From: Winogradskyella vidalii
Lineage (GTDB): Bacteria; Bacteroidota; Bacteroidia; Flavobacteriales; Flavobacteriaceae
NCBI RefSeq assembly: GCF_013403955.1
Contig: NZ_JABFDG010000005.1
Location: forward strand, 186,001 to 250,000
DNA: 64,000 nt
Direction of reading: 5' to 3'
In this document: positions 1 to 64,000 of the stretch, in pieces
Layout of the letters: the number at the start of each line of letters is the position of its first letter
Position numbering within the stretch: the stretch's first letter is position 1
The notes under the pieces: model-generated
The model's database searches: none
Told to the model about the DNA's origin: nothing
What the model saw: only the letters and a program-made list of their open reading frames with translations
Position numbers and translations under genes: made by a program

Positions 1-639
1 AGTTTTTGGGACAAAGACAGAGCGGAGGTTTTCTAATTCGGTATGCGATTCTAATTCTGTTTTGTTGATTGTATAGCCGTATTCTTCAATTAAAATTTCT
101 TCGAGTTCTTTAGAATGAAGTGGTTGTGTTAAATCGACTTGATAGGTTTTTGAAAATGCAATAACGGCCTCTTCTAAATGGTCAAAATAATTGTTGTTGG
201 CTTCTTGGAACGATCGTAAAGACGCCAAATAAAAGCTCTCTTTACTGAAGTTGTAATTTTTAGCAATTTCTATTATGGTACTTATAAAAGCGGTCACTTT
301 TGATGGTGCATTAGAAATAATATCAATCATCGTGCTTTCTTGGATGCCAAATAAATCTAAAGGAATCTCTTTAAGAATTTTCGATTGCAATATTTCACCA
401 ATAGGCGCTAAGTTTTTATCCAATTTTAATGACACCATTTCGTCATAAGGAACTTCTAAGTGTTCTGATAGCAGCGCAATTTTATCGGGTTTAGGATATT
501 TTTTTCCTTTTTCAATTTCATTGAGATAAGATTTTGAAAGTCCAGATAATTTAGATAGCCCAAAGAGTGACAGTGCTTTATCGGTGCGGATTTGCTTCAG
601 CTTTAAACCAAATATTATTTTAATATAATCTTGTTCCAT
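1..639 (-). CDS. XRE-family regulator, ScfR/RamB-like (C-terminus off the left edge)
   Basis: I translated this by hand from an ATG at 639; the frame stays open for 213 codons to base 1, so the gene is complete at its N-terminus and cut at its C-terminus. Residues about 8-65 are a helix-turn-helix of the XRE type (LKQIRTDKALSLFGLSKLSG, then SYLNEIEKGKKYPKPDKIA). The rest is helical, without cysteines or a clear enzyme motif. XRE proteins of roughly 500 aa with a C-terminal fatty-acyl-CoA-type sensory region (ScfR/RamB/MldR group) often sit next to isocitrate lyase and malate synthase genes and control them. Divergence from aceB with a repeat-rich spacer fits that role. The family is inferred from the HTH, the length still open and the neighbours; the ligand is unknown. 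Confidence 0.8.
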   Translation of the reverse strand, partial: MEQDYIKIIFGLKLKQIRTDKALSLFGLSKLSGLSKSYLNEIEKGKKYPKPDKIALLSEHLEVPYDEMVSLKLDKNLAPIGEILQSKILKEIPLDLFGIQESTMIDIISNAPSKVTAFISTIIEIAKNYNFSKESFYLASLRSFQEANNNYFDHLEEAVIAFSKTYQVDLTQPLHSKELEEILIEEYGYTINKTELESHTELENLRSVFVPKT

Positions 640-644
640 AAGTA

Positions 645-652
645 CAAATATA
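645..652 (-). promoter_or_regulatory. -7 box of the XRE regulator
   Basis: The minus strand reads TATATTTG, an exact match to the Bacteroidota -7 consensus TAnnTTTG, 5 nt from the ATG at 639. Transcription would start almost at the start codon, giving a nearly leaderless mRNA. Confidence 0.5.
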
Positions 653-661
653 ACATTATCT

Positions 662-708
662 GCGAATATAATTTTATAGCGAAAAATAATATTTAGCGAA
701 CGTTCGCT
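662..708. promoter_or_regulatory. Phased GCGAA operator between the XRE gene and aceB
   Basis: GCGAA occurs at 662-666, 679-683 and 696-700, with exactly 17 bp between successive starts. The third copy is joined to an inverted TTCGC (703-707) to make the perfect 14-bp palindrome AGCGAACGTTCGCT at 695-708. The intervening DNA is pure A/T. The array lies in the divergent spacer next to the aceB -33 region and upstream of the regulator's -7 box. It is a likely binding site for the neighbouring XRE protein (inference). Confidence 0.55.
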
Positions 709-738
709 TGTTTTTGTCAAAAATAGATTGTAACATTG
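707..738 (+). promoter_or_regulatory. Candidate aceB promoter
   Basis: CTTG at 707-710 (-33 like) is followed after 20 bp by TAACATTG at 731-738, a 7 of 8 match to TAnnTTTG. The start codon at 759 is 20 nt further on. The -33 element touches the operator palindrome. Confidence 0.4.
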
Positions 739-758
739 TTTCATCAAAACACAAGAGT

Positions 759-2351
759 ATGGAAACAACAACACAACAAAAATTGAAATTTGCACCTGAG
801 GTGATGAATTTCTACCCAAAATTGTTAACGGAAGATGCTCTACAGTTTCTTTCCGCTTTACAAGAAGAATTTAATGAGGCACGTCTCGACTTATTGAAAC
901 GACGTGAAAGTGAGCAATCAGTATTTGATAAAGGTGGGTTACCGTCTTTTCCAAGGGAAACAAAAGCTATAAGAGATTCAGAATGGGTCGCTGCTAAAAC
1001 CCCTAAAGATTTATTGGATCGTCGTGTAGAGATTACGGGACCTGTAGATCGTAAAATGGTGATTAACGCTTTAAACTCTGGTGCTAAAACTTTTATGGCA
1101 GACTTTGAAGACAGTAATGCGCCAAGCTGGAGCAATACCCTAGAAGGTCAGCAAAATTTAATTGATGCGAACTTAAAAACGATTGAATTAGTAGACGAAA
1201 CTAAGGGGAAGCATTATAAGCTTAATGACAGCACAGCCGTGTTGATTGTAAGACCTAGAGGTTTACATTTAAATGAACGTCATATTTTGGTGAATGGTGA
1301 AGAAATGTCGGCTAGTTTATTCGATTTTGGACTTTATGTGTATCACAATAGTATCGCTTTAATTGAGCAAAATTCGGCACCATATTTCTATTTACCAAAA
1401 TTAGAGCATTATTTAGAAGCGCGATGGTGGAATGCTGTTTTTGAATTTGCTCAAGACTATTTAAAAATTCCTAGAGGAACGTTTAAAGCAACATTATTGA
1501 TAGAAACCATCACGGCAAGTTTTCAATTAGACGAATTTATCTATGAGCTTAAAGAGCATATTGTGGGGTTAAACTGTGGGCGTTGGGATTATATTTTTTC
1601 ATACATCAAAAAATTCAGAAATCACGATGGTTTTATCGTGCCTAACCGCGATCAAGTAACCATGGCAACGCCATTTATGGCAGCCTATTCTAACTTGGTT
1701 ATTCAACGTTGTCATAAGCGTGGTATTCATGCTATGGGAGGCATGGCTGCACAAATACCTATTAAAAATGATGAAGATGCCAATAAAGCGGCACTCGAAA
1801 AAGTACGCGTAGATAAGGAGCGTGAAGCTAAAAATGGGCACGACGGAACTTGGGTTGCACATCCTGCTTTGGTAGACGTTGCCATGAAAGAGTTTGACAA
1901 GTACATGCCAACACCAAATCAGATTTTTAATAAGCGTGAAGACATTACGGTAACCGAAGCGGATTTAGTTGAACTACCCAAAGGAACCATTACAGAAGCG
2001 GGAATTCGGAAAAATATCAATGTCGGTATTCTTTATCTCGAAGCTTGGTTAAGAGGCTATGGTGCCGTTGCGCTCTACAATTTAATGGAAGATGCAGCAA
2101 CCGCAGAAATTTCTAGAACACAATTGTGGCAATGGTTAAAAAACGAAGCGGTTTTAGAAGACGGAAGAACTTTTAATAAAGAAATATTCAATACATTATT
2201 TGAAGATGAAGTTGAAAAAATAATAAATGAAGTAGGTGAGGACAACTTAAAAGACACCAAATTTTCAGAAGCTATAGCGCTTTTTAAACGTTTGGTCACA
2301 CAAGAAGAATTTGAAGAGTTCTTAACGCTTTCCGCTTATCAATACATTTAA
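759..2351 (+). CDS. aceB: Malate synthase A
   Basis: Condenses glyoxylate with acetyl-CoA to malate, the second step of the glyoxylate shunt, in the cytosol. Starting at ATG 759 the product is 530 aa, the usual length of the A isoform. An in-frame TTG at 708 exists, but it overlaps the operator and lies upstream of the -7 box, so I reject it. Visible family motifs are VRPRGLHLNERHI (about 170-185), the strongly conserved CGRWDYIFSYIKKFR (about 275-290), GGMAAQIPI and a C-terminal LWQWLKN. It is followed by aceA after 86 bp on the same strand, giving a two-gene shunt operon that lets the cell grow on acetate or fatty acids. Regulation is probably by the divergent XRE protein. Confidence 0.96.
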   Translation: METTTQQKLKFAPEVMNFYPKLLTEDALQFLSALQEEFNEARLDLLKRRESEQSVFDKGGLPSFPRETKAIRDSEWVAAKTPKDLLDRRVEITGPVDRKMVINALNSGAKTFMADFEDSNAPSWSNTLEGQQNLIDANLKTIELVDETKGKHYKLNDSTAVLIVRPRGLHLNERHILVNGEEMSASLFDFGLYVYHNSIALIEQNSAPYFYLPKLEHYLEARWWNAVFEFAQDYLKIPRGTFKATLLIETITASFQLDEFIYELKEHIVGLNCGRWDYIFSYIKKFRNHDGFIVPNRDQVTMATPFMAAYSNLVIQRCHKRGIHAMGGMAAQIPIKNDEDANKAALEKVRVDKEREAKNGHDGTWVAHPALVDVAMKEFDKYMPTPNQIFNKREDITVTEADLVELPKGTITEAGIRKNINVGILYLEAWLRGYGAVALYNLMEDAATAEISRTQLWQWLKNEAVLEDGRTFNKEIFNTLFEDEVEKIINEVGEDNLKDTKFSEAIALFKRLVTQEEFEEFLTLSAYQYI

Positions 2352-2359
2352 AAAAAAAC

Positions 2360-2390
2360 GTCTCGCCACTACGGGAATAGTTGACGAGAC
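2360..2390 (+). other. Hairpin between aceB and aceA
   Basis: GTCTCG (2360-2365) pairs with CGAGAC (2385-2390); ACT (2368-2370) and AGT (2379-2381) can add three pairs inside an internal loop. There is no T-tract, so it is more likely an mRNA processing or stability element of the aceBA transcript than a terminator. Confidence 0.4.
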
Positions 2391-2437
2391 TTAATTATCA
2401 AAATTTGGAATAAACATTAATAATCAAAAGCAAAATT

Positions 2438-4069
2438 ATGAAAAATTTAGCACAAAGTAATTATCGTTCTGCACTACAAACGGTAAGAGATTTAAAAGCG
2501 AAATACGGTGACACCTGGATGGCTATTACGCCAGAGAATGCAGCACAAATGATGACGCAAAACAGGTTTAAAACGGGATTAGATATCGCCAAATATACAG
2601 CTGCAATTATGCGTGAAGATATGGCAGCTTATGATGCAGACTCATCAAATTACACACAATCTTTAGGATGCTGGCATGGATTTGTGGCACAACAAAAAAT
2701 GATTGCCGTAAAAAAACATCACAAAACCACACGTAAGCGTTATTTATACCTTTCAGGATGGATGGTTGCTGCTTTGCGTTCTGAATTCGGTCCATTACCC
2801 GATCAGTCCATGCATGAAAAGACCGCAGTTTCAGGATTAATTGAAGAAATTTATGATTTTTTACGTCAAGCAGACGCCATTGAATTAAATGATTTATTTA
2901 GAAGACTTGAAAATGGAGAAGACGTGCAAGATGAAATCGATAATTTTGAAACGCATATAGTACCAATTATCGCAGATATCGATGCTGGTTTTGGAAACGA
3001 AGAAGCAACGTATTTATTAGCAAAGAAAATGATTCAGGCAGGAGCTTGTGCCATTCAAATTGAGAACCAAGTTTCAGATGCCAAGCAATGTGGTCATCAG
3101 GATGGAAAAGTAACCGTGCCTCATGAAGATTTTGTAGCTAAATTAAATGCTGTACGTTACGCATTTTTAGAACTTGGAGTGGATGATGGAATTATTGTAG
3201 CTCGAACAGATTCAGAAGGAGCAAGTTTAACTCAAAAATTACCCGTGAGTCAAGAACCAGGTGATTTAGCGTCTCAATATTTGGCTTTTGTAGAAGCTGA
3301 AGCTGTAAATATTGATGAGGCTAATGAAGATGATGTATTATTGAAACGCGATGGTAAACTAGTGCGCCCAATCCGATTAGCTAATGGTTTGTATAAATTT
3401 AAACCAGGTACTAATATTGATCGTGTGGTATTAGATTGTATTACCAGCTTGCAAAATGGTGCCGATTTATTGTGGATTGAAACCCCTACACCAAATGTAA
3501 AACAGATTGCTCATATGGTGAATCGAATTAGAGCGGTTGTGCCAAATGCTAAATTGGTATATAATAATTCACCGTCATTCAACTGGACTCTAAATTTCCG
3601 TAATCAAATTTTTGATGAAATGCTTGCAGAAGGTGAAAACATGACGGCTTATGATCGCAATAATTTAATGGATGCTCAGTATGATGGTTCGGAATTATGC
3701 CATAGAGCAGATGAAAAAATTAAAACCTTTCAATTAGATGGTGCAAAAGAAGCCGGAATTTTTCATCATCTAATTACGCTACCAACGTATCATACAACAG
3801 CGCTACACATGAACGATTTAACCAAAGGTTATTTTGGTGACGAAGGCATGTTAGCTTATGTAAAGGGCGTGCAACGACAAGAAATTAGAAAAGGTGTGTC
3901 TTGTGTAAAACATCAAAGAATGGCAGGTTCTGATCTTGGAGACGACCATAAATCTTTCTTTGCAGGGGAAAAAGCACTAAAGGCTGGTGGTGAAAATAAT
4001 ACGTCTAATCAATTTGAGGCTGGAACCAAAGTGCCTAAAACAAATGAAAAGTTAAGCGAAGTTGCTTAG
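2438..4069 (+). CDS. aceA: Isocitrate lyase, long form
   Basis: Cleaves isocitrate into succinate and glyoxylate, the first glyoxylate-shunt step. The 543-aa length matches the long form seen in Pseudomonas and Bacteroidota rather than the 430-aa E. coli type. The active-site cysteine is in AKQCGHQDGKV (about 210-220; E. coli type is KKCGH). Other landmarks are PIIADIDAGFGNEEATYLL (Mg2+ site region), IVARTDSEGA and YNNSPSFNW. The start ATG is preceded by A/T-rich sequence with no Shine-Dalgarno, as usual here. It is the second gene of the aceBA operon and is followed by a strong terminator. Confidence 0.96.
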   Translation: MKNLAQSNYRSALQTVRDLKAKYGDTWMAITPENAAQMMTQNRFKTGLDIAKYTAAIMREDMAAYDADSSNYTQSLGCWHGFVAQQKMIAVKKHHKTTRKRYLYLSGWMVAALRSEFGPLPDQSMHEKTAVSGLIEEIYDFLRQADAIELNDLFRRLENGEDVQDEIDNFETHIVPIIADIDAGFGNEEATYLLAKKMIQAGACAIQIENQVSDAKQCGHQDGKVTVPHEDFVAKLNAVRYAFLELGVDDGIIVARTDSEGASLTQKLPVSQEPGDLASQYLAFVEAEAVNIDEANEDDVLLKRDGKLVRPIRLANGLYKFKPGTNIDRVVLDCITSLQNGADLLWIETPTPNVKQIAHMVNRIRAVVPNAKLVYNNSPSFNWTLNFRNQIFDEMLAEGENMTAYDRNNLMDAQYDGSELCHRADEKIKTFQLDGAKEAGIFHHLITLPTYHTTALHMNDLTKGYFGDEGMLAYVKGVQRQEIRKGVSCVKHQRMAGSDLGDDHKSFFAGEKALKAGGENNTSNQFEAGTKVPKTNEKLSEVA

Positions 4070-4088
4070 AATTAATATATCTGAATTG

Positions 4089-4124
4089 AAAAAGCATCTC
4101 TGTATTTATGGAGGTGCTTTTTTT
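4089..4124 (+). terminator. Intrinsic terminator after aceA
   Basis: A 12-bp stem is formed by 4089-4100 (ending AAGCATCTC) and 4111-4122 (GAGGTGCTT...), with one G-U pair, a 10-nt loop and a run of eight T. The A-run on the other side means it could also serve the convergent response-regulator gene. Confidence 0.85.
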
Positions 4125-4131
4125 GTGTTAT

Positions 4132-4797
4132 TTAAATAAGTCCTAAATCTTTCATCTTAGAAACTAAATGTACCGTGTTTTCAGCTTTAAATTTATCACG
4201 TAGTTTATTCAGGCGTTTTTCAATAGAACTTTCACTACTAGGACTGATGTTTTTTTCTTTAAAATAACGACTCACTTCTTTTTGGTCTAAACCTAATGAG
4301 AGTTGTTTTGCTAGCTGAATATCGTAGTCTATAATTTCCAAATCTACTTTTGGACTCAGTGCTTTAGCAATTTGTGATGATAGAAATGTTTTGTTTTTAG
4401 CGACTGACTCTATGGCTTTAGCCAATTCCATAGACCCTTTTCTGTCTTTACAGACATAGGCATTCACTTTAAATTGATTAACCAATTGCCTTACTTTTTG
4501 GAGCTGGTCTTTCATAGAATAGACGATGATGGGCAAGTTTTTGTAATCCTCTCTTAAGGTTGCAATTAAATCTTCGCCAGATGCTATAATACATTCACGG
4601 TGATCAACTTTAAACGATAAATCGGTAATTAATAAATCAAATGGCACTTTGTCGTAGGCGGCTTTTTTAATTTTTAAAAAAGCATCATCGCAATATTGGG
4701 AATTTTGAATATCACTAACACCAAACTGGTTAAGGATGTTTAAAACACTTTTATTAATATCGTCATGATCATCTACTATTAATACTTTTGAAAACAT
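4132..4797 (-). CDS. Response regulator, REC plus LuxR-like HTH
   Basis: Residues 1-125 form a receiver domain: acidic pocket VDDHDD near the N-terminus, phospho-acceptor Asp in LLITDLSF (about residue 59), switch Ser in IIVYSMKD and Lys in YVCKDRKG. The C-terminal 60 residues (from LGLDQKEVSRYF to IEKRLNKLRDKF) form a divergent LuxR/FixJ-like helix-turn-helix. The gene starts 3 nt after the stop of the upstream histidine kinase, so both are made from one mRNA and almost certainly form a cognate pair. Target genes cannot be read from the sequence. Confidence 0.9.
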   Translation of the reverse strand: MFSKVLIVDDHDDINKSVLNILNQFGVSDIQNSQYCDDAFLKIKKAAYDKVPFDLLITDLSFKVDHRECIIASGEDLIATLREDYKNLPIIVYSMKDQLQKVRQLVNQFKVNAYVCKDRKGSMELAKAIESVAKNKTFLSSQIAKALSPKVDLEIIDYDIQLAKQLSLGLDQKEVSRYFKEKNISPSSESSIEKRLNKLRDKFKAENTVHLVSKMKDLGLI

Positions 4798-4800
4798 AGT

Positions 4801-6462
4801 CTAAATTTCTATTATGGATTTAAAACCCTTATTAGGTTCAGAATCAAAGATAATAGACCCATTAATAGCAACAATACGGTTTTCCACATTTCGTAACCCA
4901 GTGCTCTTTTTTATATCACAACCTAAACCATCATCTTTGTAAGTAATGATTACTTTATTAGGTTTATTTTGAAAGCTAATAACAGCAATAGAGGCCTCAC
5001 TGTGTTTTTTCATGTTAATCAATAGTTCTTGTAACACTTTGTAAATTGCCGTTCGCTTTATTTTAGCTAATTTATTCCATTGTATTTTAGAAACATCTCT
5101 TAAAATGACATTAGTGTCAGCGTCTGTATAATTAATAGCTAAGTCATTTAATAGAGTTTTATAATCGCTAGTAACATCTAATTCTCCTAGTTGTTTAGAA
5201 ATATTCCTAGCTTTGCTATAAACCTGTTCAATATTATTTAGAAGGTCATCACTAACATTCGATTCGGTTTGTAGTTTTGTCATAATCTGAAACACATCAT
5301 TTGCAACTTCATCATGTACCACTTTTGATATTTGTGACTCTGTAGCATAAACTTGTTCTATCTTTTCTTTCTTGTGTTTAGATTTTATAATAATATATAA
5401 GGGTATTGATAAAAGCGCAATAAATAAGACTATAAGCCAAGCGACCATTTTTTTTAAGGCTTCTTTTTCTTTTAAAAGTAAAAAAGAATCTGCCCGTTCC
5501 TTTTCTTTATAGTATTCATACTTGTTAGAAGCAAATTGATTTTTATATAATTGAGTGGATTTATCAATACTATCATTCAAAGTTTTATAGCGTATAATTT
5601 CTGCATTTTCATTTAGTGCAATCTTAGCAGCTAATGCATGCATTTCATAGTATTTGTTCTTACTTTCAGTAGCGATTTTTATGGCTTTATCAGCAGCATC
5701 TAAAGCCAGAACTATATTGTTTCGATCACTATAATATTCAGAAAGGTTTAAGTAACTGGTTATAATCCCAGAATGATGATTTTCTTTTAGTCTTATTTCT
5801 AAAGCTTCATTTAAATTAGAGTAAGCTTCAGGGGCGTTAATTTTGGCTTGGGCAAAACCTAAGTTGTCTAAAAGCCTAGCTAATCTAGCTTGAGACTCAT
5901 TTTCTCTTGAGTACTCAACAACACTGAGAAGGTTTTCTACGGCTTTTTTGTAGTCTTTGTTTTTGGCGTAAGTACTAGCAAGATTTTTTATACCAGTGTT
6001 TTTATATGCTGTAGTTTCTGCATTACTGATTACTTTTTTAAAATACCGAATGGCAACATCATGATTATCTAATTTTTTATTAATGATGCCCAAGTGATTG
6101 TACAGACCAACTCTAGATTCATTTTTTAATTTATGATTTTCTTTAAGATTGTCTAGAAGAGTTAGAGCTTCAATAGCATAGTTTTCACTTTCGTAAAACA
6201 AACTTTTCTTTCTTAAGGCAATAGAAATCAACCTTAAATCAGAAATAGCGCCCATGGTATCCGCTTTTTTTAATTTTTGGGCTTTAGAATTCAAGTAATA
6301 ATTATAACCAGTGACTAAATCGGTATAATTTTTTGGCTTTAAAATTAATTCTCTGTAATTAAGTGTATCTGTAGTGTTTTGAGCAGAAATACTTGGGGTA
6401 TAATATAGAAATTGTAGTACAAAACAAAAAAATAAGAGGAATGAATTATTAACTGGTTTCAT
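4801..6462 (-). CDS. TPR-containing membrane sensor histidine kinase
   Basis: 553 aa. An N-terminal signal sequence (Phe/Leu-rich, ending SISAQ at about 28) exports a periplasmic domain of tetratricopeptide-like helical repeats (about 60-310). One transmembrane helix follows (MVAWLIVLFIALLSIPLYII, about 345-365). The cytoplasmic kinase core has an H-box in SKVVHDEVANDVF (HisKA_3-like), an N-box in LQELLINMKKHSE, and ATP-binding loops DDGLGCD and GLRNVENRI. This is the Bacteroidota periplasmic-TPR kinase type. It is transcribed with the response regulator below and, upstream, with a tiny lipoprotein. Its start codon lies inside a perfect inverted repeat (see 6435-6468), suggesting translational or attenuation control. 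Confidence 0.9.
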   Translation of the reverse strand: MKPVNNSFLLFFCFVLQFLYYTPSISAQNTTDTLNYRELILKPKNYTDLVTGYNYYLNSKAQKLKKADTMGAISDLRLISIALRKKSLFYESENYAIEALTLLDNLKENHKLKNESRVGLYNHLGIINKKLDNHDVAIRYFKKVISNAETTAYKNTGIKNLASTYAKNKDYKKAVENLLSVVEYSRENESQARLARLLDNLGFAQAKINAPEAYSNLNEALEIRLKENHHSGIITSYLNLSEYYSDRNNIVLALDAADKAIKIATESKNKYYEMHALAAKIALNENAEIIRYKTLNDSIDKSTQLYKNQFASNKYEYYKEKERADSFLLLKEKEALKKMVAWLIVLFIALLSIPLYIIIKSKHKKEKIEQVYATESQISKVVHDEVANDVFQIMTKLQTESNVSDDLLNNIEQVYSKARNISKQLGELDVTSDYKTLLNDLAINYTDADTNVILRDVSKIQWNKLAKIKRTAIYKVLQELLINMKKHSEASIAVISFQNKPNKVIITYKDDGLGCDIKKSTGLRNVENRIVAINGSIIFDSEPNKGFKSIIEI

Positions 6463-6468
6463 TCCTCT
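6421..6468 (-). promoter_or_regulatory. Hairpin that encloses the kinase start codon, followed by a U-rich tract
   Basis: On the mRNA strand AGAGGAATGAA (6468-6458) and TTCATTCCTCT (6445-6435) are perfect 11-bp inverted arms separated by 12 nt. The first arm holds both a purine-rich AGAGGA and the kinase ATG. After the second arm the mRNA reads TATTTTTTTGTTTT. The structure therefore resembles an intrinsic terminator placed over the initiation site, as in attenuators. The T-rich codons also encode Phe residues of the signal peptide, so the U-tract may be partly coincidental. Confidence 0.5.
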
Positions 6469-6470
6469 AA

Positions 6471-6494
6471 AATAATAACAAAATAGTTATTATT
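6471..6494 (-). other. A/U hairpin at the end of the lipoprotein gene
   Basis: AATAATAAC (6471-6479) and GTTATTATT (6486-6494) are perfect 9-bp inverted arms with a 6-nt loop, spanning the stop codon of the 55-aa lipoprotein gene, immediately upstream of the hairpin over the kinase start. The pair could act together in setting the ratio of lipoprotein to kinase. Confidence 0.35.
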
Positions 6495-6657
6495 CATTAT
6501 TTTCAGTAGAAGGATTTTTAATTTCTGGAGGAGGTAGATCTTCTTCAGAATCACAACATGCTTGAGGTGTTTCTTCGTCTACTATGAGTTCAGGATTACA
6601 AGATAAAAAGGTGATATTAAGGAAAATCATTAATAATATTAGATATATATTCTTCAT
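6490..6657 (-). CDS. 55-aa lipoprotein heading the two-component operon
   Basis: A short ORF found by reading the minus strand: ATG at 6657, TAA at 6490-6492. The product begins MKNIYLILLMIFLNITFL and reaches a lipobox with Cys20 (FLSC-NP), so a mature peptide of about 36 residues would be anchored by a lipid. The mature part is acidic and proline-rich with a vicinal Cys pair (QACCDSEED, LPPPE). It ends 27 bp before the kinase start on the same strand. The real signal peptide and lipobox argue that it is translated. Inference: it may be a ligand or inhibitor of the periplasmic TPR domain of the kinase. No family recognised. Confidence 0.7.
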   Translation of the reverse strand: MKNIYLILLMIFLNITFLSCNPELIVDEETPQACCDSEEDLPPPEIKNPSTENNE

Positions 6658-7010
6658 TTTATATATTTTTAAAATTTGACATAAGTGTTGCTGTCTGAGT
6701 TATTTCAGAAGCTTAGTTGCTTAGCAACACCATTTAAATTTGAAGTGGGTTTTCTTCGATGGGAAGTGTGGCATACAGAAGTAAAAACAGCGTTATAACT
6801 TCCCTTGTAGTAACACTGTTTTACACTGTAGCTAACACATAGAATTGTATTCGTAAACCTTATTACGCCTAAGGTGGTTAACAATTCTAGAGCGAAAGAA
6901 TGAAGATATTTATGGAGTCGATGGAAATTCAATGGAAATGTTTTGGAAAAGAAATTCCTTTATAATTCCAATGAATATGAGTAACATTTAATAGTTTTAA
7001 ATCTGACCTA
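6658..7010. other. 353-bp intergenic region with a structured leader
   Basis: This spacer separates the minus-strand lipoprotein operon from the plus-strand gene at 7011. AGTGTTGCT-like sequence at 6685-6692 (GTGTTGCT) is complementary to AGCAACAC at 6723-6730, and inside it TCTGA (6694-6698) pairs with TCAGA (6705-6709). GTTGC-TTA-GCAAC at 6716-6728 is a competing small hairpin. These lie 28-75 nt upstream of the lipoprotein start. A 75-codon minus-strand frame at 6705-6932 has no signal peptide or family feature and is not called. Nothing else recognised. Confidence 0.35.
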
Positions 7011-7688
7011 ATGCACAAAAAATTACTTATAAAAGCTTTTAAAAAAGCGAAAGGAGAAATTGGCACTGATAAAGTTTCCCCAAGGGCTCAGCACCTTTCT
7101 GATATTATTTTAGAATTTTCTAAAGAACCTTATGGGGAAAGAATTCTTAGAGAAAAATTTAATGCTTTAAATAAAGCAGACGATAAAAATGTAAGGTTAA
7201 AGAAACACGCTGAAGAAGCTTTAAGTAACTATTTGGGCTACGAAAAATTTACTGATTTTGTAAATGAAAACAGTGATGAAGAAACTGTGAAAGTCAATAA
7301 ACTGAAACGATTACTAAATTACAAAACAGCAATCCTACTTGGCGTCATAGTCATTATAAGTGCATTCACCTATAATTCAACGACAAAACAACGTTGGATG
7401 GTATGGAAAGATAATCATTATATTGAAGTGGATTTTGACATTAAAGCTTATGAATTAAATAAGCTTAAATTGTACAAAGAAGAGCGAATAAAATATTTTT
7501 ATAAAATAAACGCCAATTGTGATACGAAATATTTTAACGAAAATGGAAGTGTAAAGGTTTGGTATGGTAAAAACAAGGCAAAAAAAATTGAGTGTTTTAC
7601 AGCTTTAGGATTACATCCCGAAACTGGTAAAACACTCAAGCCAATCACATCTTATATGATTAAAAAGTATTTATGTGATTCTTATTAA
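7011..7688 (+). CDS. Conserved flavobacterial single-pass membrane protein
   Basis: 225 aa, function unknown. Residues 1-100 are charged and predicted cytoplasmic, with many Lys and a YLGYEKFTDFV segment. A single membrane helix lies at about 104-120 (AILLGVIVIISAFTY). The rest follows the membrane and has a characteristic pattern beginning QRWMVWKDNHYIEVDFD and ending HPETGKTLKPITSYMIKKYL. I recognise this tail as recurring in Flavobacteriaceae hypothetical proteins, but no function is assigned. It stands alone, with the next gene (an outer-membrane barrel) converging 23 bp downstream. Confidence 0.75.
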   Translation: MHKKLLIKAFKKAKGEIGTDKVSPRAQHLSDIILEFSKEPYGERILREKFNALNKADDKNVRLKKHAEEALSNYLGYEKFTDFVNENSDEETVKVNKLKRLLNYKTAILLGVIVIISAFTYNSTTKQRWMVWKDNHYIEVDFDIKAYELNKLKLYKEERIKYFYKINANCDTKYFNENGSVKVWYGKNKAKKIECFTALGLHPETGKTLKPITSYMIKKYLCDSY

Positions 7689-7711
7689 AACCGCATTGAG
7701 TTCGACTAGGT

Positions 7712-10231
7712 TTAGCCTTCAAACTCCATGTCATCTCCGCCGCCATTGTCACTACCACGTCTAGAATTTTCACGTTTACTTAGTTGCTGATTAAACCTGT
7801 AAATTAATGATAGGTTTACTTGACGTTGTCTCCATTGGAATTCAGAATAGCGTTCAAAAAATTCTGTAGTGGTTGTAGATTGACGTTTTCTAGAGTTCAG
7901 TAAGTCTCTAACATTTGCAGAAACGGTAAGGCTATTGTTTTTTATTTTAACCTCCTTACTGAAGGCTAAATCAATAGATAATACACCGTCTGTGTCAGAC
8001 TGAGCATCTTGTACAGCTCCTCTATAAGAAGCGTTAGTTTGCCAATCTATTTCCCATGGTAATGATATTTTTGAGCTAAATCGTGCAAACCAACTTGTAT
8101 TTTTAGCACTATAATCTATATCGTTAAATTCTCCTTCAGTATCAAACTGAAAGAAATTAAAACTTGAATTTAGTCGTAACCATTTATTTGGGGTGTATAA
8201 AAAACCTAATTCTGCACCCGTACGTTTATTTGTTGAAAGGTTAATTGGTATGGTTCTAATAATGTCTATGCCATCAGAAGTTTGTAGTCCTGTATTTTCC
8301 TCAACACGCTCAAAAGAATCAGTTTCATGTTGGTAATATACAGAGGTAGTTAATGTAAATTTATCCCAACGTTTTAAATACCCTAAATCAAATGTACTAG
8401 AGTAAGCTGGATCTAAATCAGGGTTTCCTTGAAATATACTAGTTCTACTAGATCGGCTTGGGAATGGATTAATATACCAACCACGAGGACGATTTATTCT
8501 TCTATTAAAACCAACGGTAATACTTTCTTCGCTGTCAGATTCAGAACCGTTTATGTTGTATATTAGGTTTACGGTTGGGAAAAGTCCGAGGTAATTCTTG
8601 TCAAAATCTGCATTAAACGCTTCTTCTGTAAACTCTGAAGCGATACTTCCTTTAAGCTGTGTATGCTCTAATCTCAATCCTAATAAAAAGGAAAACTCAC
8701 CAAATTTAGTGCCGTATTGACTGTAAAGTGCGTTGACATTTTCATCATAATCGAAAATATTACTAACATCATCATTAACTTCTAAATTACCGTTATCTAA
8801 GTTTTCTTGATCTAAGCGGTAATCAGTAATTTCATTCTCAAAATTTCCTCTATATCCTGCTTCAAATCTAGCATTTTCACCTAAAGGTAAAACATAATCT
8901 GCCTGAAATAAAAATTCTTTTTTATCCTCTGTTGTAAATTCTTGTTCTCTTTGAAATGGCTCTGGATTGGTTTGGTCGCTGAAAAGATAATCTTCATTTA
9001 GATTGGTAAAGCCTTCTTCGTTATCATTTTCATATTGAAAATCAACTGTTAATTTATGATCGCTATCATCTGAAAAACGCTTAACGTAATTCAATGCAAT
9101 TTGATAACTATTGTCTTCTTCGGTTTCTTTTTCTCTTCTAAGGGTTTCTTCAACAATGGTATTGTTATTAAAGCGTTCACTAGAGTTTAATGAAATGTCT
9201 GCATCACTACCAAGTCTATAAAATAAACTACCCGTTATAGAAGAAGACTCGTCAATAAAATACTCCATACCAATATTAGCGTTGTAATTTCGATTTAAGC
9301 GTTCTACTTCCTGATCCTCTACAATTCTACGATATTCAGGGGTGATGGTTTGGCCTTCTTCAATTCTATCAAAATAAGTGACATCACTATAGCTAGTTCT
9401 TGGAGCATCAAAATAGCGCCATCCAAAATTTGAAAATAAATTGTACTTTTCTGTTCGGTAGTTTAATGCAGCAGATAAACCAACGTTATCTGGATTACCA
9501 GCCGTTAAATTAATAGAACCGTTGAAGCCTAATGTTTCTTTTTGTCTTAGTATAATATTTAAAATTCCAGCCGTACCTTCTGCATCGTACCTTGCAGATG
9601 GAGAGGTGATTACCTCTACACGTTCAATAGCTTCTGCAGGTAACTGACTTAATACATTACTATCACCAAAACCTGCCATTGCAGAAGGTTTACCGTTAAT
9701 TAGTATACGTACATTTTCGTTTCCTCTTAAGCTTATAGCGCCTTCTACATCTACAGCAACAGAAGGTACATTGTTTAAAGCATCACTAACGGTTCCGCCT
9801 GCAGTGGTTAAATCTTGCCCGATGTTATATACTTTTTTATCTAATTTTATTTCTACTGTGGTACGTTCTGCAACGACCATAACTTCATTTAAAGTGGAAA
9901 CATCTAAGGCTAGATTGATAACGCCTAAATTAGTGTCTTTTGAGATTTTTTGTTCAGGGAAGTGCTTCGTGGTGTAAGAAATATATTCCACGGATATCAT
10001 ATAAGCTCCTGCGGGAACTTCTACTTCAAAATTTCCTTTGGTATCTGTAACGCCACCAGTAACAACTCTATCATTTTCTTTAGTTTTAACAACTACTGTA
10101 GCATATTCAAGAGGAATATTAGTGTCTTCTTCTAAAACAGTACCTTTTATTTTTACGTCGTTTTGAGCATGAGAAAAAGAAAGGCAAAAGATTAATAATA
10201 AAAGCGTTGTAATAGCGGGTAATTTCATCAC
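7712..10231 (-). CDS. Outer-membrane beta-barrel receptor (TonB-dependent-receptor-like, OMP_b-brl_3 type)
   Basis: 839 aa. A signal peptide ends SFSHAQ (about 23). Residues 27-110 are a CarboxypepD_reg-like domain (IKGTVLEEDTNIPLEYATVVV). A plug-like domain follows (about 125-235: TTAGGTVSDALNNVPSVAVD, ISLRGNENVRILINGKPSA, AEGTAGILNIILRQK). The remainder is an outer-membrane beta-barrel with alternating aromatic strands. It ends in a Gly/Asp-rich tail (GGGDDMEFEG) rather than a classic terminal Phe strand. Likely role is uptake or binding at the outer membrane; the substrate cannot be told. It has its own promoter, and an ArsC-like/helical protein pair lies upstream. Confidence 0.9.
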   Translation of the reverse strand: MMKLPAITTLLLLIFCLSFSHAQNDVKIKGTVLEEDTNIPLEYATVVVKTKENDRVVTGGVTDTKGNFEVEVPAGAYMISVEYISYTTKHFPEQKISKDTNLGVINLALDVSTLNEVMVVAERTTVEIKLDKKVYNIGQDLTTAGGTVSDALNNVPSVAVDVEGAISLRGNENVRILINGKPSAMAGFGDSNVLSQLPAEAIERVEVITSPSARYDAEGTAGILNIILRQKETLGFNGSINLTAGNPDNVGLSAALNYRTEKYNLFSNFGWRYFDAPRTSYSDVTYFDRIEEGQTITPEYRRIVEDQEVERLNRNYNANIGMEYFIDESSSITGSLFYRLGSDADISLNSSERFNNNTIVEETLRREKETEEDNSYQIALNYVKRFSDDSDHKLTVDFQYENDNEEGFTNLNEDYLFSDQTNPEPFQREQEFTTEDKKEFLFQADYVLPLGENARFEAGYRGNFENEITDYRLDQENLDNGNLEVNDDVSNIFDYDENVNALYSQYGTKFGEFSFLLGLRLEHTQLKGSIASEFTEEAFNADFDKNYLGLFPTVNLIYNINGSESDSEESITVGFNRRINRPRGWYINPFPSRSSRTSIFQGNPDLDPAYSSTFDLGYLKRWDKFTLTTSVYYQHETDSFERVEENTGLQTSDGIDIIRTIPINLSTNKRTGAELGFLYTPNKWLRLNSSFNFFQFDTEGEFNDIDYSAKNTSWFARFSSKISLPWEIDWQTNASYRGAVQDAQSDTDGVLSIDLAFSKEVKIKNNSLTVSANVRDLLNSRKRQSTTTTEFFERYSEFQWRQRQVNLSLIYRFNQQLSKRENSRRGSDNGGGDDMEFEG

Positions 10232-10268
10232 AATAAATTAAGGGTTAGTTTATAGTTTGTTAGTGATG

Positions 10269-10276
10269 CAAAAATA
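10269..10276 (-). promoter_or_regulatory. -7 box of the outer-membrane barrel gene
   Basis: Minus strand TATTTTTG, exact TAnnTTTG, 37 nt from the ATG at 10231. Confidence 0.55.
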
Positions 10277-10360
10277 CCTTTAGTTTAGCTCAAATTGGTT
10301 AATCTTTTGTTAAAGCAATTTGTTAAAAAAGCATAAAGTTTTTGGGGCTAATGAGAGGTT

Positions 10361-10825
10361 TTAGTCTTTATTTCGCTTTTTATTTTTACGTTTTTCTTTC
10401 CTCTTTTTAACGACTTCTTTTTCGTCAAATTTGCCTTTAATCATGTCGTCAATTTTAGACATATCATCTTCAGAGATAAGCTCTTTTAAATCATTAAAAT
10501 GGGTGTCTTCTAAATGTTTAATGGCTTGTTGTCTTTCGAGTTGATGTTCAAACCTTGTTTCTAGAACGGCTATTTTTTCATCAAAAAAACTCATTATATT
10601 TTGTTTAATAATGTGTTTTTGAAACTCATCGCCTTCTAAAGTGGTTAAGAAATTATCAACATATTCTTCTTTGCGTTCTTCCATTTCTCGTTCCCGTTTT
10701 AAGATTTCTTCCTCCGTAGGTTCGGAATTAGTTTGTGGAATACGATTCATGTTGGTTTGCCTTCGCTGTGCATGAATATTTAGTCCTAAAAACAGAGCGA
10801 AAACGATTAAAATTATCTTTTTCAT
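10361..10825 (-). CDS. Small exported helical protein
   Basis: 154 aa, no family recognised. A signal peptide (IILIVFALFLGLNIHAQ) is cleaved at about residue 19. The mature part is almost entirely charged and helix-forming: Glu/Arg-rich at 37-60, a middle region of regular helical periodicity, and a very basic end (KKRKEKRKNKKRNKD). The size and all-helical character recall Spy/CpxP-like periplasmic proteins, but the LTxxQ motif is absent, so this is only a structural analogy. It begins 17 bp after the ArsC-like gene, and the two are probably cotranscribed. Confidence 0.7.
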   Translation of the reverse strand: MKKIILIVFALFLGLNIHAQRRQTNMNRIPQTNSEPTEEEILKREREMEERKEEYVDNFLTTLEGDEFQKHIIKQNIMSFFDEKIAVLETRFEHQLERQQAIKHLEDTHFNDLKELISEDDMSKIDDMIKGKFDEKEVVKKRKEKRKNKKRNKD

Positions 10826-10842
10826 GTGATTATTTTTTTATG

Positions 10843-11184
10843 TTATATAATTTCTGAGATTAATTCTGATGGTCTGCCTATAACGGCTTTGCTATCATTA
10901 ACAACAATAGGGCGTTCTATTAATTTAGGATTTGAAACCATTGCTGCAATGATTTCTTTATCCGAAAGCGTTTTTCCTTTAAAATCCGATTTCCAAATTG
11001 CTTCATTTTTTCGTACGAGATCTAAAGGTTTAATACCTAATTTTGAAATTATGACTTCAAGTTCTGAGGCTGATAATTTATCCTCAAGATATTTTACGGT
11101 TTCAAACGTTTTTCCAGAGGCTTCTAAAATAGCAAGCCCTTGTCTCGATTTTGAACATCTAGGATTGTGGTATATTTTTATCAT
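10843..11184 (-). CDS. ArsC/Spx-family thioredoxin-fold protein (arsenate-reductase-like)
   Basis: 113 aa, the standard length for the glutaredoxin-linked ArsC family. The N-terminal IYHNPRCSKSRQGLAIL carries the redox Cys followed by SxSR, and the C-terminal part has the family signature LIERPIVV with the Arg that binds the anion in true ArsC. Gene context is not an arsenic operon (no arsB or arsR is nearby), so a housekeeping role of the YffB/ArsC-like kind is as likely as arsenate reduction. It heads a probable two-gene unit with the helical exported protein. Confidence 0.88.
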   Translation of the reverse strand: MIKIYHNPRCSKSRQGLAILEASGKTFETVKYLEDKLSASELEVIISKLGIKPLDLVRKNEAIWKSDFKGKTLSDKEIIAAMVSNPKLIERPIVVNDSKAVIGRPSELISEII

Positions 11185-11291
11185 TATATGCTGAATTTAC
11201 TGGTGCTTAATTTTTCCCCGTGAAATCTATCTTGAAAATTTGGGGAAATTGTTGTTATGCTTTTTTTATCGCAATCACTATGCCTAATTTT

Positions 11292-11354
11292 CTTCTAACT
11301 TCTAACTTCTAACTTCTAACTTCTAACTTCTAACTTCTAACTTCTAACTTCTAA
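11292..11354. repeat. Nine perfect tandem copies of the heptamer CTTCTAA
   Basis: 63 bp made of nine identical 7-bp units (TTAGAAG on the other strand). The last unit overlaps the TAG stop of prfB (11351-11353), so the repeat is the 3' untranslated region of the prfB mRNA. Seven-bp units shift frame and helical phase with each copy. They resemble the heptameric short tandem repeats described in cyanobacteria. Confidence 0.95.
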
Positions 11355-12452
11355 ATCGTATCTTCTTTCTGTCCCATCATCATTAAATAGGCTTTTAAAA
11401 AGGGTTCTATATCGCCATCCATCACCGCATCTACATTTCCAGTTTCGTGCGCCGAACGTACATCTTTAACTAACTTATAAGGATGCATCACATAATTTCT
11501 GATTTGACTTCCCCATTCAATTTTCATTTTTCCTGCTTCAATATCATCACGTTGTGCCATTTGCTTTTGAAGTTCAATTTCATACAACTGAGACTTTAAC
11601 ATTTGCATGGCTCTTGTGCGGTTGTCGTGTTGCGAACGTGTTTCTGAACACTGAATTTGAATGCCGGTAGGTTTGTGTAACAACTGAACTTTAGTTTCTA
11701 CTTTATTAACATTTTGGCCACCTGCGCCACTAGATCGTGCAGTAGTAATCTCAATATCCGAAGGGTTTATTGCTATTTCAATACTATCATCTACCAATGG
11801 ATAAACATATACCGAAGCAAAACTAGTGTGGCGTTTAGCATTACTGTCAAAGGGAGAAATACGTACTAAACGATGGACGCCATTTTCACCTTTAAGCCAG
11901 CCAAAAGCAAAATCGCCTTCAATTTCTAAAGTCACGGTTTTAATACCAGCAACATCACCATCTTGAAGATTCAGTTCTTTAACTTTATAACCACTCTTTT
12001 CAGCAAACATTAAATACATACGCATTAACATACTTGCCCAATCGCAAGATTCTGTGCCACCAGCACCAGCTGTAATTTGTAAAACGGCACTTAAACTATC
12101 GCCTTCTTCGGAGAGCATGTTTTTAAACTCTAACTTTTCAATGGCATTGACAGCGGCTTCATAGCGTGCTTCAACATTTTCCATTGGCGCTTCGTCTTCT
12201 TTGTAGAATTCATAGATAACTTCTAAGTCTTCATAAAGGGATTTGGCATCGTTAAAATCATTGACCCAGCTTTTTTTCTCTCGAATGGATTTCATAACCA
12301 ATTCGGCTGCTTTAGAGTCATTCCAGAAATTAGGGTCGAAAGTTTGCTCTTCTTCGTTTGCGATTTCTATGAGCTTGGCATCTAAGTCAAAGATATTGTC
12401 TAAGTACGTCTAGACGGGAATTAAGATCTTTTATTTGATCTGATGTAATCAT
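11351..12452 (-). CDS. prfB: Peptide chain release factor 2 (programmed +1 frameshift)
   Basis: Releases finished proteins at UGA and UAA stops. The gene begins at ATG 12452, reads 21 sense codons ending in CTT, meets an in-frame TGA (12389-12387), and continues in the +1 frame from GAC (12388) to TAG at 11351. The full product is about 366 aa, the normal RF2 length. The SPF anticodon-like motif (VRISPFDSN) and the peptidyl-release motif GGQ ([10 protein letters not shown]) are present. A simple ORF call starts at an internal ATG near 12301 and loses about 50 residues. The frameshift is the known autoregulation: low RF2 makes the ribosome pause at UGA and slip. The stop codon lies in the heptamer repeat. 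Confidence 0.96.
12386..12392 (-). promoter_or_regulatory. prfB frameshift site CTT-TGA-C
   Basis: The minus strand reads TAT CTT TGA CTT AGA: the canonical slippery CTT followed by the TGAC stop context. The upstream 12 nt (CTTAGACAATAT) show no AGGGGG-like internal Shine-Dalgarno, which stimulates the shift in E. coli. Confidence 0.9.
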
Positions 12453-12468
12453 AAATATTTAATTTTTA

Positions 12469-12476
12469 CAAATATA
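12469..12476 (-). promoter_or_regulatory. -7 box of prfB
   Basis: Minus strand TATATTTG, exact TAnnTTTG, 16 nt from the ATG at 12452. It supports the long, frameshifted gene start. Confidence 0.55.
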
Positions 12477-12642
12477 TGGTGTGCATTTAAAGTGCCATAA
12501 TTTTGAGTCGGTTTTTTGGAATTTGTGTAGTTTTATGTTTTAAAATTTGAAGCGTGATATTTAAATATTACTAATTTGCCCAAATCTTAATTTGAAGTAA
12601 AAACTAATGTTGATTCGTGAAAATCGTGTCAAAAAAATAAGA

Positions 12643-12660
12643 TTCCCGCTTTCTCGGGAA
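12643..12660. repeat. REP-like palindrome TTCCCG-N6-CGGGAA
   Basis: TTCCCG (12643-12648) and CGGGAA (12655-12660) are perfect arms around CTTTCT, preceded by GA. It ends 6 bp before the threonine aldolase ATG. It has the same design as the ATTCCTG...CAGGAAT copies at 24079-24142. Confidence 0.6.
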
Positions 12661-12666
12661 AATCAT

Positions 12667-13683
12667 ATGATAATAGATTTAAGAAGTGATACCGTAACCA
12701 AGCCATCTAAAGCTATGTTAGATGCCATGTTATCGGCACAAGTTGGTGACGATGTGTTTAGAGAAGACCCAACCGTAAATACTTTAGAAGAACGTTTGGC
12801 AAAACTATTTGGTAAGCAGAAGGCTTTGTTTTTTCCTTCGGGTAGTATGGCTAATCAAGTGGCAATTAAATTACATACCAATCCTGGTGAACAGGTGATT
12901 TGTGATAAATACGCGCACATTTATAATTATGAAGTTGGAGGAGTGGCGTTTCATAGTGGTGCATCTTGCAAACTTCTAGACGGGCATCGCGGTATGTTTA
13001 CCGCAGCACAAGTGAAAGAAGCGATTAGTCCTTCGGAATATTATTATAGTCAAACAAGTTTGGTTGAAGTTGAAAACACAACGAATAAAGGAGGAGGCGC
13101 TTGTTGGGATTTTGGTGAAATTGAAAAGATAAAAGAGGTTTGTAAGACCAATAATTTGGGGTTTCATTTAGATGGTGCACGTCTCTGGAATGCAATGGTA
13201 GCCAAAAATGAAACCACTCAGCAATACGGACAGGCCTTTGATACCATTTCAGTGTGCTTAAGCAAAGGGTTGGGATGTCCTGTTGGTTCGGTGTTAATTG
13301 GTAATGAGGATATAATGAAGCAATCGCTTAGCTTAAGAAAGTTGTTTGGAGGCAATATGCGCCAAGTTGGATATTTAGCAGCAGCTGGTTTATATGCTTT
13401 AGATCATAATATTGAACGCTTAGCAGAAGACCATCAAAGAGCGAAAGAAATAGGAGCGGTGTTAGCAAGTTTAAACACCATTAAAAAAGTAGAACCTATT
13501 GAAACCAACATCGTTATTTTTGAGTTGAATGATGCGGTAGATGAAGCTGAATTTCTAAATAAATTGAAAGAAAAGCAGATTCACATTATAGGCATGGGAA
13601 GCCATAAATTACGTATGGTAACACATTTAGATTATACAGCACAAATGCATGAGCAGCTTATAGAAATCCTTAAGAGGTTTTAA
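12667..13683 (+). CDS. ltaE: Low-specificity L-threonine aldolase
   Basis: PLP-dependent enzyme splitting threonine/allo-threonine into glycine and acetaldehyde. Starting at ATG 12667 (MIIDLRSDTVTKPS) it has 338 aa, the family length; an upstream in-frame ATG at 12607 would add 20 unrelated residues that cover the palindrome, so I reject it. N-terminal DLRSDTVTKP and DDVFREDPTVN are family hallmarks. The PLP lysine is in CLSKGLGCPVGS (about 200), preceded by FHLDGARLWNA carrying the Asp that contacts the pyridine N. The 3' end of the gene is half of a strong hairpin (13668-13716). Confidence 0.93.
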   Translation: MIIDLRSDTVTKPSKAMLDAMLSAQVGDDVFREDPTVNTLEERLAKLFGKQKALFFPSGSMANQVAIKLHTNPGEQVICDKYAHIYNYEVGGVAFHSGASCKLLDGHRGMFTAAQVKEAISPSEYYYSQTSLVEVENTTNKGGGACWDFGEIEKIKEVCKTNNLGFHLDGARLWNAMVAKNETTQQYGQAFDTISVCLSKGLGCPVGSVLIGNEDIMKQSLSLRKLFGGNMRQVGYLAAAGLYALDHNIERLAEDHQRAKEIGAVLASLNTIKKVEPIETNIVIFELNDAVDEAEFLNKLKEKQIHIIGMGSHKLRMVTHLDYTAQMHEQLIEILKRF

Positions 13684-13716
13684 TATTGTTGTAATATTAA
13701 TGTGTACCTCTTAAGG
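13668..13716. terminator. Long nested hairpin spanning the ltaE stop codon
   Basis: CCTTAAGAGGT (13668-13678) and ACCTCTTAAGG (13706-13716) are perfect 11-bp arms; inside, TAATATT (13681-13687) pairs with AATATTA (13693-13699). The left arm is coding (last codons), and the stop codon lies in the inner stem. No T-tract follows, so it is probably an mRNA 3'-end stabiliser or a factor-dependent stop between the convergent ltaE and ybaB genes. Confidence 0.6.
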
Positions 13717-13765
13717 GAAATTGCAAAATCCAATCTAACTAAATGTAAATGAAGTAAATACGTTT

Positions 13766-14089
13766 TTATTTAAACATATCCATACCAGGAATATTTGGCA
13801 TCCCTTCTTTAGCAACAGCAGCAACTTCAGCTTCATGTACGTTAGTCGCTTTTTCTATGGCTTTATTCAAAGTAAGGATTAAATAATCTTCAAGCATATC
13901 TTTATCTTTAAGTAGCTCGTCATCAATATCGATAGATTTAATCGTTCTATTAGCTGTGATGGTTACTTTAAGTTTATTATCGTTACTTACTTCGTCAATT
14001 AATACGGTATGTAAGCGCTCTTTAGTGTCTTCAACTTTTTTCTGAGCTTCTTTTAATTTGCCCATCATTCCCATCATATCTCCAAACAT
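13766..14089 (-). CDS. YbaB/EbfC-family nucleoid-associated protein
   Basis: 107 aa from ATG 14089 ([18 protein letters not shown]). The longer frame from 14119 would start inside the promoter box and adds 10 unrelated residues. Met-rich N-terminus, heptad-like helix (about 8-35) and a beta-rich middle ([19 protein letters not shown]) are typical of this small DNA-binding dimer. In many bacteria ybaB is next to dnaX/recR; here it stands alone, as is common in Flavobacteriaceae. Confidence 0.9.
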
Positions 14090-14116
14090 ATTTATCAGTT
14101 TTAAATTATTAAGCCA

Positions 14117-14124
14117 CAAAATTA
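14117..14124 (-). promoter_or_regulatory. -7 box of ybaB
   Basis: Minus strand TAATTTTG, exact TAnnTTTG, 27 nt from ATG 14089; it overlaps the longer ORF start and so decides for the shorter protein. Confidence 0.5.
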
Positions 14125-14177
14125 CTAAATTGCAACACTTTTTAGACTAAAAATTTTCATAAAACAAATAAAACTGA

Positions 14178-14223
14178 GAACCCCGTTTTTAGGGGAAAGT
14201 TGCTGAACTGTTAAAACGGGTTC
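14178..14223. repeat. Inverted repeat upstream of oligopeptidase B
   Basis: GAACCCCGTTTT (14178-14189) and AAAACGGGTTC (14213-14223) are inverted arms with one bulged C; a smaller CCCC/GGGG hairpin (14181-14184 with 14192-14195) nests in the left part. It lies 23 bp before the ATG at 14247, so it would be in the 5' leader or promoter. Confidence 0.4.
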
Positions 14224-14246
14224 ACTGCAAGTAAATACAGCATAAA

Positions 14247-16310
14247 ATGACAAAAAATTTGCCTATAAATCCACCGATAGCCAAAAAAATACCACATCAA
14301 TTAGAAATACATGGCGATGTTAGAATTGATAATTATTTCTGGATGAAAGACCGAGAACATCCCGAAGTTATCGACTACCTCAATGCTGAAAATAGTTATT
14401 GTGATACTGAAATGGCGCATACAAAAGCTTTTCAGAAGGATTTATTTGAAGAAATGAAAGCAAGAATCAAAGAAGATGATTCATCAGTACCTTATAAATA
14501 TAACGGGTATTGGTACATTACACGGTTCGAAAAAGGAAAGGATTACCCCATTTATACCCGTAAAAAAGAGGCTTTAGATCAACCTGAAGAATTGCTTTTT
14601 GATTGTAATGAAATGGCTAAAGGTGAAAGTTATTTCAAATTGTCAGGGATTAGTATTAGTCCAGATAATAAATTGGTTTCTTATGGTATTGACACTACAG
14701 GACGACGTAATTATACCATTCACGTCAAAAATTTAGAAACTAACCAAGTAGCTTTAGATCGGGTTTTAAATACAACAGGATCGTCAAGTTGGGCTAATGA
14801 TAATGCCTCTCTGTTTTATACCAAAAAGGATGATGTTACTTTAAGAGCTTATCAAATTTATAAACATCGATTAAGCGACAATACCGAAGATGAACTTGTG
14901 TTTGAAGAAGGTGATGATACCTTTGGCGTTGCGGTTTATAAATCTAAATCTAGAAAATATATCATCATTGCCTGTTACAGTACCCTAACTAATGAATATC
15001 ATATATTAGATGCTAATAATCCTGAAGGCCAATTTAAAGTGTTTCAGCCAAGAATTAGAGGTTTAGAATATAGTATTTCGCATTACGACAAGTATTTTTA
15101 TATCCTTACTAATAAAGATAAGGCGACTAATTTTAAGTTAATGAAAACGCTTGAAACAGAAACAGCTATAGACAACTGGAAAGAAGTTATTGCGCATAGA
15201 AATGATGTTTTAATAGAGGGTATCGATATATTTAAAGACTATTTAGTTGTTAGTGAACGAAAAAATGGCTTAAATGAGATTAGGGTAATGCGTTGGGACG
15301 GCAGCGAAGATTACTATTTGCCTTTTGATAATGAAACGTACACGTGTTATACCAGTATTAATGTAGAATTTGACACCGAAATATTGCGTTATGGTTATAA
15401 CGCACTTACCACACCAACATCGGTAATTGATTTTAATATGCGTACTAAAACTAAAATAGTTTTAAAAGAGCAAGAAGTTTTAGATAAGAATTTTGATAAA
15501 GATAACTACATATCCGAACGTATTTGGGCAACAGCAGATGATGGTACAAAAATCCCAATGTCTTTGGTGTACAAAAAAGGAATCAAAAAAGATGGTACCA
15601 ATCCGTTATTACAATATGCTTATGGGAGTTATGGCTCTACGGTAGATCCTTATTTTTCAACCATTCGCTTAAGTTTATTAGACCGTGGATTTATCTACGT
15701 TATTACACATATAAGAGGCGGTGAATATTTGGGGCGCGAGTGGTATGAAGACGGAAAACTATTACATAAAAAAAATACCTTTTCAGATTATATAGCCTGT
15801 TCGGTACATTTAATAAAAGAACGTTATACCTCATCGCAACATTTGTATGCTATGGGGGGTAGTGCAGGAGGTTTATTAATGGGAGCCATAGTTAATGCAG
15901 CACCCGAATTATATAATGGCGTTATTGCAGCGGTTCCGTTTGTAGATGTTATAACCACTATGTTAGACGATTCAATTCCGCTAACAACAGGAGAATATGA
16001 CGAATGGGGAAACCCAAATGATAAATTGTATTACGATTATATAAAGTCTTATTCCCCTTACGATAATGTAGAAGAAAAAGCCTATCCTAATATGCTAATA
16101 ACCACCGGGCTTCACGATTCGCAAGTTCAGTATTGGGAACCTGCAAAATGGATAGCCAAACTAAGAGCATTAAAAACAGACGCTAATAAACTTTATTTAA
16201 AGACGAATATGGATGCTGGTCATGGGGGAGCTTCTGGCCGTTTTGAAAGCTTAAAAGAAGACGCTGAAGAGTTCGCATTTCTGTTTGATTTGGAAGGAAT
16301 CTCTAGCTAA
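14247..16310 (+). CDS. ptrB: S9 serine peptidase, oligopeptidase B
   Basis: 687 aa. The N-terminus (PPIAKKIPHQLEIHGDVRID, then NYFWMKDREHPEVIDYLNAEN) is diagnostic of the oligopeptidase B branch. Residues about 75-400 are the seven-bladed propeller and the C-terminal part is the alpha/beta hydrolase. The nucleophile Ser is in MGGSAGGLLMGA (GxSxGG, about 545), the Asp probably in GLHDSQV and the His in DAGHGGASGRF. It cuts short peptides after basic residues. No signal peptide, so cytoplasmic. It is monocistronic, and the next gene has its own -7 box. Confidence 0.93.
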   Translation: MTKNLPINPPIAKKIPHQLEIHGDVRIDNYFWMKDREHPEVIDYLNAENSYCDTEMAHTKAFQKDLFEEMKARIKEDDSSVPYKYNGYWYITRFEKGKDYPIYTRKKEALDQPEELLFDCNEMAKGESYFKLSGISISPDNKLVSYGIDTTGRRNYTIHVKNLETNQVALDRVLNTTGSSSWANDNASLFYTKKDDVTLRAYQIYKHRLSDNTEDELVFEEGDDTFGVAVYKSKSRKYIIIACYSTLTNEYHILDANNPEGQFKVFQPRIRGLEYSISHYDKYFYILTNKDKATNFKLMKTLETETAIDNWKEVIAHRNDVLIEGIDIFKDYLVVSERKNGLNEIRVMRWDGSEDYYLPFDNETYTCYTSINVEFDTEILRYGYNALTTPTSVIDFNMRTKTKIVLKEQEVLDKNFDKDNYISERIWATADDGTKIPMSLVYKKGIKKDGTNPLLQYAYGSYGSTVDPYFSTIRLSLLDRGFIYVITHIRGGEYLGREWYEDGKLLHKKNTFSDYIACSVHLIKERYTSSQHLYAMGGSAGGLLMGAIVNAAPELYNGVIAAVPFVDVITTMLDDSIPLTTGEYDEWGNPNDKLYYDYIKSYSPYDNVEEKAYPNMLITTGLHDSQVQYWEPAKWIAKLRALKTDANKLYLKTNMDAGHGGASGRFESLKEDAEEFAFLFDLEGISS

Positions 16311-16325
16311 TTCAAAAAAAAATGT

Positions 16326-16333
16326 TACTTTTG
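16326..16333 (+). promoter_or_regulatory. -7 box of the cysteate-synthase-like gene
   Basis: TACTTTTG, exact TAnnTTTG, 51 nt before ATG 16385. Confidence 0.5.
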
Positions 16334-16384
16334 CGAGGTTTTAGGTGTCTAATAATTTTAATAGGTTACTGAAAAATATTTTTT

Positions 16385-17422
16385 ATGAAGCAAAACAAGA
16401 ATGTATTTGATAATGTACTTCAACTAATAGGAAATACACCACTTATCAAATTAAACAGAATGGCTGCTGATTTTGATGGCGAATTTTACGCAAAGGTTGA
16501 AGCGTTTAATCCTGGTCATTCTTCAAAAGACAGAATTGCATTACATATAATAGAAGAAGCAGAGCGTCAAGGTATTTTAACGCCTGGTGACACTATTATA
16601 GAAACAACATCTGGTAATACAGGTTTTAGTATTGCAATGGTGAGCATCATAAAAGGGTACGAATGTATTTTGGCTGTAAGTTCTAAGTCTTCACCAGATA
16701 AAATAGACATGCTAAAGTCAATGGGAGCAAAAGTTTATGTTTGCCCTGCACACGTTAAAGCAGATGACCCTCGTTCGTATTATGAAGTTGCAAAACGCTT
16801 ACACGAAGAAAATAAAGGATCTATTTATATTAATCAATATTTCAATCAATTAAATATTGATGCACATTATAATACCACAGGACCAGAGATTTGGGAGCAA
16901 ACCAGTGGAGAAATCACACACTTAATTGCTTGTAGTGGTACTGGAGGTACAATTTCAGGAATTTCTAAATATTTAAAAGAGCAAAACTCAAACGTTAAAG
17001 TGATTGGTGTAGATGCTTACGGATCCGTATTACAAAAATACCATGAAACACGTGAGTTTGATGATAAAGAGATTTATCCATACCGAATTGAAGGTTTAGG
17101 GAAAAATTTAATTCCTTCAGCCACAGATTTTGATGCTATAGACAAATTTGTAAAAGTTACAGATGAAGAAAGTGCACATACTGCAAGAGAAATTTCTAAT
17201 ACAGAAGGACTTTTTGTTGGTTATACAAGTGGTGCTGCTATGCAAGCTATAAAACAATTACAAGAAGAAGGCGAGTTTAAGTCTTCAGACAAAATTGTTG
17301 TTATTTTTCCTGATCATGGGTCACGTTATATGAGTAAAGTTTATAACGATAAATGGATGGAAGATCAAGGCTTTTTTGACAGTAAAACGGAAGTACAAGC
17401 TACTATTGAACATATAAAATAA
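16385..17422 (+). CDS. PLP cysteine-synthase-family enzyme, probable cysteate synthase (CapA-like)
   Basis: 345 aa, fold type II PLP enzyme. The PLP lysine is K48 in NPGHSSKDR; the substrate loop ETTSGNTG and the phosphate loop GTGGT(I)SG are intact. The lysine motif HSSKDR differs from the GxSxKDR of CysK/CysM. Gene order is the main clue: the next gene is an alpha-oxoamine synthase of the type that joins cysteate to an acyl chain. In Bacteroidota that make sulfonolipids, a cysteine-synthase homolog forms L-cysteate from O-phosphoserine and sulfite (capnine pathway). Plain cysteine synthase remains the alternative. A terminator separates the two genes, but they share strand and theme. Confidence 0.75.
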
Positions 17423-17442
17423 TACACAAAACATAATGTAAT

Positions 17443-17474
17443 ACCTATCATACATAACTTGTGATGGGTTTTTT
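17443..17474 (+). terminator. Terminator after the cysteate-synthase-like gene
   Basis: ACCTATCA (17443-17450) pairs with TGATGGGT (17462-17469) with one G-U, and six T follow. Weaker than the others, so some read-through into the acyltransferase is plausible. Confidence 0.6.
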
Positions 17475-17522
17475 CATTTAAAACTTGGTTAATAGTTATT
17501 ATGAGGTCATAAGATTATTACC

Positions 17523-17530
17523 TAGTTTTG
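17523..17530 (+). promoter_or_regulatory. -7 box of the cysteate acyltransferase-like gene
   Basis: TAGTTTTG, exact TAnnTTTG, 88 nt before ATG 17619. The leader can form a TCTATG/CATAGA hairpin (17571-17592). Confidence 0.45.
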
Positions 17531-17618
17531 CACATACTAACTAGATTGAATTAACAATTATTAAAAGTTTGTCTATGGGCTTAACACATAGAAAAGCGAT
17601 TAATAGCAAAGAACGCGC

Positions 17619-18878
17619 ATGAAGGATTTATTTGAAAAGATTTATAGAGATAAGGGACCGCTAGGAAAATGGGCCGCTCAGGCAGAAGGTTATTTTGTTT
17701 TTCCAAAACTTGAAGGTCAGATTTCTAATAGGATGAAATTTCAAGGCAAAGATGTAGTCACATGGAGTATCAATGATTATTTAGGCTTGGCAAATCATCC
17801 AGAAGTAAGAAAAGTTGATGCAGAAGCAGCTGCCGCTTATGGTTCTGCTTACCCTATGGGAGCACGTATGATGTCTGGTCATACAGATTTACACGAACAA
17901 TTACAAAATGAATTAGCAGCTTTTGTTAAAAAAGAAGCCGCTTATTTATTAAACTTTGGGTATCAAGGTATGGTATCTACTATAGATGCTTTAGTAGCCA
18001 AAGATGACATTATTGTATATGATGTAGATTCACATGCTTGTATTATTGATGGTGTGCGTTTACATATGGGAAAACGTTTTACCTATAAGCATAACGATAT
18101 TGAAAGTTTAGAAAAAAACCTTGAACGTGCTACAAAAATGGCCGAGCAAACTGGTGGAGGAATTCTTGTAATTTCTGAAGGTGTGTTTGGAATGCGTGGT
18201 GAGCAAGGACGTTTAAAAGAAATTGTGGCACTTAAGGAAAAATACAACTTTAGATTTTTCGTTGATGATGCACACGGTTTTGGTACTTTAGGAGCTACAG
18301 GTGCTGGAGCAGGTGAGGAGCAAGGTGTTCAAGATGATATAGATGTTTATTTTGCAACTTTTGCTAAGTCTATGGCAAGTACAGGGGCATTTATAGCAGC
18401 AGATAAAGAGATTATAGATTATTTAAAATATAACTTACGTTCACAGATGTTTGCTAAATCGTTACAAATGCAACTTGTTGTTGGGGCATTAAAACGTTTA
18501 GATATGTTGCGTACAATGCCAGAGTTAAAGCAGAACCTTTGGACTGTAGTAAATGCTTTACAATCAGGTTTAAAAGAGCGTGGCTTTGATATTGGGACCA
18601 CACAAAGTTGTGTAACACCTGTATATTTAAAAGGAAGTATCCCAGAAGCCATGGCTTTAGTAAGGGATTTACGTGAGAATTACGGTATCTTTTGTTCAAT
18701 TGTTGTTTATCCTGTGATACCAAAAGGACTAATTTTACTTAGAATGATTCCGACGGCGACCCATAATTTAGAGGATGTAAAAGAAACTCTAGATGCTTTT
18801 GATGCTATTAGAGATCGTTTAGTAAACGGTACCTACAAAAGAATGTCGGCAGCTTTAATTGCTGAAATGGGAGAATAA
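17619..18878 (+). CDS. Alpha-oxoamine synthase, probable cysteate-C-fatty-acyltransferase (CapB/Cft-like)
   Basis: 419 aa, PLP fold type I. The PLP lysine is K250 in ATFAKSMASTG; D216-D217-A-H219 binds the cofactor and H139 (DSHACIIDG) stacks on the ring. It belongs with serine palmitoyltransferase, KBL and BioF, which condense an amino acid with an acyl thioester. It differs from the Bacteroides-type serine palmitoyltransferase in its N-terminus (KDLFEKIYRDKGPLGKWA) and in a Gly/Ala-rich GATGAGAGEEQG segment. Flavobacterium johnsoniae uses an enzyme of this family (Cft) to make capnine, the sulfonolipid base needed for efficient gliding. The cysteate-synthase-like neighbour supports cysteate as substrate. 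Serine palmitoyltransferase is the alternative. Confidence 0.8.
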   Translation: MKDLFEKIYRDKGPLGKWAAQAEGYFVFPKLEGQISNRMKFQGKDVVTWSINDYLGLANHPEVRKVDAEAAAAYGSAYPMGARMMSGHTDLHEQLQNELAAFVKKEAAYLLNFGYQGMVSTIDALVAKDDIIVYDVDSHACIIDGVRLHMGKRFTYKHNDIESLEKNLERATKMAEQTGGGILVISEGVFGMRGEQGRLKEIVALKEKYNFRFFVDDAHGFGTLGATGAGAGEEQGVQDDIDVYFATFAKSMASTGAFIAADKEIIDYLKYNLRSQMFAKSLQMQLVVGALKRLDMLRTMPELKQNLWTVVNALQSGLKERGFDIGTTQSCVTPVYLKGSIPEAMALVRDLRENYGIFCSIVVYPVIPKGLILLRMIPTATHNLEDVKETLDAFDAIRDRLVNGTYKRMSAALIAEMGE

Positions 18879-18898
18879 TTTTCTTTCATTCTCAATAC

Positions 18899-18941
18899 AA
18901 AAAAACGATTATCATATTTTATAATGATAATCGTTTTTTTT
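18899..18941. terminator. Strong bidirectional terminator
   Basis: The arm at 18899-18915 (A-run, then CGATTATCAT) pairs perfectly over 17 bp with 18924-18940 (ATGATAATCG, then T-run). It has A-runs and T-runs on both sides, so it serves both the acyltransferase gene and the convergent GNAT gene ending at 18972. Confidence 0.9.
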
Positions 18942-18971
18942 GTTTGTTAAACTGGGTAAATAATACTGTTG

Positions 18972-20090
18972 TTACAAATCCTTAACGAAAGTTTTACGTC
19001 TGGCATAAACAATAGGGTCAAAGTGTTTCCAGATTTGCTTTATGGCTAAATTATCTTCAAGCTCAGGAGTTCTATAACATCTTTCTATGCCTTTTGCTTT
19101 AAAGGTTTCATAGTACTCGTTAAATATTACAGCATGAATGCCCTTGTTTTGATATTCAGGAAGAATACCAATTAAGTAAAAAATAACTTCCTTGCTGTTG
19201 CGTTTTGCTTTGAGAATATGCGTAAATCCTAAGGGAAATAATTTTCCATTCGCCTTTTGCAATGCTTCAGCAAATCTTGGCATTACAATAGCAAAGCCTA
19301 TAAGTTTATTGTCTTTGTCAACAACAAATTTGATGTATTCTGGGTTGATAAAACTTATGAATTTCTTTTTAAAATATTCTTTTTGAATATCAGTAATTTC
19401 AACAAAGGAAGATAGCGAAGCGTAGCTTTCATTAAATAAGTCAAACATGCGATCAACATATGGCATTACCTCTTCGGTCTTTGTAAACTTTAAAGCTCTA
19501 ATGCTGTAGCGACGTTTGATGAGTTCTTGTGCTTTTTTAAAGAATTCGGGCTTTACGTTTTCAAATGGAAAGCTGCTTTCGGCATATTCCTTTTCAATTT
19601 GATAACCACGACTTTTATAGTGATTAACGTAATAAGGATGATTGTACCAAGTAATCATTGTTGCTAAGTGATCATAACCTTCGGTCATAACACCAACTTT
19701 ATCGAGGTTAGAGAATCCAACCGGACCCTCTGCATAACTGAGTTGATTTTCTCTTCCGATGTTTTCAATCGTATCAAACAACGCGGAACTAACTGCTAGG
19801 TCATCAATAAAATCAAACCAGCCAAAGCGCATTTTTTTAATGCCTTTTTTGTCAACTTCTAACCAATTGATAATCGCTGCAATTCTACCTACAATTTCTC
19901 CTGACTTATACGCTAAGAAAAAACGAGCCTCTGCATCGTTAAAAATAGGATTTTTGTCCTTGTTAAAAGTTTCTAATTCTTGTTTTATTATTGGAGGAAC
20001 CCAATATTCAGATCCTTTATATAATTTAAAAGGAAATTGGACAAACGCTTTTAAGTCTTTTTTAGACTTGGCTTCTTTAATTGTTATCAT
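18972..20090 (-). CDS. GNAT-fold acyltransferase-like protein (often misnamed GTP cyclohydrolase)
   Basis: 372 aa, no signal peptide. The N-terminal half (KAFVQFPFKLYKGSEYWVPP, then ARFFLAYKSGEIVGRIAAI) and the C-terminal half (FVVDKDNKLIGFAIVMPRF, then LIGILPEYQNKGIHAVIFNEY) each look like part of a GNAT fold; the second holds the CoA-binding LPEYQNKGIHA. Proteins of this type occur widely in Bacteroidota without proven function. Bacterial ceramide synthase is also a GNAT protein, so an N-acyltransferase acting on capnine is a reasonable inference from its position opposite the sulfonolipid genes. It starts 20 bp after the outer-membrane protein gene and is likely cotranscribed with it. Confidence 0.7.
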   Translation of the reverse strand: MITIKEAKSKKDLKAFVQFPFKLYKGSEYWVPPIIKQELETFNKDKNPIFNDAEARFFLAYKSGEIVGRIAAIINWLEVDKKGIKKMRFGWFDFIDDLAVSSALFDTIENIGRENQLSYAEGPVGFSNLDKVGVMTEGYDHLATMITWYNHPYYVNHYKSRGYQIEKEYAESSFPFENVKPEFFKKAQELIKRRYSIRALKFTKTEEVMPYVDRMFDLFNESYASLSSFVEITDIQKEYFKKKFISFINPEYIKFVVDKDNKLIGFAIVMPRFAEALQKANGKLFPLGFTHILKAKRNSKEVIFYLIGILPEYQNKGIHAVIFNEYYETFKAKGIERCYRTPELEDNLAIKQIWKHFDPIVYARRKTFVKDL

Positions 20091-20110
20091 ACAGTGCGCA
20101 AATCTATAAT

Positions 20111-21076
20111 TTAAGACTCAAATTCCGTTGCTTTTTTATTCTTATTTCTTCTAGCTTTGCGTTTGCCTTGATCTTTAGCCGAATTTCCATTATCAATTTT
20201 TTTGTCTTTATGAAAATCTAAGCGGTATGAAGCGCCAAAAGCAATATTAAATATAGAAGGCGTATCTTTTGTATTAAAAGCAATATTTGCGTCTAATTGA
20301 AAATCTTTAGTCCAGAGATAAGCACCTCCAAATCTAAAAATGTTATCTGCATAAAAATCACTTTTTATACCTTGGGTTTCTCCAAATATTACCCACTGTG
20401 GTGTAAAGGAATGGGTAAGCGTAAGTACATATTGAAAATCAGTCTGATCAGTACCAATTCTATCCATTATTAGATTCATCACAAAAACCCAACCACCATT
20501 AAAGTTGTTTTGTGTGGCAACCATGACTTTAGGACTAAAACCTTGAATACCTGTAGCAGTATAAGGATTATCATCGGTATCTAAATTTGCACCTGCGTAA
20601 AGTGAAACTGCTGGTATTAATGATTTCCAGCTAAATTTGTTGTTCGCATGGTAACTATATAGATTTGGTTTTTCATCACCTGCATTTTTATAGGGGTCGT
20701 AAATTAAATATTTAGCACCTAAAGTAAAGTTTTTAAAATTAGAGCGTTTTATATCATCTGGAATAGCTCCGTTGGTGTTTAGTGTTTGGGTATCATTTTG
20801 ATAAATACCGTCTAGAGATAATTCTAATTGCTCAAAAAATAAGCCGTAACGTAAGCCAAAATCGAGTCCAAAACCTGAAACATCATAATTGGCGAGTGCA
20901 TGTTCTTCTTTAACAGAGAACGCACCTGCTTCAAACTGTACAACACCTGTTCCTACGGAGAACGCACTTTTTGAAACGCCTGGACGGTTAGAGTTGATCA
21001 CTTCAGTATACTGAGCAGAAGCAAAATTAAAGGAAATTAAAATAAGTAAAACAAGTGTGGATTTGAGTATTTGCAT
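20111..21076 (-). CDS. Outer-membrane protein, MetA/phenol-degradation transporter type
   Basis: 321 aa. Signal peptide (LVLLILISFNFASAQ, cleavage near 22), then an N-terminal signature (NRPGVSKSAFSVGTGVVQFE) and alternating strands of a small beta-barrel, as in the Phenol_MetA_deg family. The tail after residue 290 is basic and disordered (GKRKARRNKNKK). Function in the outer membrane is unknown, possibly a lipid or hydrophobic-compound channel. It is the first gene of a unit with the GNAT protein. Confidence 0.8.
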   Translation of the reverse strand: MQILKSTLVLLILISFNFASAQYTEVINSNRPGVSKSAFSVGTGVVQFEAGAFSVKEEHALANYDVSGFGLDFGLRYGLFFEQLELSLDGIYQNDTQTLNTNGAIPDDIKRSNFKNFTLGAKYLIYDPYKNAGDEKPNLYSYHANNKFSWKSLIPAVSLYAGANLDTDDNPYTATGIQGFSPKVMVATQNNFNGGWVFVMNLIMDRIGTDQTDFQYVLTLTHSFTPQWVIFGETQGIKSDFYADNIFRFGGAYLWTKDFQLDANIAFNTKDTPSIFNIAFGASYRLDFHKDKKIDNGNSAKDQGKRKARRNKNKKATEFES

Positions 21077-21148
21077 TAGGTATCGGTTTAACGAACTTTT
21101 CAGGTTTTATTAGGGGTTATATTTAATCAATAGAGAAAAGTTCAAATT

Positions 21149-21156
21149 CAAATATA
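21149..21156 (-). promoter_or_regulatory. -7 box of the MetA-type OMP/GNAT unit
   Basis: Minus strand TATATTTG, exact TAnnTTTG, 72 nt from ATG 21076. Confidence 0.45.
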
Positions 21157-21210
21157 GATATTTTATAGTTTTTTTAAGGAATAATAACGGATTATAAATG
21201 TGTATAATTG

Positions 21211-21218
21211 TATTTTTG
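21211..21218 (+). promoter_or_regulatory. -7 box of the DUF4834 gene
   Basis: TATTTTTG, exact TAnnTTTG, 20 nt before ATG 21239. It lies inside the longer GTG-started frame (21200), which it excludes. Confidence 0.55.
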
Positions 21219-21238
21219 GTGATTATATTATGTTTATC

Positions 21239-21514
21239 ATGGGATTACTGAGAACAATTTTAATTATTTTATTAATTTACTTTGGCTTTAAGATTTTATC
21301 ACGTCTTTTTGCCCCTTTATTAATGCGGTTTGTTGCTAAAAAAGCAGAAGAAAAATTTGGGGAACAATTTGGAGGTTTTCCCAATCAGAATCAACAAAGA
21401 CAGCAACAAAAAGAGAAAGAAGGAGAAACGGTTATTGATAAAATGCCCAATAAAAACAAATCTTCTAATGAGAAAGTAGGAGAATATATCGATTACGAAG
21501 AAATTGACGAATAG
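21239..21514 (+). CDS. DUF4834-family small membrane protein
   Basis: 91 aa from ATG 21239 (MGLLRTILIILLIYFGFKIL); an ATG at 21230 adding three residues is also possible. One N-terminal membrane helix, a basic juxtamembrane patch (RFVAKKAEEKFG), a Gln-rich linker (NQNQQRQQQKEKEG) and an acidic end (YIDYEEIDE). Found next to yfhO-type genes in many Flavobacteriaceae, as here (97 bp upstream). Function unknown. Confidence 0.8.
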   Translation: MGLLRTILIILLIYFGFKILSRLFAPLLMRFVAKKAEEKFGEQFGGFPNQNQQRQQQKEKEGETVIDKMPNKNKSSNEKVGEYIDYEEIDE

Positions 21515-21610
21515 ATTTCTTCTTCTTTTTATGCTATATGAAAGGCCATAAAACATAATGTCTCAAAAAAAATAACTACTTTTCAGAATCATTCAACTTA
21601 AAGTATTTTC

Positions 21611-24073
21611 ATGTCATTTTCCATTAAACGTTTACTACCACATCTCTTAGTTTTAATAGGGTTTGTGGTTTTGTCATTAGCCTATTTTAGTCCTGTTTTA
21701 GAAGGCAAGAAAATCAACCAAAGTGATATTATGCATTACATTGGTATGGCAGAACAGCAAAAAGAATTTGCTGAAACTACAGGTGAAGAAACGTATTGGA
21801 CCAATAGTGCATTTGGCGGTATGCCAACCTATCAGTTGGGGGCAAAATATCCACACAATTACATAAAGCAACTCGATTTAACCTTACGTTTTTTACCGCG
21901 GCCTGCAGATTATCTTTTCTTATATTTTATTGGATTTTATATTTTATTACTGTCTTTAAAAGTCGATTTTAAACTCGCAGCTTTAGGCGCATTAGCGTTT
22001 GGATTTTCCACCTATCTCATTATTATTCTTGGGGTTGGTCATAACTCTAAAGCACATGCCATTGCTTACATGCCAATGGTTTTGGCGGGAATTGTGCTCA
22101 CATTTAGAAAAAAATATATTTGCGGATTTTTGTTAACGGCTGTTGCGGCTGGCTTGCAACTTGTTGCCAATCATCCGCAAATGAGTTATTATCTATTCCT
22201 CTTAATTTTAGTATTAGGGTTGGCCTATCTCGTTGATGCCTACAAGAAAAAAGTATGGCCTCATTTTTTTAAATCTGTAGGTTTATTAGTTGTTGCGGCT
22301 ATAATTGCAATTGGTTTAAACGCCACAAGTTTAATGGCGACACAAGAATATGTAAAGGAGAGTACACGTGGCAAAAGTGAGTTAACTATAAATACCGATG
22401 GCTCACCAAAAGAGGTGACCTCTGGCTTAAGTAGAGATTATATAACAGAATATAGTTACGGTCTTTTAGAAACCTTCAACCTTTATATTCCGAAGTTTAT
22501 GGGAGGAGGCAACTATGAAGATGTTGGTAAAGATTCTGAAACCTATAAAGCTTATATCAATTTAGGAGCTTCGCCAATTGATGCTTTAAATGCTTCACGA
22601 AATGCACCAATGTATTGGGGTGACCAACCTATTGTTGAAGCACCAGCTTATGTTGGCGCTGTAATCATTTTTCTATTTGTATTAGGCTTGTTTTTAGTTA
22701 AAGGTCGATTGAAATGGTGGCTCGTTGGTGGAACATTGTTGTCATGGGTATTATCATTAGGTAAAAATTGGTTTTTTGTTGAAAACCCTCAACCAGATAG
22801 TAATCCTATTACGAATTTCTTCATTGACTTTATTCCATTATACGATAAGTTTAGAGCGGTAAGTTCTATTCAAGTATTATTAGAATTATGTGTTCCGGTA
22901 TTAGGTGTTTTTGCTTTGGTACGTTTGTTTAATGACTTTCAGAAGGATGAAGAGAAGTTAAAAGCTCTAAAATATACGGTAGGAATCACAGGAGGTTTAG
23001 CGCTACTATTTTTACTCTTTAAATCTACATTATTCGATTTTGAAGGCCTTAGAGATGACCAATATATTGAAGCTTATGGACAACCATTTATTGATGCAAT
23101 AATTGAAGACCGTAAATCTTTAATGACAGCAGACACACTAAGAACTCTAATATTAGTTTTACTTTCAGCAGGAACGATTTTTCTATTCTTAAAGAAGAAG
23201 ATATCAGAAAATATAGTGGTGGTTGTTTTTGCAGTATTGATACTTTTCGATTTGGTTGTTGTAGATAAAAAATATGTTAATAATGATAATTTTATTTCAG
23301 CTGTAAAAGTTGATAAACCCTACCAGCCGAATCAAGCCGACAGAGAAATCTTAAAAGATAAAGGCCATTTTAGAGTCATGGATATGTCTTCAGAAGGGCA
23401 ACAGAAACCAGCAAAAGCGGCTTATTTTCATAATTCTTTAATGGGGTATAGTGCCGCTAAATTAGGCCGTGTGAATGAGTTGTTAGATTTTCATGTGTAC
23501 AAAAACAACATGAATGTGCTCAATATGCTTAACACTAAATATATCATTGCAGAAGAACAAAATACCGTTTTTCCTTACACTAATACAGATGCTAATGGTA
23601 ATGCATGGTTTGTGTCTCAGTTAAACGTTGTTGCTAATGCCAATGAGGAAATAATGGCATTAGATAGTCTAAACACAAAAACTACTGCCGTTTTAGATAA
23701 TGAATTTCAAACGACTCATAATTTAAAAACAAATTATCAAGTTGATTCTACGGCCACGATTCAGTTAAAGGAATTTCAACCCAATTATTTAAAATACGAA
23801 TCTCATAACAGCAATGATGGTTTAGCGGTCTTCTCAGAAATTTATTATAATCATGGTTGGAATGCCTATATAGATAATGAATTGGTGCCTCATTTTAGAG
23901 TGAATTATGTATTGAGAGCATTAGAATTACCAAAAGGAAATCATACGATTGAATTTAAGTTTGAACCACAAGTTGTAGAAACCGGAAGTAAAATTGCTTT
24001 GGCGAGTTCGGCTATTTTGGGAATTTTGCTACTATTAGGTGTTTTCTATACTTTTAAAAAGAAGGACGACTGA
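21611..24073 (+). CDS. YfhO-family membrane protein
   Basis: 820 aa with about 12-13 membrane helices, the first at 12-28 (LVLIGFVVLSLAYFSP), then a periplasmic loop with the family landmarks SDIMHYIGMAEQQKEF and WTNSAFGGMPTYQLG. A C-terminal soluble region carries HGWNAYIDNELVPHFRVNY before the last helix. YfhO proteins are GT-C-like, lipid-linked sugar transferases for envelope polymers (teichoic acid glycosylation in Firmicutes). The substrate in Bacteroidota is unknown. The following glycosyltransferase and flippase genes on the same strand suggest a role in surface glycans. Confidence 0.9.
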   Translation: MSFSIKRLLPHLLVLIGFVVLSLAYFSPVLEGKKINQSDIMHYIGMAEQQKEFAETTGEETYWTNSAFGGMPTYQLGAKYPHNYIKQLDLTLRFLPRPADYLFLYFIGFYILLLSLKVDFKLAALGALAFGFSTYLIIILGVGHNSKAHAIAYMPMVLAGIVLTFRKKYICGFLLTAVAAGLQLVANHPQMSYYLFLLILVLGLAYLVDAYKKKVWPHFFKSVGLLVVAAIIAIGLNATSLMATQEYVKESTRGKSELTINTDGSPKEVTSGLSRDYITEYSYGLLETFNLYIPKFMGGGNYEDVGKDSETYKAYINLGASPIDALNASRNAPMYWGDQPIVEAPAYVGAVIIFLFVLGLFLVKGRLKWWLVGGTLLSWVLSLGKNWFFVENPQPDSNPITNFFIDFIPLYDKFRAVSSIQVLLELCVPVLGVFALVRLFNDFQKDEEKLKALKYTVGITGGLALLFLLFKSTLFDFEGLRDDQYIEAYGQPFIDAIIEDRKSLMTADTLRTLILVLLSAGTIFLFLKKKISENIVVVVFAVLILFDLVVVDKKYVNNDNFISAVKVDKPYQPNQADREILKDKGHFRVMDMSSEGQQKPAKAAYFHNSLMGYSAAKLGRVNELLDFHVYKNNMNVLNMLNTKYIIAEEQNTVFPYTNTDANGNAWFVSQLNVVANANEEIMALDSLNTKTTAVLDNEFQTTHNLKTNYQVDSTATIQLKEFQPNYLKYESHNSNDGLAVFSEIYYNHGWNAYIDNELVPHFRVNYVLRALELPKGNHTIEFKFEPQVVETGSKIALASSAILGILLLLGVFYTFKKKDD

Positions 24074-24078
24074 TTGTT

Positions 24079-24142
24079 ATTCCTGTTTTAACAGGAATCC
24101 ATAATCTACAAATAACAAGTAGATTCCTGTTTTCGCAGGAAT
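24079..24142. repeat. Composite REP-like palindromic element
   Basis: Copy 1: ATTCCTGTT-TT-AACAGGAAT, perfect 9-bp arms (24079-24098). Copy 2: ATTCCTG-TTTTCG-CAGGAAT (24123-24142). Between them AATCTAC (24103-24109) and GTAGATT (24119-24125) form a third stem. The unit ends GGAATGACA, and its ATG (24141) is not a real start. It resembles BIME-type paired REPs and the ATTCCC-N8-GGGAAT repeats of Neisseria in design. Confidence 0.8.
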
Positions 24143-24149
24143 GACAGAA

Positions 24150-25445
24150 ATGAGCAAAACAAAAACACTCATAATAACTTATTATTGGCCACCAGCAGGC
24201 GGTCCAGGCGTGCAACGTTGGTTGAAATTCGTGAAGTACTTACCTGAATTTGGCGTTGAACCTATTGTGTATTGCCCTGAAAACCCAAACTATCCTATTA
24301 GAGATGAAAGTTTGGTTAATGAAATACCGGAACAACTAACCTTATTAAAACAGCCAATCCGAGAACCTTATGGATTGGCGAGTGTATTTTCAAAAGGAAA
24401 ATCTAAAAAGATAAGTTCTGGCGTTATTCCAAAAGCTAAAAAACAATCGCTGATTGAGAAAGCGATGCTTTACATTAGAGGCAATTATTTTATTCCTGAT
24501 GCACGAAAAAATTGGATAAAACCATCGGTTGAGTTCTTATTGGATTATATAAAAGAACATCAAATTGAAACCATTATTACCACAGGTCCACCACACAGTT
24601 TGCATCTCATTGGTTTACAATTAAAAGCCAGGTGTGGTGTAAAATGGTTAGCCGATTTTAGAGATCCTTGGACAACTATTGGCTATCACAAAGACTTAAA
24701 ACTAACAGCAGCTTCAAAAGCAAAACATTTAGAATTAGAACAAGCTGTTTTAAATTCTGCAGATGAAATAATAGTTACAAGTCATCATACTAAAAACGAA
24801 TTTCAGACTAAAACACAGCAACCCATCACTGTAATTACAAATGGTTACGATACGCATAACGTTAGGGTAGAAGGCAAGGACAAACAGTTTACCTTATCGC
24901 ATATTGGGTCTTTATTGTCAGAAAGAAACCCTGTTGTTTTATGGGAAGTACTATCTGAGTTAATTCAAGAAAATAAAGCGTTTTCTGATGTTTTTAAACT
25001 ACAACTCATAGGTGTAGTTAGTGACGATGTTATAGACTCTATTCATCACAATGGATTAAAAAATCATGTAGATGTTGTGGGCTATGTAAGTCATGATAAA
25101 GCGATACAATTTCAAATGAAATCGCAATTATTATTGCTTATTGAAATAGATTCTGAAGACACCAAAGCCATAATTGCAGGTAAAGTTTTTGAGTATTTAA
25201 TTTCAGAAACTCCCATTTTAGCTTTAGGTCCAAAAGATGCTGATGTAGAACGAATTATAACATCTACGAATACAGGATGTTATTTTAACTATCAACAGAA
25301 AGCGGAATTAAAATCGCAACTTTTAAGCTATTTTGAAGCGTTTCAAAATAACGATTTAAAAGTAAACGCTATTGGTTTGCAGCCGTATAGTAGAAAAGCC
25401 TTGACAGAGAAATTGGCGAAATTAATTAAGCACATGCAATCGTAA
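24150..25445 (+). CDS. Glycosyltransferase (GT4-like)
   Basis: 431 aa from ATG 24150 (MSKTKTLIITYYWPPAGGPG). The in-frame ATG at 24141 is part of the upstream palindrome and is rejected. N-terminal Rossmann domain with the Gly-rich GGPGVQRWLKFVKYL, acceptor-side signature (TTGPPHSLHLIGLQL, then WLADFRDPW), and a C-terminal donor domain (LSHIGSLLSERNP, IAGKVFEYLISETPILALG). The EYLIS...PILA segment corresponds to the sugar-nucleotide site. Likely adds a sugar to a surface glycan, in concert with the neighbouring YfhO and flippase genes. Confidence 0.88.
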   Translation: MSKTKTLIITYYWPPAGGPGVQRWLKFVKYLPEFGVEPIVYCPENPNYPIRDESLVNEIPEQLTLLKQPIREPYGLASVFSKGKSKKISSGVIPKAKKQSLIEKAMLYIRGNYFIPDARKNWIKPSVEFLLDYIKEHQIETIITTGPPHSLHLIGLQLKARCGVKWLADFRDPWTTIGYHKDLKLTAASKAKHLELEQAVLNSADEIIVTSHHTKNEFQTKTQQPITVITNGYDTHNVRVEGKDKQFTLSHIGSLLSERNPVVLWEVLSELIQENKAFSDVFKLQLIGVVSDDVIDSIHHNGLKNHVDVVGYVSHDKAIQFQMKSQLLLLIEIDSEDTKAIIAGKVFEYLISETPILALGPKDADVERIITSTNTGCYFNYQQKAELKSQLLSYFEAFQNNDLKVNAIGLQPYSRKALTEKLAKLIKHMQS

Positions 25446-25480
25446 TAAAACGGATTGAATTTACTACAAGATTAAATCAG

Positions 25481-25591
25481 TGGCTGAGCGAAGTTGAAAC
25501 CATATAGGGCTTATATCTAATTATTATTTTATTTAGAAACAAAACCTACAAGGTCACCAAGACCTTGCAGATTAAGGAACGTAATTTCCTT
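25481..25591. repeat. Degenerate intergenic palindromes
   Basis: In the 192-bp spacer: TGGCTGAGCGAAGTTGAAAC at 25481 (remnant of a dispersed flavobacterial motif), CAAGGTC-ACCAA-GACCTTG (25549-25567, perfect 7-bp arms inside a larger AAACCT.../...AGATT frame), and AAGGAA-CGTAAT-TTCCTT (25574-25591). They look like dispersed repeats rather than a regulated leader. No promoter box is clear here. Confidence 0.5.
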
Positions 25592-25637
25592 ACTACATTT
25601 TGAAATTTGATGTTTTATAATTGTATTTTGCTTCGCT

Positions 25638-27098
25638 ATGGGAATCGTATTAAACCAATCATTTAAAAACACTGTTACCACCTATTTTGGTTTTGGCCTT
25701 GGTGCTATTAATACCCTATTTCTCTATACTAATTTTTTAACGGACCAATACTATGGTTTAGTCGCCTTCTTACTATCTGCAGCTAATATTATGATGCCTT
25801 TTATGGCCTTTGGTGTTCACAATGCTATAGTAAAATTTTACTCTACATTTAAATCGAAAAATAGTATTAATAGTTTTTTAAGCTTGATGTTATTTTTACC
25901 ATTTCTGTTTATAATACCTACTGTATTTGTAGGCTATTTTGCATATGATAGTCTTGTAAATTGGTTGTCTAACGAAAATGATATTGTAGAAAACTACGTT
26001 TGGCATATCCTTGTTCTGGCAGTTGCAATGGCATATTTTGAAATATTTTTCGCGTGGACTAAGGTACAAATGCAGACCGTTTTTGGGAATCTAATGAAAG
26101 AGATTTTCCATCGTGTTTGTATTATGATTTTACTTTTTGCTGTGTATTTTGAGATGTTAACGGTAGACCAGTTTATTATTGCATTAGTTGTGGTCTATGT
26201 CTTACGTATGTTGATTATGAAACTCTACGCGTTTTCCGTACGATTCCCAAAGTTGAAATTTCAAAAATTAGAGAATCAATTTTCGATTTTAAAATATGCA
26301 GGCCTTATGATTATTGCAGGCTCTGTAGCAATGCTCATTCTCGATATTGATAAATTTATGATTGGCCTTATGTTACCCGATATTGAACAAGTGGCCTATT
26401 ACAGTGTAGCAATTTTTATCGCGACTGTTATTGCTGTTCCACAAAGGGCGATGCATCAAATTATGTTACCATTGACAGCTAAATATTTAAATGAAAATGA
26501 TAAAGTTGCTTTAGAAGACCTTTATAAACGAAGTTCTGTGACGTTATTGGTGGTCAGTGGATTTATTTTTTTGCTTATTATTTTGAATATAAATCAACTT
26601 TATGAAATTCTTCCCGAGGAATTTACAGGTGGGCTTTTTGTGGTATTAATCGTGAGTTTGGCTAAGTTGTATGATAATAGTTTAGGAAATAACAATGCAA
26701 TTTTATTTAATAGTGATTATTATAGAATGGTTTTATTTTTCGGGGTTCTGTTGGCTATTATGGCTATAGTTCTGAATGCTCTTTTTATTCCTGTTTACGG
26801 TATTGAAGGTTCTGCCTTTGCTACGTTTTTAGCTGTTTTTATTTACAATACCATCAAAATTATATTTGTAAAACGAAAATTTAATATGCTACCCTTTTCT
26901 AAGGCTTCAGTAAAAATTGTTGGTGTATTAAGTGCTTTACTATTTGTATTTTATTTTTGGGAATTTCCTTTTCATCCCATTGTGAATATTATTTTAAAAT
27001 CTGGATTAATCGGTGTCATCTATGTTGTTCTGATTTATAAGCTACAAGTATCTGAAGATATTTCTAGTCAGATAAAAAAGTATTTAAAATTGAAGTAG
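25638..27098 (+). CDS. Polysaccharide flippase (Wzx/MATE-like)
   Basis: 486 aa with 12-14 predicted membrane helices and little else, beginning with a short GIVLNQSFKNTVTTYFGFGLG amphipathic stretch and first helix. The pattern, length and basic loops between helices (RAMHQIMLPLTAKYL; VKRKFNML) match the oligosaccharide flippase superfamily that moves lipid-linked glycans across the inner membrane. It follows a glycosyltransferase and YfhO on the same strand. The exact cargo is unknown. Confidence 0.85.
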   Translation: MGIVLNQSFKNTVTTYFGFGLGAINTLFLYTNFLTDQYYGLVAFLLSAANIMMPFMAFGVHNAIVKFYSTFKSKNSINSFLSLMLFLPFLFIIPTVFVGYFAYDSLVNWLSNENDIVENYVWHILVLAVAMAYFEIFFAWTKVQMQTVFGNLMKEIFHRVCIMILLFAVYFEMLTVDQFIIALVVVYVLRMLIMKLYAFSVRFPKLKFQKLENQFSILKYAGLMIIAGSVAMLILDIDKFMIGLMLPDIEQVAYYSVAIFIATVIAVPQRAMHQIMLPLTAKYLNENDKVALEDLYKRSSVTLLVVSGFIFLLIILNINQLYEILPEEFTGGLFVVLIVSLAKLYDNSLGNNNAILFNSDYYRMVLFFGVLLAIMAIVLNALFIPVYGIEGSAFATFLAVFIYNTIKIIFVKRKFNMLPFSKASVKIVGVLSALLFVFYFWEFPFHPIVNIILKSGLIGVIYVVLIYKLQVSEDISSQIKKYLKLK

Positions 27099-27129
27099 AA
27101 AGAGATATTTCTGACCTTCTAAAATAAGA

Positions 27130-27171
27130 ATGTCCCGTATTGTGCTTTGAGGCACACAACATACGGGACAT
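27130..27171. terminator. Long hairpin between convergent genes
   Basis: ATGTCCCGTAT (27130-27140) and ATACGGGACAT (27161-27171) are perfect 11-bp arms; TGTGC and GCACA (27141-27145, 27152-27156) extend the stem beyond a 4-nt bulge. The T-run is stronger on the minus side (TCTTATTTT), so it mainly ends the Ser/Thr/Arg-rich gene but can serve both. Confidence 0.8.
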
Positions 27172-27193
27172 CCAACCAACCATAAAAAAACTT

Positions 27194-28426
27194 TTATCCT
27201 CTTGATCGTCTTGTATTAGAACTTGTAGAGCTTTGGTTGTTCGCTCTACTAGCGCTAGATCTGCTTGATACAGACGATGAACTTCTGTTACTTTGTACAG
27301 CGGTACTTCTTTGTCTTGCGTTTTGCGAAGTCGAAGTTCTACTAGCTCTAGAAGACGTCGCAGTTGGCTGTCTTACCGAAGAACTTCTTGTTGTACTTCT
27401 ATTAGACACAGCATTAGTTGTTCGGGTCACATTAGAATTATTATTTCTCGTAGCCGTTGTATTGCTACTTCTTACTGTTCTTGATGGTGTACTCACCCTA
27501 GTTGTAGAACGCGAAATTACGGTATTGTTGGTCCTACTAGTACTTGGTGTTGAAACTCTTGTTGTAGTACGCGTTGGTGTTGCTGCGTTATTTGATGCGC
27601 GACTAGTGCTTGTTCTTGTCGTGGTCGTCGTAGTAGTTCGTGTAGACCTAGTGCTAGCTATTGTAGCATTGTTTCGAGTGGCACGAGTTCTGATACTTCG
27701 TTCCGCACTGTTTCTTGGGGTTTGTGCATAGCTAGTAGTACGTCTTGTTGTGGTAGTACTTCTTCTAACTGCATAACCATTATCGCGTCTTCCAATATTA
27801 TAATGTCTCACATTATTAGTATAAGGTCTATAATAAATATGTCTTACAGGAGTATAATATTGTCTGTATGGGTTTACATGAACTATAGCATAGTTTGCAT
27901 GAGGTGCCGCATAAAAACGGTGCCATGGTCTGTACACATAACTTCTGTTATAAATATTTATAAATCCATCATATCTATAAAATACGTTATTTCTATAATA
28001 TACATTTAGTCCTCCAACTTGGCTGATTCTACCAAAGCTATTATAGTTAATAAGAATATTACCTATTTGGTTTACACGTCCATAATAATCATAATAAATA
28101 GGCGTATTTTCGATTTGAATTATAGCACCATAACTATCATACTGTACGTAAGGATTGTAGTTGTAACCCGTGTTAAAACTTAACGAAAAACCAGGAGAAT
28201 TAATGTTTACGTTTACATCTGGTCCATAATTTGGTATATAAAAATCAAATTGACCATCTGCAAAAACTGAAAACTCAATCCCAGCTTCATTAAATATGAA
28301 AGAATTACCATAACCTCTCGCATAGTTATTAATTGAAGCTTCTGCTTCTGTAGTTGTGCTAGTGTTTCCGAATGCAGTAGTGCTCATCGCGACAAATGCT
28401 GCAAGTATGTATAGTATCTGTTTCAT
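27194..28426 (-). CDS. Secreted protein with Ser/Thr/Arg-rich tail
   Basis: 410 aa, no characterised family. Signal peptide (ILYILAAFVAMSTTAFG). Residues about 30-200 are Tyr/Asn-rich, with a repeated strand unit (YDSYGAIIQIENTPIYY, YDYYGRVNQIGNILINY, YNSFGRISQVGGLNVYY). From about residue 215 to the end (some 195 residues) the chain is Ser, Thr, Arg and Asn with Ala/Val/Pro, without a single Lys and with one Glu, hence strongly basic and disordered. Arg in place of Lys is unusual for an AT-rich genome. The long open frame on the opposite strand is only the shadow of this low-complexity DNA. Possible roles are polyanion binding or O-glycosylated surface coating (inference). Confidence 0.8.
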   Translation of the reverse strand: MKQILYILAAFVAMSTTAFGNTSTTTEAEASINNYARGYGNSFIFNEAGIEFSVFADGQFDFYIPNYGPDVNVNINSPGFSLSFNTGYNYNPYVQYDSYGAIIQIENTPIYYDYYGRVNQIGNILINYNSFGRISQVGGLNVYYRNNVFYRYDGFINIYNRSYVYRPWHRFYAAPHANYAIVHVNPYRQYYTPVRHIYYRPYTNNVRHYNIGRRDNGYAVRRSTTTTRRTTSYAQTPRNSAERSIRTRATRNNATIASTRSTRTTTTTTTRTSTSRASNNAATPTRTTTRVSTPSTSRTNNTVISRSTTRVSTPSRTVRSSNTTATRNNNSNVTRTTNAVSNRSTTRSSSVRQPTATSSRASRTSTSQNARQRSTAVQSNRSSSSVSSRSSASRANNQSSTSSNTRRSRG

Positions 28427-28485
28427 AATAATTGGGTTTTAAAATTAAACTCGTTTAGTATAAAACAAACAACGTGCCAAAAAAA

Positions 28486-28541
28486 TAACAATCTTGTAAT
28501 CAGTACTTTAATTATTGTTATACATTACAACTTGTAACAAT
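28486..28541. promoter_or_regulatory. Cluster of TTGTAA/TAACAAT sites in a divergent spacer
   Basis: TTGTAA at 28494-28499 and 28532-28537, and inverted at 28525-28530, the last two making the palindrome TTACAA-C-TTGTAA (28525-28537). TAACAAT occurs at 28486-28492 and 28535-28541 and inverted at 28514-28520. They lie between the divergent secreted-protein and DUF3667 genes, upstream of both, as expected of a shared operator. Confidence 0.35.
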
Positions 28542-28617
28542 TTATAAATTCAGGCTTCTAATATTTATATAATATGAAATAAAATTGACTACTTTTAATC
28601 CCGACTAACACCTAACT

Positions 28618-29697
28618 ATGAGCAACAACCAAGTGAATTGTAAAAATTGTGAGCAACCTTTTGATACTCAATTTAAATTCTGTCCGCATTGTGGCCAGAA
28701 AGTAAATGATGAATTAACCCTTGGTGTTTTATTCTATAACACTATTAATAATTACTTTTCGGTTGACGCTCGAATTTTTAAGAGTTTCATTCCATTAATG
28801 TTTAAGCCAGGTTTTCTAGCCAAAGAATTTATTAAAGGCAAGCGTTCATTATATATGCATCCTGCTCAGATGTATTTGTTTGTTACTATTTTGTTCTTTG
28901 CGTTATTTTCTTTTACAGCCAGTAATCAACGTGACATGGTTAATAATGAATTAAGAAAAACATTAAAATCAAATTATACTGTAGTTCCAGACACCATTGA
29001 TTCAAAAAAAATAGATGCAGCCACACAATCTAGAGATTCTATTGAAAAAGCAACTATACGTGACGTATTAGAAAAAAACAAGAAATATACTGGGATGACG
29101 GATAGTCAAATTGACTCTATTGTTAAGCAAGATAATCTACTCAAACCAAAGGTAGATTTTGGGTTTAATGAAAAAGAAATAGATTCTTTAATTGAAGCTA
29201 ATGCCAGTGATAAAGAAATTTATAAGAGGATGGGAGTTGATGAAAATCCAGGTTGGTTTATGACAAAACTGTATTCTCAACTTTTAAAGTTTTATAAAGC
29301 TAGAGATGGAGGTGATATACTTAAAACTTTTTATGATGCTATACCGATTGCCTTGTTCTTTTTGCTTCCCATATTTGCTTTAATATTAAAGTTATTATTT
29401 TTTTTAAGAGGAAGATATTCGCATCATTTAGTATTTAGTTTATACTATTTCTCATACTTATTTATGGTGTTAAGTTTAATTTTTGGGATTAATTTAATTT
29501 GGGATGTACCAGATTATATAGATTGGTTAATAGCGCTATCTACCAATTTGTATCTTTTTATAGCATTGAAAAAATTCTATAATCAAGGTTGGATTTTAAG
29601 CTTCTTAAAAAATGGAATAGCAACATTTACCTTCTTATCGATAATTATACCAACAGCAATAGTCTTTATAGGTTTTATCGCTTTTTTATTCTATTAA
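28618..29697 (+). CDS. DUF3667-family zinc-ribbon membrane protein
   Basis: 359 aa. N-terminal zinc ribbon (CKNCEQPF...FCPHCGQK, four Cys), then the DUF3667 core (FFALFS-type helix preceded by KGKRSLYMHPAQMYLFV). A polar loop of about 140 residues (Asp/Lys-rich, 120-240) separates the first helix from four more helices at the C-terminus. Function unknown, widespread in Bacteroidota. Its TAA overlaps the TAA of the convergent gene in a shared TTAA (29694-29697). Confidence 0.88.
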   Translation: MSNNQVNCKNCEQPFDTQFKFCPHCGQKVNDELTLGVLFYNTINNYFSVDARIFKSFIPLMFKPGFLAKEFIKGKRSLYMHPAQMYLFVTILFFALFSFTASNQRDMVNNELRKTLKSNYTVVPDTIDSKKIDAATQSRDSIEKATIRDVLEKNKKYTGMTDSQIDSIVKQDNLLKPKVDFGFNEKEIDSLIEANASDKEIYKRMGVDENPGWFMTKLYSQLLKFYKARDGGDILKTFYDAIPIALFFLLPIFALILKLLFFLRGRYSHHLVFSLYYFSYLFMVLSLIFGINLIWDVPDYIDWLIALSTNLYLFIALKKFYNQGWILSFLKNGIATFTFLSIIIPTAIVFIGFIAFLFY

Positions 29698-30356
29698 TCA
29701 TTTGTAGAACCTGCATGCCAAATAGGAATATTTAAAAATTCACTCAATATTTCGGCATCAACGATAATAGATTTTAAATTGCCATGATCAATCACATTTT
29801 TGCGTGACGCATCATTTAATACTAAATTGAGTTCAAAACTTTTGTAAGCGCTTTTACCACTTTTTATATGTTCACCTATAATTTGAATAGCGACGATAGA
29901 TTTTAGTGGTATGTATTTTTTTGCAGTATCCTTTTTTATTTTGTGAATGTCTACTTGATAAGCTTTGTAATAAACGCCTAATTGCTTATCGAAAACACGT
30001 GGCATATAAAATAAATAAAACATTAATCCACCAGCGCTTGCGAAAATTAGTCCAAAAAGAATAAAAAACCATTCAATTGAATTTCTTTCAAAACTATGGT
30101 TAAATAGCGGATTAATACTAATAAAAATTATACCTAACCCGACAGCTAAAAAGATAAAACTAAACAGTGCCACGCCAATTGAAGGTTTATAAAGGAGTTT
30201 AGATTTTGATGCCTCAATAAGAACATTTGTTTTAAAACTTGAACCACCAGATTTTAAGGGTGAAGTTGAAACTTTAGATTTTATTGTGTCGTTGGTGTTA
30301 GTCCAATTTTCTTTAGTTTCAATAGCTTCTTTATGAAACCCTTTAGGTAACTCCAT
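29694..30356 (-). CDS. Two-helix membrane protein cotranscribed with uvrA
   Basis: 220 aa, no family recognised. A polar N-terminus (1-60), two membrane helices (about 62-82, IGVALFSFIFLAVGLGIIFI; about 95-117), and a C-terminal cytoplasmic beta-rich domain (VDIHKIKKDTAKKYIPLKSI, FELNLVLNDASRKNVIDHG) that recalls a PH-like fold. Starts one base after the uvrA stop, so it is translated from the uvrA mRNA. Why a membrane protein follows an excinuclease gene is unclear. Confidence 0.75.
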   Translation of the reverse strand: MELPKGFHKEAIETKENWTNTNDTIKSKVSTSPLKSGGSSFKTNVLIEASKSKLLYKPSIGVALFSFIFLAVGLGIIFISINPLFNHSFERNSIEWFFILFGLIFASAGGLMFYLFYMPRVFDKQLGVYYKAYQVDIHKIKKDTAKKYIPLKSIVAIQIIGEHIKSGKSAYKSFELNLVLNDASRKNVIDHGNLKSIIVDAEILSEFLNIPIWHAGSTND

Positions 30357-30357
30357 C

Positions 30358-33147
30358 TTATAATTTATCTTTTAAATATTTTCCTGTTACCGATTTTTTG
30401 TTTTTAACAATTTCTTCAGGTGTACCAGAAGCAACAAGTTGCCCGCCGTGTTTTCCACCTTCAGGACCTAAATCAATGATATAATCAGCACATTTTATAA
30501 GATCTATATTATGCTCAATCACTACAATTGAATGGCCTTTGTTAATTAAAGCATTAAATGATTTTAATAGTTTTTGTATATCGTGAAAATGAAGTCCGGT
30601 TGTGGGTTCATCAAATATAAAAAGGGCATGGTCACGCTTACTACCTTTGCCTAAAAATGTGGCCAACTTAATACGTTGTGCTTCACCACCAGAAAGGGTA
30701 GAAGAGGACTGTCCTAAAGTAACATACCCTAAACCTACATCTTGTAAAGGTTGGAGTTTGTTTTTAATTTTGGTTTGTTTGTGGGTTTCAAAGAAATCAA
30801 TAGCATCATCAATTGTAAGATTTAAGACGTCATCAATAGATTTATCTTCAAACTTAACCTCTAAAACTTCTTTTTTAAAGCGTTTGCCTCCACATGTATC
30901 ACAGGTGAGGTGTACATCAGCCATAAATTGCATTTCAATGGTTACTTCACCTTCACCTTTACAAGTTTCACAACGTCCACCATCTACGTTAAAACTAAAA
31001 TGTTTGGCGGCATAATTTCTAATATTACTTAATTTTTGAGAGGCGAATAAGGCTCTAATATCATCGTATGCTTTAATATAAGTTACCGGATTAGAACGCG
31101 ACGAGCGACCAATTGGATTTTGATCAACAAACTCTACATGTTCTATATTACTGTAATTGCCTTTGATTTCTGAAACCTGACCAATTTTATCGCTAAATCC
31201 TGTGAGTTGTTTTTGTATCGCAGGAAAGAGAATCTTTTTAACCAAAGTACTTTTACCACTTCCTGAAACCCCTGTAATAACGGTTAGCATTTCTAAAGGG
31301 ATACTAACATCGATATTTTGTAAATTATTTTCTCGGGCACCAATAATATCAACACCATATTTAGATGTTCTTCGTTTTTTAGGAACTTCAATTTCTAGTT
31401 GACCATTTAGGTATTTAGCGGTTAGGGTATCTGCTTCAAGGATATCCTTAAAGCTTCCTACAGCCATAACTTCTCCTCCTAATGTTCCGGCTTCTGGGCC
31501 GATATCAATAATGGCATCGGCAGCCTTCATGATGTCTTCATCGTGTTCAACAACAATTACCGTATTGCCTAAATCACGCAATGATTTTAAAACTTCTATA
31601 AGGCGTTCAGTATCTTTTGGATGTAAACCAATACTAGGCTCATCTAAAATATACATAGAACCTACTAAGCTACTACCTAATGAGGTTGCCAAATTAATTC
31701 TTTGACTTTCGCCACCAGAGAGTGAGTTCGATTTTCGGTTTAAAGTTAAGTAGCTTAAACCTACATTAGATAAAAATTGAAGTCGTGTGTTGATTTCCGT
31801 TAAAAGTCGTTTGGCGATTTTAGCATCACTGTCACTTAATTCAAGTTGATTAAAAAACACAATTAACTCATCAATTGGTAAATCGACTAAATCGGTAATA
31901 GTTGCCTTATTTACTTTGACATAATTAGCCTCTTCGCGTAGGCGTTTTCCATGGCAAGCACTACATTTTGTTTTACCACGGTAACGCGATAACATAACTC
32001 TATTCTGAATTTTATAGGCTTTAGATTCTAACTCTGCAAAAAAGTCGTTTAAACCTTCAAAGTATTTATTACCCTTCCATATTAATGCTTTATTAGCATC
32101 ACTTAATTGAAAATAAGGTTTATGAATAGGAAAATCAAAATGATGTGAGTTATTAACCAATTGGTCTTTATACCAGCTCATACTTTCACCGCGCCAAGGA
32201 AAAATAGCGTTTTCATAAACCGATAATGCGGTATTTGGAATTACTAGATCATTATCAATACCAATTACATCACCATAACCTTCACATTTAGGACAAGCGC
32301 CATAAGGATTATTAAAACTGAATAAATGCGCGTTTGGTTCTAGAAACGACATGCCATCTATTTCAAACTTATTATTAAATACGGTTTGTTTTTTATCGGA
32401 GAGTGATTCTACAACGCAAGTACCAATACCTTCATAAAAAGCGGTGCCTACAGCATCAGCTAAGCGGTTAAGAAAATCTTCATCGTTTTTAAAGATAATT
32501 CTATCGACCACCAAAAATAATTCTTGATTGGGCTTAATTTCAGAATTTAAAGCATCATCAATTCTCACGACCTCCTTGTTAACTTTAATACGTGCATAAC
32601 CTTGTTGCTGTAATGTTTGAAGTTTGTTTTCAATCGTTCTGCCTTCTTCTAAAATAATAGGTGCTAGAAGTAGTAATTTAGATCGTTCTTCGAATTTTGA
32701 AATAAAATTAATAACGTCAGATACGGTGTGTTTTTTTACTTCATTTCCAGAAATAGGGGAGTAGGTTTTACCTATACGTGCAAATAATAATTTTAGATAG
32801 TCGTAAATTTCCGTTGTTGTACCTACGGTTGATCTTGGATTTGTAGAATTTACCTTTTGCTCTATAGCAATTGCAGGCGCAATACCTTTAATGTAATCGA
32901 CTTGTGGTTTATTTAATCGCCCTAAAAACTGGCGCGCATAACTGCTTAAACTTTCTACATAACGTCGTTGTCCTTCGGCATAAAGCGTATCGAAGGCTAA
33001 ACTCGATTTTCCAGAACCAGATAATCCCGTAATGACAACTAATTTGTTTCTAGGAATTACAACATCAATATTTTTGAGATTGTGGAGCTTTGCTCCTTTA
33101 ATAATGATGTTTTCTTTTGGATTAACGTCTAAAACGGTACTATTCAT
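30358..33147 (-). CDS. uvrA: Excinuclease ABC subunit A
   Basis: 929 aa, full length. Damage-recognition ATPase of nucleotide excision repair. Two ABC modules: Walker [12 protein letters not shown] (about 41-51) and [11 protein letters not shown] (about 630), signatures [11 protein letters not shown] and [11 protein letters not shown], Walker [11 protein letters not shown] and [10 protein letters not shown]. Zinc motifs are CPKCEGYG with CSACHGKR, and CETCKGEG with CDTCGGKR. The [16 protein letters not shown] stretch is a strong family mark. It has its own promoter and is followed one base later by the membrane protein. Confidence 0.98.
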
Positions 33148-33172
33148 AGGTTCTATTCTGTATCTAAGTTTG

Positions 33173-33180
33173 CAAAGATA
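33173..33180 (-). promoter_or_regulatory. -7 box of uvrA
   Basis: Minus strand TATCTTTG, exact TAnnTTTG, 25 nt from ATG 33147. No LexA-type palindrome was noticed near it. The rest of the 416-bp spacer to 33563 holds only the sigma-gene promoter and leader. Confidence 0.5.
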
Positions 33181-33424
33181 CTATATAGCCTTTAAAGATT
33201 AAACTATGTTGAATATTAACACAAATAGAATTAAGACTAAATTTTAAAAGTAAGAGCAGCCATAGTTATTGTAGGATATATTTATTCAGTCACACATCAA
33301 TTAACTAATCATTTAAAAATGTCAATGTATTTATAATATCACAGCAAATTGGTCTATTATATGAGAATATTAATCTATTAAAGTTGTTTTTTATCCGATA
33401 AGGCGTAAAATTTAGCAGTTATTT

Positions 33425-33457
33425 TTTGTTTATTCGGAATGATTGTTGTTATATTTG
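33425..33457 (+). promoter_or_regulatory. Promoter of the sigma-factor gene
   Basis: TTTG (33425-33428, end of a TTTTTTG run) and TATATTTG (33450-33457, exact -7) are 21 bp apart, close to Bacteroidota consensus spacing. The predicted leader to ATG 33564 is about 100 nt. Confidence 0.6.
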
Positions 33458-33528
33458 AAACTAAATCATTCTCTAAAACCACTGCTTATAGCATAAGATT
33501 ACTTTAAAAAACAGCTTTTAACCCCAAA

Positions 33529-33548
33529 CTTAGTAGGCAACTACTAGG
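33529..33548 (+). promoter_or_regulatory. Leader hairpin before the sigma-factor start
   Basis: CTTAGTAG-GCAA-CTACTAGG, 8-bp stem with one G-U and a tetraloop, ending 15 nt before the ATG. Its closeness to the start suggests control of translation. Confidence 0.4.
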
Positions 33549-33563
33549 CTTAAAGTAATTATT

Positions 33564-34148
33564 ATGAAAAAAGAACTTATCCAAGACGCCGAGTTGGTTA
33601 GCAACTACTTAGATGGAAATGAAAATGCACTTTCAATACTTATAGAAAGGCACAAGCAAAAAATTTATAGTTTTATTTACTCTAAGGTTTATGACCGAGA
33701 TGTTACCGAAGATGTTTTTCAAGATACTTTTATTAAAGTTATTCGAACTTTAAAACGTGGAAAATATAATGAAGAAGGTAAATTTTTACCGTGGGTAATG
33801 CGTATCGCTCATAATTTGGTGATTGATTACTTCAGAAAAAATAAACGAATGCCAAAATTTGATAATGCTGGTGAATTTAGTATTTTTTCGGTATTGAGTG
33901 ACTCTAGCTTAAATGCAGAAAAGGCAATCATAAAAGATCAAGTAGAATCTGATGTTAGACGTATTATTGAAGAGTTACCTGAGGACCAAAAACAGGTATT
34001 GGTAATGCGTATGTACCAGGATATGAGTTTTAAGGAAATTTCAGAGCGAACAGGCGTGAGTATTAATACTGCTTTAGGAAGAATGCGCTATGCACTCATT
34101 AATATGCGTAAGGTAATAGAACAAAATAACATTGTTTTAACAAATTGA
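33564..34148 (+). CDS. Sigma-70 family RNA polymerase sigma factor (ECF type)
   Basis: 194 aa. Region 2 (about 20-90) carries the polymerase-binding and -10 recognition helix (DVTEDVFQDTFIKVIRTL, then FLPWVMRIAHNLVIDYFRKN), and region 4 (about 130-185) carries the HTH (LPEDQKQVLVMRMYQDMSFK, then EISERTGVSINTALGRMRYAL). No region 1.1 or 3, hence an ECF sigma. No neighbouring FecR- or RskA-type anti-sigma gene, unusual for Bacteroidota ECFs; instead a 47-aa microprotein follows. It has a long leader with a hairpin. Confidence 0.92.
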   Translation: MKKELIQDAELVSNYLDGNENALSILIERHKQKIYSFIYSKVYDRDVTEDVFQDTFIKVIRTLKRGKYNEEGKFLPWVMRIAHNLVIDYFRKNKRMPKFDNAGEFSIFSVLSDSSLNAEKAIIKDQVESDVRRIIEELPEDQKQVLVMRMYQDMSFKEISERTGVSINTALGRMRYALINMRKVIEQNNIVLTN

Positions 34149-34205
34149 TGCAATAAAAGAAATTTAGTTACGTTTTTGCTATATATAAACTTTAAAATTA
34201 TTGAA

Positions 34206-34349
34206 ATGGCAAAAATCTACCCTAAGGCTTCCCCAAAAAATGAAAATCTTTTACCTAAAGATGAAACGGTAAATTTCCTCTTAAATTACTCTAAAGCTTT
34301 GCGTGTTTTAAAGTATAATAAATTGAAGTTTGAAGCACTTTTAAATTAA
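34206..34349 (+). CDS. 47-aa microprotein downstream of the sigma gene
   Basis: ATG 34206 to TAA 34347-34349, too short for ordinary ORF lists. Sequence starts MAKIYPKASPKNENLLPKDE and ends with the helical VLKYNKLKFEALLN. It is soluble, basic and ends in an amphipathic helix. I recall similar 45-50-aa proteins directly after this sigma gene in other Flavobacteriia, which would make it conserved, but this needs a search. It lies 57 bp after the sigma stop and just before the terminator that ends the unit. Inference: a sigma-binding regulator. Confidence 0.7.
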   Translation: MAKIYPKASPKNENLLPKDETVNFLLNYSKALRVLKYNKLKFEALLN

Positions 34350-34375
34350 TTTAATAATGATATTATTGTATTAAC

Positions 34376-34405
34376 ATCCTAATGTATTTACATTAGGATT
34401 TTTTT
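34376..34405 (+). terminator. Terminator of the sigma-microprotein unit, overlapping the next gene
   Basis: ATCCTAATGT (34376-34385) and ACATTAGGAT (34390-34399) form a perfect 10-bp stem with an ATTT loop and seven T. It overlaps the last codons of the convergent lipoprotein gene (stop at 34393). Confidence 0.88.
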
Positions 34406-34944
34406 GTAAAAAGAAGTTCCTCGTAATTTTGGGTCGTAAGGTATTCTTCTTTTAATGTTTTTAAATACGCTGTTGTTTCGTCTTTTAAAGGATGCTTATC
34501 GCTTAGGCAATTATTAATGTCTTCATCAAAAATGGTTAAAACAATATACCAGTGACCTTTTCTACTTGTATAATTGTTTTCAAATACTTTTAAGCCGGCT
34601 TTTTTTTCTAATACTTCATCGGTTACCACTAAAGGTAGATTAAATGTTTGGTCCTCTCTGTTAGCTTCATAATACGATAAATAAAGCGTTTGACCTTTAA
34701 TTTGAAAAGGCACGTTGACACCAACATCGACATGATTTAATCTGAATTTCTTGTTAATATAATTATAGAATTCATTGGCTTCTTTGGGGTCTTTAAAGAT
34801 AAAAGATGTTTCTCTTGGCATATCTTTTTGAAACTTCTTAGCTTGAATAATTTTATAATCTTGATTTTTAAATTTAGGCGCAATTTTAACAGGGATACAA
34901 GACGATAACGTCGTTATAATAGCGATTAAGATAAGTTTTTTCAT
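34393..34944 (-). CDS. Lipoprotein of unknown function
   Basis: 183 aa. Signal peptide with a lipobox TLSSC (Cys about 16). Mature part starts IPVKIAPKFKNQDYKI and has mixed alpha/beta character with KGHWYIVLTIFDEDINNCL near the end. No domain recognised; similar short lipoproteins are common in Flavobacteriaceae. It converges on the sigma unit and shares its 3' end with that unit's terminator. Confidence 0.75.
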   Translation of the reverse strand: MKKLILIAIITTLSSCIPVKIAPKFKNQDYKIIQAKKFQKDMPRETSFIFKDPKEANEFYNYINKKFRLNHVDVGVNVPFQIKGQTLYLSYYEANREDQTFNLPLVVTDEVLEKKAGLKVFENNYTSRKGHWYIVLTIFDEDINNCLSDKHPLKDETTAYLKTLKEEYLTTQNYEELLFTKKS

Positions 34945-34996
34945 GGATTGATGGTTTAGAAAAACAGTATCAATAATTATACCAAGACAACTGCGC

Positions 34997-35653
34997 TTAT
35001 TTCTTCTTTTTATAATAAGCTTCTAAAACCGATTTTCTACCAATAGTTTTTGTGATGATATCTTTTTCTAAATCCCAGCCACGAGCAGGCGAATATTGAC
35101 GTCCGTACCAAATAATTTGAAGGTGGAGATCATTCCAAAGTTCTTCAGGGAATAAGCGTTTGGCATCTTTTTCTGTTTGTACTACATTTTTACCGTTGGT
35201 TAAATTCCAACGATACATTAAACGATGAATGTGGGTGTCTACGGGAAATGCTGGAATACCAAAGGCTTGCGACAAAACAACAGCAGCTGTTTTATGACCA
35301 ACTGCAGGTAATTCTTCTAAAGCTTCATAAGTTCTTGGCACTTCACCATTATGTTTGTCAATTAAAATCTGAGATAAGCCATAAATACCTTTACTTTTCA
35401 TAGGCGATAAACCAACGGGCTTAATAATCTCCCGAATTTCCTCTACACTCAGTTTAATCATATCATAAGGATTATCTGCACGCTCAAACAACAAAGGGGT
35501 AATTTGATTCACACGTACGTCTGTGCTTTGTGCGGACATTAAAACAGCAATTAACAAGGTGTAAGGGTCTTTGTGATCTAATGGTATTGGAATTTCAGGA
35601 TATAACTTATATAATGTATTTATAACGAAATTTACTTTTTCTTGCTTAGTCAT
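34997..35653 (-). CDS. nth: Endonuclease III without iron-sulfur cluster
   Basis: 218 aa, base-excision repair glycosylase/AP lyase. The helix-hairpin-helix (LPAVGHKTAAVVLSQ) carries the catalytic Lys (about 120), and PVDTHIHRL the catalytic Asp (about 138), both intact. The C-terminal loop that binds a [4Fe-4S] cluster in E. coli (Cys-X6-Cys-X2-Cys-X5-Cys) is here YSPARGWDLEKDIITKTIG: all four Cys are replaced, and the whole protein has no cysteine. It shares a 44-bp divergent spacer with bcp, a peroxidase gene. Confidence 0.92.
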   Translation of the reverse strand: MTKQEKVNFVINTLYKLYPEIPIPLDHKDPYTLLIAVLMSAQSTDVRVNQITPLLFERADNPYDMIKLSVEEIREIIKPVGLSPMKSKGIYGLSQILIDKHNGEVPRTYEALEELPAVGHKTAAVVLSQAFGIPAFPVDTHIHRLMYRWNLTNGKNVVQTEKDAKRLFPEELWNDLHLQIIWYGRQYSPARGWDLEKDIITKTIGRKSVLEAYYKKKK

Positions 35654-35682
35654 TTTGTATTTTTACGATTCGATACGATATA

Positions 35683-35690
35683 CAAATTTA
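35683..35690 (-). promoter_or_regulatory. -7 box of nth
   Basis: Minus strand TAAATTTG, exact TAnnTTTG, 29 nt from ATG 35653, inside the short nth-bcp spacer; bcp itself must start within a few bases of its ATG. Confidence 0.5.
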
Positions 35691-35697
35691 CACAATT

Positions 35698-36156
35698 ATG
35701 ACACACTTAAAAGTAGGCGATAAGGCACCAGATTTTTCAGCATTAGACGAACAAGGAAACACCATTTCTTTATCGGATTATAAAGGCAAAAAATTAGTGG
35801 TTTTCTTTTATCCAAAAGCGAGCACACCAGGTTGCACAGCAGAAGCTTGCAACTTAAATGATAATTACGAGCGTTTTAAAGCTAAAGGTTACGAAATTTT
35901 AGGCGTGAGTGCAGATAGTGCTAAAAGACAAACTAATTTTAAAACGAAATACGGATTTCAATATCCATTATTAGCCGACGAAGATAAAGCTGTTATTGAA
36001 GCCTTTGGCGTTTGGGGACCTAAGAAATTTATGGGTAAAGAATATGAAGGGATTCATAGAAGCACTTTTGTAATTGATGAGAATGGTATATTAGAAGATG
36101 TCATCACTAAGGTGAAAACGAAAGCACATACCGATCAGATATTAACGGAACAATAG
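35698..36156 (+). CDS. bcp: Thioredoxin-dependent thiol peroxidase (peroxiredoxin Q)
   Basis: 152 aa. Reduces hydroperoxides with electrons from thioredoxin. Motif YPKASTPGCTAEACNLND has the peroxidatic Cys and, five residues later, the resolving Cys, the E. coli BCP arrangement. Arg and Trp of the active site are in GVWGPKKFMGKEYEGIHRST. The gene is divergent from nth, so both probably respond to oxidative stress. Confidence 0.95.
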   Translation: MTHLKVGDKAPDFSALDEQGNTISLSDYKGKKLVVFFYPKASTPGCTAEACNLNDNYERFKAKGYEILGVSADSAKRQTNFKTKYGFQYPLLADEDKAVIEAFGVWGPKKFMGKEYEGIHRSTFVIDENGILEDVITKVKTKAHTDQILTEQ

Positions 36157-36175
36157 TCCTTCTTTTTAGTAAAAG

Positions 36176-36219
36176 AAAAAGCGACCTTTAAATGATGTTT
36201 TTAAAGGTCGCTTTTTTTT
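36176..36219. terminator. Bidirectional terminator after bcp
   Basis: GCGACCTTTAAA (36181-36192) pairs with TTTAAAGGTCGC (36200-36211), flanked by five A and eight T that extend the stem. It serves bcp and the convergent gene ending at 36237. Confidence 0.93.
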
Positions 36220-36236
36220 ATATTATTTTGAGTTTG

Positions 36237-37688
36237 TTACTTGTGTAAGACTTCTTCAGATTCATAACCAAATAAGCTTTTCTCTTTAATAAGTTTAGAA
36301 ACGCCTTCTGGTAACATTTTTTCCCAATCGGTTTCATTATTTGAAATCATTTTAAGGACCGTTCTCGAGAAGACAGATAGGTTAGAGGTATCGTAATCTG
36401 TAATGTCTACAACCTTGCCATTATACTTAAAGAATTTGAAAAGTTCTTTCATTCGTGGATGTACTTTAACGTTTTCGCTAGTGGTTATAGTTCCATCTTC
36501 GTTCATCATAGGATATAAATAAACACGTAAATCCTTATAAAATAATTTTCCGAAAGCTTCTAAAATACCACCGCTTAAATGACGGTAATATTTCTCATCA
36601 AAAATATCAACGAGGTTATTGACACCCATGGCTAATCCCATTCTATTTCTAGAATATTGAGAGAAGTACTCTACTAATCTGTAATATTCTTGGAAGTTAG
36701 ATATCAGTACCGTTTGTCCTAAGGAACATAAGAGTTTAGCACGATCCATAAAATCTTGCTCATCAATCTTACCTTCAGCTCTTAGGTTAGATAACGTAAT
36801 TTCAAATATTACTTGTGTTTTTTCCTTTTCAACCTTATTTTCTTTAATGAACATTTCGTAAGAACGCTCAAACATATCCATATTCACTTTAGTTACGGGT
36901 CTAAAGCTACCTCTAAGGGTTAAGATATTCTTCTTATAAAGTACACGAGCCGGTAAAACATTATTACCATCAGGTGCAAACATTACGGCATCTGTCATTC
37001 CGTTTTTAACCAGTTGTAAACTCATTAAACGATTATCAACATCTTCAAAAACAGGTCCTGAAAAGTTAATTGTATCAATTTCTAATTGATCTTTATCTAA
37101 ATGATCGTATAAATAACGTAATAGTTTACGAGGTTGGTTGTATTTGTAAAAGGCTCCGTAAATTAAATTTGTACCTAATTTACCTAATGTTTCTTGCTGT
37201 AAACGTGCATCATTTTCTTTAAAACGAATGTGAAGTACAATTTCGTTATATTCTTGATTTGGTGCAGCTTGATATTTAATACCTACCCAACCATGGCCCT
37301 TAAATTTTTTAGCAAAATCTATGGTCGCAACCGTATTGGCATAAGAGAAAAATATTTTATTAGGATGCTTTTCTCTAGTAATACGTTTCTCCATTAAATT
37401 CACTTCGTGATTTAACATCTTACGGAGTCGGGCTTCAGTAACATAACGTTTATCATCTTCAATGCCATAAATAGCATCACTAAAATCTTTATCGTAAGCA
37501 GACATAGCTTTAGCAATGGTTCCAGATGCACCTCCTGCTCTAAAAAATTGACGAACAGTTTCTTGTCCTGCACCAATTTCAGAAAAGGTACCATAGATAT
37601 CAGCATTAAGATTTATACGTAAGGCTTTATCTTTTAATGATGGAATATTTTCAAAATCAGAATCGCCTGTATACGTTATGTCCTTCAT
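36237..37688 (-). CDS. Large conserved cytoplasmic protein of unknown function
   Basis: 483 aa. I recognise the family from its N-terminus (LRINLNADIYGTFSEIGAGQ, ETVRQFFRAGGASGTIAKAM, SAYDKDFSDAIYG): it is widespread and well conserved in Bacteroidota, but database names for it (TonB-dependent receptor, nicotinate mononucleotide adenylyltransferase) are not supported by the sequence. There is no signal peptide, barrel or nucleotidyltransferase HxGH motif. Mid-protein GPVFEDVDNRLMSLQLVKNG and DAVMFAPDGNNVLPARVLYK are also family hallmarks. Its promoter carries a 16-bp palindrome. Function unknown. Confidence 0.8.
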   Translation of the reverse strand: MKDITYTGDSDFENIPSLKDKALRINLNADIYGTFSEIGAGQETVRQFFRAGGASGTIAKAMSAYDKDFSDAIYGIEDDKRYVTEARLRKMLNHEVNLMEKRITREKHPNKIFFSYANTVATIDFAKKFKGHGWVGIKYQAAPNQEYNEIVLHIRFKENDARLQQETLGKLGTNLIYGAFYKYNQPRKLLRYLYDHLDKDQLEIDTINFSGPVFEDVDNRLMSLQLVKNGMTDAVMFAPDGNNVLPARVLYKKNILTLRGSFRPVTKVNMDMFERSYEMFIKENKVEKEKTQVIFEITLSNLRAEGKIDEQDFMDRAKLLCSLGQTVLISNFQEYYRLVEYFSQYSRNRMGLAMGVNNLVDIFDEKYYRHLSGGILEAFGKLFYKDLRVYLYPMMNEDGTITTSENVKVHPRMKELFKFFKYNGKVVDITDYDTSNLSVFSRTVLKMISNNETDWEKMLPEGVSKLIKEKSLFGYESEEVLHK

Positions 37689-37702
37689 AGGATTTGGGTT
37701 TA

Positions 37703-37748
37703 TTTGCTTTAAAGCAAAGGTACTGTTTTACTATTGCAAACAAAAAAA
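37703..37748 (-). promoter_or_regulatory. Promoter with a 16-bp palindrome overlapping the -7 box
   Basis: Minus strand TTTTTTTG (37748-37741), 18-bp spacer, then TACCTTTG (37722-37715), exact -7, 26 nt from ATG 37688. The perfect palindrome TTTGCTTTAAAGCAAA (37703-37718) covers the end of the -7 box and the expected start of transcription, a position suited to a repressor. Confidence 0.6.
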
Positions 37749-37754
37749 TAAGTT

Positions 37755-37762
37755 TATTTTTG
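37755..37762 (+). promoter_or_regulatory. Possible -7 box of the MBL hydrolase unit
   Basis: TATTTTTG, exact TAnnTTTG, 134 nt before the TTG start at 37897; the leader contains the alternative hairpins at 37807-37853. Confidence 0.4.
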
Positions 37763-37806
37763 TAGTGGCACTTTTTGAATTGAAATTATCATAATATAAT
37801 AAGGTG

Positions 37807-37853
37807 TTTTTTTTCTTTACCATTAAATTGAAAGAAAAAAAGGGCGCTTTTTT
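37807..37853 (+). promoter_or_regulatory. Mutually exclusive hairpins in the leader of the MBL hydrolase gene
   Basis: TTTTTTTCTTT (37808-37818) is perfectly complementary to AAAGAAAAAAA (37831-37841). The same A-run followed by G (37836-37842) pairs with CTTTTTT (37847-37853) around a GGCG tetraloop, a terminator-like element. Only one of the two can form at a time. The stems are A/U-rich and so weak. Confidence 0.35.
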
Positions 37854-37896
37854 GAGAGTATAATAATTCAAGGTCAAATACTTAAAAACTAAAGCA

Positions 37897-38658
37897 TTGA
37901 AAATTAAATTTTTAGGCACAGGTACATCACAAGGTATTCCAATTATTGGAAGTGATCACCCTGTATGTTTAAGTGAGAATCCTAAGGATAAACGCTTACG
38001 TGTATCTGTATTAGTAGAGTGGGAGAACTATACTTTTGTAATCGATTGTGGTCCTGATTTTAGGCAACAAATGCTTAGAGCTAATGTGACTAAAATTGAT
38101 GGTATTATTTTTACTCACGAGCATGCCGATCACACTATGGGATTAGATGATATTAGGCCATTCTTCTTTAAACAAGGGGATATTCCGTTATATGCTCACC
38201 AACGAGTTTTTAAATCTTTAGAAAAACGTTTCGATTATATTTTTACAACAGGAAAGAAATACCCTGGCGTTCCAAATGTTACAAAAACAGAAGTGAAAAA
38301 CGAGCCTTTTTTAGCTGGTAATCTCAAGGTTGTTCCTATTGATGGCTTACATTATAAACTACAAGTTTTTGGTTATAGATTTCATAATTTTGCGTATTTA
38401 ACAGACATGAAAAAAGTAGCAGACAAGGAAATTGAAAAACTTAAAGACTTAGATGTTTTAGTTGTGAATGCCTTGCGTATTGAACGACATATTTCTCATT
38501 TTAACTTAGAAGAAGCCTTAGAGTTTATAAAAAAAGTGAATCCTAAACGCGCTTATTTAACTCATATTGGCCATTTGTTGGGGTTTCATGATGATGTTCA
38601 AAAGCAATTACCAAAAAACGTTTTTTTAGCTTACGATAACTTACAAATTACCTTATAG
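37897..38658 (+). CDS. MBL-fold metal-dependent hydrolase
   Basis: 253 aa. The start is TTG (37897), directly before KIKFLGTGTSQGIPIIGSDH, which is the true family N-terminus. Metal-binding THEHADHTMGLDDIRP (HxHxDH) and a later YLTDMKK and THIGH give a two-metal site as in PhnP-type and RNase Z-like phosphodiesterases; the CGPDFRQQM loop is typical of the PhnP branch. It may hydrolyse a cyclic phosphate or phosphodiester. The next gene begins 2 bp downstream. Confidence 0.9.
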   Translation: MKIKFLGTGTSQGIPIIGSDHPVCLSENPKDKRLRVSVLVEWENYTFVIDCGPDFRQQMLRANVTKIDGIIFTHEHADHTMGLDDIRPFFFKQGDIPLYAHQRVFKSLEKRFDYIFTTGKKYPGVPNVTKTEVKNEPFLAGNLKVVPIDGLHYKLQVFGYRFHNFAYLTDMKKVADKEIEKLKDLDVLVVNALRIERHISHFNLEEALEFIKKVNPKRAYLTHIGHLLGFHDDVQKQLPKNVFLAYDNLQITL

Positions 38659-38660
38659 AT

Positions 38661-39167
38661 ATGAAGAGCAAGATTTTAATGTATTTATTTATTTTTTCAG
38701 TGTTATTACTCCTTTTTCAGTATGTAAGCTCAAAAAATATCATGGATAAGTATGAAACTGATATTGTTAAAGTGAAGAACAAGGTTGAAGAACGAGAAAA
38801 AACAATAAAAACTTTACAAGATCAAAATTTTGAATTAAATTATTTTAATATCGAAGGTAATGAGGATGCCTTAACTTATTTTGAAGCCCAAGGTTATGAT
38901 ACTGAAGAATTGATTCCGTTAGTAATCGATGGTTTATATAATATGAATGATTATGAAGGCGAGGATCATCCAATTGTACCTTATGTATCGACTACAGGTT
39001 CTAAATTATTAATTAATAAAGTTCGCGTTATCAATCACAGATGGATGATAGCAAACTTTACAGATGGTTTATTTTGGGGAGAAATTCTCGTTAAATACAC
39101 CATCGATGAGAACAATAATCTTAAATACGAATTAATCGATCACTTATTGTATCCAAAAGTTAATTAA
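38661..39167 (+). CDS. Membrane-anchored coiled-coil protein, coupled to the MBL hydrolase
   Basis: 168 aa. N-terminal hydrophobic helix (MYLFIFSVLLLLFQYVSS), then a coiled coil (about 30-58: DIVKVKNKVEEREKTIKTLQ) and a globular C-terminus (YEGEDHPIVPYV, HRWMIANFTDGLFWGEILV). No named family; I know it as a recurrent flavobacterial hypothetical. The 2-bp gap after the MBL gene implies translational coupling and perhaps a membrane docking partner for the hydrolase. Confidence 0.78.
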   Translation: MKSKILMYLFIFSVLLLLFQYVSSKNIMDKYETDIVKVKNKVEEREKTIKTLQDQNFELNYFNIEGNEDALTYFEAQGYDTEELIPLVIDGLYNMNDYEGEDHPIVPYVSTTGSKLLINKVRVINHRWMIANFTDGLFWGEILVKYTIDENNNLKYELIDHLLYPKVN

Positions 39168-39229
39168 ACGATATTACGGGTTTTTATACTATACTTTAGT
39201 GACTTCTAAAAGTAGTAAGACTTCTAAAA

Positions 39230-39874
39230 TTACAAATGCTTATTGAGCCATTCTTTTAAATCAAAGAAATTTTGAGGGGCTACGCCATGTCCAACAGGAT
39301 ATTCTGAATACACATGTTTAATAGCCAAATTCTCTAGAAATTTAGGTGTTTTTTGTGCCCATTCTACAGGAATGACTTGATCAACCGAACCATGAGAGCA
39401 AAAGAAATTGAGGTGTTCAACGGCCTTTTTATCAATAGTATCTGGTAAAATGTCTTCGCTGATATAACCACTTAAAGCTATAATATTTTTTACTTTTTCA
39501 GGGTAGGTCAATGCTACAGCATAACTTAAAATAGAGCCTTGGCTAAAACCTAAAAGCGTCACATTTTTAGAATCAACGGCATACGTGTCGCAAGCATAAT
39601 CAATAAATTCAGAAATTAATTCTACGGATTGTTTAGCTTGAACATTGTCATTCCATTTTCCTTTGTCAGCTTCAAAATTAATAGCATACCAAGCATTCCC
39701 ATAAGGCTGCATTGGGTAAGGTGCTCGTACTGAAATGATGAATAATTCCTCTGGCAATTCAGAAGCAAAAGAAAACAAATCATTTTCATCACTGCCATAA
39801 CCATGACACATTATTAATAATGGTGCATTTTCTTTTAAAGAAGAAGGTCTCGTTATATAATGAAGTTTCGACAT
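39230..39874 (-). CDS. Alpha/beta hydrolase, phospholipase/carboxylesterase family
   Basis: 214 aa, cytosolic. Oxyanion-side LLIMCHGYGSDEND, nucleophile Ser in LLGFSQGSILS (about 113), Asp in GSVDQVIPVEW and His in YPVGHGVAP complete the triad. Family members cleave acyl or thioester bonds (lysophospholipase, acyl-protein thioesterase). Last gene of the vWA - dihydroorotase-like - DUF4870 operon, starting 5 bp after the preceding stop. Confidence 0.92.
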   Translation of the reverse strand: MSKLHYITRPSSLKENAPLLIMCHGYGSDENDLFSFASELPEELFIISVRAPYPMQPYGNAWYAINFEADKGKWNDNVQAKQSVELISEFIDYACDTYAVDSKNVTLLGFSQGSILSYAVALTYPEKVKNIIALSGYISEDILPDTIDKKAVEHLNFFCSHGSVDQVIPVEWAQKTPKFLENLAIKHVYSEYPVGHGVAPQNFFDLKEWLNKHL

Positions 39875-39879
39875 AATTA

Positions 39880-40209
39880 TTAGCCTATAGATTTAAATAT
39901 AGTTTGAAAAAAATCACCTAACAATGGTACTTTATTAAGTTTTCCTGTTAGCGCTCCTATGATTCCGTAGATATATAATACAGAAAAAAACACCCAGAAA
40001 GACATACTTATCATAAAACTATCAAAACTGCTGACAACAAATCCCAAAATGATATAAGCTAGGCCCAAACCTAAACCTTGTCTAATATGAAAAGTTGTAA
40101 ACGGATTGCGTTTATCTTGATTCATAAAAAACGCGATTAATGTACCAAATAAGGTTAAGTAAGCCACTAAACCAAGCGTTTTACCTTCGTCTATCGTATT
40201 CTGATTCAT
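39880..40209 (-). CDS. DUF4870/Tic20-like small membrane protein
   Basis: 109 aa with three to four membrane helices (about 12-30, 45-63, 67-88). Typical DUF4870 elements are the first-helix YLTLFGTLIAFFMN, FTTFHIRQGLGLGL and the GALTGKLNKVPLLGDFF end. Related to the Tic20/HOATZ-like import component group, but without known function. It sits between the dihydroorotase-like gene (10-bp gap) and the esterase (5-bp gap), so it is part of one mRNA. Confidence 0.85.
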   Translation of the reverse strand: MNQNTIDEGKTLGLVAYLTLFGTLIAFFMNQDKRNPFTTFHIRQGLGLGLAYIILGFVVSSFDSFMISMSFWVFFSVLYIYGIIGALTGKLNKVPLLGDFFQTIFKSIG

Positions 40210-40219
40210 GAAATTATAT

Positions 40220-41473
40220 TTACTTTATTAGCATTTTGTCGTTGGCAATGATACCATAAGTTTTACCTTTTAGTTTTGAACCTAAAAACATACTGTTTTT
40301 TGAGCGGGATGTGATATGAGATGTGCTAAACTCATAAGTAGCGTCGGGATTAAATAAGGTTAAATCTGCCATTTCACCTTCGTTAATAGTAGATTCTTTT
40401 ACTCCAAATCTAGATTTCCCCTGGGTTAAAAGACTAATGGTTTTCTTAGTTGTAAAGTTGTTTTGTAATGCCCCAAATGCAGATTCTAAACCAATAGTGC
40501 CATACTTAGCATAATCGAACTCTATTTTTTTATGTTCAATATCAATTGGGTTATGATCCGAAGTGACCATATCAATAGTCCCATCTTTTAAGCCCTCAAT
40601 TAAAGCATCGCAATCAGATTGTATTCTTAAAGGTGGAAGTACTTTATAATTGGTATCAAATTCGGGTAACACGGCATCGGTAAACATCAAATTATGAATC
40701 GCCACACTACAAGTTACATTTAGTTTTTTTGCTTTGGCAGCTCTAATCAATTCCACGGATTTTGCAGTTGAAATTGTTGGGATATGAAGTTTTCCTTCGG
40801 TGTATTCTAACAAAAATAAATCTCGAGCAACTTGTAATTCTTCAGCTAAAGCCGGATTTCCTTTTAATCCTAGTTTTGTACTGTTAATATGTTCATTAGC
40901 CACACCAAGACCAGAAATTCTAGATTCTTGAGGAAAAGAGCATACTAAACCGTTAAAATTACTAGCGTATTGCAACGCAATTTTCATCAAATTAGGGTTA
41001 GAAATAGGCTTTTGATAATCGTAAAAAGCAACAGCACCTGCATTAGACATATCAAATAATTCGGCTAAATCTTCACTTTCGCTCAATTGCGTTAAGGCAC
41101 CAATAGGGTAAAGGCTTACGGCATGGTTATTAGCTTTAGATTTTACAAAAGTTATATCGGCATAGCTATCAATTACAGGATTAGAATTCGCATTTAATGC
41201 TACAGAAGTAAAACCAGAGTATGCAGCCGTTTTTAAGCCGTTAGGTATTGTTTCTCGTTCTTCATAACCAGGTTCTCCAAAAGATACACTGCTGTCAAAC
41301 CAACCTTGAGAAACATGTAAATTCTCTAATTTTATTTCTTGGTAATTGTTAGGGTTGGCAATGCGTTTAGAAATCTTGGAAATATGACCTTTTTCGATTA
41401 AAATATCAACCGTTTCATTGTGAAAATCACTTTTAGAATCAACGATGGTTGCAGATTTTATGAGTGCGTTCAT
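40220..41473 (-). CDS. Dihydroorotase homolog lacking the metal ligands
   Basis: 417 aa, amidohydrolase fold, full length. The position of the DxHxHxR metal motif reads D60-S-S62-V-S64-F-G66 (WFDSSVSFGEPGYEERET): both His and the Arg are gone, although the following EPG...E..ET pattern of dihydroorotases is preserved. The second His-containing strand reads CSVAIHNLMF; TSDHNPID keeps the catalytic-Asp region. It is therefore probably catalytically dead, like the PyrC' partners that only bind aspartate transcarbamoylase. No other pyr gene is near. Its ATG overlaps the vWA gene stop (ATGA). Confidence 0.88.
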   Translation of the reverse strand: MNALIKSATIVDSKSDFHNETVDILIEKGHISKISKRIANPNNYQEIKLENLHVSQGWFDSSVSFGEPGYEERETIPNGLKTAAYSGFTSVALNANSNPVIDSYADITFVKSKANNHAVSLYPIGALTQLSESEDLAELFDMSNAGAVAFYDYQKPISNPNLMKIALQYASNFNGLVCSFPQESRISGLGVANEHINSTKLGLKGNPALAEELQVARDLFLLEYTEGKLHIPTISTAKSVELIRAAKAKKLNVTCSVAIHNLMFTDAVLPEFDTNYKVLPPLRIQSDCDALIEGLKDGTIDMVTSDHNPIDIEHKKIEFDYAKYGTIGLESAFGALQNNFTTKKTISLLTQGKSRFGVKESTINEGEMADLTLFNPDATYEFSTSHITSRSKNSMFLGSKLKGKTYGIIANDKMLIK

Positions 41474-43395
41474 TTAAGATATTTTAGAAGTAACATTTCT
41501 ATTAGTAAAAATGCTAATGCAAAAATAGCAAACCATTTCCATAGCGCATTAATATTTGTACTACTTTTTATATTATTAATGGTTGTTGCCAAGCGCGATT
41601 CTATATTAGTGTTGGCTAAAGCATTTAAATCATAATATTTTAGATTGCTTTCTGCTCTGCTGTAATTAAAACTTAAATTTTGTAGGACTTGCGCTTTATT
41701 TTTAACATTAAGGATTCCCGCGGAATTAGGAAAATCATCAGTTTCTATGACCACAGATTTACTATAGGTTTTCTGAAGTGGAATCACTGCGTTGTCCTTG
41801 TCATTCAAAGTTAAAATATCATCTTGGCCAATGGAGGTTTGTATGGCTATAGAATTGGGTTGCCCAATGGTATAATATAATTTTGAAAGCTTTAAACTCT
41901 GTAAACCCATATTATACAATACCGGAATTATTAATTGTGAATTTTTAAAGTTTGAATTGTCCTTATTTAATGCCGAAGAAAATGCATAGCTCGTTGTATT
42001 ACCAACTAAAAATGGGGTGCCATCTTCATAAGCTAAAACAGTATTTGAATTAGAATCAAAACGGTAAGAGTTGTCAACTTTAGGATATTGAAAGTTAGTT
42101 ACTTTGGTGTAAAAAGCATTGGTTAAAAGCGGATGCTCGTAGTTAATACTCGTAATGCGTTTTTCGTTAGCGTTCTTGCGCTTAATAAGATTGAGGTTTA
42201 AGTCTCTTAGGGTTTGGTTATACGCGTTTATATCAATAGTGTTAGAAGGAATAATTAGTAATTTTCCACCGTCGTTTTTAAAGGCAATTAATGCTGTCTT
42301 TAAAGCATTTGAAATGACATCTAATTCATTTAATACAATCAAGTTTTGCTCTGGAATTAAATTAAAATTAAGCGTATTTAGTTTAAAACTTTTATAATCG
42401 AATTCATCCTCAGTGTATATCCGTTTTAAGAACGAATCGTCTACAGTTTCATTAATGGTTAAGACTTTAATTTTTGGTTTCGAGTTGATATTAAAATAAA
42501 AGGTATTATCAAATTGTAATCCGGTATCATCAATCATTAATTTTCCATTAATCGCTTTATTATTGGCAATTGTAAAGGTGGTTTCGGCTGTTTTATCAAT
42601 GGTTACAGCACTTTTGGTGAGCAATACATCGTTGTTAAATAAGGAAATGGTAACATTATCTACAGGTTCAGCGGCGTTAGATAATTTAACATTAAGGTCT
42701 AGAGTTTCAGAAGTTGTATTAGAAACAAAGACACTATCGATACTAATATTAGTGGCTAAATTTGATTTTGGTTGTACCAATTTAAGCTGAACTGTACTGT
42801 CGGTTTCAAAGTTTAAAGGGGTTTCTTTTTGTTGAAAATCGGATACCAAAACCAAATTCTGAGTCGCAGCACCTTGATTAGTAAATAATTGTTTTCCTTT
42901 TAAGTAAGCAGCATCGTAATTGAGTTGCGTTGGAGAATAATCTAATTGAATTAATTCATTCCTTATGGCTTTTACGGTAGTGTTTCTATAGGTTTTATTG
43001 TTAGTGTATAAACTTAGTGGTTCATCTTCGGGTAAGGTAGTTATGATGTCTTGAATAGCCTCATTTAACAAACTACCATTACTACCATTAGCTTGCATAC
43101 TAAACGAGTTATCTAAATATATTACCGTTTCTTGAGTGTCATTAAAGTCGTCTGTATTCGGAATAAAAGGCTGTGCAAAAGCTATAATAATACAGGCTAA
43201 AAGCAACATTCGTGTTAACAGAGTTAGCCATTTTTTGAGCTGAGAACTTTTGCGTGTTTGTAGTTTTACAGATTTTAAAAACTTAACATTGGTGAATTCA
43301 ACTTTTTGAAAACGGCGTAGCTGAAATAAATGTATAAGTATGGGAATTACCAGCAAAAATAGAGCGTAAAGTAATTCGGGATTTTTAAACTGCAT
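41470..43395 (-). CDS. BatA/vWA-domain membrane protein
   Basis: 641 aa. N-terminal BatA-type region: FKNPELLYALFLLVIPILIH and basic LRRFQKVEFTNVKFLKSVK, then a second helix. A vWA domain follows with a MIDAS-like VIYLDNSFSMQANGS (DxSxS-like: D-N-S-F-S). A long periplasmic beta-sandwich region fills about 200-610, and the C-terminus ends in one helix (FAIFALAFLLIEMLLLKYL). BatA-like proteins work with MoxR ATPases, but none is here. First gene of a four-gene unit overlapping the dihydroorotase homolog by 4 bp. Confidence 0.9.
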   Translation of the reverse strand: MQFKNPELLYALFLLVIPILIHLFQLRRFQKVEFTNVKFLKSVKLQTRKSSQLKKWLTLLTRMLLLACIIIAFAQPFIPNTDDFNDTQETVIYLDNSFSMQANGSNGSLLNEAIQDIITTLPEDEPLSLYTNNKTYRNTTVKAIRNELIQLDYSPTQLNYDAAYLKGKQLFTNQGAATQNLVLVSDFQQKETPLNFETDSTVQLKLVQPKSNLATNISIDSVFVSNTTSETLDLNVKLSNAAEPVDNVTISLFNNDVLLTKSAVTIDKTAETTFTIANNKAINGKLMIDDTGLQFDNTFYFNINSKPKIKVLTINETVDDSFLKRIYTEDEFDYKSFKLNTLNFNLIPEQNLIVLNELDVISNALKTALIAFKNDGGKLLIIPSNTIDINAYNQTLRDLNLNLIKRKNANEKRITSINYEHPLLTNAFYTKVTNFQYPKVDNSYRFDSNSNTVLAYEDGTPFLVGNTTSYAFSSALNKDNSNFKNSQLIIPVLYNMGLQSLKLSKLYYTIGQPNSIAIQTSIGQDDILTLNDKDNAVIPLQKTYSKSVVIETDDFPNSAGILNVKNKAQVLQNLSFNYSRAESNLKYYDLNALANTNIESRLATTINNIKSSTNINALWKWFAIFALAFLLIEMLLLKYLK

Positions 43396-43415
43396 TTGTT
43401 ATTATAAGTTTTATT

Positions 43416-43446
43416 AGACCTGATAGGTCTTAATGCTTCAAATATA
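43416..43446 (-). promoter_or_regulatory. Promoter and leader hairpin of the vWA operon
   Basis: Minus strand TATATTTG (43446-43439) is an exact -7 box 43 nt from ATG 43395. Downstream of it AGACCT-GAT-AGGTCT (43416-43430) is a perfect 6-bp palindrome in the leader. Confidence 0.5.
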
Positions 43447-43486
43447 AATAATCATAAGAGATAACCTCGTTTAGCTTCTGAGAAAT

Positions 43487-44494
43487 TTAACAGAAAAAGA
43501 AATAATCAATCATGGGTTTCATATGGTTAGTTTCAAAATATTGCGAGATTTCTTCTTGTGCTTTTGTATTGGCTACAGTTACAATGCTTTGTGGGTTTTG
43601 AAGTTCAGCTAGAAAATCAAAATTAAATAGTTCCTGGTCGTAAATATGTTTACCTATTTTTTTAGGGTTGTCGCAAATCCAGCAAAACGGGATGTTTCTT
43701 TTCAATAATATTTTGGCTAAAGTTTTACCCTTATGTCCAGCACCCCAAACAGCTAAAGGTCTGGACGCATCATAATTCAATTCTAAAAAATAGTCCACTT
43801 TAAGGTCCAAAAATGAATTCTCTGCATAATGTTCGTGAGTTCTAGATGTTCTAGTGCTGTAATCGCGCCAGTGTAGTAGTACCTTATCGCAAGGGATACA
43901 CTTATAATCCGCTTTATAGAATCGGAAAGCTAAATCGTAGTCTTCAGGATAAGTATTTGAATTAAACCCATTACAGGCTTCAAAATCATCACGATGAAGC
44001 ATCCAACAAGGGGAAGGGATTACACATTCTTTATAGATTTCGGTATAGTTATTTCCGTTAATAGTTAATCCGTTTAACCAACGCTCATAACGTGCAAAAC
44101 CGTCACTTAAGCCATCGGCTCTAAAATAGTTTACAAGGCCTAAAGCAAGGTGTTTTTTACCATGTTTTTCAAGATTATTTAACATGGTTTCTAGTCGGAT
44201 AACCGTCATTAAATCATCACTATCCATTCTTGTAATATAGTGTCCCGAACTGTATTTGTATGCTGTTTTTAAGGCATTAATAATTCCATTTGCATCATTT
44301 TTATAGAGTTGTATTCTAGAGTCTTCATGTGTGTAGCTTTCAATAATAGCGTAGGAGCCATCGTTAGAATTATCATCAATAAAAATAGCTTCCCAATTGG
44401 AATAGGATTGGTTAATAATAGAGTCAACACACTCACCAATATAGGCTTCTGTGTTTTTAAAAGGAATTAAAATGCTAATTAAGGCGTTTGACAT
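43487..44494 (-). CDS. Family 2 glycosyltransferase with extra C-terminal domain
   Basis: 335 aa. GT-A domain: ISILIPFKNTEAYIGECVDS, VFIDDNS-type FIDDNSNDGS, donor-site RMDSDDLM (DxD) and PEDYDLAFRFY as base region. After residue 240 there is an added nucleotide-binding-like domain (LAVWGAGHKGKTLAKILLKR, with GxGxxG) of about 95 residues, which could bind a dinucleotide or nucleotide-sugar. It lies upstream of the vWA operon but is separated by 91 bp and a promoter. No signal peptide. Confidence 0.9.
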   Translation of the reverse strand: MSNALISILIPFKNTEAYIGECVDSIINQSYSNWEAIFIDDNSNDGSYAIIESYTHEDSRIQLYKNDANGIINALKTAYKYSSGHYITRMDSDDLMTVIRLETMLNNLEKHGKKHLALGLVNYFRADGLSDGFARYERWLNGLTINGNNYTEIYKECVIPSPCWMLHRDDFEACNGFNSNTYPEDYDLAFRFYKADYKCIPCDKVLLHWRDYSTRTSRTHEHYAENSFLDLKVDYFLELNYDASRPLAVWGAGHKGKTLAKILLKRNIPFCWICDNPKKIGKHIYDQELFNFDFLAELQNPQSIVTVANTKAQEEISQYFETNHMKPMIDYFFFC

Positions 44495-44540
44495 GTTGCG
44501 AATTTAACAAAACCTTTAGGTTTTTAATAGTAACAGGTTG

Positions 44541-44548
44541 TAGTTTTG
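44541..44548 (+). promoter_or_regulatory. -7 box of the M61 peptidase gene
   Basis: TAGTTTTG, exact TAnnTTTG, 30 nt before ATG 44579. Confidence 0.55.
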
Positions 44549-44578
44549 TCCGTCTAGTAAAAAAATACAAATTTAATT

Positions 44579-46474
44579 ATGAAGAATTATTTAGCCATGC
44601 TTGGCTTAGGTGTTGTTTTAGTGGGATGTGGATCCACAAAATTAAACGTTGATGATTTGGCCACAAGCAATCCTATTGAAACGGCTTTAGATTTAACCGC
44701 AGTAAATAATGATAGAGTACCAGTAACGATTGATCCTGGTCGATTTACGGCAGAAACGGTTACCTATAGGTTGCCTAGAGTGGTACAAGGGACTTATGCT
44801 GTAAGTGATTTTGGTAAATATGTTGATGATTTTAAAGCTTTAGATTACGACGGTAATGAGCTAACGGCTACTAAGACTGATGCTAATACTTGGACTATTA
44901 CAGAGGCTTTAAAACTAGATAAACTTCAGTATTATGTTAACGATACTTTTGATGTTGAAACAACAGGAGGTATTGGTGGCGAAGACCCGTTTTCACCATC
45001 AGGAACCAACATTGAAGCAGATAATTTTGTACTAAACCTACATGGATTTATTGGGTATTTCGATTCGTTAAAGAATAACCAATACGCCTTAGATGTTACG
45101 GCACCAACAGATTTTATAAGAACATCTGCTTTAGAAGATAAAGGAACAACAACTAGCGAAGATGGCAAAACTGTAACAACAAGTTATTTTGCACAGCGAT
45201 ATTTTGACATTACAGATAATCCTATGATGTATGGCGATTTAGATGTTGAAGAATTTATGGTAGGTGATATTAAAATTGTTTTAAGCCTGTATTCGCCAAC
45301 AAAAAAGCATAATGCTGCAGATCTAAAAGAAACCATCTATAAAATGATGGAAGCACAGAAAAACTATTTAGGCGATGTAAATACAACACCACGTTACGAT
45401 ATTTATTTGTATTTATCTCGAGGTGGCGAAAATGACCCGAAAGGTTATGGGGCTTTAGAACACCATACGTCTACAGTGGCAGTTTTTGGTGAAGATGATA
45501 GTTTAGAAGGGCTTCAAAGTTCAATTATCGATGTCATTTCACATGAGTTTTTTCATATCGTAACGCCTTTATCTGTACATTCTGAGGATGTTCACTATTT
45601 TGATTATAACCAACCAACATTCTCTAAGCATTTGTGGATGTATGAAGGGGTAACGGAATATTTTGCACAGCATTTTCAAGTGTATGAAGGTCTATCGGAT
45701 GAAGCTACTTTTTACAATACGATGAAGACTAAAATTGATGTTTCTACGCAACGTATGGATGATGCTATGAGTTTTACAATCATGAGTGAAAATGTTCTAA
45801 AAGAACCTTACGCTTCGCAATATTATAATGTGTACATGAAAGGTGCATTGATTGGTATGTGTATAGATATTTTAATGCGAAAAGAAAGTGATGGTAATCG
45901 AAGTATGTTATCATTAATGAAGGAGCTTTCTGCAAAATACGGAAAAGAAAAGCCTTTTGAAGATGATAAGCTTATTGCAGAGATTACAGCAATGACCTAC
46001 CCAAGTGTTGGTGAATTTTTAAGAACCCATGTTGAAGGAGACTTACCAATTAATTATAATGAGTTTTTTGAAATGGTAGGTTTAACCATAGGCCAAGCGC
46101 AAGCTGAAACTAACTATATTTTTGCTGGTGGGCAAAACATAATTTTTGATGGCAACCAAGAAAATGGTACTATTTTCTTTTCGCCAATGGCTTTAGAAAA
46201 CTCGTTTTGGAAGGCGCAAGGTATTCAAGCAGGCGATGTTATTAAAAAAGTTAATGAAACAGAATTAACCTTGATTAATGCTAATCAGGTTATTGGATCT
46301 ATGTTTGAATGGCAAGAAGGTCAAGATATTACTATGGAAATAGAACGTGATGGCAAGTTGATTAAAATTGAAACAACATTAACTAAAGCCTATGCGGATG
46401 CTGAATCTATTGTAGAGAATGACAATGCTACGGAAGCTCAAAAAGCTTTGAGAGCGGCTTGGTTAAAAGGATAA
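44579..46474 (+). CDS. M61-family metallopeptidase lipoprotein
   Basis: 631 aa. Signal peptide with lipobox VLVGC (Cys17). Beta-rich N-terminal domain (about 30-240), then the zinc motif ISHEFFHIVTPLSVH (HEFFH = HExxH, about 320) with the third ligand in MYEGVTEYFAQH. A C-terminal PDZ domain follows (ENSFWKAQGIQAGDVIKKVN, about 540-610). This matches glycyl aminopeptidases of the M61 type; they are lipid-anchored in the periplasm or outer membrane. Monocistronic with its own terminator. Confidence 0.93.
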   Translation: MKNYLAMLGLGVVLVGCGSTKLNVDDLATSNPIETALDLTAVNNDRVPVTIDPGRFTAETVTYRLPRVVQGTYAVSDFGKYVDDFKALDYDGNELTATKTDANTWTITEALKLDKLQYYVNDTFDVETTGGIGGEDPFSPSGTNIEADNFVLNLHGFIGYFDSLKNNQYALDVTAPTDFIRTSALEDKGTTTSEDGKTVTTSYFAQRYFDITDNPMMYGDLDVEEFMVGDIKIVLSLYSPTKKHNAADLKETIYKMMEAQKNYLGDVNTTPRYDIYLYLSRGGENDPKGYGALEHHTSTVAVFGEDDSLEGLQSSIIDVISHEFFHIVTPLSVHSEDVHYFDYNQPTFSKHLWMYEGVTEYFAQHFQVYEGLSDEATFYNTMKTKIDVSTQRMDDAMSFTIMSENVLKEPYASQYYNVYMKGALIGMCIDILMRKESDGNRSMLSLMKELSAKYGKEKPFEDDKLIAEITAMTYPSVGEFLRTHVEGDLPINYNEFFEMVGLTIGQAQAETNYIFAGGQNIIFDGNQENGTIFFSPMALENSFWKAQGIQAGDVIKKVNETELTLINANQVIGSMFEWQEGQDITMEIERDGKLIKIETTLTKAYADAESIVENDNATEAQKALRAAWLKG

Positions 46475-46490
46475 GGTATAGAAAACCTTA

Positions 46491-46531
46491 AAAAAAAGCT
46501 GATAAACCTAAATAGTTTATCAGCTTTTTTT
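46491..46531. terminator. Bidirectional terminator after the M61 peptidase
   Basis: The 17-nt arm 46491-46507 (A-run, GCTGATAAAC) pairs perfectly with 46515-46531 (GTTTATCAGC, T-run). It lies 8 bp from the end of the convergent kinase gene. Confidence 0.93.
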
Positions 46532-46538
46532 TTAATAT

Positions 46539-47723
46539 TTAGTGCTCTATAGTAAAACTAAATGTGCTTCCTTTTTCAATTTCTGAAACTACTGAAATAA
46601 CACCATTAAGTTTTTCAACTAATATTTTAACAGTACTTAATCCAATTCCTGTATTAGATTTTGCAAAATCATTTTGAATGGTTTTGAAAATTTCAAAAAT
46701 CTCCTCTTGTTGATCTAAAGGAATTCCTATCCCATTATCTTTAACACTAAATTTATGATGGTTAGGAAGCAATTGATATGTAATTTCTACAATGCGTTCA
46801 CTTTTGTTATTATACTTAAGTGCATTGTCTACCAAATTGATTAAAATTTGAGATAAAGCGGCTTTATTTACGCTTTTAATTTTAGCATCATCAAATAAAA
46901 GTTGATCATTATCAGCAATTAGAATTTGCTTAATATCATCTGCTATTTCACTAAGTGTAATATCTTCTTTTGCGGATTCTAAAAGCTCATTAGCACTGTA
47001 ATACTTTAAAATACCATCAATATAATCTTTAAGTATGGTTGTAGAATCTTCTATATATTCTAGGTATTGTAATGAGTCTTTAGATAAGTTATTTTGGTTT
47101 TCTTGTTTTAATAAATCTGTTAGGGATATAATATTGGACAATGGTGATTTTAAATCGTGTGACACCAAGCTAGCAAATGATTTTAACTGGTGGTTACGTT
47201 GCTGAAGCTCGTCTGTTACAGCATTTAGATTGTCATTCTTTTTTTTCAATTCAAACAAATTCACAACTTGCTGACCTAGTGTTTTCATTGCTTTTATTTC
47301 AGAAATACTCAATGTTCTAGGTTTAAAATCATAAATACAAATAGTACCTAATTTAAATCCGTTTTTATTAATTAAAGGCACACCAGCATAGAAAGCAATA
47401 TTATGCTCTAGTGCTAAAGGATTATCAAAAAAACGATCATCCTTACTAACGTCTTCCACTATAAATATATCGTCGTTTAATATGGTATGGCCACAAAAAG
47501 AAACATCCCTTGGCGTTTCATTAAAAGAAACACCGTAATGCGATTTAAAAAAATTACGAGTTTTATCTAAAACGGTGATAAGCGAAATCGGAGCATTACA
47601 TATAGTCGCTGCTAACTCTGTTAGATTATCATAATCGTTTTCGGGTAAGGTGTCTATTATGTTATAGGATTTTACAGCTTGTAAACGCTCTGCTTCATTA
47701 GTAGAAAATTTGGGGCTTTTCAT
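46539..47723 (-). CDS. Cytoplasmic GAF-domain sensor histidine kinase
   Basis: 394 aa, no membrane helix. A GAF domain fills about 20-165 (VSFCGHTILNDDIFIVEDVS, DDRFFDNPLALEHNIAFYAG are typical of this Bacteroidota type). H-box SLVSHDLKSPLSNI (about 190), N-box QILINLVDNALKYN, ATP loops VKDNGIGIPL and STGIGLSTV. The SHDLKSPL form is the classical HisKA type. No response regulator is adjacent, so it is an orphan kinase. GAF ligand unknown. Confidence 0.92.
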   Translation of the reverse strand: MKSPKFSTNEAERLQAVKSYNIIDTLPENDYDNLTELAATICNAPISLITVLDKTRNFFKSHYGVSFNETPRDVSFCGHTILNDDIFIVEDVSKDDRFFDNPLALEHNIAFYAGVPLINKNGFKLGTICIYDFKPRTLSISEIKAMKTLGQQVVNLFELKKKNDNLNAVTDELQQRNHQLKSFASLVSHDLKSPLSNIISLTDLLKQENQNNLSKDSLQYLEYIEDSTTILKDYIDGILKYYSANELLESAKEDITLSEIADDIKQILIADNDQLLFDDAKIKSVNKAALSQILINLVDNALKYNNKSERIVEITYQLLPNHHKFSVKDNGIGIPLDQQEEIFEIFKTIQNDFAKSNTGIGLSTVKILVEKLNGVISVVSEIEKGSTFSFTIEH

Positions 47724-47801
47724 AAGGTTTAAATCAATTAGGTTTAAAAAAATATACGTAAATTAATCACGTAGGGATTATATATTGATGTGAATAGGAA
47801 G

Positions 47802-49289
47802 TTAATATTTAGCAGATTTTCCTTTTGAGAGTGAATTCTCAATAAACTCACGTAAATCGTCATTGGCTTTAATTAAGTCTTCGTTTCGTAAATACATCAT
47901 GTGGCCACTTCGGTAACCTTTAAAAGAAAAACGATCTTTCATTTTTCCACTAGGATCTACTTGCCATTGCGAATACTTTGCAGCGAAATAAGTAGTAGCG
48001 CCGTCGTAATAACCCGATTGTGTAAAAACTTTTAAATAAGGGTTTTGGGCCATAGCCTGACGTAAATCATCGCGTGTATTGTCGTTGCTATTATCCCAAC
48101 GACCTGTATTTCCAAAGACATTATATTTTACATCGGTTTTAAAGCCTAATTCATTTTGAATATAATAGTTAATTGCAGGTGTAAAGGAGTGAAGCCAAGA
48201 CGTTAGTTCTGCACTATAATCTGGACTTGTACCAGCTTCCACCTTATCTATACCAAGATATCTAGAGTCTAAGCGACCAATAGTTTCTCCGGTTTTATCG
48301 CGAAGTAATTCTTTCCAGAAAAAACGTGTTGGGACATCTAAATTGTGTTGTAAAATCGCTTTTTCAGATAAACCTGAATAGTGACTCATTTGTTTCGCTA
48401 TGACATTCTTTTCTTCTTCAGAGATAAAACCGCCTTTAGCAATAGCTGGCATCACAGCATTAATAGCAAAATCTTCAACTTCGGGTAAAATGTCTAATAA
48501 ATCTTTATTTTGAAGAACAGGCGGTAACATTTTGTGATACCACGCAGCGGCTGTGTAATAAGGTAAATTTAAACTTGAAGCTAAAGGCCCTCCAGTACGT
48601 AATACTTTATAATCTGCAGGCGACACCATAATGACACCATTTAGATACATCCATTGGCTATTTTGAAGCTCTAAGGATAAGCCCATAACACGTGTGCCCC
48701 CATAGCTTTCACCAATAATATATTTAGGCGATTGCCAACGGTTTTTTCTTGTGGTGAAGGTATTCATCCAACTCGCGAGGTATTTAATATCAGCATTAAT
48801 ACCAAAGAATAATTTATTATCTGGCATTTTACCATCTTTGTCGGCTACTTTTTTAGAGTACCCAGTATTTACAGGATTTATAAACACAATATCGGCCACA
48901 TCTAAAATTGAATTAGGATTGTCTTTTACACCATAAGATTGAACAGGATAACCTTCGTCATCAATATTTAAAACTTTTGGCCCTGTATAAGCAATATGCA
49001 TCCAAAGCGATGCAGAACCTGGTCCGCCATTAAAGGAATAGACAATTGGTCTGTCATTACCTTTAGGGTCATTTGTTCGTTTATAGTAGGTATAATAAAG
49101 TGATGCAATCATTTTACCATTATTATCCCAAACGGGTTGAAATCCTGTTTCGGCTTTATAGTTAATTTGCTTCCCTTTTATGGTCACCGAGTGATTGGTA
49201 ACATGAGTTGTATCTACAGGAATTTTTAAATCTTGAGAGAAACTAAAAGTAAAACTAATACAGAGAAGTAAAAGGAGATTGAATTTCAT
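47802..49289 (-). CDS. Secreted S10 serine carboxypeptidase-like peptidase
   Basis: 495 aa. Signal peptide (LLLLLCISFTFSFSQ). Family elements YSFNGGPGSASLWMHIAYTG (oxyanion and Gly-rich) and the nucleophile Ser in IIGESYGGTRVMG; catalytic Asp and His in QSGYYDGAT and GYRSGHMMYLR. Periplasmic or outer-membrane hydrolysis of peptide C-termini. It has its own promoter and no obvious partners. Confidence 0.93.
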   Translation of the reverse strand: MKFNLLLLLCISFTFSFSQDLKIPVDTTHVTNHSVTIKGKQINYKAETGFQPVWDNNGKMIASLYYTYYKRTNDPKGNDRPIVYSFNGGPGSASLWMHIAYTGPKVLNIDDEGYPVQSYGVKDNPNSILDVADIVFINPVNTGYSKKVADKDGKMPDNKLFFGINADIKYLASWMNTFTTRKNRWQSPKYIIGESYGGTRVMGLSLELQNSQWMYLNGVIMVSPADYKVLRTGGPLASSLNLPYYTAAAWYHKMLPPVLQNKDLLDILPEVEDFAINAVMPAIAKGGFISEEEKNVIAKQMSHYSGLSEKAILQHNLDVPTRFFWKELLRDKTGETIGRLDSRYLGIDKVEAGTSPDYSAELTSWLHSFTPAINYYIQNELGFKTDVKYNVFGNTGRWDNSNDNTRDDLRQAMAQNPYLKVFTQSGYYDGATTYFAAKYSQWQVDPSGKMKDRFSFKGYRSGHMMYLRNEDLIKANDDLREFIENSLSKGKSAKY

Positions 49290-49315
49290 ATTGGATGTAT
49301 TTTATTTAAAAAGGT

Positions 49316-49323
49316 CAAAGATA
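49316..49323 (-). promoter_or_regulatory. -7 box of the S10 peptidase gene
   Basis: Minus strand TATCTTTG, exact TAnnTTTG, 26 nt from ATG 49289. Confidence 0.5.
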
Positions 49324-49410
49324 CTAAAATGACACCTGAATTTAGAATGCTATAATCACTCCTAAATACAAAGTAGATGAGGCGCATATTAGTTTTATAA
49401 CTAATACACT

Positions 49411-50451
49411 TTAGCCATTATAAACCTGATTCTCTTGCTCGGCCACACGAATAAAAGTGGTACGTTTTGTTAATTCTTTTAAGCGCGCTGCACCAACGTA
49501 AGTACAAGTACTTCGTAAACCGCCTAAGATATCTAGAATGGTTTCTTTAACATCCCCTTTATAAGGAACTTCTACGGTTTTACCTTCACTAGCTCTATAT
49601 TCTGCAACGCCACCAGCATATTTATCCATTGCAGTTGCAGAACTCATACCATAAAATTGTTTGTATTGTTCTCCATTTTTAATTATTAGTTCACCACCAC
49701 TTTCTGTATGACCTGAAAGCATACCACCAAGCATTACAAAATCTGCTCCAGCACCGAAAGCTTTGGCAATATCGCCAGGTGTAGTACAGCCACCATCACT
49801 TATAATTTGTCCGCCTATGCCATGAGCTGCATCTGCACATTCGATAATCGCCGATAATTGCGGGTAACCAACACCAGTTTTAATACGTGTGGTACAAACA
49901 CTCCCAGGACCAATGCCTACTTTTACAATATCGGCACCAGAGAGTAATAATTGTTCCACCATTTCTCCTGTGACAACATTACCAGCAATAATAACTTTAT
50001 TCGGATACGCTTTACGGGTTTGTTGTAAAAACTCTACAAAATGTTCTGAGTACCCATTGGCTACATCAATGCAAATAAATTTTAATTCAGGGTGACTTTT
50101 AAAAACCGTTTTTAATTTTTTAGCATCTTCCTTTCCTGTGCCCGTACTTATGGCAATATAATCTGTAATATCTTTAGGCGCCGTATTTAAAAAGGTGCGC
50201 CATTGTGCTGCTGTGTAATGCTTATGTATGGCTGTAAAAAGTTGGTGTTGCGCTAAAGTTAATGCCATTTCAAAAGTACCAACGGCATCCATATTGGCTG
50301 CCATTATAGGAACACCTGTCCACGTTGCTGTACTATTTAAAAAAGTGAAGTTACGTTCTAATGAGACTTGAGATCTACTTTTTAATGTGGAGCGTTTTGG
50401 ACGAATCATAACATCCTTAAAACCTAATTTTATATCCTGTTCTATATGCAT
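49411..50451 (-). CDS. guaC: GMP reductase
   Basis: 346 aa from ATG 50451 ([20 protein letters not shown]), the length of E. coli GuaC. The frame remains open for 15 codons upstream, but the -7 box lies inside that part, so it is not translated. TIM-barrel NADPH-dependent enzyme converting GMP to IMP. Catalytic Cys in [20 protein letters not shown], Gly-rich phosphate loop [20 protein letters not shown], and TESGGELI. The absence of a CBS insert distinguishes it from GuaB. Confidence 0.96.
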
Positions 50452-50475
50452 TTTTGGAGTGAATTTGGTAGGGTT

Positions 50476-50483
50476 CAAAAATA
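50476..50483 (-). promoter_or_regulatory. -7 box of guaC
   Basis: Minus strand TATTTTTG, exact TAnnTTTG, 24 nt from ATG 50451; decides the start. Confidence 0.6.
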
Positions 50484-50605
50484 CAAGTTCTTTCAAAAAA
50501 GAAGGTTCGAGAATGCGTATGTCTTGTAATGTTTTATCAACAATTGTTTATAGTAGAATTCTTAAACCATCCTAACGTTAAGTGTGGTTGGTTTTAAAAA
50601 TGCAT

Positions 50606-51376
50606 TTAGAAGTCTTCAAAAACGCCTAAACCAAATAATGCAAAATCATACTTTACAGGATCGTTAGCATCTAATTTTCGTAATGCCTTGTCTAATTCGG
50701 CTAAAGCTTTACCATCATTCTGTTTTCGTTTTAATAAGCCTAATTTACGTGCTACGTTACCAGAATGGACATCCAAAGGACAGCTTAATTGCGAAGGCGA
50801 CAAAGTTTCCCATATTCCAAAATCAACCCCATTGTTATCATTTCTTATCATCCAGCGTAGATACATGTTAATTCGTTTTGCTGCAGAATTTTTAAATGGA
50901 TCACTCACGTGTTTTTGAGTCCGCTCCAAATGTGGGATTTCAAAAAATACTTTTTTAAGGTGATGAATGCTTTGCTGAAGGGAGTCTTTTTCTGCATGCT
51001 TTAAAAATACAGCTTCTAAACCATTATGGTTTTTATAAATATGCTGTAAGCTTTCAATAAACTGCATAAAATCCTTACCATTAAACGTGCGATGTACAAA
51101 AGGACTTAGTTTTTCTAAATCAGATGCTTTATGTTGTGTGATAAATTCAAAAGGGGAGTGGTCTAGTAAGGCCATCATTTGATTGGCATTCTTAATAATA
51201 CTTTTTCGGTTTCCCCAGGCAATAGTTGCGGCTAAAAAACCAGCAATTTCAATGTCCTCTTTTTTTGAAAATTGATGCGGAATCTGAATTGGGTCGCTCT
51301 CAATGAATTTGGGATTATTATAGAGGTTGACTTTTTCGTCTAAAAAATCTTTAAGTTCTGATGTTTTTAGTTTCAA
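50606..51376 (-). CDS. TIGR02757-family protein (DUF2400)
   Basis: 256 aa, cytoplasmic. Elements typical of the family: FLAATIAWGNRKSIIKNANQ near 50, MYLRWMIRNDNNGVDFGIW and LDVHSGNVARKLGLL near 180-215, and the end VKYDFALFGLGVFE. The C-terminal part resembles HhH-containing glycosylases in layout (VHSGNVARKLGL), but biochemical function is unproven. Has its own promoter, monocistronic. Confidence 0.93.
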   Translation of the reverse strand: MKLKTSELKDFLDEKVNLYNNPKFIESDPIQIPHQFSKKEDIEIAGFLAATIAWGNRKSIIKNANQMMALLDHSPFEFITQHKASDLEKLSPFVHRTFNGKDFMQFIESLQHIYKNHNGLEAVFLKHAEKDSLQQSIHHLKKVFFEIPHLERTQKHVSDPFKNSAAKRINMYLRWMIRNDNNGVDFGIWETLSPSQLSCPLDVHSGNVARKLGLLKRKQNDGKALAELDKALRKLDANDPVKYDFALFGLGVFEDF

Positions 51377-51394
51377 TAGTAATGTTTTTGACTA

Positions 51395-51402
51395 CAAATT
51401 TA
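51395..51402 (-). promoter_or_regulatory. -7 box of the TIGR02757 gene
   Basis: Minus strand TAAATTTG, exact TAnnTTTG, 18 nt from ATG 51376. Confidence 0.5.
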
Positions 51403-51452
51403 TGACACTGAATATTTTATTCAATGTTAAAGTTTGGACTTAAGTAATAAAA

Positions 51453-52505
51453 TTAAGGACTGCAAGCCTTTATTGGAGCACGATAAGCAGGGAAGTAGCC
51501 AGAGCTTAAATCGTCGTTTTCTATGGATGTTCCTAAATGATTTTCCGTTAGAGAAACATAGGTGTTTTCATCAACAATATACTTCCAAATTTTAAAAGTT
51601 TTAAAGTCTTTAGAGAAACTACTTTTAAATCTGAATAAAGAATCTTCTTTACTACCTCTTCCGCCACCAAGGTTAAAATATTTATAGCCTTCATTAGTCG
51701 ATTGAATTCGTTTTTCGTCAATAATTAATTTTATTGGATTGAGTTCAAAATAGTCTTCATCTAAACCAGATAAGTGGTACTGTACAATGTTGCCTGTTTT
51801 TATAAAAATGGCACCTGCAATAATGTCTTGTGTTTCGTTATACTTACAGAGTAATAACTTGGAGTCAATGTCTTCACTGCTTAATAATTTATAGAAATAA
51901 TCGTTATCAAAAAAGTAACTATCATCTGCATCAACACGTTTCATATTTTCTGTGTACAAATGAATGAATGACTCCAGGTGCTCATCGATATTACCTTCTA
52001 TAACGGTACAGAGTTTTCGAGATTTATTTAAATAGGTTTTTAATCGTCGATTATATTTTGCACGCTGTTCTTCTAGTGATTCACTTAAATCTTTGTAAAC
52101 TACTTTACTCAATGCTGTAATTGTACCTAAGCCTTCGTGAAGCTTTTCTTGGTAATCGATAAAGGGGTGAAGTCTAGAGAATACTGAAACAATTTTATTT
52201 TCATAACAAAAGGTTTTAAATTCATTATGAAAATTTTCTTTTTCAAATTGATTATCTAAATGCAAAGCTAAAAGCCCAGCATATCCATACACAGAAGTTG
52301 CATCTTTAAAAATTGAATTTTCAATATCTCTTATTAGTAAAGGTAATATAAGTGTGGTGATTCCATCTGTATATTTTATAAGAACTGGAGATTCATCAGC
52401 ATTTTTAGAAAGCTCATGATAGTCATAACTATGATAAAAGTCTGAATTTTCAACTTTTGCCAATAGTTCACTCCATGTCTTTTTATCCTTAATTACTTCA
52501 ATCAT
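51453..52505 (-). CDS. FemAB/BioF2-like acyltransferase
   Basis: 350 aa, no signal peptide. Two GNAT-like halves; the second holds CKYNETQDIIAGAIFIKTGN and VQYHLSGLDEDYFELNPIKL, the typical beta-strand and helix of GNAT_6 or peptidoglycan-bridge (FemAB) enzymes, then YKYFNLGGGRGSKEDSLFRF. Such proteins transfer acyl or aminoacyl groups to cell-wall or surface-glycan precursors. The substrate is unknown, and no glycan genes adjoin. Confidence 0.8.
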   Translation of the reverse strand: MIEVIKDKKTWSELLAKVENSDFYHSYDYHELSKNADESPVLIKYTDGITTLILPLLIRDIENSIFKDATSVYGYAGLLALHLDNQFEKENFHNEFKTFCYENKIVSVFSRLHPFIDYQEKLHEGLGTITALSKVVYKDLSESLEEQRAKYNRRLKTYLNKSRKLCTVIEGNIDEHLESFIHLYTENMKRVDADDSYFFDNDYFYKLLSSEDIDSKLLLCKYNETQDIIAGAIFIKTGNIVQYHLSGLDEDYFELNPIKLIIDEKRIQSTNEGYKYFNLGGGRGSKEDSLFRFKSSFSKDFKTFKIWKYIVDENTYVSLTENHLGTSIENDDLSSGYFPAYRAPIKACSP

Positions 52506-52638
52506 TTATATAATCTTTTAATAGCATTTTTAAAATAAACCTTCGTTATAGGAGTAGGATTTATTTAATTTTTTTCGAACCCAAAAGTAAAGAAGTATTA
52601 GCTTCTTTAGGTTGTATTGACAAATATAAAAGGTGCTC

Positions 52639-53820
52639 TTACACTCTAAACATTGCACCAGTAGGCTTTATTCCTACGTAGGCCATACCTGCTTGATTCA
52701 TCCAGTGTGGTTGTACAATACCATGTTGTAGAACGGCATGAATATCTCTATGAACTCTTTCAATTTTATACTTGGTATATAATGAAGCTGTACCTGTCAC
52801 TGCATAAATTTCAGTAACCATAGCTCTTGCAGCTGTAGCAGCTTCGATAGACGCAGCCCAAACGTCAGCTAATTGAATATCTGTATAAGTATTTTCGTTT
52901 AGAGCTTCATTCCATAAGGTTGAAATGGTACGGTGTAATTGCTCGCGCTTAGATTCTAAAGTCGTTTTACTTTTAGCAATAGCAGTTTGAACGGTTGGAC
53001 GATCACGGATATCTAGATTTTTACCCGGTGTAACACGTTCTAGGCAAATTTTTATTAATTCGTCTGTTGCAGATTTAAGTAATCCTAAGGCTATAGAGGC
53101 GCAACCTGCTGCATTTAAGCAACCAATTGGTAATCTATTATAAGCATTATTAACATATACAGGGCTATCAAAAGCAATAGCATATTTTTCTTCTACAAAA
53201 GTTTCTTCTACTTCTATATCATGACTTCCGGTACCTTTAAGTCCGCCTACGCTCCAAGTATCAATAACTTTCACAGCGGATTTAGGAATGTAAAATAATT
53301 TTAATTTAGCACCAGGACCAAGTGTTTTAGGCAAGTCGCCACCAGTTACAAGGCATCGTAAAACAAACCAGTCTGATAATTCGCAACCCGAAACTAATGT
53401 CCATCTCCCAGAGACTTTATAACCACCATCAACAATTTCAGCGAAACCTTCAGGTCGTGCCGAATTGGCATAAATATGAGAAGAATTTTTATAGATTTCT
53501 TTCATACTTTCTTTGTCTAAATACCGACCAAAAGTACAAGCCAAGTGATTATTCCAAACACTCCATGCAACAGAAGCTTCTGCACTACTTAATAATTCAT
53601 AAACTTTTAAAACCTCTACGGGATTATCTTCCCATCCGCCTAAAAATTTAGGTAAGCCTAATCTAAATAAGCCACTTGTTCTTAATTTTTCTTCAACTGC
53701 AGGCGCAAGCCTCCTTAAATCTTCTGTTTCTTTTCTATGAGAATTTGCTAACTCATAAATTTCTTTTGCGGCATCAATAGGAAGCATTGTCGAAACGTTT
53801 AGCGATGGTGTATCATTCAT
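52639..53820 (-). CDS. Acyl-CoA dehydrogenase-fold flavin monooxygenase-like protein
   Basis: 393 aa. The fold is that of acyl-CoA dehydrogenases, but the catalytic Glu motif is not in evidence; instead the sequence follows class D flavin monooxygenase oxygenases (HsaA/pigment-hydroxylase type): LRTSGLFRLGLPKFLGGWED, VSGRWTLVSGCELSDWFVLR, GLKGTGSHDIEVEETFV and the C-terminal VHRDIHAVLQHGIVQPHW. A partner flavin reductase is not nearby. Likely hydroxylates an aromatic or acyl compound. Confidence 0.82.
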   Translation of the reverse strand: MNDTPSLNVSTMLPIDAAKEIYELANSHRKETEDLRRLAPAVEEKLRTSGLFRLGLPKFLGGWEDNPVEVLKVYELLSSAEASVAWSVWNNHLACTFGRYLDKESMKEIYKNSSHIYANSARPEGFAEIVDGGYKVSGRWTLVSGCELSDWFVLRCLVTGGDLPKTLGPGAKLKLFYIPKSAVKVIDTWSVGGLKGTGSHDIEVEETFVEEKYAIAFDSPVYVNNAYNRLPIGCLNAAGCASIALGLLKSATDELIKICLERVTPGKNLDIRDRPTVQTAIAKSKTTLESKREQLHRTISTLWNEALNENTYTDIQLADVWAASIEAATAARAMVTEIYAVTGTASLYTKYKIERVHRDIHAVLQHGIVQPHWMNQAGMAYVGIKPTGAMFRV

Positions 53821-54021
53821 AAATGAACTTTATTAATTTTAATAATCTGAAATGTTGTGGTTTATATGAGCTATAACAAGTTGAATTCTTTTAAGATTTA
53901 AGACCCTTATTATGTAAGTGCAAGGTATTGTTATTCCATAATTAAGTCATAATTAATAGTTTAAGTGTAAATAAAATAGACGACATGAGTATTATAATTA
54001 TGGTGCCGTATAATAAGTGAA

Positions 54022-54402
54022 TTACTTAATTGCAATCATACTAATTTCAACATTTACAAATTTGGGTAAGTTAGCCACTTCAACGGTTTCCCTTGCTGGT
54101 GCTGTAGCTTCATTGAAGTATTTACCATAAACCTCGTTGATTTCTTTAAAGTTGTTTATATCACTAATGAAAATTGACGATTTAATTACATTTTCAAAGG
54201 TCATATCTGCAGCTTCTAAAACCGCTTTCATGTTTTCCATAACCTGTTTGGTTTCGGTTGAAATGTCATCTAAAACTAATTCCATAGTTTCTGGGTCTAA
54301 TGCAATTTGTCCAGAAGTGTATAGGGTATTTCCTGTTAAAATAGCTTGGTTGTAAGGACCTATTGGAGCTGGTGCTTTGGGGGTGTTGATTATTTTTTTC
54401 AT
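54022..54402 (-). CDS. ridA: RidA-family enamine/imine deaminase
   Basis: 126 aa, the standard length. Signature near the end of the chain (TAPARETVEVANLPKFVNVE, the Arg binds the substrate carboxylate) and IGPYNQAILTGNTLYTSGQI at the N-terminus. It hydrolyses reactive 2-aminoacrylate-type intermediates of PLP enzymes. Own -7 box at 54450. Confidence 0.96.
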   Translation of the reverse strand: MKKIINTPKAPAPIGPYNQAILTGNTLYTSGQIALDPETMELVLDDISTETKQVMENMKAVLEAADMTFENVIKSSIFISDINNFKEINEVYGKYFNEATAPARETVEVANLPKFVNVEISMIAIK

Positions 54403-54449
54403 AAAACTTCTTTCTTAATTTTTAATCTCATCAAGGTTAAACAGTATTT

Positions 54450-54457
54450 CAAATTTA
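54450..54457 (-). promoter_or_regulatory. -7 box of ridA
   Basis: Minus strand TAAATTTG, exact TAnnTTTG, 47 nt from ATG 54402. Confidence 0.45.
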
Positions 54458-54608
54458 AGATAATTTTATTGATAAATTAGCTTGAAAAGTTTGAGATTTT
54501 GGTATTGTTTTATGGAGGTAAGGAGGGAAGCGGACTAAAGAAATCGTTATATGTCTATATGTTATTTCTTAAGGTATGGAGATGGAAAAATTACAGATTT
54601 AGCTTAAA

Positions 54609-57323
54609 TTAGTTACCAAGCTGTTGGTCTGGTCTTTTACGCTGATCGTATTTTAAATCCTTAAGTAGGTTAGAACTTATACCTATAAAGAAATTCCAAG
54701 AGGTACGATCACTGAAAGGAATCCAAGTGAAATTCATACGCCAACTGAGCAAATCACGTTCAAAACGAAGTTGTGTATAGGTAAAGCCGTTATTTAAAAA
54801 ATCGTAACCCGATGACGCACCAACACTCCAACGAGGAGACAAGTCTACATCACCTGAAAACATTAAGGAATTTGAAGAGATTTCATTTTGACGCTGTGTA
54901 TTGGAGTAATTAGCAGAATAGGCCAATTTTAAATTCCATGGCATTTTATAATTATAGAATTCATTGGTTTCTTCATCGTCCTTTTCTTCATTTTTATCTC
55001 GATCGCCAAGTCGCTGGTCAGCAAAATCTTCGGATTTTCCAAAAAGGCCATCGGTTCGCCCTCCAGAACGTGCCGATTCTTGGGCCGCAGCACTGTCTTC
55101 TTCCGGTTTTTTACCAGAAAAGCTATCGTTAGATAAGGAGTAGCTTAAATTTATATTTGCTGAAGTTAATCTAAATAAGCTTCCTCCATTATTAATATTA
55201 AAAGTATTAACCACACTATTATTACTGTCCAATGCGTAGGGATTAAGCGTCATACCAAAATTAATACTCATCTTGCTATCTAGAATTTGAGTACCACCAC
55301 TAACTCTTACAGGACTCCATCTTAAGGAATCTGCAGCAATGTCATAAGCAGTTGAAAAGTTAAGGTTATTTAATATAAAAACTTTTTCAGGTTCTGTTTT
55401 TGTAGAATCTTTAGCTCTTACTTTGGCTTCAAGGTTATTCCCTAGAGAAATACCTACACTACTAGAATAGTTATTGCCAGGACTACCATATATTGAATTT
55501 TCAAAACGCGTGTAGTCTACTTGATCGGATGTTGTTCCGTCGGCATCAATAACATCATAGGTTTCATAATACTGATTAAAAGCCGGGCTAATACTATAAC
55601 TTAAAGAAGGTCGCATAACATGGCGAATTGCTTTTATTTTCTTGTTTTCGCCTTTTTCTTCAAAATTATACATTCCATAAATTGATGTTCCAATACTAGC
55701 ACCAACATTATAGGTTGCAAAACGATCAAAACCATTTTGATCAATTGAAATGACATCATCTGTAGCTTGGTCGTAGTACTTATTAACAGTTTTAAGTGTC
55801 CAGTTTTCTTGAAAATTAGCATTGGCACTAACACTAAAATAATCAAATACTTTAAAGTTTGTTGTAATTGGTATGCTGTGTTGCATTCCCGTTAAGGCAT
55901 CATCAAACATTTCGCTTTTGCCAAATAAAGTGTCATTAGTTGCAATTCTGTATTCTCCTTTTGAAGTTACTTGAAAATTAATGTTGTGAATGATTCCTTT
56001 TTTAGTTCCTGTTTTGGGTGCAAAAGGATAGACCCGTCCCATAGAAGCTTGTAAAGTAGGTAGTGTTAGATTAATATCTCCTGTATTTGTATTTTGACTA
56101 TGAGTCGCTGATAAACTCAAATTTACTTGTGGTTCACCTGAAAATGTCTTTGAATAGGAAACCGATGATGCTAGTGTATTATTTAAGAAGTTGGATTGAT
56201 TTAGCTGGTTTATAGATTCTTGATAATACGTACTACTACCTAAGTTAACAGAGGCAGAAAAACGAGAATTAGGGCTTGCTTTACTGTCCTGGCTGTGTGA
56301 CCACCTTATGTTATAAACGGTGCTTTGGCTGAAATCGGGGAAACCGCGTTCTTCATTTAATAAATTTTCGTACCTAAAACTTACGTTACCATTATATTTA
56401 TACCTAACGGCGTAGTTGTTTTCTATTCGTAAACCATAACTACCATTGGTGTAATAATCACCAAGGACGGCTAAATCTAAATGGTCGTTAATAGCAAAAT
56501 AATAACCTCCATTTTGTATGTTGTAACCTCTGTTACTATCTTCTCCAAAAGATGGAAAAATAATACCAGAGGTTTGCTTATTAGTCATCGGGAAAAATGC
56601 GAAAGGCAATGCAATAGGCGTTGGTACACCATATATTTCCATGTAGGTTGGCCCAACAATTACTTTTTTATTGGGAACGAGTTTCATTTTACTAGTGACA
56701 AATTGATATTCGGGATCTTCTTCGTCTTCAGCGGTTGTAAATCGTCCTTTTTTCATAAAATAAACCGAATCATTCTCTTTTTTTGTGATAGGAGAATAGA
56801 CTTTAAAACCTTGTTGCTCTGTTCTAGAGTTAAAGACTAGAGCTTTTTTTGTTTCGGTATTAAACACAATAGAATCGGGCTCAATAACATTGGCACCTTG
56901 TGTAAAAACAGGGCGTTGTGAGTAACCCGTAGAGTCTTTTAATCGACCAGCATAAACTAAATTTTTACTGTAGTCTATCTCAATAACACCGGCCTTAATT
57001 TCCATATCTTGGTATAAGACTTCAGCTTCGTTATAGAGGTATATTTTTTTTAAGCGTTGATTTAAAGAAACATAATCCGATGCTGTATATTTTACAGTAG
57101 CTGCTAAGAGACCTTCTTTCTTCGTAGAATCTTTCTTTGTGGAGTCTATTTCCTTAAGGTTTTGAGGTTTAACAATAGAGTCTATCGCGATTTTAGTGGA
57201 GTCTTTACGTTGTTCAGCAGGAATTGAAATGTCCTTTTTAGGTAATTCTTGCGCAAAGTTAAAAGTGTTGATAAACACTGTAAAACTCAAGGTAAAAAGT
57301 ATGTATAAGCTTTTTGTATGCAA
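54609..57323 (-). CDS. lptD: Outer-membrane LPS-assembly barrel, LptD-like
   Basis: About 904 aa from a TTG at 57323, giving a good signal peptide (HTKSLYILFTLSFTVFINTF, cut after NFAQ). The frame is open to 57374, but a -7 box lies over that end and no ATG occurs, so I start at 57323. N-terminal LptA/OstA-like beta-jellyroll (AEVLYQDMEIKAGVIEIDYS, YAGRLKDSTG) and GIIFPSFGEDSNRGY with NNYAVRYKYNGNVSFRYE lead into a large barrel. It inserts lipopolysaccharide into the outer membrane. The tail (RKRPDQQLGN) lacks a terminal aromatic. Divergent from the amidase gene. Confidence 0.9.
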   Translation of the reverse strand: MHTKSLYILFTLSFTVFINTFNFAQELPKKDISIPAEQRKDSTKIAIDSIVKPQNLKEIDSTKKDSTKKEGLLAATVKYTASDYVSLNQRLKKIYLYNEAEVLYQDMEIKAGVIEIDYSKNLVYAGRLKDSTGYSQRPVFTQGANVIEPDSIVFNTETKKALVFNSRTEQQGFKVYSPITKKENDSVYFMKKGRFTTAEDEEDPEYQFVTSKMKLVPNKKVIVGPTYMEIYGVPTPIALPFAFFPMTNKQTSGIIFPSFGEDSNRGYNIQNGGYYFAINDHLDLAVLGDYYTNGSYGLRIENNYAVRYKYNGNVSFRYENLLNEERGFPDFSQSTVYNIRWSHSQDSKASPNSRFSASVNLGSSTYYQESINQLNQSNFLNNTLASSVSYSKTFSGEPQVNLSLSATHSQNTNTGDINLTLPTLQASMGRVYPFAPKTGTKKGIIHNINFQVTSKGEYRIATNDTLFGKSEMFDDALTGMQHSIPITTNFKVFDYFSVSANANFQENWTLKTVNKYYDQATDDVISIDQNGFDRFATYNVGASIGTSIYGMYNFEEKGENKKIKAIRHVMRPSLSYSISPAFNQYYETYDVIDADGTTSDQVDYTRFENSIYGSPGNNYSSSVGISLGNNLEAKVRAKDSTKTEPEKVFILNNLNFSTAYDIAADSLRWSPVRVSGGTQILDSKMSINFGMTLNPYALDSNNSVVNTFNINNGGSLFRLTSANINLSYSLSNDSFSGKKPEEDSAAAQESARSGGRTDGLFGKSEDFADQRLGDRDKNEEKDDEETNEFYNYKMPWNLKLAYSANYSNTQRQNEISSNSLMFSGDVDLSPRWSVGASSGYDFLNNGFTYTQLRFERDLLSWRMNFTWIPFSDRTSWNFFIGISSNLLKDLKYDQRKRPDQQLGN

Positions 57324-57371
57324 CGCTTTTAAATGTATTTTTGTAAAAGTATGGCTCGGTTTTTGAAACGC

Positions 57372-57379
57372 CAAAAGTA
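57372..57379 (-). promoter_or_regulatory. -7 box of lptD
   Basis: Minus strand TACTTTTG, exact TAnnTTTG, 48 nt from the proposed TTG start. Confidence 0.55.
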
Positions 57380-57482
57380 CAGTAATTTTTTGTGATTAAT
57401 TTATTAAAATTAGAAAAGAAAAATACTGTTTTACAATGGCAAATGTATAATAAACCGAATTTATAAACCGTTAAATTATTAT

Positions 57483-58598
57483 ATGCAAACGAAGCAAAAA
57501 ACTTTATTAGTATTCTTACTGTTCATATTTATAACTTCTTTAACATCTAATGCAAGCTTGCAGGCGCAAGAAGAAAAGTTTGTGGTGGTATTAGATGCTG
57601 GACATGGAGGTGACGACCCAGGAAATTTAGGTAATGGTCATAAAGAAAAACATATTGCATTAAAAATTACCTTAGAAGTAGGTCGCGAACTAGAGAAAAA
57701 CCCAGATATAAAGGTTATTTATACACGTAAAACAGATGTTTTTGTAGCTCTGCATGAGCGCGCAAATATTGCCAATAGAGCAGATGCAGATTTATTTGTA
57801 TCTATTCATTGTAATGCGCACAGCTCACAAGCGAGTGGAACTGAAACTTTTGTATTAGGTGAAAAAAATACGGGACGTAATTTTGATGTCGCAAAGAAAG
57901 AAAACGAAGTTATTTTTCTAGAGGATAATTACGAAGAAAATTATGCCGGTTTTGATCCAAGCTCACCAGAATCTTCTATTGCTATTGGTATTGAGCAAGA
58001 GGTATATGTTGAGCAAAGTGTTGTTTTAGCCCGAAAAATTGAAGATAATTTTATTAATAAAGCCAAACGAAAAAGTAGAGGCTTAAAGCAAGCGAGTCTA
58101 TTAGTAATTAGAAATACCTACATGCCAAGTGTTTTGGTTGAAGTTGGGTTTCTAACCAATAACCAAGAAGGAAAATATCTTAACTCAGCAGCCGGACAAT
58201 CTAAAATGGCAGATGCAATTAAACGTGCTGTTCTAGACTTTAAAGAAGAACTCGATCAGAATGTCGGCAGTCACATTCTTTTGGTTGATCCAGATTCTAT
58301 GGTAGAGGAGGAAGAAGCCCCAAGAGTTGTTGAGGGCGTGACCTTTAAAGTACAAATTTCAGCAGGTTCGAGACTTTTAGAAGCCAAACCTTATAATTTT
58401 AATGGTCTTAATGATATTTCCAGTGAAAAAGCTGGTGACATCTATAAATACTATTGCGGAAATACTTCGGATTACAACCAAATAAAAACACTTCAGAATA
58501 CTGCAAAATTAAAAGGCTATTCAGGTGCTTTTATCGTCGCTTTTAAAGATGGTAAAAAGATTTCGGTTACTGAAGCATTAGAATCTTCTCCTAATTAA
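57483..58598 (+). CDS. N-acetylmuramoyl-L-alanine amidase (Amidase_3)
   Basis: 371 aa. Signal peptide (LLVFLLFIFITSLTSNAS, cleavage near 29). Zinc amidase domain about 33-235: VVLDAGHGGDDPGN (His), the Glu in NLGNGHKEKHI, VSIHCNAHSSQ (second His) and VLVEVGFLTNNQEG (catalytic Glu). After residue 280 a SPOR-like C-terminal region (FKVQISAGSRLLEAKPYNF) may guide it to septal glycan strands. It removes peptide stems from peptidoglycan during division. First gene of a plus-strand envelope cluster, divergent from lptD. Confidence 0.95.
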   Translation: MQTKQKTLLVFLLFIFITSLTSNASLQAQEEKFVVVLDAGHGGDDPGNLGNGHKEKHIALKITLEVGRELEKNPDIKVIYTRKTDVFVALHERANIANRADADLFVSIHCNAHSSQASGTETFVLGEKNTGRNFDVAKKENEVIFLEDNYEENYAGFDPSSPESSIAIGIEQEVYVEQSVVLARKIEDNFINKAKRKSRGLKQASLLVIRNTYMPSVLVEVGFLTNNQEGKYLNSAAGQSKMADAIKRAVLDFKEELDQNVGSHILLVDPDSMVEEEEAPRVVEGVTFKVQISAGSRLLEAKPYNFNGLNDISSEKAGDIYKYYCGNTSDYNQIKTLQNTAKLKGYSGAFIVAFKDGKKISVTEALESSPN

Positions 58599-58762
58599 AT
58601 AGGTGTTTATTTTTATTAAAAATGGAATAAAACGCTCTACGTAAATCAAAGTTGATTTTATGATATTGCTTTAAATGCCTTATTCTAGTAGGAATTAGGG
58701 GATTTAAAAGTTAAAGAAAAAAACAGATGAGTTTATATAAAAATTATTAATATATTTATTAC

Positions 58763-58770
58763 TAATTTTG
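58763..58770 (+). promoter_or_regulatory. -7 box of the MCE gene
   Basis: TAATTTTG, exact TAnnTTTG, 22 nt before the TTG at 58793, which supports that start and a unit distinct from the amidase (194-bp spacer). Confidence 0.5.
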
Positions 58771-58792
58771 TTTAAAATCAAAGTCAAGCCCA

Positions 58793-59740
58793 TTGAAAAT
58801 CTCAAGAGAAATTAAAACAGCAATATTAGTCTTATCTGGTATTGCCCTTTTTGTGTTTTTATTCACCTATTTAAGAGGAGAAAATTTATTTACAACTTCT
58901 AATACCTACTATACGGAATTTAATTATAATGGATTGAGTCCATCGTCTCCAGTCACAATAAAAGGAAATAGAATAGGCAAAGTAGAGGATATAAGATACG
59001 ATTTTGATTCTGGTAAAACCATTGTCGAGTTTTCTGTGACACCTCAATTAAAATTTTCCAAAAACAGTACCGTTAGATTGTACCAAACCGGATTAATGGG
59101 AGGTAATGCCTTAGCTATTGTAGATGCAGAAGATGGTATTATTGCTGAATCAGGTGATTTTATCCAATCTGAGGTAAAAGAAGGCATCATTAACTCATTA
59201 GGAGATGATTTTTCTGGTATAAGTAAAGATTTAGGAACTACACTTAGATCGGCAGATACCTTAGTGAATAGTTTAAACACTATGGTGGTTGATGATTCAG
59301 AAGATGGTCTAAAACAAACTATAGCAGAGCTAAATGCCACATTAAAGACCTTTAAAAGCGTCGCTTTTTCTGCTAATGAACTCATTAGAGCAAATGATGA
59401 AAAAATTACATCTGTATTAGAGAATTTTGACAAAACAAGTTCAGAATTAGCTATTTTAATCGAAAATTTAAATGAAGCCAACCTAGGTAACACGGTTAAA
59501 AATTTAGATGAAACCATATTAAAACTTAACCAGTTAGCATCAGGATTAGAAGCAGGTGAAGGATCAATGGGTAAATTGTTAAAAGACGATGCGCTTTATG
59601 ATAATTTAGAAAATGCATCAAAAGAACTACAATTATTACTTTTAGATATAAAACTTCACCCCGCAAGATATAGACGTATTTTGTCTAAAAGAGAGATTCC
59701 TTACGAGGAGCCTACACAAGAGCAGATTAATAACAACTAG
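58793..59740 (+). CDS. MlaD/MCE-family lipid-transport protein
   Basis: 315 aa, TTG start (58793). N-terminal membrane anchor (IKTAILVLSGIALFVFLFTY), then one MCE domain (about 38-115: FNYNGLSPSSPVTIKGNRIG, VRLYQTGLMGGNALAIV) and a long helical or coiled tail (150-290). MCE proteins form hexameric conduits for phospholipids between the membranes. In this phylum the matching MlaE/MlaF permease and ATPase genes are usually elsewhere. It is followed 12 bp later by an Fe-S oxidoreductase gene. Confidence 0.92.
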   Translation: MKISREIKTAILVLSGIALFVFLFTYLRGENLFTTSNTYYTEFNYNGLSPSSPVTIKGNRIGKVEDIRYDFDSGKTIVEFSVTPQLKFSKNSTVRLYQTGLMGGNALAIVDAEDGIIAESGDFIQSEVKEGIINSLGDDFSGISKDLGTTLRSADTLVNSLNTMVVDDSEDGLKQTIAELNATLKTFKSVAFSANELIRANDEKITSVLENFDKTSSELAILIENLNEANLGNTVKNLDETILKLNQLASGLEAGEGSMGKLLKDDALYDNLENASKELQLLLLDIKLHPARYRRILSKREIPYEEPTQEQINNN

Positions 59741-59752
59741 ATACTTCAGAGT

Positions 59753-61093
59753 ATGGATTATTTACCAAATATCATTTTTGCTATAATTTTAATCGCAGGT
59801 ATTGGTTATTTTGCAAAAAATGTTCAAAAGTTAATACGTAATATTAAGTTAGGTCACAAAGTTGATGCTAGTGACCACAAGTCTGAGCGTTGGCAAAATG
59901 TGATGCGTATCGCATTAGGGCAAAGTAAAATGGTAAGACGACCCGTTTCTGGTTTTCTACATGTTATTGTTTATGTAGGTTTTATCATTATTAACATTGA
60001 AGTTTTAGAAATTATTATAGATGGTATATTCGGAACACATCGTGTCGGTCTCTCAATTTTACCAGAATCTGTTTATGGTTTTTTAATCGGTTCTTTTGAA
60101 GTATTAGCTCTTTTTGTTTTAGTGTCCGTAATTGTGTTTTGGATACGTAGAAATGTCATTAAATTAAGACGTTTCATGGCTAATGAAATGAAAGGCTGGC
60201 CTAAAAGCGATGGTAATATTATTCTTTATTTTGAAGTCGTATTAATGGTTCTGTTCTTAGTGATGAATGCAACAGATTCTGTTCATATCATTGAAGCTAC
60301 AGGAACAACCTTTCAAGATTTGGGTGCAGGAAATGTTATTTCACAATACATGGCGCCTTGGTTTAATGGCCTTTCTGAAAATACTATAGTAATCATAGAA
60401 CGAACAGCTTGGTGGTTGCACATTGTTGGTATCTTAGCGTTTTTAAACTACTTATATTTCTCTAAGCATTTACATATTTTATTAGCCTTCCCAAATGTAT
60501 ATTTAGGTAAAGTGGTGCCCAAAGGAAAATTCAATAATCTTGATGCGGTTACCGCAGAAGTGAAGCTTATGATGGATCCAGATGCTGATCCGTTTGCAGC
60601 ACCACCAGAAGGCGCAGAAGATGACGTTCCGGCTAAGTTTGGCGCGAGTGATGTAATGGACTTGAGCCAAACACAATTGCTTAATGCTTACACCTGTACC
60701 GAATGTGGACGTTGTACAAGTGAGTGTCCTGCCAATCTTACCGGAAAAAAATTATCGCCTCGTAAGATTATGATGGATACACGAGATCGATTAGAGGAAG
60801 TCGGGAAAAATATCGATGCCAATAAAGGGGAATTCAAGGATGATGGTAAACAACTTTTAGGCGATTATATTACTAACGAAGAACTATGGGCATGTACCAC
60901 ATGTAATGCTTGTGTAGAAGCCTGTCCAGTGAGTATAGACCCATTATCAATCATTATGGAAATGCGCCGTTATTTAGTTATGGAGCAAAGTGCAGCACCA
61001 ATGGAGCTAAATACCATGATGACTAACATAGAAAATAATGGTGCACCTTGGCCTTATAACCAAATGGATCGTTTAAATTGGAAAGATGAGTAA
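59753..61093 (+). CDS. Membrane-bound Fe-S oxidoreductase (HdrD/E-like)
   Basis: 446 aa. Five to six membrane helices fill residues 1-250 (e.g. IIFAIILIAGIGYFA; WLHIVGILAFLNYLYF with His residues suited to heme or quinone). A soluble C-terminus holds two [4Fe-4S] motifs, CTECGRCTSECP (about 316) and CTTCNACVEACP (about 383). The pattern is that of DsrM/HdrE-HdrD-type electron-transfer subunits. Together with the Cys-rich protein at 61355 it should make a quinone-linked oxidoreductase. Starts 12 bp after the MCE gene and overlaps the next small gene by 8 bp. Confidence 0.9.
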   Translation: MDYLPNIIFAIILIAGIGYFAKNVQKLIRNIKLGHKVDASDHKSERWQNVMRIALGQSKMVRRPVSGFLHVIVYVGFIIINIEVLEIIIDGIFGTHRVGLSILPESVYGFLIGSFEVLALFVLVSVIVFWIRRNVIKLRRFMANEMKGWPKSDGNIILYFEVVLMVLFLVMNATDSVHIIEATGTTFQDLGAGNVISQYMAPWFNGLSENTIVIIERTAWWLHIVGILAFLNYLYFSKHLHILLAFPNVYLGKVVPKGKFNNLDAVTAEVKLMMDPDADPFAAPPEGAEDDVPAKFGASDVMDLSQTQLLNAYTCTECGRCTSECPANLTGKKLSPRKIMMDTRDRLEEVGKNIDANKGEFKDDGKQLLGDYITNEELWACTTCNACVEACPVSIDPLSIIMEMRRYLVMEQSAAPMELNTMMTNIENNGAPWPYNQMDRLNWKDE

Positions 61094-61289
61094 TTTACTA
61101 AAACGTTTAAATCCTAAAATGAGATTAATATTAGGGGTTTTAGGCGCTTTTTTAGCGCTGAGTCTTTATTATTTGATGGATACATTTAATTCAGGAGGAT
61201 TAGTGAGTTTTTTATTTGGATTTAGTTTAGCATTTTCTTTTGGAATGTTAGTGAGTTATAAGTGGAGTACATTTTTTAAGCATAGCTAA
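61086..61289 (+). CDS. 67-aa two-helix membrane protein inside the Fe-S cluster
   Basis: Basic N-terminus (MSNLLKRLNPKMR) and two membrane helices (about 14-30, LILGVLGAFLALSLYYL; 39-56, LVSFLFGFSLAFSFGMLVSY). Begins 8 bp before the stop of the Fe-S gene and precedes the second Fe-S gene by 65 bp, so it is cotranscribed. A small subunit or assembly factor is likely (inference). No family recognised. Confidence 0.75.
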   Translation: MSNLLKRLNPKMRLILGVLGAFLALSLYYLMDTFNSGGLVSFLFGFSLAFSFGMLVSYKWSTFFKHS

Positions 61290-61354
61290 TTGCTTTTAAT
61301 TTTATTGAATCCTCTCATTGTATTGAAGGGTTTTAATTTTAAGACAGAAAAATT

Positions 61355-62137
61355 ATGAGTGAAGAATTAATAGTGCCAACCATGGCAGAAATGATGGCAG
61401 AAGGCAAACAACCAGAAATTTTATTTTGGGTGGGTTCTGCTGGAAGTTATGATGATAGAGCAAAGAAAATTACGAGAGCTTTTGTTAAAATTCTAAACAA
61501 AGCAAATGTCAATTTTGCTGTTTTAGGAACTGAGGAAAGTAATACAGGAGATGTTGCAAAACGTGCCGGAAATGAATTTTTATTTCAAATGCAAGCCGTG
61601 ATGAATATCGAAGTACTCAACGCTTACGAAATAAAACGCATTGTAACATGCGACCCGCATTCTTTTAATTGTTTAAAAAATGAATATCCTAGTCTAGGGG
61701 GGAATTATGACGTTATTCACCATACCCAATTCATAAAAGAACTTATCAGTTCGGGGCGTTTAACTTTAGAAGGTAATACGTATAAAGGCAAACGTATTAC
61801 ATTTCACGACCCATGTTATTTAGGAAGAGGTAATGGCGTGTACGATGCACCGCGTGATGTGCTTAAAAAAACCAATGCGACTTTAGTTGAAATGAAACGC
61901 CACAAGAGAACAGGTTTGTGTTGTGGTGCTGGAGGTGCACAGATGTTTAAAGATGCTGAACCAGGGGATAAAGAAGTTAATGAATTAAGAACTGAAGACG
62001 CTTTAGAAACCCAGCCCGAAATTATTGCTACTGGTTGTCCGTACTGTAATACCATGATGACCGATGGCGTAAAATTTAAAGAGAAAGAAGCCGAAATCAA
62101 GGTTTTAGATATTGCGGAATTAATTGCTGATGCCTAA
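61355..62137 (+). CDS. CCG-domain Fe-S protein (HdrB-like)
   Basis: 260 aa, soluble. Cysteine-rich CCG-type layout: IVTCDPHSFNCLKNEYPSLG (about 100-120), TFHDPCYLGRGNGVYDAPRD, GLCCGAGGAQMF (CCG) and ATGCPYCNTMMTDG near the end. Such pairs of Cys-rich motifs bind non-cubane Fe-S clusters in HdrB and the LutA/GlpC families. Likely partner of the membrane Fe-S protein encoded upstream. Electron donor and acceptor unknown. Confidence 0.92.
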   Translation: MSEELIVPTMAEMMAEGKQPEILFWVGSAGSYDDRAKKITRAFVKILNKANVNFAVLGTEESNTGDVAKRAGNEFLFQMQAVMNIEVLNAYEIKRIVTCDPHSFNCLKNEYPSLGGNYDVIHHTQFIKELISSGRLTLEGNTYKGKRITFHDPCYLGRGNGVYDAPRDVLKKTNATLVEMKRHKRTGLCCGAGGAQMFKDAEPGDKEVNELRTEDALETQPEIIATGCPYCNTMMTDGVKFKEKEAEIKVLDIAELIADA

Positions 62138-62149
62138 TAAATCGAAGCC

Positions 62150-62362
62150 ATGTCAAATGAAACTCAAATTGATAAATTACCTTTAAAAAAACGAATTTTA
62201 TCGGGCTTTGTTAGTGGCTTATTTTTTGCATTAACAATAGCTGTCCTTAATTATTTTGAGAACAATTCTTTTGCGATTTTAGAAGCTCTAATTGGTGGTT
62301 CAATTTTTGGCTTAGTGATGAGTTTTGTTTTTAGACATAAAATCACGAAGAAGAAAACCTAA
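62150..62362 (+). CDS. 70-aa two-helix membrane protein
   Basis: Starts 12 bp after the CCG gene. Polar N-terminus (SNETQIDKLPLKKR), two helices (about 17-36, LSGFVSGLFFALTIAVLNYF; about 43-60, EALIGGSIFGLVMSFVF) and a basic end (RHKITKKKT). Similar layout to the 67-aa protein upstream. No known family; last gene of the cluster. Confidence 0.75.
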   Translation: MSNETQIDKLPLKKRILSGFVSGLFFALTIAVLNYFENNSFAILEALIGGSIFGLVMSFVFRHKITKKKT

Positions 62363-62494
62363 ACTCAGTAAATAATTGCTGCAATCAATTTACAATTTTG
62401 GTATAAGTTATTACCTTTTATAAAGCATCAAAACGATGCGTTATAAGTATTAAAATTTGTATTATAGCTTCTTATAACAATTTGTCATAACTAA

Positions 62495-63016
62495 ATGAAC
62501 TTCACCAATCTTCAAATAGAAATCGAAAGCCTTCCTAAAGTGGAAGCAGTTAATTTAAAGCCCATTGCAAAATCTTATTTTAAAATTATTGCCCTCAATA
62601 AACTGGCCTTATATGCCGGATTAATTGTATTAGTGTTTGGAGGTCGATATTTTATGGAAAAGAATGAAGCAGTTCAATTCAACTTATGGTATATACTCTC
62701 CGCTGTCTCAGTATTCTGTATTTTAAATTTTGTTATCGGTTATTTAGCTTTCAAAAAACGAAAATATGCCGTACGAGAGCATGATGTTATTTATTCTAAA
62801 GGCTTAATTATACATTCAATAATTACTGTTCCGATGTCTAGAATTCAACATGTTGAAGAATCTAGAAGTTGGTTAGCGCGTTATTTAGACTTAGCCACGC
62901 TCAATATTTATACTGCAGGTGAAGCTGGTAGCGACCTAAGCATTAAAGGTCTTCCTTATCTTGAAGCCAAGGAAATTAAAGAAATTATTAGCAGCAAGGT
63001 TAATGGCACGCACTGA
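62495..63016 (+). CDS. Bacterial PH-domain membrane protein, YdbS-like
   Basis: 173 aa. Polar N-terminus, two membrane helices (about 47-66 and 75-92, LYAGLIVLVFGGRYF; VFCILNFVIGYLAF), then one bPH_2 domain (about 98-165) with YAVREHDVIYSKGLIIHSII, VPMSRIQHVEESRSWLARYL and LNIYTAGEAGSDLSIKGLP. Its stop overlaps the next gene start by 14 bp. YdbS/YdbT pairs occur in many bacteria with unclear envelope roles. Confidence 0.9.
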   Translation: MNFTNLQIEIESLPKVEAVNLKPIAKSYFKIIALNKLALYAGLIVLVFGGRYFMEKNEAVQFNLWYILSAVSVFCILNFVIGYLAFKKRKYAVREHDVIYSKGLIIHSIITVPMSRIQHVEESRSWLARYLDLATLNIYTAGEAGSDLSIKGLPYLEAKEIKEIISSKVNGTH

Positions 63017-64000
63017 TTTCTCACACCCCATAAGACAATCGTCTAAAGGCATCATTATTATTTTTGCATTTAATGCCCTTAAATTTTTTAAAAAGTTTTT
63101 TGTGCTTTTAATTGCCTTTGGTGTTTCAATTTTAAGACAAAAATCTTTAGCCGGTGTTACACCAATGATGCTTTTATTAGGATTGATAGGCGTCTTAGTT
63201 ATAATTTTGATTATTGCCATTTTAAAATATCTCAATTTTAAATTTCATCTTAGTAAAGACGATTTTCATTTAGCAACTGGCATCATAAATAAAGACAATA
63301 CTATAATTCCAAAGTCTAAAATTCAGAATGTTTATCTCAAGCAAAACTTTTTGCAGCAAATTATAAATGTGGTTTCTGTAAAAATTGAAACGGCAGGGGA
63401 TAAGAAATCTGAAATTGAAATCAGTGCTTTAGATAAACCCACAGCGTTATTGCTAAAAAAGAAACTGTTTACGAAAGATACTGTTGAAACGGATGAAATC
63501 ATAACAGAAAACGAAGCCCTAGAACAACCTAATGTGTTTTTTAGAGTAACACCAAAACGCCTGTTTTTAGAAGGGGTATCCCAAAATCATTTTAAAAGTT
63601 TTCTGTTAATCGTCACCTTTGCTTTTGGATTATATAGTGAATCTAAAGAATTTATAGAGGAATTAGAATTAGAACAGCATCTAGAAGGCTATGAAAATTT
63701 AGATGAAACTACGATTCTAAACCTAATCATCACCAATGTTATCATTGTAATTGGGGTGGTAATAGTTTCATTTCTGTTTTCAGTCGTTAAAACGTTTATC
63801 ATCAACTTTAATCTCGAAGTTGTAGAGCATCAAAAAACAGTAGAAATCAATAAAGGATTGTTTAATAAAGTGTCCTTGAGTTTAACACCAAGCCGCATTC
63901 AGAATTTGGTAATAAAAACCAATCGTGTAAAACGCTATTTCAATTTACATAGTTTATCGGTAAAACAAGCGATGGTAAATGCAAAGCAGCAAAAGAATTT
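63003..64000 (+). CDS. PH-domain membrane protein, YdbT-like (C-terminus off the right edge)
   Basis: ATG 63003, open for 332 codons to the window end; translated by hand. Two N-terminal helices (about 36-52 and 60-73), a first bPH_2 domain (about 75-150: LSKDDFHLATGIINKDNTII, IPKSKIQNVYLKQNFLQQII), a second pair of helices (about 200-270), and a second bPH_2 domain (NLEVVEHQKTVEINKGLFNK, SLTPSRIQNLVIKTNRVKRY). The repeated PH layout identifies YdbT-type proteins, usually 470-500 aa, so about a third is missing. It overlaps the YdbS-like gene by 14 bp. Confidence 0.88.
   Translation, partial: MARTDFSHPIRQSSKGIIIIFAFNALKFFKKFFVLLIAFGVSILRQKSLAGVTPMMLLLGLIGVLVIILIIAILKYLNFKFHLSKDDFHLATGIINKDNTIIPKSKIQNVYLKQNFLQQIINVVSVKIETAGDKKSEIEISALDKPTALLLKKKLFTKDTVETDEIITENEALEQPNVFFRVTPKRLFLEGVSQNHFKSFLLIVTFAFGLYSESKEFIEELELEQHLEGYENLDETTILNLIITNVIIVIGVVIVSFLFSVVKTFIINFNLEVVEHQKTVEINKGLFNKVSLSLTPSRIQNLVIKTNRVKRYFNLHSLSVKQAMVNAKQQKN

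Follow-up and report, generated by a model that had tools for sequence, protein, structure and literature searches.

Organization of the locus

The 64-kb window (the whole stretch of DNA analysed here) contains a locus on its minus strand, in which three TTTCC repeats, a structured leader RNA, a small lipoprotein gene, a hairpin with a T-run, the gene for a TPR sensor kinase and a response regulator gene follow one another in that order (Table 1). The kinase ATG (6462-6460) sits within the 5' arm of the hairpin. A gene for a 225-aa protein lies upstream in divergent orientation (7011-7688, plus strand); its product has a membrane span by eye and matches no Pfam or NCBIfam family.

Table 1. Features of the lipoprotein-kinase locus, in window coordinates
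Feature	Position	Strand	Remarks
Sensor kinase gene	4801..6462	-	Signal peptide and membrane span by eye; TPR domain and HATPase_c by Pfam
Response regulator gene	4132..4797	-	Receiver domain by Pfam; LuxR-like C-terminus by eye
Small lipoprotein gene (55 aa)	6490..6657	-	Cys-Cys and proline-containing tail
Structured leader RNA (216 nt)	6675..6890	-	5' of the lipoprotein gene; nine helices, two pseudoknots
Three TTTCC repeats	6923..6949	-	11 bp spacing, 5' of the leader; possible regulator site, function inferred
Hairpin	6435..6468	-	5' arm AGAGGAATGAA (6468-6458), loop 6457-6446, 3' arm TTCATTCCTCT (6445-6435)
T-run TATTTTTTTG	6425..6434	-	After the 3' arm; doubles as Leu/Phe codons of the kinase signal peptide
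Promoter -7-like box TATTTTAG	6467..6474	-	Predicted; 12 to 5 bases before the kinase ATG
Predicted kinase transcription start	6462	-	A of the ATG; spacing from PMC9723704 and PMC6847099

The hairpin at the kinase start

A preliminary description of this DNA had reported perfect 11-bp arms around a 12-nt loop, with the kinase ATG enclosed and a T-run behind, and all of this is confirmed on the minus strand, as is its remark that phenylalanine codons of the signal peptide contribute to the T-run. The purine-rich AGAGGA to which it drew attention is present in the outer half of the 5' arm; because this motif lies directly against the kinase ATG, it offers no usable Shine-Dalgarno site. RNA from 6415-6500 folds at -21 kcal/mol (z -5.2), and none of 200 shuffles folds as well. 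When the 64 kb are scanned for perfect 11-bp stems with a loop of 3-16 and at least six T in the nine following bases, seven strand-sites at four places are found, and the same scan returns no match in ten block-shuffled windows. The kinase hairpin is the only one of the four to hold a start codon. The other three (18901-18938, 36178-36214 and 46493-46529) are two-way terminators that serve both strands and lie 12-34 nt past stop codons.

Conservation of the hairpin as RNA

All 68 genomes of the genus have some kinase match at E 0.001, 32 of them have one below 1e-70 (33 places), and 118 of 299 genomes of the family match the kinase at E 1e-30. The working set comprises 98 kinase junctions. 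The genus supplied 33 of them and the family 65, the latter picked by eye as having a match that reaches the N-terminal part of the kinase, with partial matches and longer kinases of about 600-700 aa left out. Thirteen of the 98 have no resemblance at the junction and were scored as hairpin-less, which leaves 85 in the alignment (A1). A small lipoprotein gene precedes the kinase in 59 of the 98 orthologues (53 recognized by pattern and six by HMM). These lipoproteins are mostly about 47-64 aa long, usually with Cys-Cys and a proline-rich tail, and belong to no Pfam family; our guess is that they may interact with the periplasmic TPR sensor, as a partner or as its ligand.

The hairpin follows the lipoprotein gene. 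An eight-pair core stem, which includes the three pairs of the AUG, occurs in 58 of the 59 loci with the lipoprotein and in eight of the 39 without it (Fisher 5.5e-17, uncorrected for ancestry). The sole exception among the 59 is a locus with a doubtful lipoprotein (L025). The outcome that the preliminary description would have taken as refuting, orthologues that keep the protein but lose the pairing, is thus absent in 58 of the 59 loci with the lipoprotein and present in 31 of the 39 that lack it. On a tree of 56 kinases, the lipoprotein state changes 13 times and the hairpin state eight times, with five changes of the two falling on the same branches, a number reached in 19 of 500 shuffles, which lends modest support to the link. 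An exact-pattern search of 60 relatives matches five genomes, each at the kinase locus; the window itself fails the exact pattern, its tail beginning with TA.

Comparison of the loci indicates that the paired RNA is what has been kept. Seven of 12 pairs have changes on both sides among the 85 junctions, and cells with both-side changes number 19 against 8.2 in shuffles (none of 500 reaches 19) and 5-16 in slid registers, the narrower margin. Paired cells amount to 84.1% against 82.7% in column shuffles (none of 500 as high) and 46-62% in slid registers; the margin over column shuffles is small because the arms vary little. Behind the stem, 55 of the 59 lipoprotein-bearing loci have at least seven T in A1 columns 61-69, a span that starts with the final base of the arm. 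The codons of the 3' arm in these loci are nearly invariant: leucine is CTC in 55/55 against 5% further on in the gene, phenylalanine is TTC in 54/55 against 19%, and serine is TCA in 50/53 against 18%. Together, the paired changes and this extreme codon choice point to selection on RNA. An alternative without any function as RNA, an inverted DNA repeat to which the response regulator binds, would fit the almost constant arm spacing and the DNA-binding look of the regulator. It is nevertheless highly improbable given that departures from the eight core pairs in the 59 loci consist of 13 G-U cells and one mismatch in 472 cells, that the T-run occurs on one strand only (the opposite tail is AAAATAATAACA), and that pairing is kept in a second genus with wholly different sequence.

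An A/U hairpin that had been noted just upstream (6471-6494) is a local feature. The region from -40 to -7 does fold here at -7.7 kcal/mol, but it averages -2.6 kcal/mol in the 59 lipoprotein-bearing loci, against -1.8 for their shuffles, and 29% of these loci reach -3 kcal/mol; with such weak folds in relatives, it was rejected as a conserved element.

A promoter-like box before the kinase

In 87 of 98 orthologues, the motif TANNTTWG has its first base exactly 12 bases ahead of the kinase ATG. These 87 have A or T at the seventh place, and the strict form TANNTTTG occurs in 23 of the 98. In the window, one of 46 long open reading frames has the box at -12, and this is the kinase gene itself. 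The box is conserved apart from the hairpin: it stands at -12 in 22 of the 31 loci that have neither lipoprotein nor hairpin, and conservation of the four bases preceding the ATG is lower there. In F. psychrophilum, the sigma-A box TANNTTTG occupies positions -12 to -5 relative to the transcription start (PMC9723704); F. johnsoniae promoters share this box spacing and have little sign of a -33 element (PMC6847099). No strong -33 signal was seen before the kinase orthologues. If the box is a promoter at the published spacing, transcription would start at the A of the AUG, and the kinase mRNA would begin there without the outer 5' arm. Averaged over the 59 loci, RNA from -6 to +30 folds at -13.5 kcal/mol and RNA from +1 to +30 at -0.9.

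Leaderless mRNAs are a minority (5.5% in F. psychrophilum; PMC9723704), which weighs against such a start. The B. thetaiotaomicron messages whose 5' UTRs are shorter than 10 nt include two for sensor kinases (PMC7366714). The kinase box resembles the promoters of such messages in having the motif at exactly the expected distance. It differs from them in two respects. Position -6 is mostly A (66%), with C in its place in the second genus; the near-constant base at this position of F. johnsoniae promoters is T (PMC6847099), a mismatch that counts against the promoter reading. In addition, the bases between the kinase box and the ATG double as a terminator arm.

A second genus and stand-alone terminators

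In a second genus (g128), all 11 loci have the order leader, small exported protein, hairpin and kinase. The hairpins are of quite different sequence, for example CGGGAAATG..CATTTCCCG or CGGGGAAAGTA..TACGATCCCCG. The small proteins are without Cys-Cys, and that of L143 has, by eye, no lipoprotein cysteine; T-runs are weak in L141 and L143. The box, here TANNTTCG, ends in the CG that opens the 5' arm and lies at -12 in six loci and at -23/-24 in five, so that the constant relation is that of box to hairpin rather than that of hairpin to start codon. In five of the 11 loci the predicted transcription start falls 11-12 nt before the ATG, and the message would therefore not always be leaderless. 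The start codon lies outside the 5' arm in five of the 11 with the box-hairpin relation unchanged, which argues that the hairpin is not built around the start codon.

This bears on the sequestered initiation site proposed in the preliminary description; on this view, the hairpin would mainly lower kinase translation from a long transcript. The AUG is in the paired arm in 58 of the 59 loci, initiation in F. johnsoniae tends to be lower where the RNA is structured around the start codon (PMC6847099), and sequestration would hold for read-through RNA. As the main function it is very unlikely: it does not need the conserved T-run, it does not account for the five second-genus loci with the start codon outside the arm, and a non-coding copy of the hairpin exists.

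That copy belongs to one of two genomes (G174 and G327) in which the leader and lipoprotein gene lie away from the kinase, and in both a stand-alone terminator follows the lipoprotein gene. The terminator of G327 has the near-familiar sequence GAGGAATGA..TTATTCCTC followed by nine T, with no box, and is non-coding, since translation from its ATG would meet a stop after three codons. The kinases of these genomes (L054 and L050) have no such hairpin. L147, which comes from a different family within the order, has an ordinary terminator after the small protein gene and, separate from it, a box-like sequence ahead of the kinase, perhaps the unmerged arrangement of the two elements. In the named Flavobacterium loci L158, L159 and L161, a box-like sequence is kept four bases before the ATG and no such hairpin is seen by eye.

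The separation in L147 would also suit a plain terminator that overlaps the kinase box and start codon merely through compaction and leaves the kinase to be expressed mainly by readthrough. We regard this as unlikely, as the box persists in loci without hairpin and lipoprotein, which indicates a role of its own, and as the register of box to hairpin is equal in two unrelated sequence types.

The leader RNA and upstream repeats

The leader is itself a conserved structure. Nine helices can be drawn, two of which cross others and form pseudoknots. Counts rest on an alignment (A2) of 27 of 58 leaders picked as alignable by eye; a 50-leader alignment (A3) was also made. In A2, 89.2% of cells pair against 38-47% in slid registers, a control that favours the helices by construction because the alignment on which they were drawn by eye is also the one used for counting. 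Both-side changes occur in 39 of 55 pairs and in 97 cells, against 24.3 in shuffles (0 of 500) and 21-42 in slid registers. RNAalifold recovers two helices only. A covariance model of the 5' part of the leader (R1) finds 52 of the 59 lipoprotein-bearing loci at E 0.01, namely each of the 27 from which it was built and 25 of the remaining 32, and none of the 39 loci without the lipoprotein, even at E 1. Under strict filters it has a single match apiece in 33 of 299 genomes of the family and in 14 of 246 genomes of the order. A gene resembling the divergent 225-aa gene adjoins the leader even where the kinase is elsewhere (L125 and L136; also L126).

Searches of the leader against Rfam gave no match up to E 1 (window positions 4000-8000 and loci of six relatives); one weak hit was returned by each, both outside the leader and below the gathering score. 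In the sections consulted, a paper that lists 64 structured 5' regions in F. psychrophilum does not name the leader RNA (PMC9723704), and the main text of a report on new RNAs in 50 genomes (PMC11109978) is free, by word search, of Flavobacteri-, Bacteroid-, lipoprotein and histidine kinase. A literature search that covered few subscription journals brought up, among its top-ranked papers, no account of this RNA and none of a terminator that overlaps a leaderless start.

Our guess from its layout is that the TTTCC array is a site for the regulator. If this is right, the lipoprotein unit would be self-activated and the terminator would keep the loop out of the regulator genes. Some relatives (L006, L013, L062, L070, L076 and L088) have TGTCA repeats in place of TTTCC, as if the regulator's target had changed. 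A search of the organism's own genome for the triple array gives one exact match, which is the leader promoter, and one with a mismatch elsewhere; the reversed control gives as many, and no wider TTTCC regulon was found.

A highly structured leader before the lipoprotein unit, together with a start codon within the 5' arm, also brings to mind a regulated attenuator, in line with the attenuator-like hairpin of the preliminary description. The terminator would then be switched off under some condition, and the kinase would track lipoprotein expression. A protein could act as the switch, as could a ribosome that initiates at the AUG while the 3' arm is still unmade, or something that happens within the leader RNA. 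Most of the lipoproteins contain stretches of proline at which ribosomes could be slowed. Regulation of this kind is not supported by an upstream RNA competitor for the 5' arm: the longest upstream pairing averages 8.3 nt against 8.0 in shuffles, its positions are scattered, and no antiterminator pairing is conserved across relatives. The core stem is moreover intact in 58 of 59 loci, the box for a separate kinase promoter is conserved, and the stand-alone copies end the lipoprotein unit with no kinase behind. The locus resembles known attenuators and riboswitches in combining a structured leader with a terminator near a start codon; unlike them, it has no antiterminator that could be found, its terminator follows a complete small gene and its leader is without an Rfam match. 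A regulated attenuator is thus rather unlikely.

A proposed terminator merged with a putative promoter and start codon

The hairpin probably serves as intrinsic terminator for the transcript that carries the leader RNA and the lipoprotein gene, and is merged with the kinase promoter and start codon. This reading is favoured because a stand-alone terminator ends the lipoprotein unit away from the kinase, and because of the comparative data. The earlier suggestion of a terminator over the first kinase codons accordingly gains support, at the level of sequence comparison, from conserved arms with paired changes, the T-run and the stand-alone copies after the lipoprotein gene. The likeness to an intrinsic (Rho-independent) terminator lies in the stem, loop and T-run just 3' of the lipoprotein gene and in the stand-alone versions in relatives; a stable stem-loop is conserved as RNA (58/59) with the T-run directly behind it (55/59). 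The difference is that the kinase hairpin overlaps the box, predicted transcription start, start codon and first codons of the next gene.

Polymerase arriving from upstream would transcribe both arms and the U-run and then stop, and lipoprotein expression would thereby be kept from running into the kinase and response regulator genes. The kinase would have a separate promoter, the -7 box of which abuts the 5' arm. Its mRNA would start at or near the A of the AUG, so that the outer half of the 5' arm is absent, and, being unable to fold the terminator, would be made in full as a leaderless message. The terminator may well sort transcripts by their origin, stopping upstream polymerase and being unable to form in a message started mid-5' arm, and so shield a two-component system from the highly structured and perhaps self-activated lipoprotein unit that belongs to it, with the two-pseudoknot leader representing an undescribed class; we consider this wider proposal about evenly balanced. 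If it is true, about 50 bases would serve as promoter, transcription start, start codon and terminator together, and the overlap itself would set which messages continue. Such an arrangement would be a simple and portable insulation of neighbouring genes and would be missed wherever annotation assumes that a terminator and a coding start exclude each other. Many Flavobacteriaceae have a conserved structured RNA and a small lipoprotein tied to a sensor kinase.

The presumed purpose, insulation of the regulator genes from the lipoprotein promoter, can be set against the loci that have no lipoprotein. In the eight that keep the hairpin, the nearest upstream gene runs in the same direction in three and the opposite direction in four, with none found in one; in the 31 that lost it, the corresponding numbers are 18, 11 and two. 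Upstream-gene direction therefore has no support as a predictor of hairpin retention in these 39 loci, and loss despite a same-direction upstream gene (18/31) counts against simple insulation, as a general need predicts the reverse. Two of the eight keepers (L051 and L067) have recognizable remnants of a lipoprotein gene. L067 is a second kinase copy in one genome (G072) and retains a lipoprotein-tail remnant beside an intact core stem.
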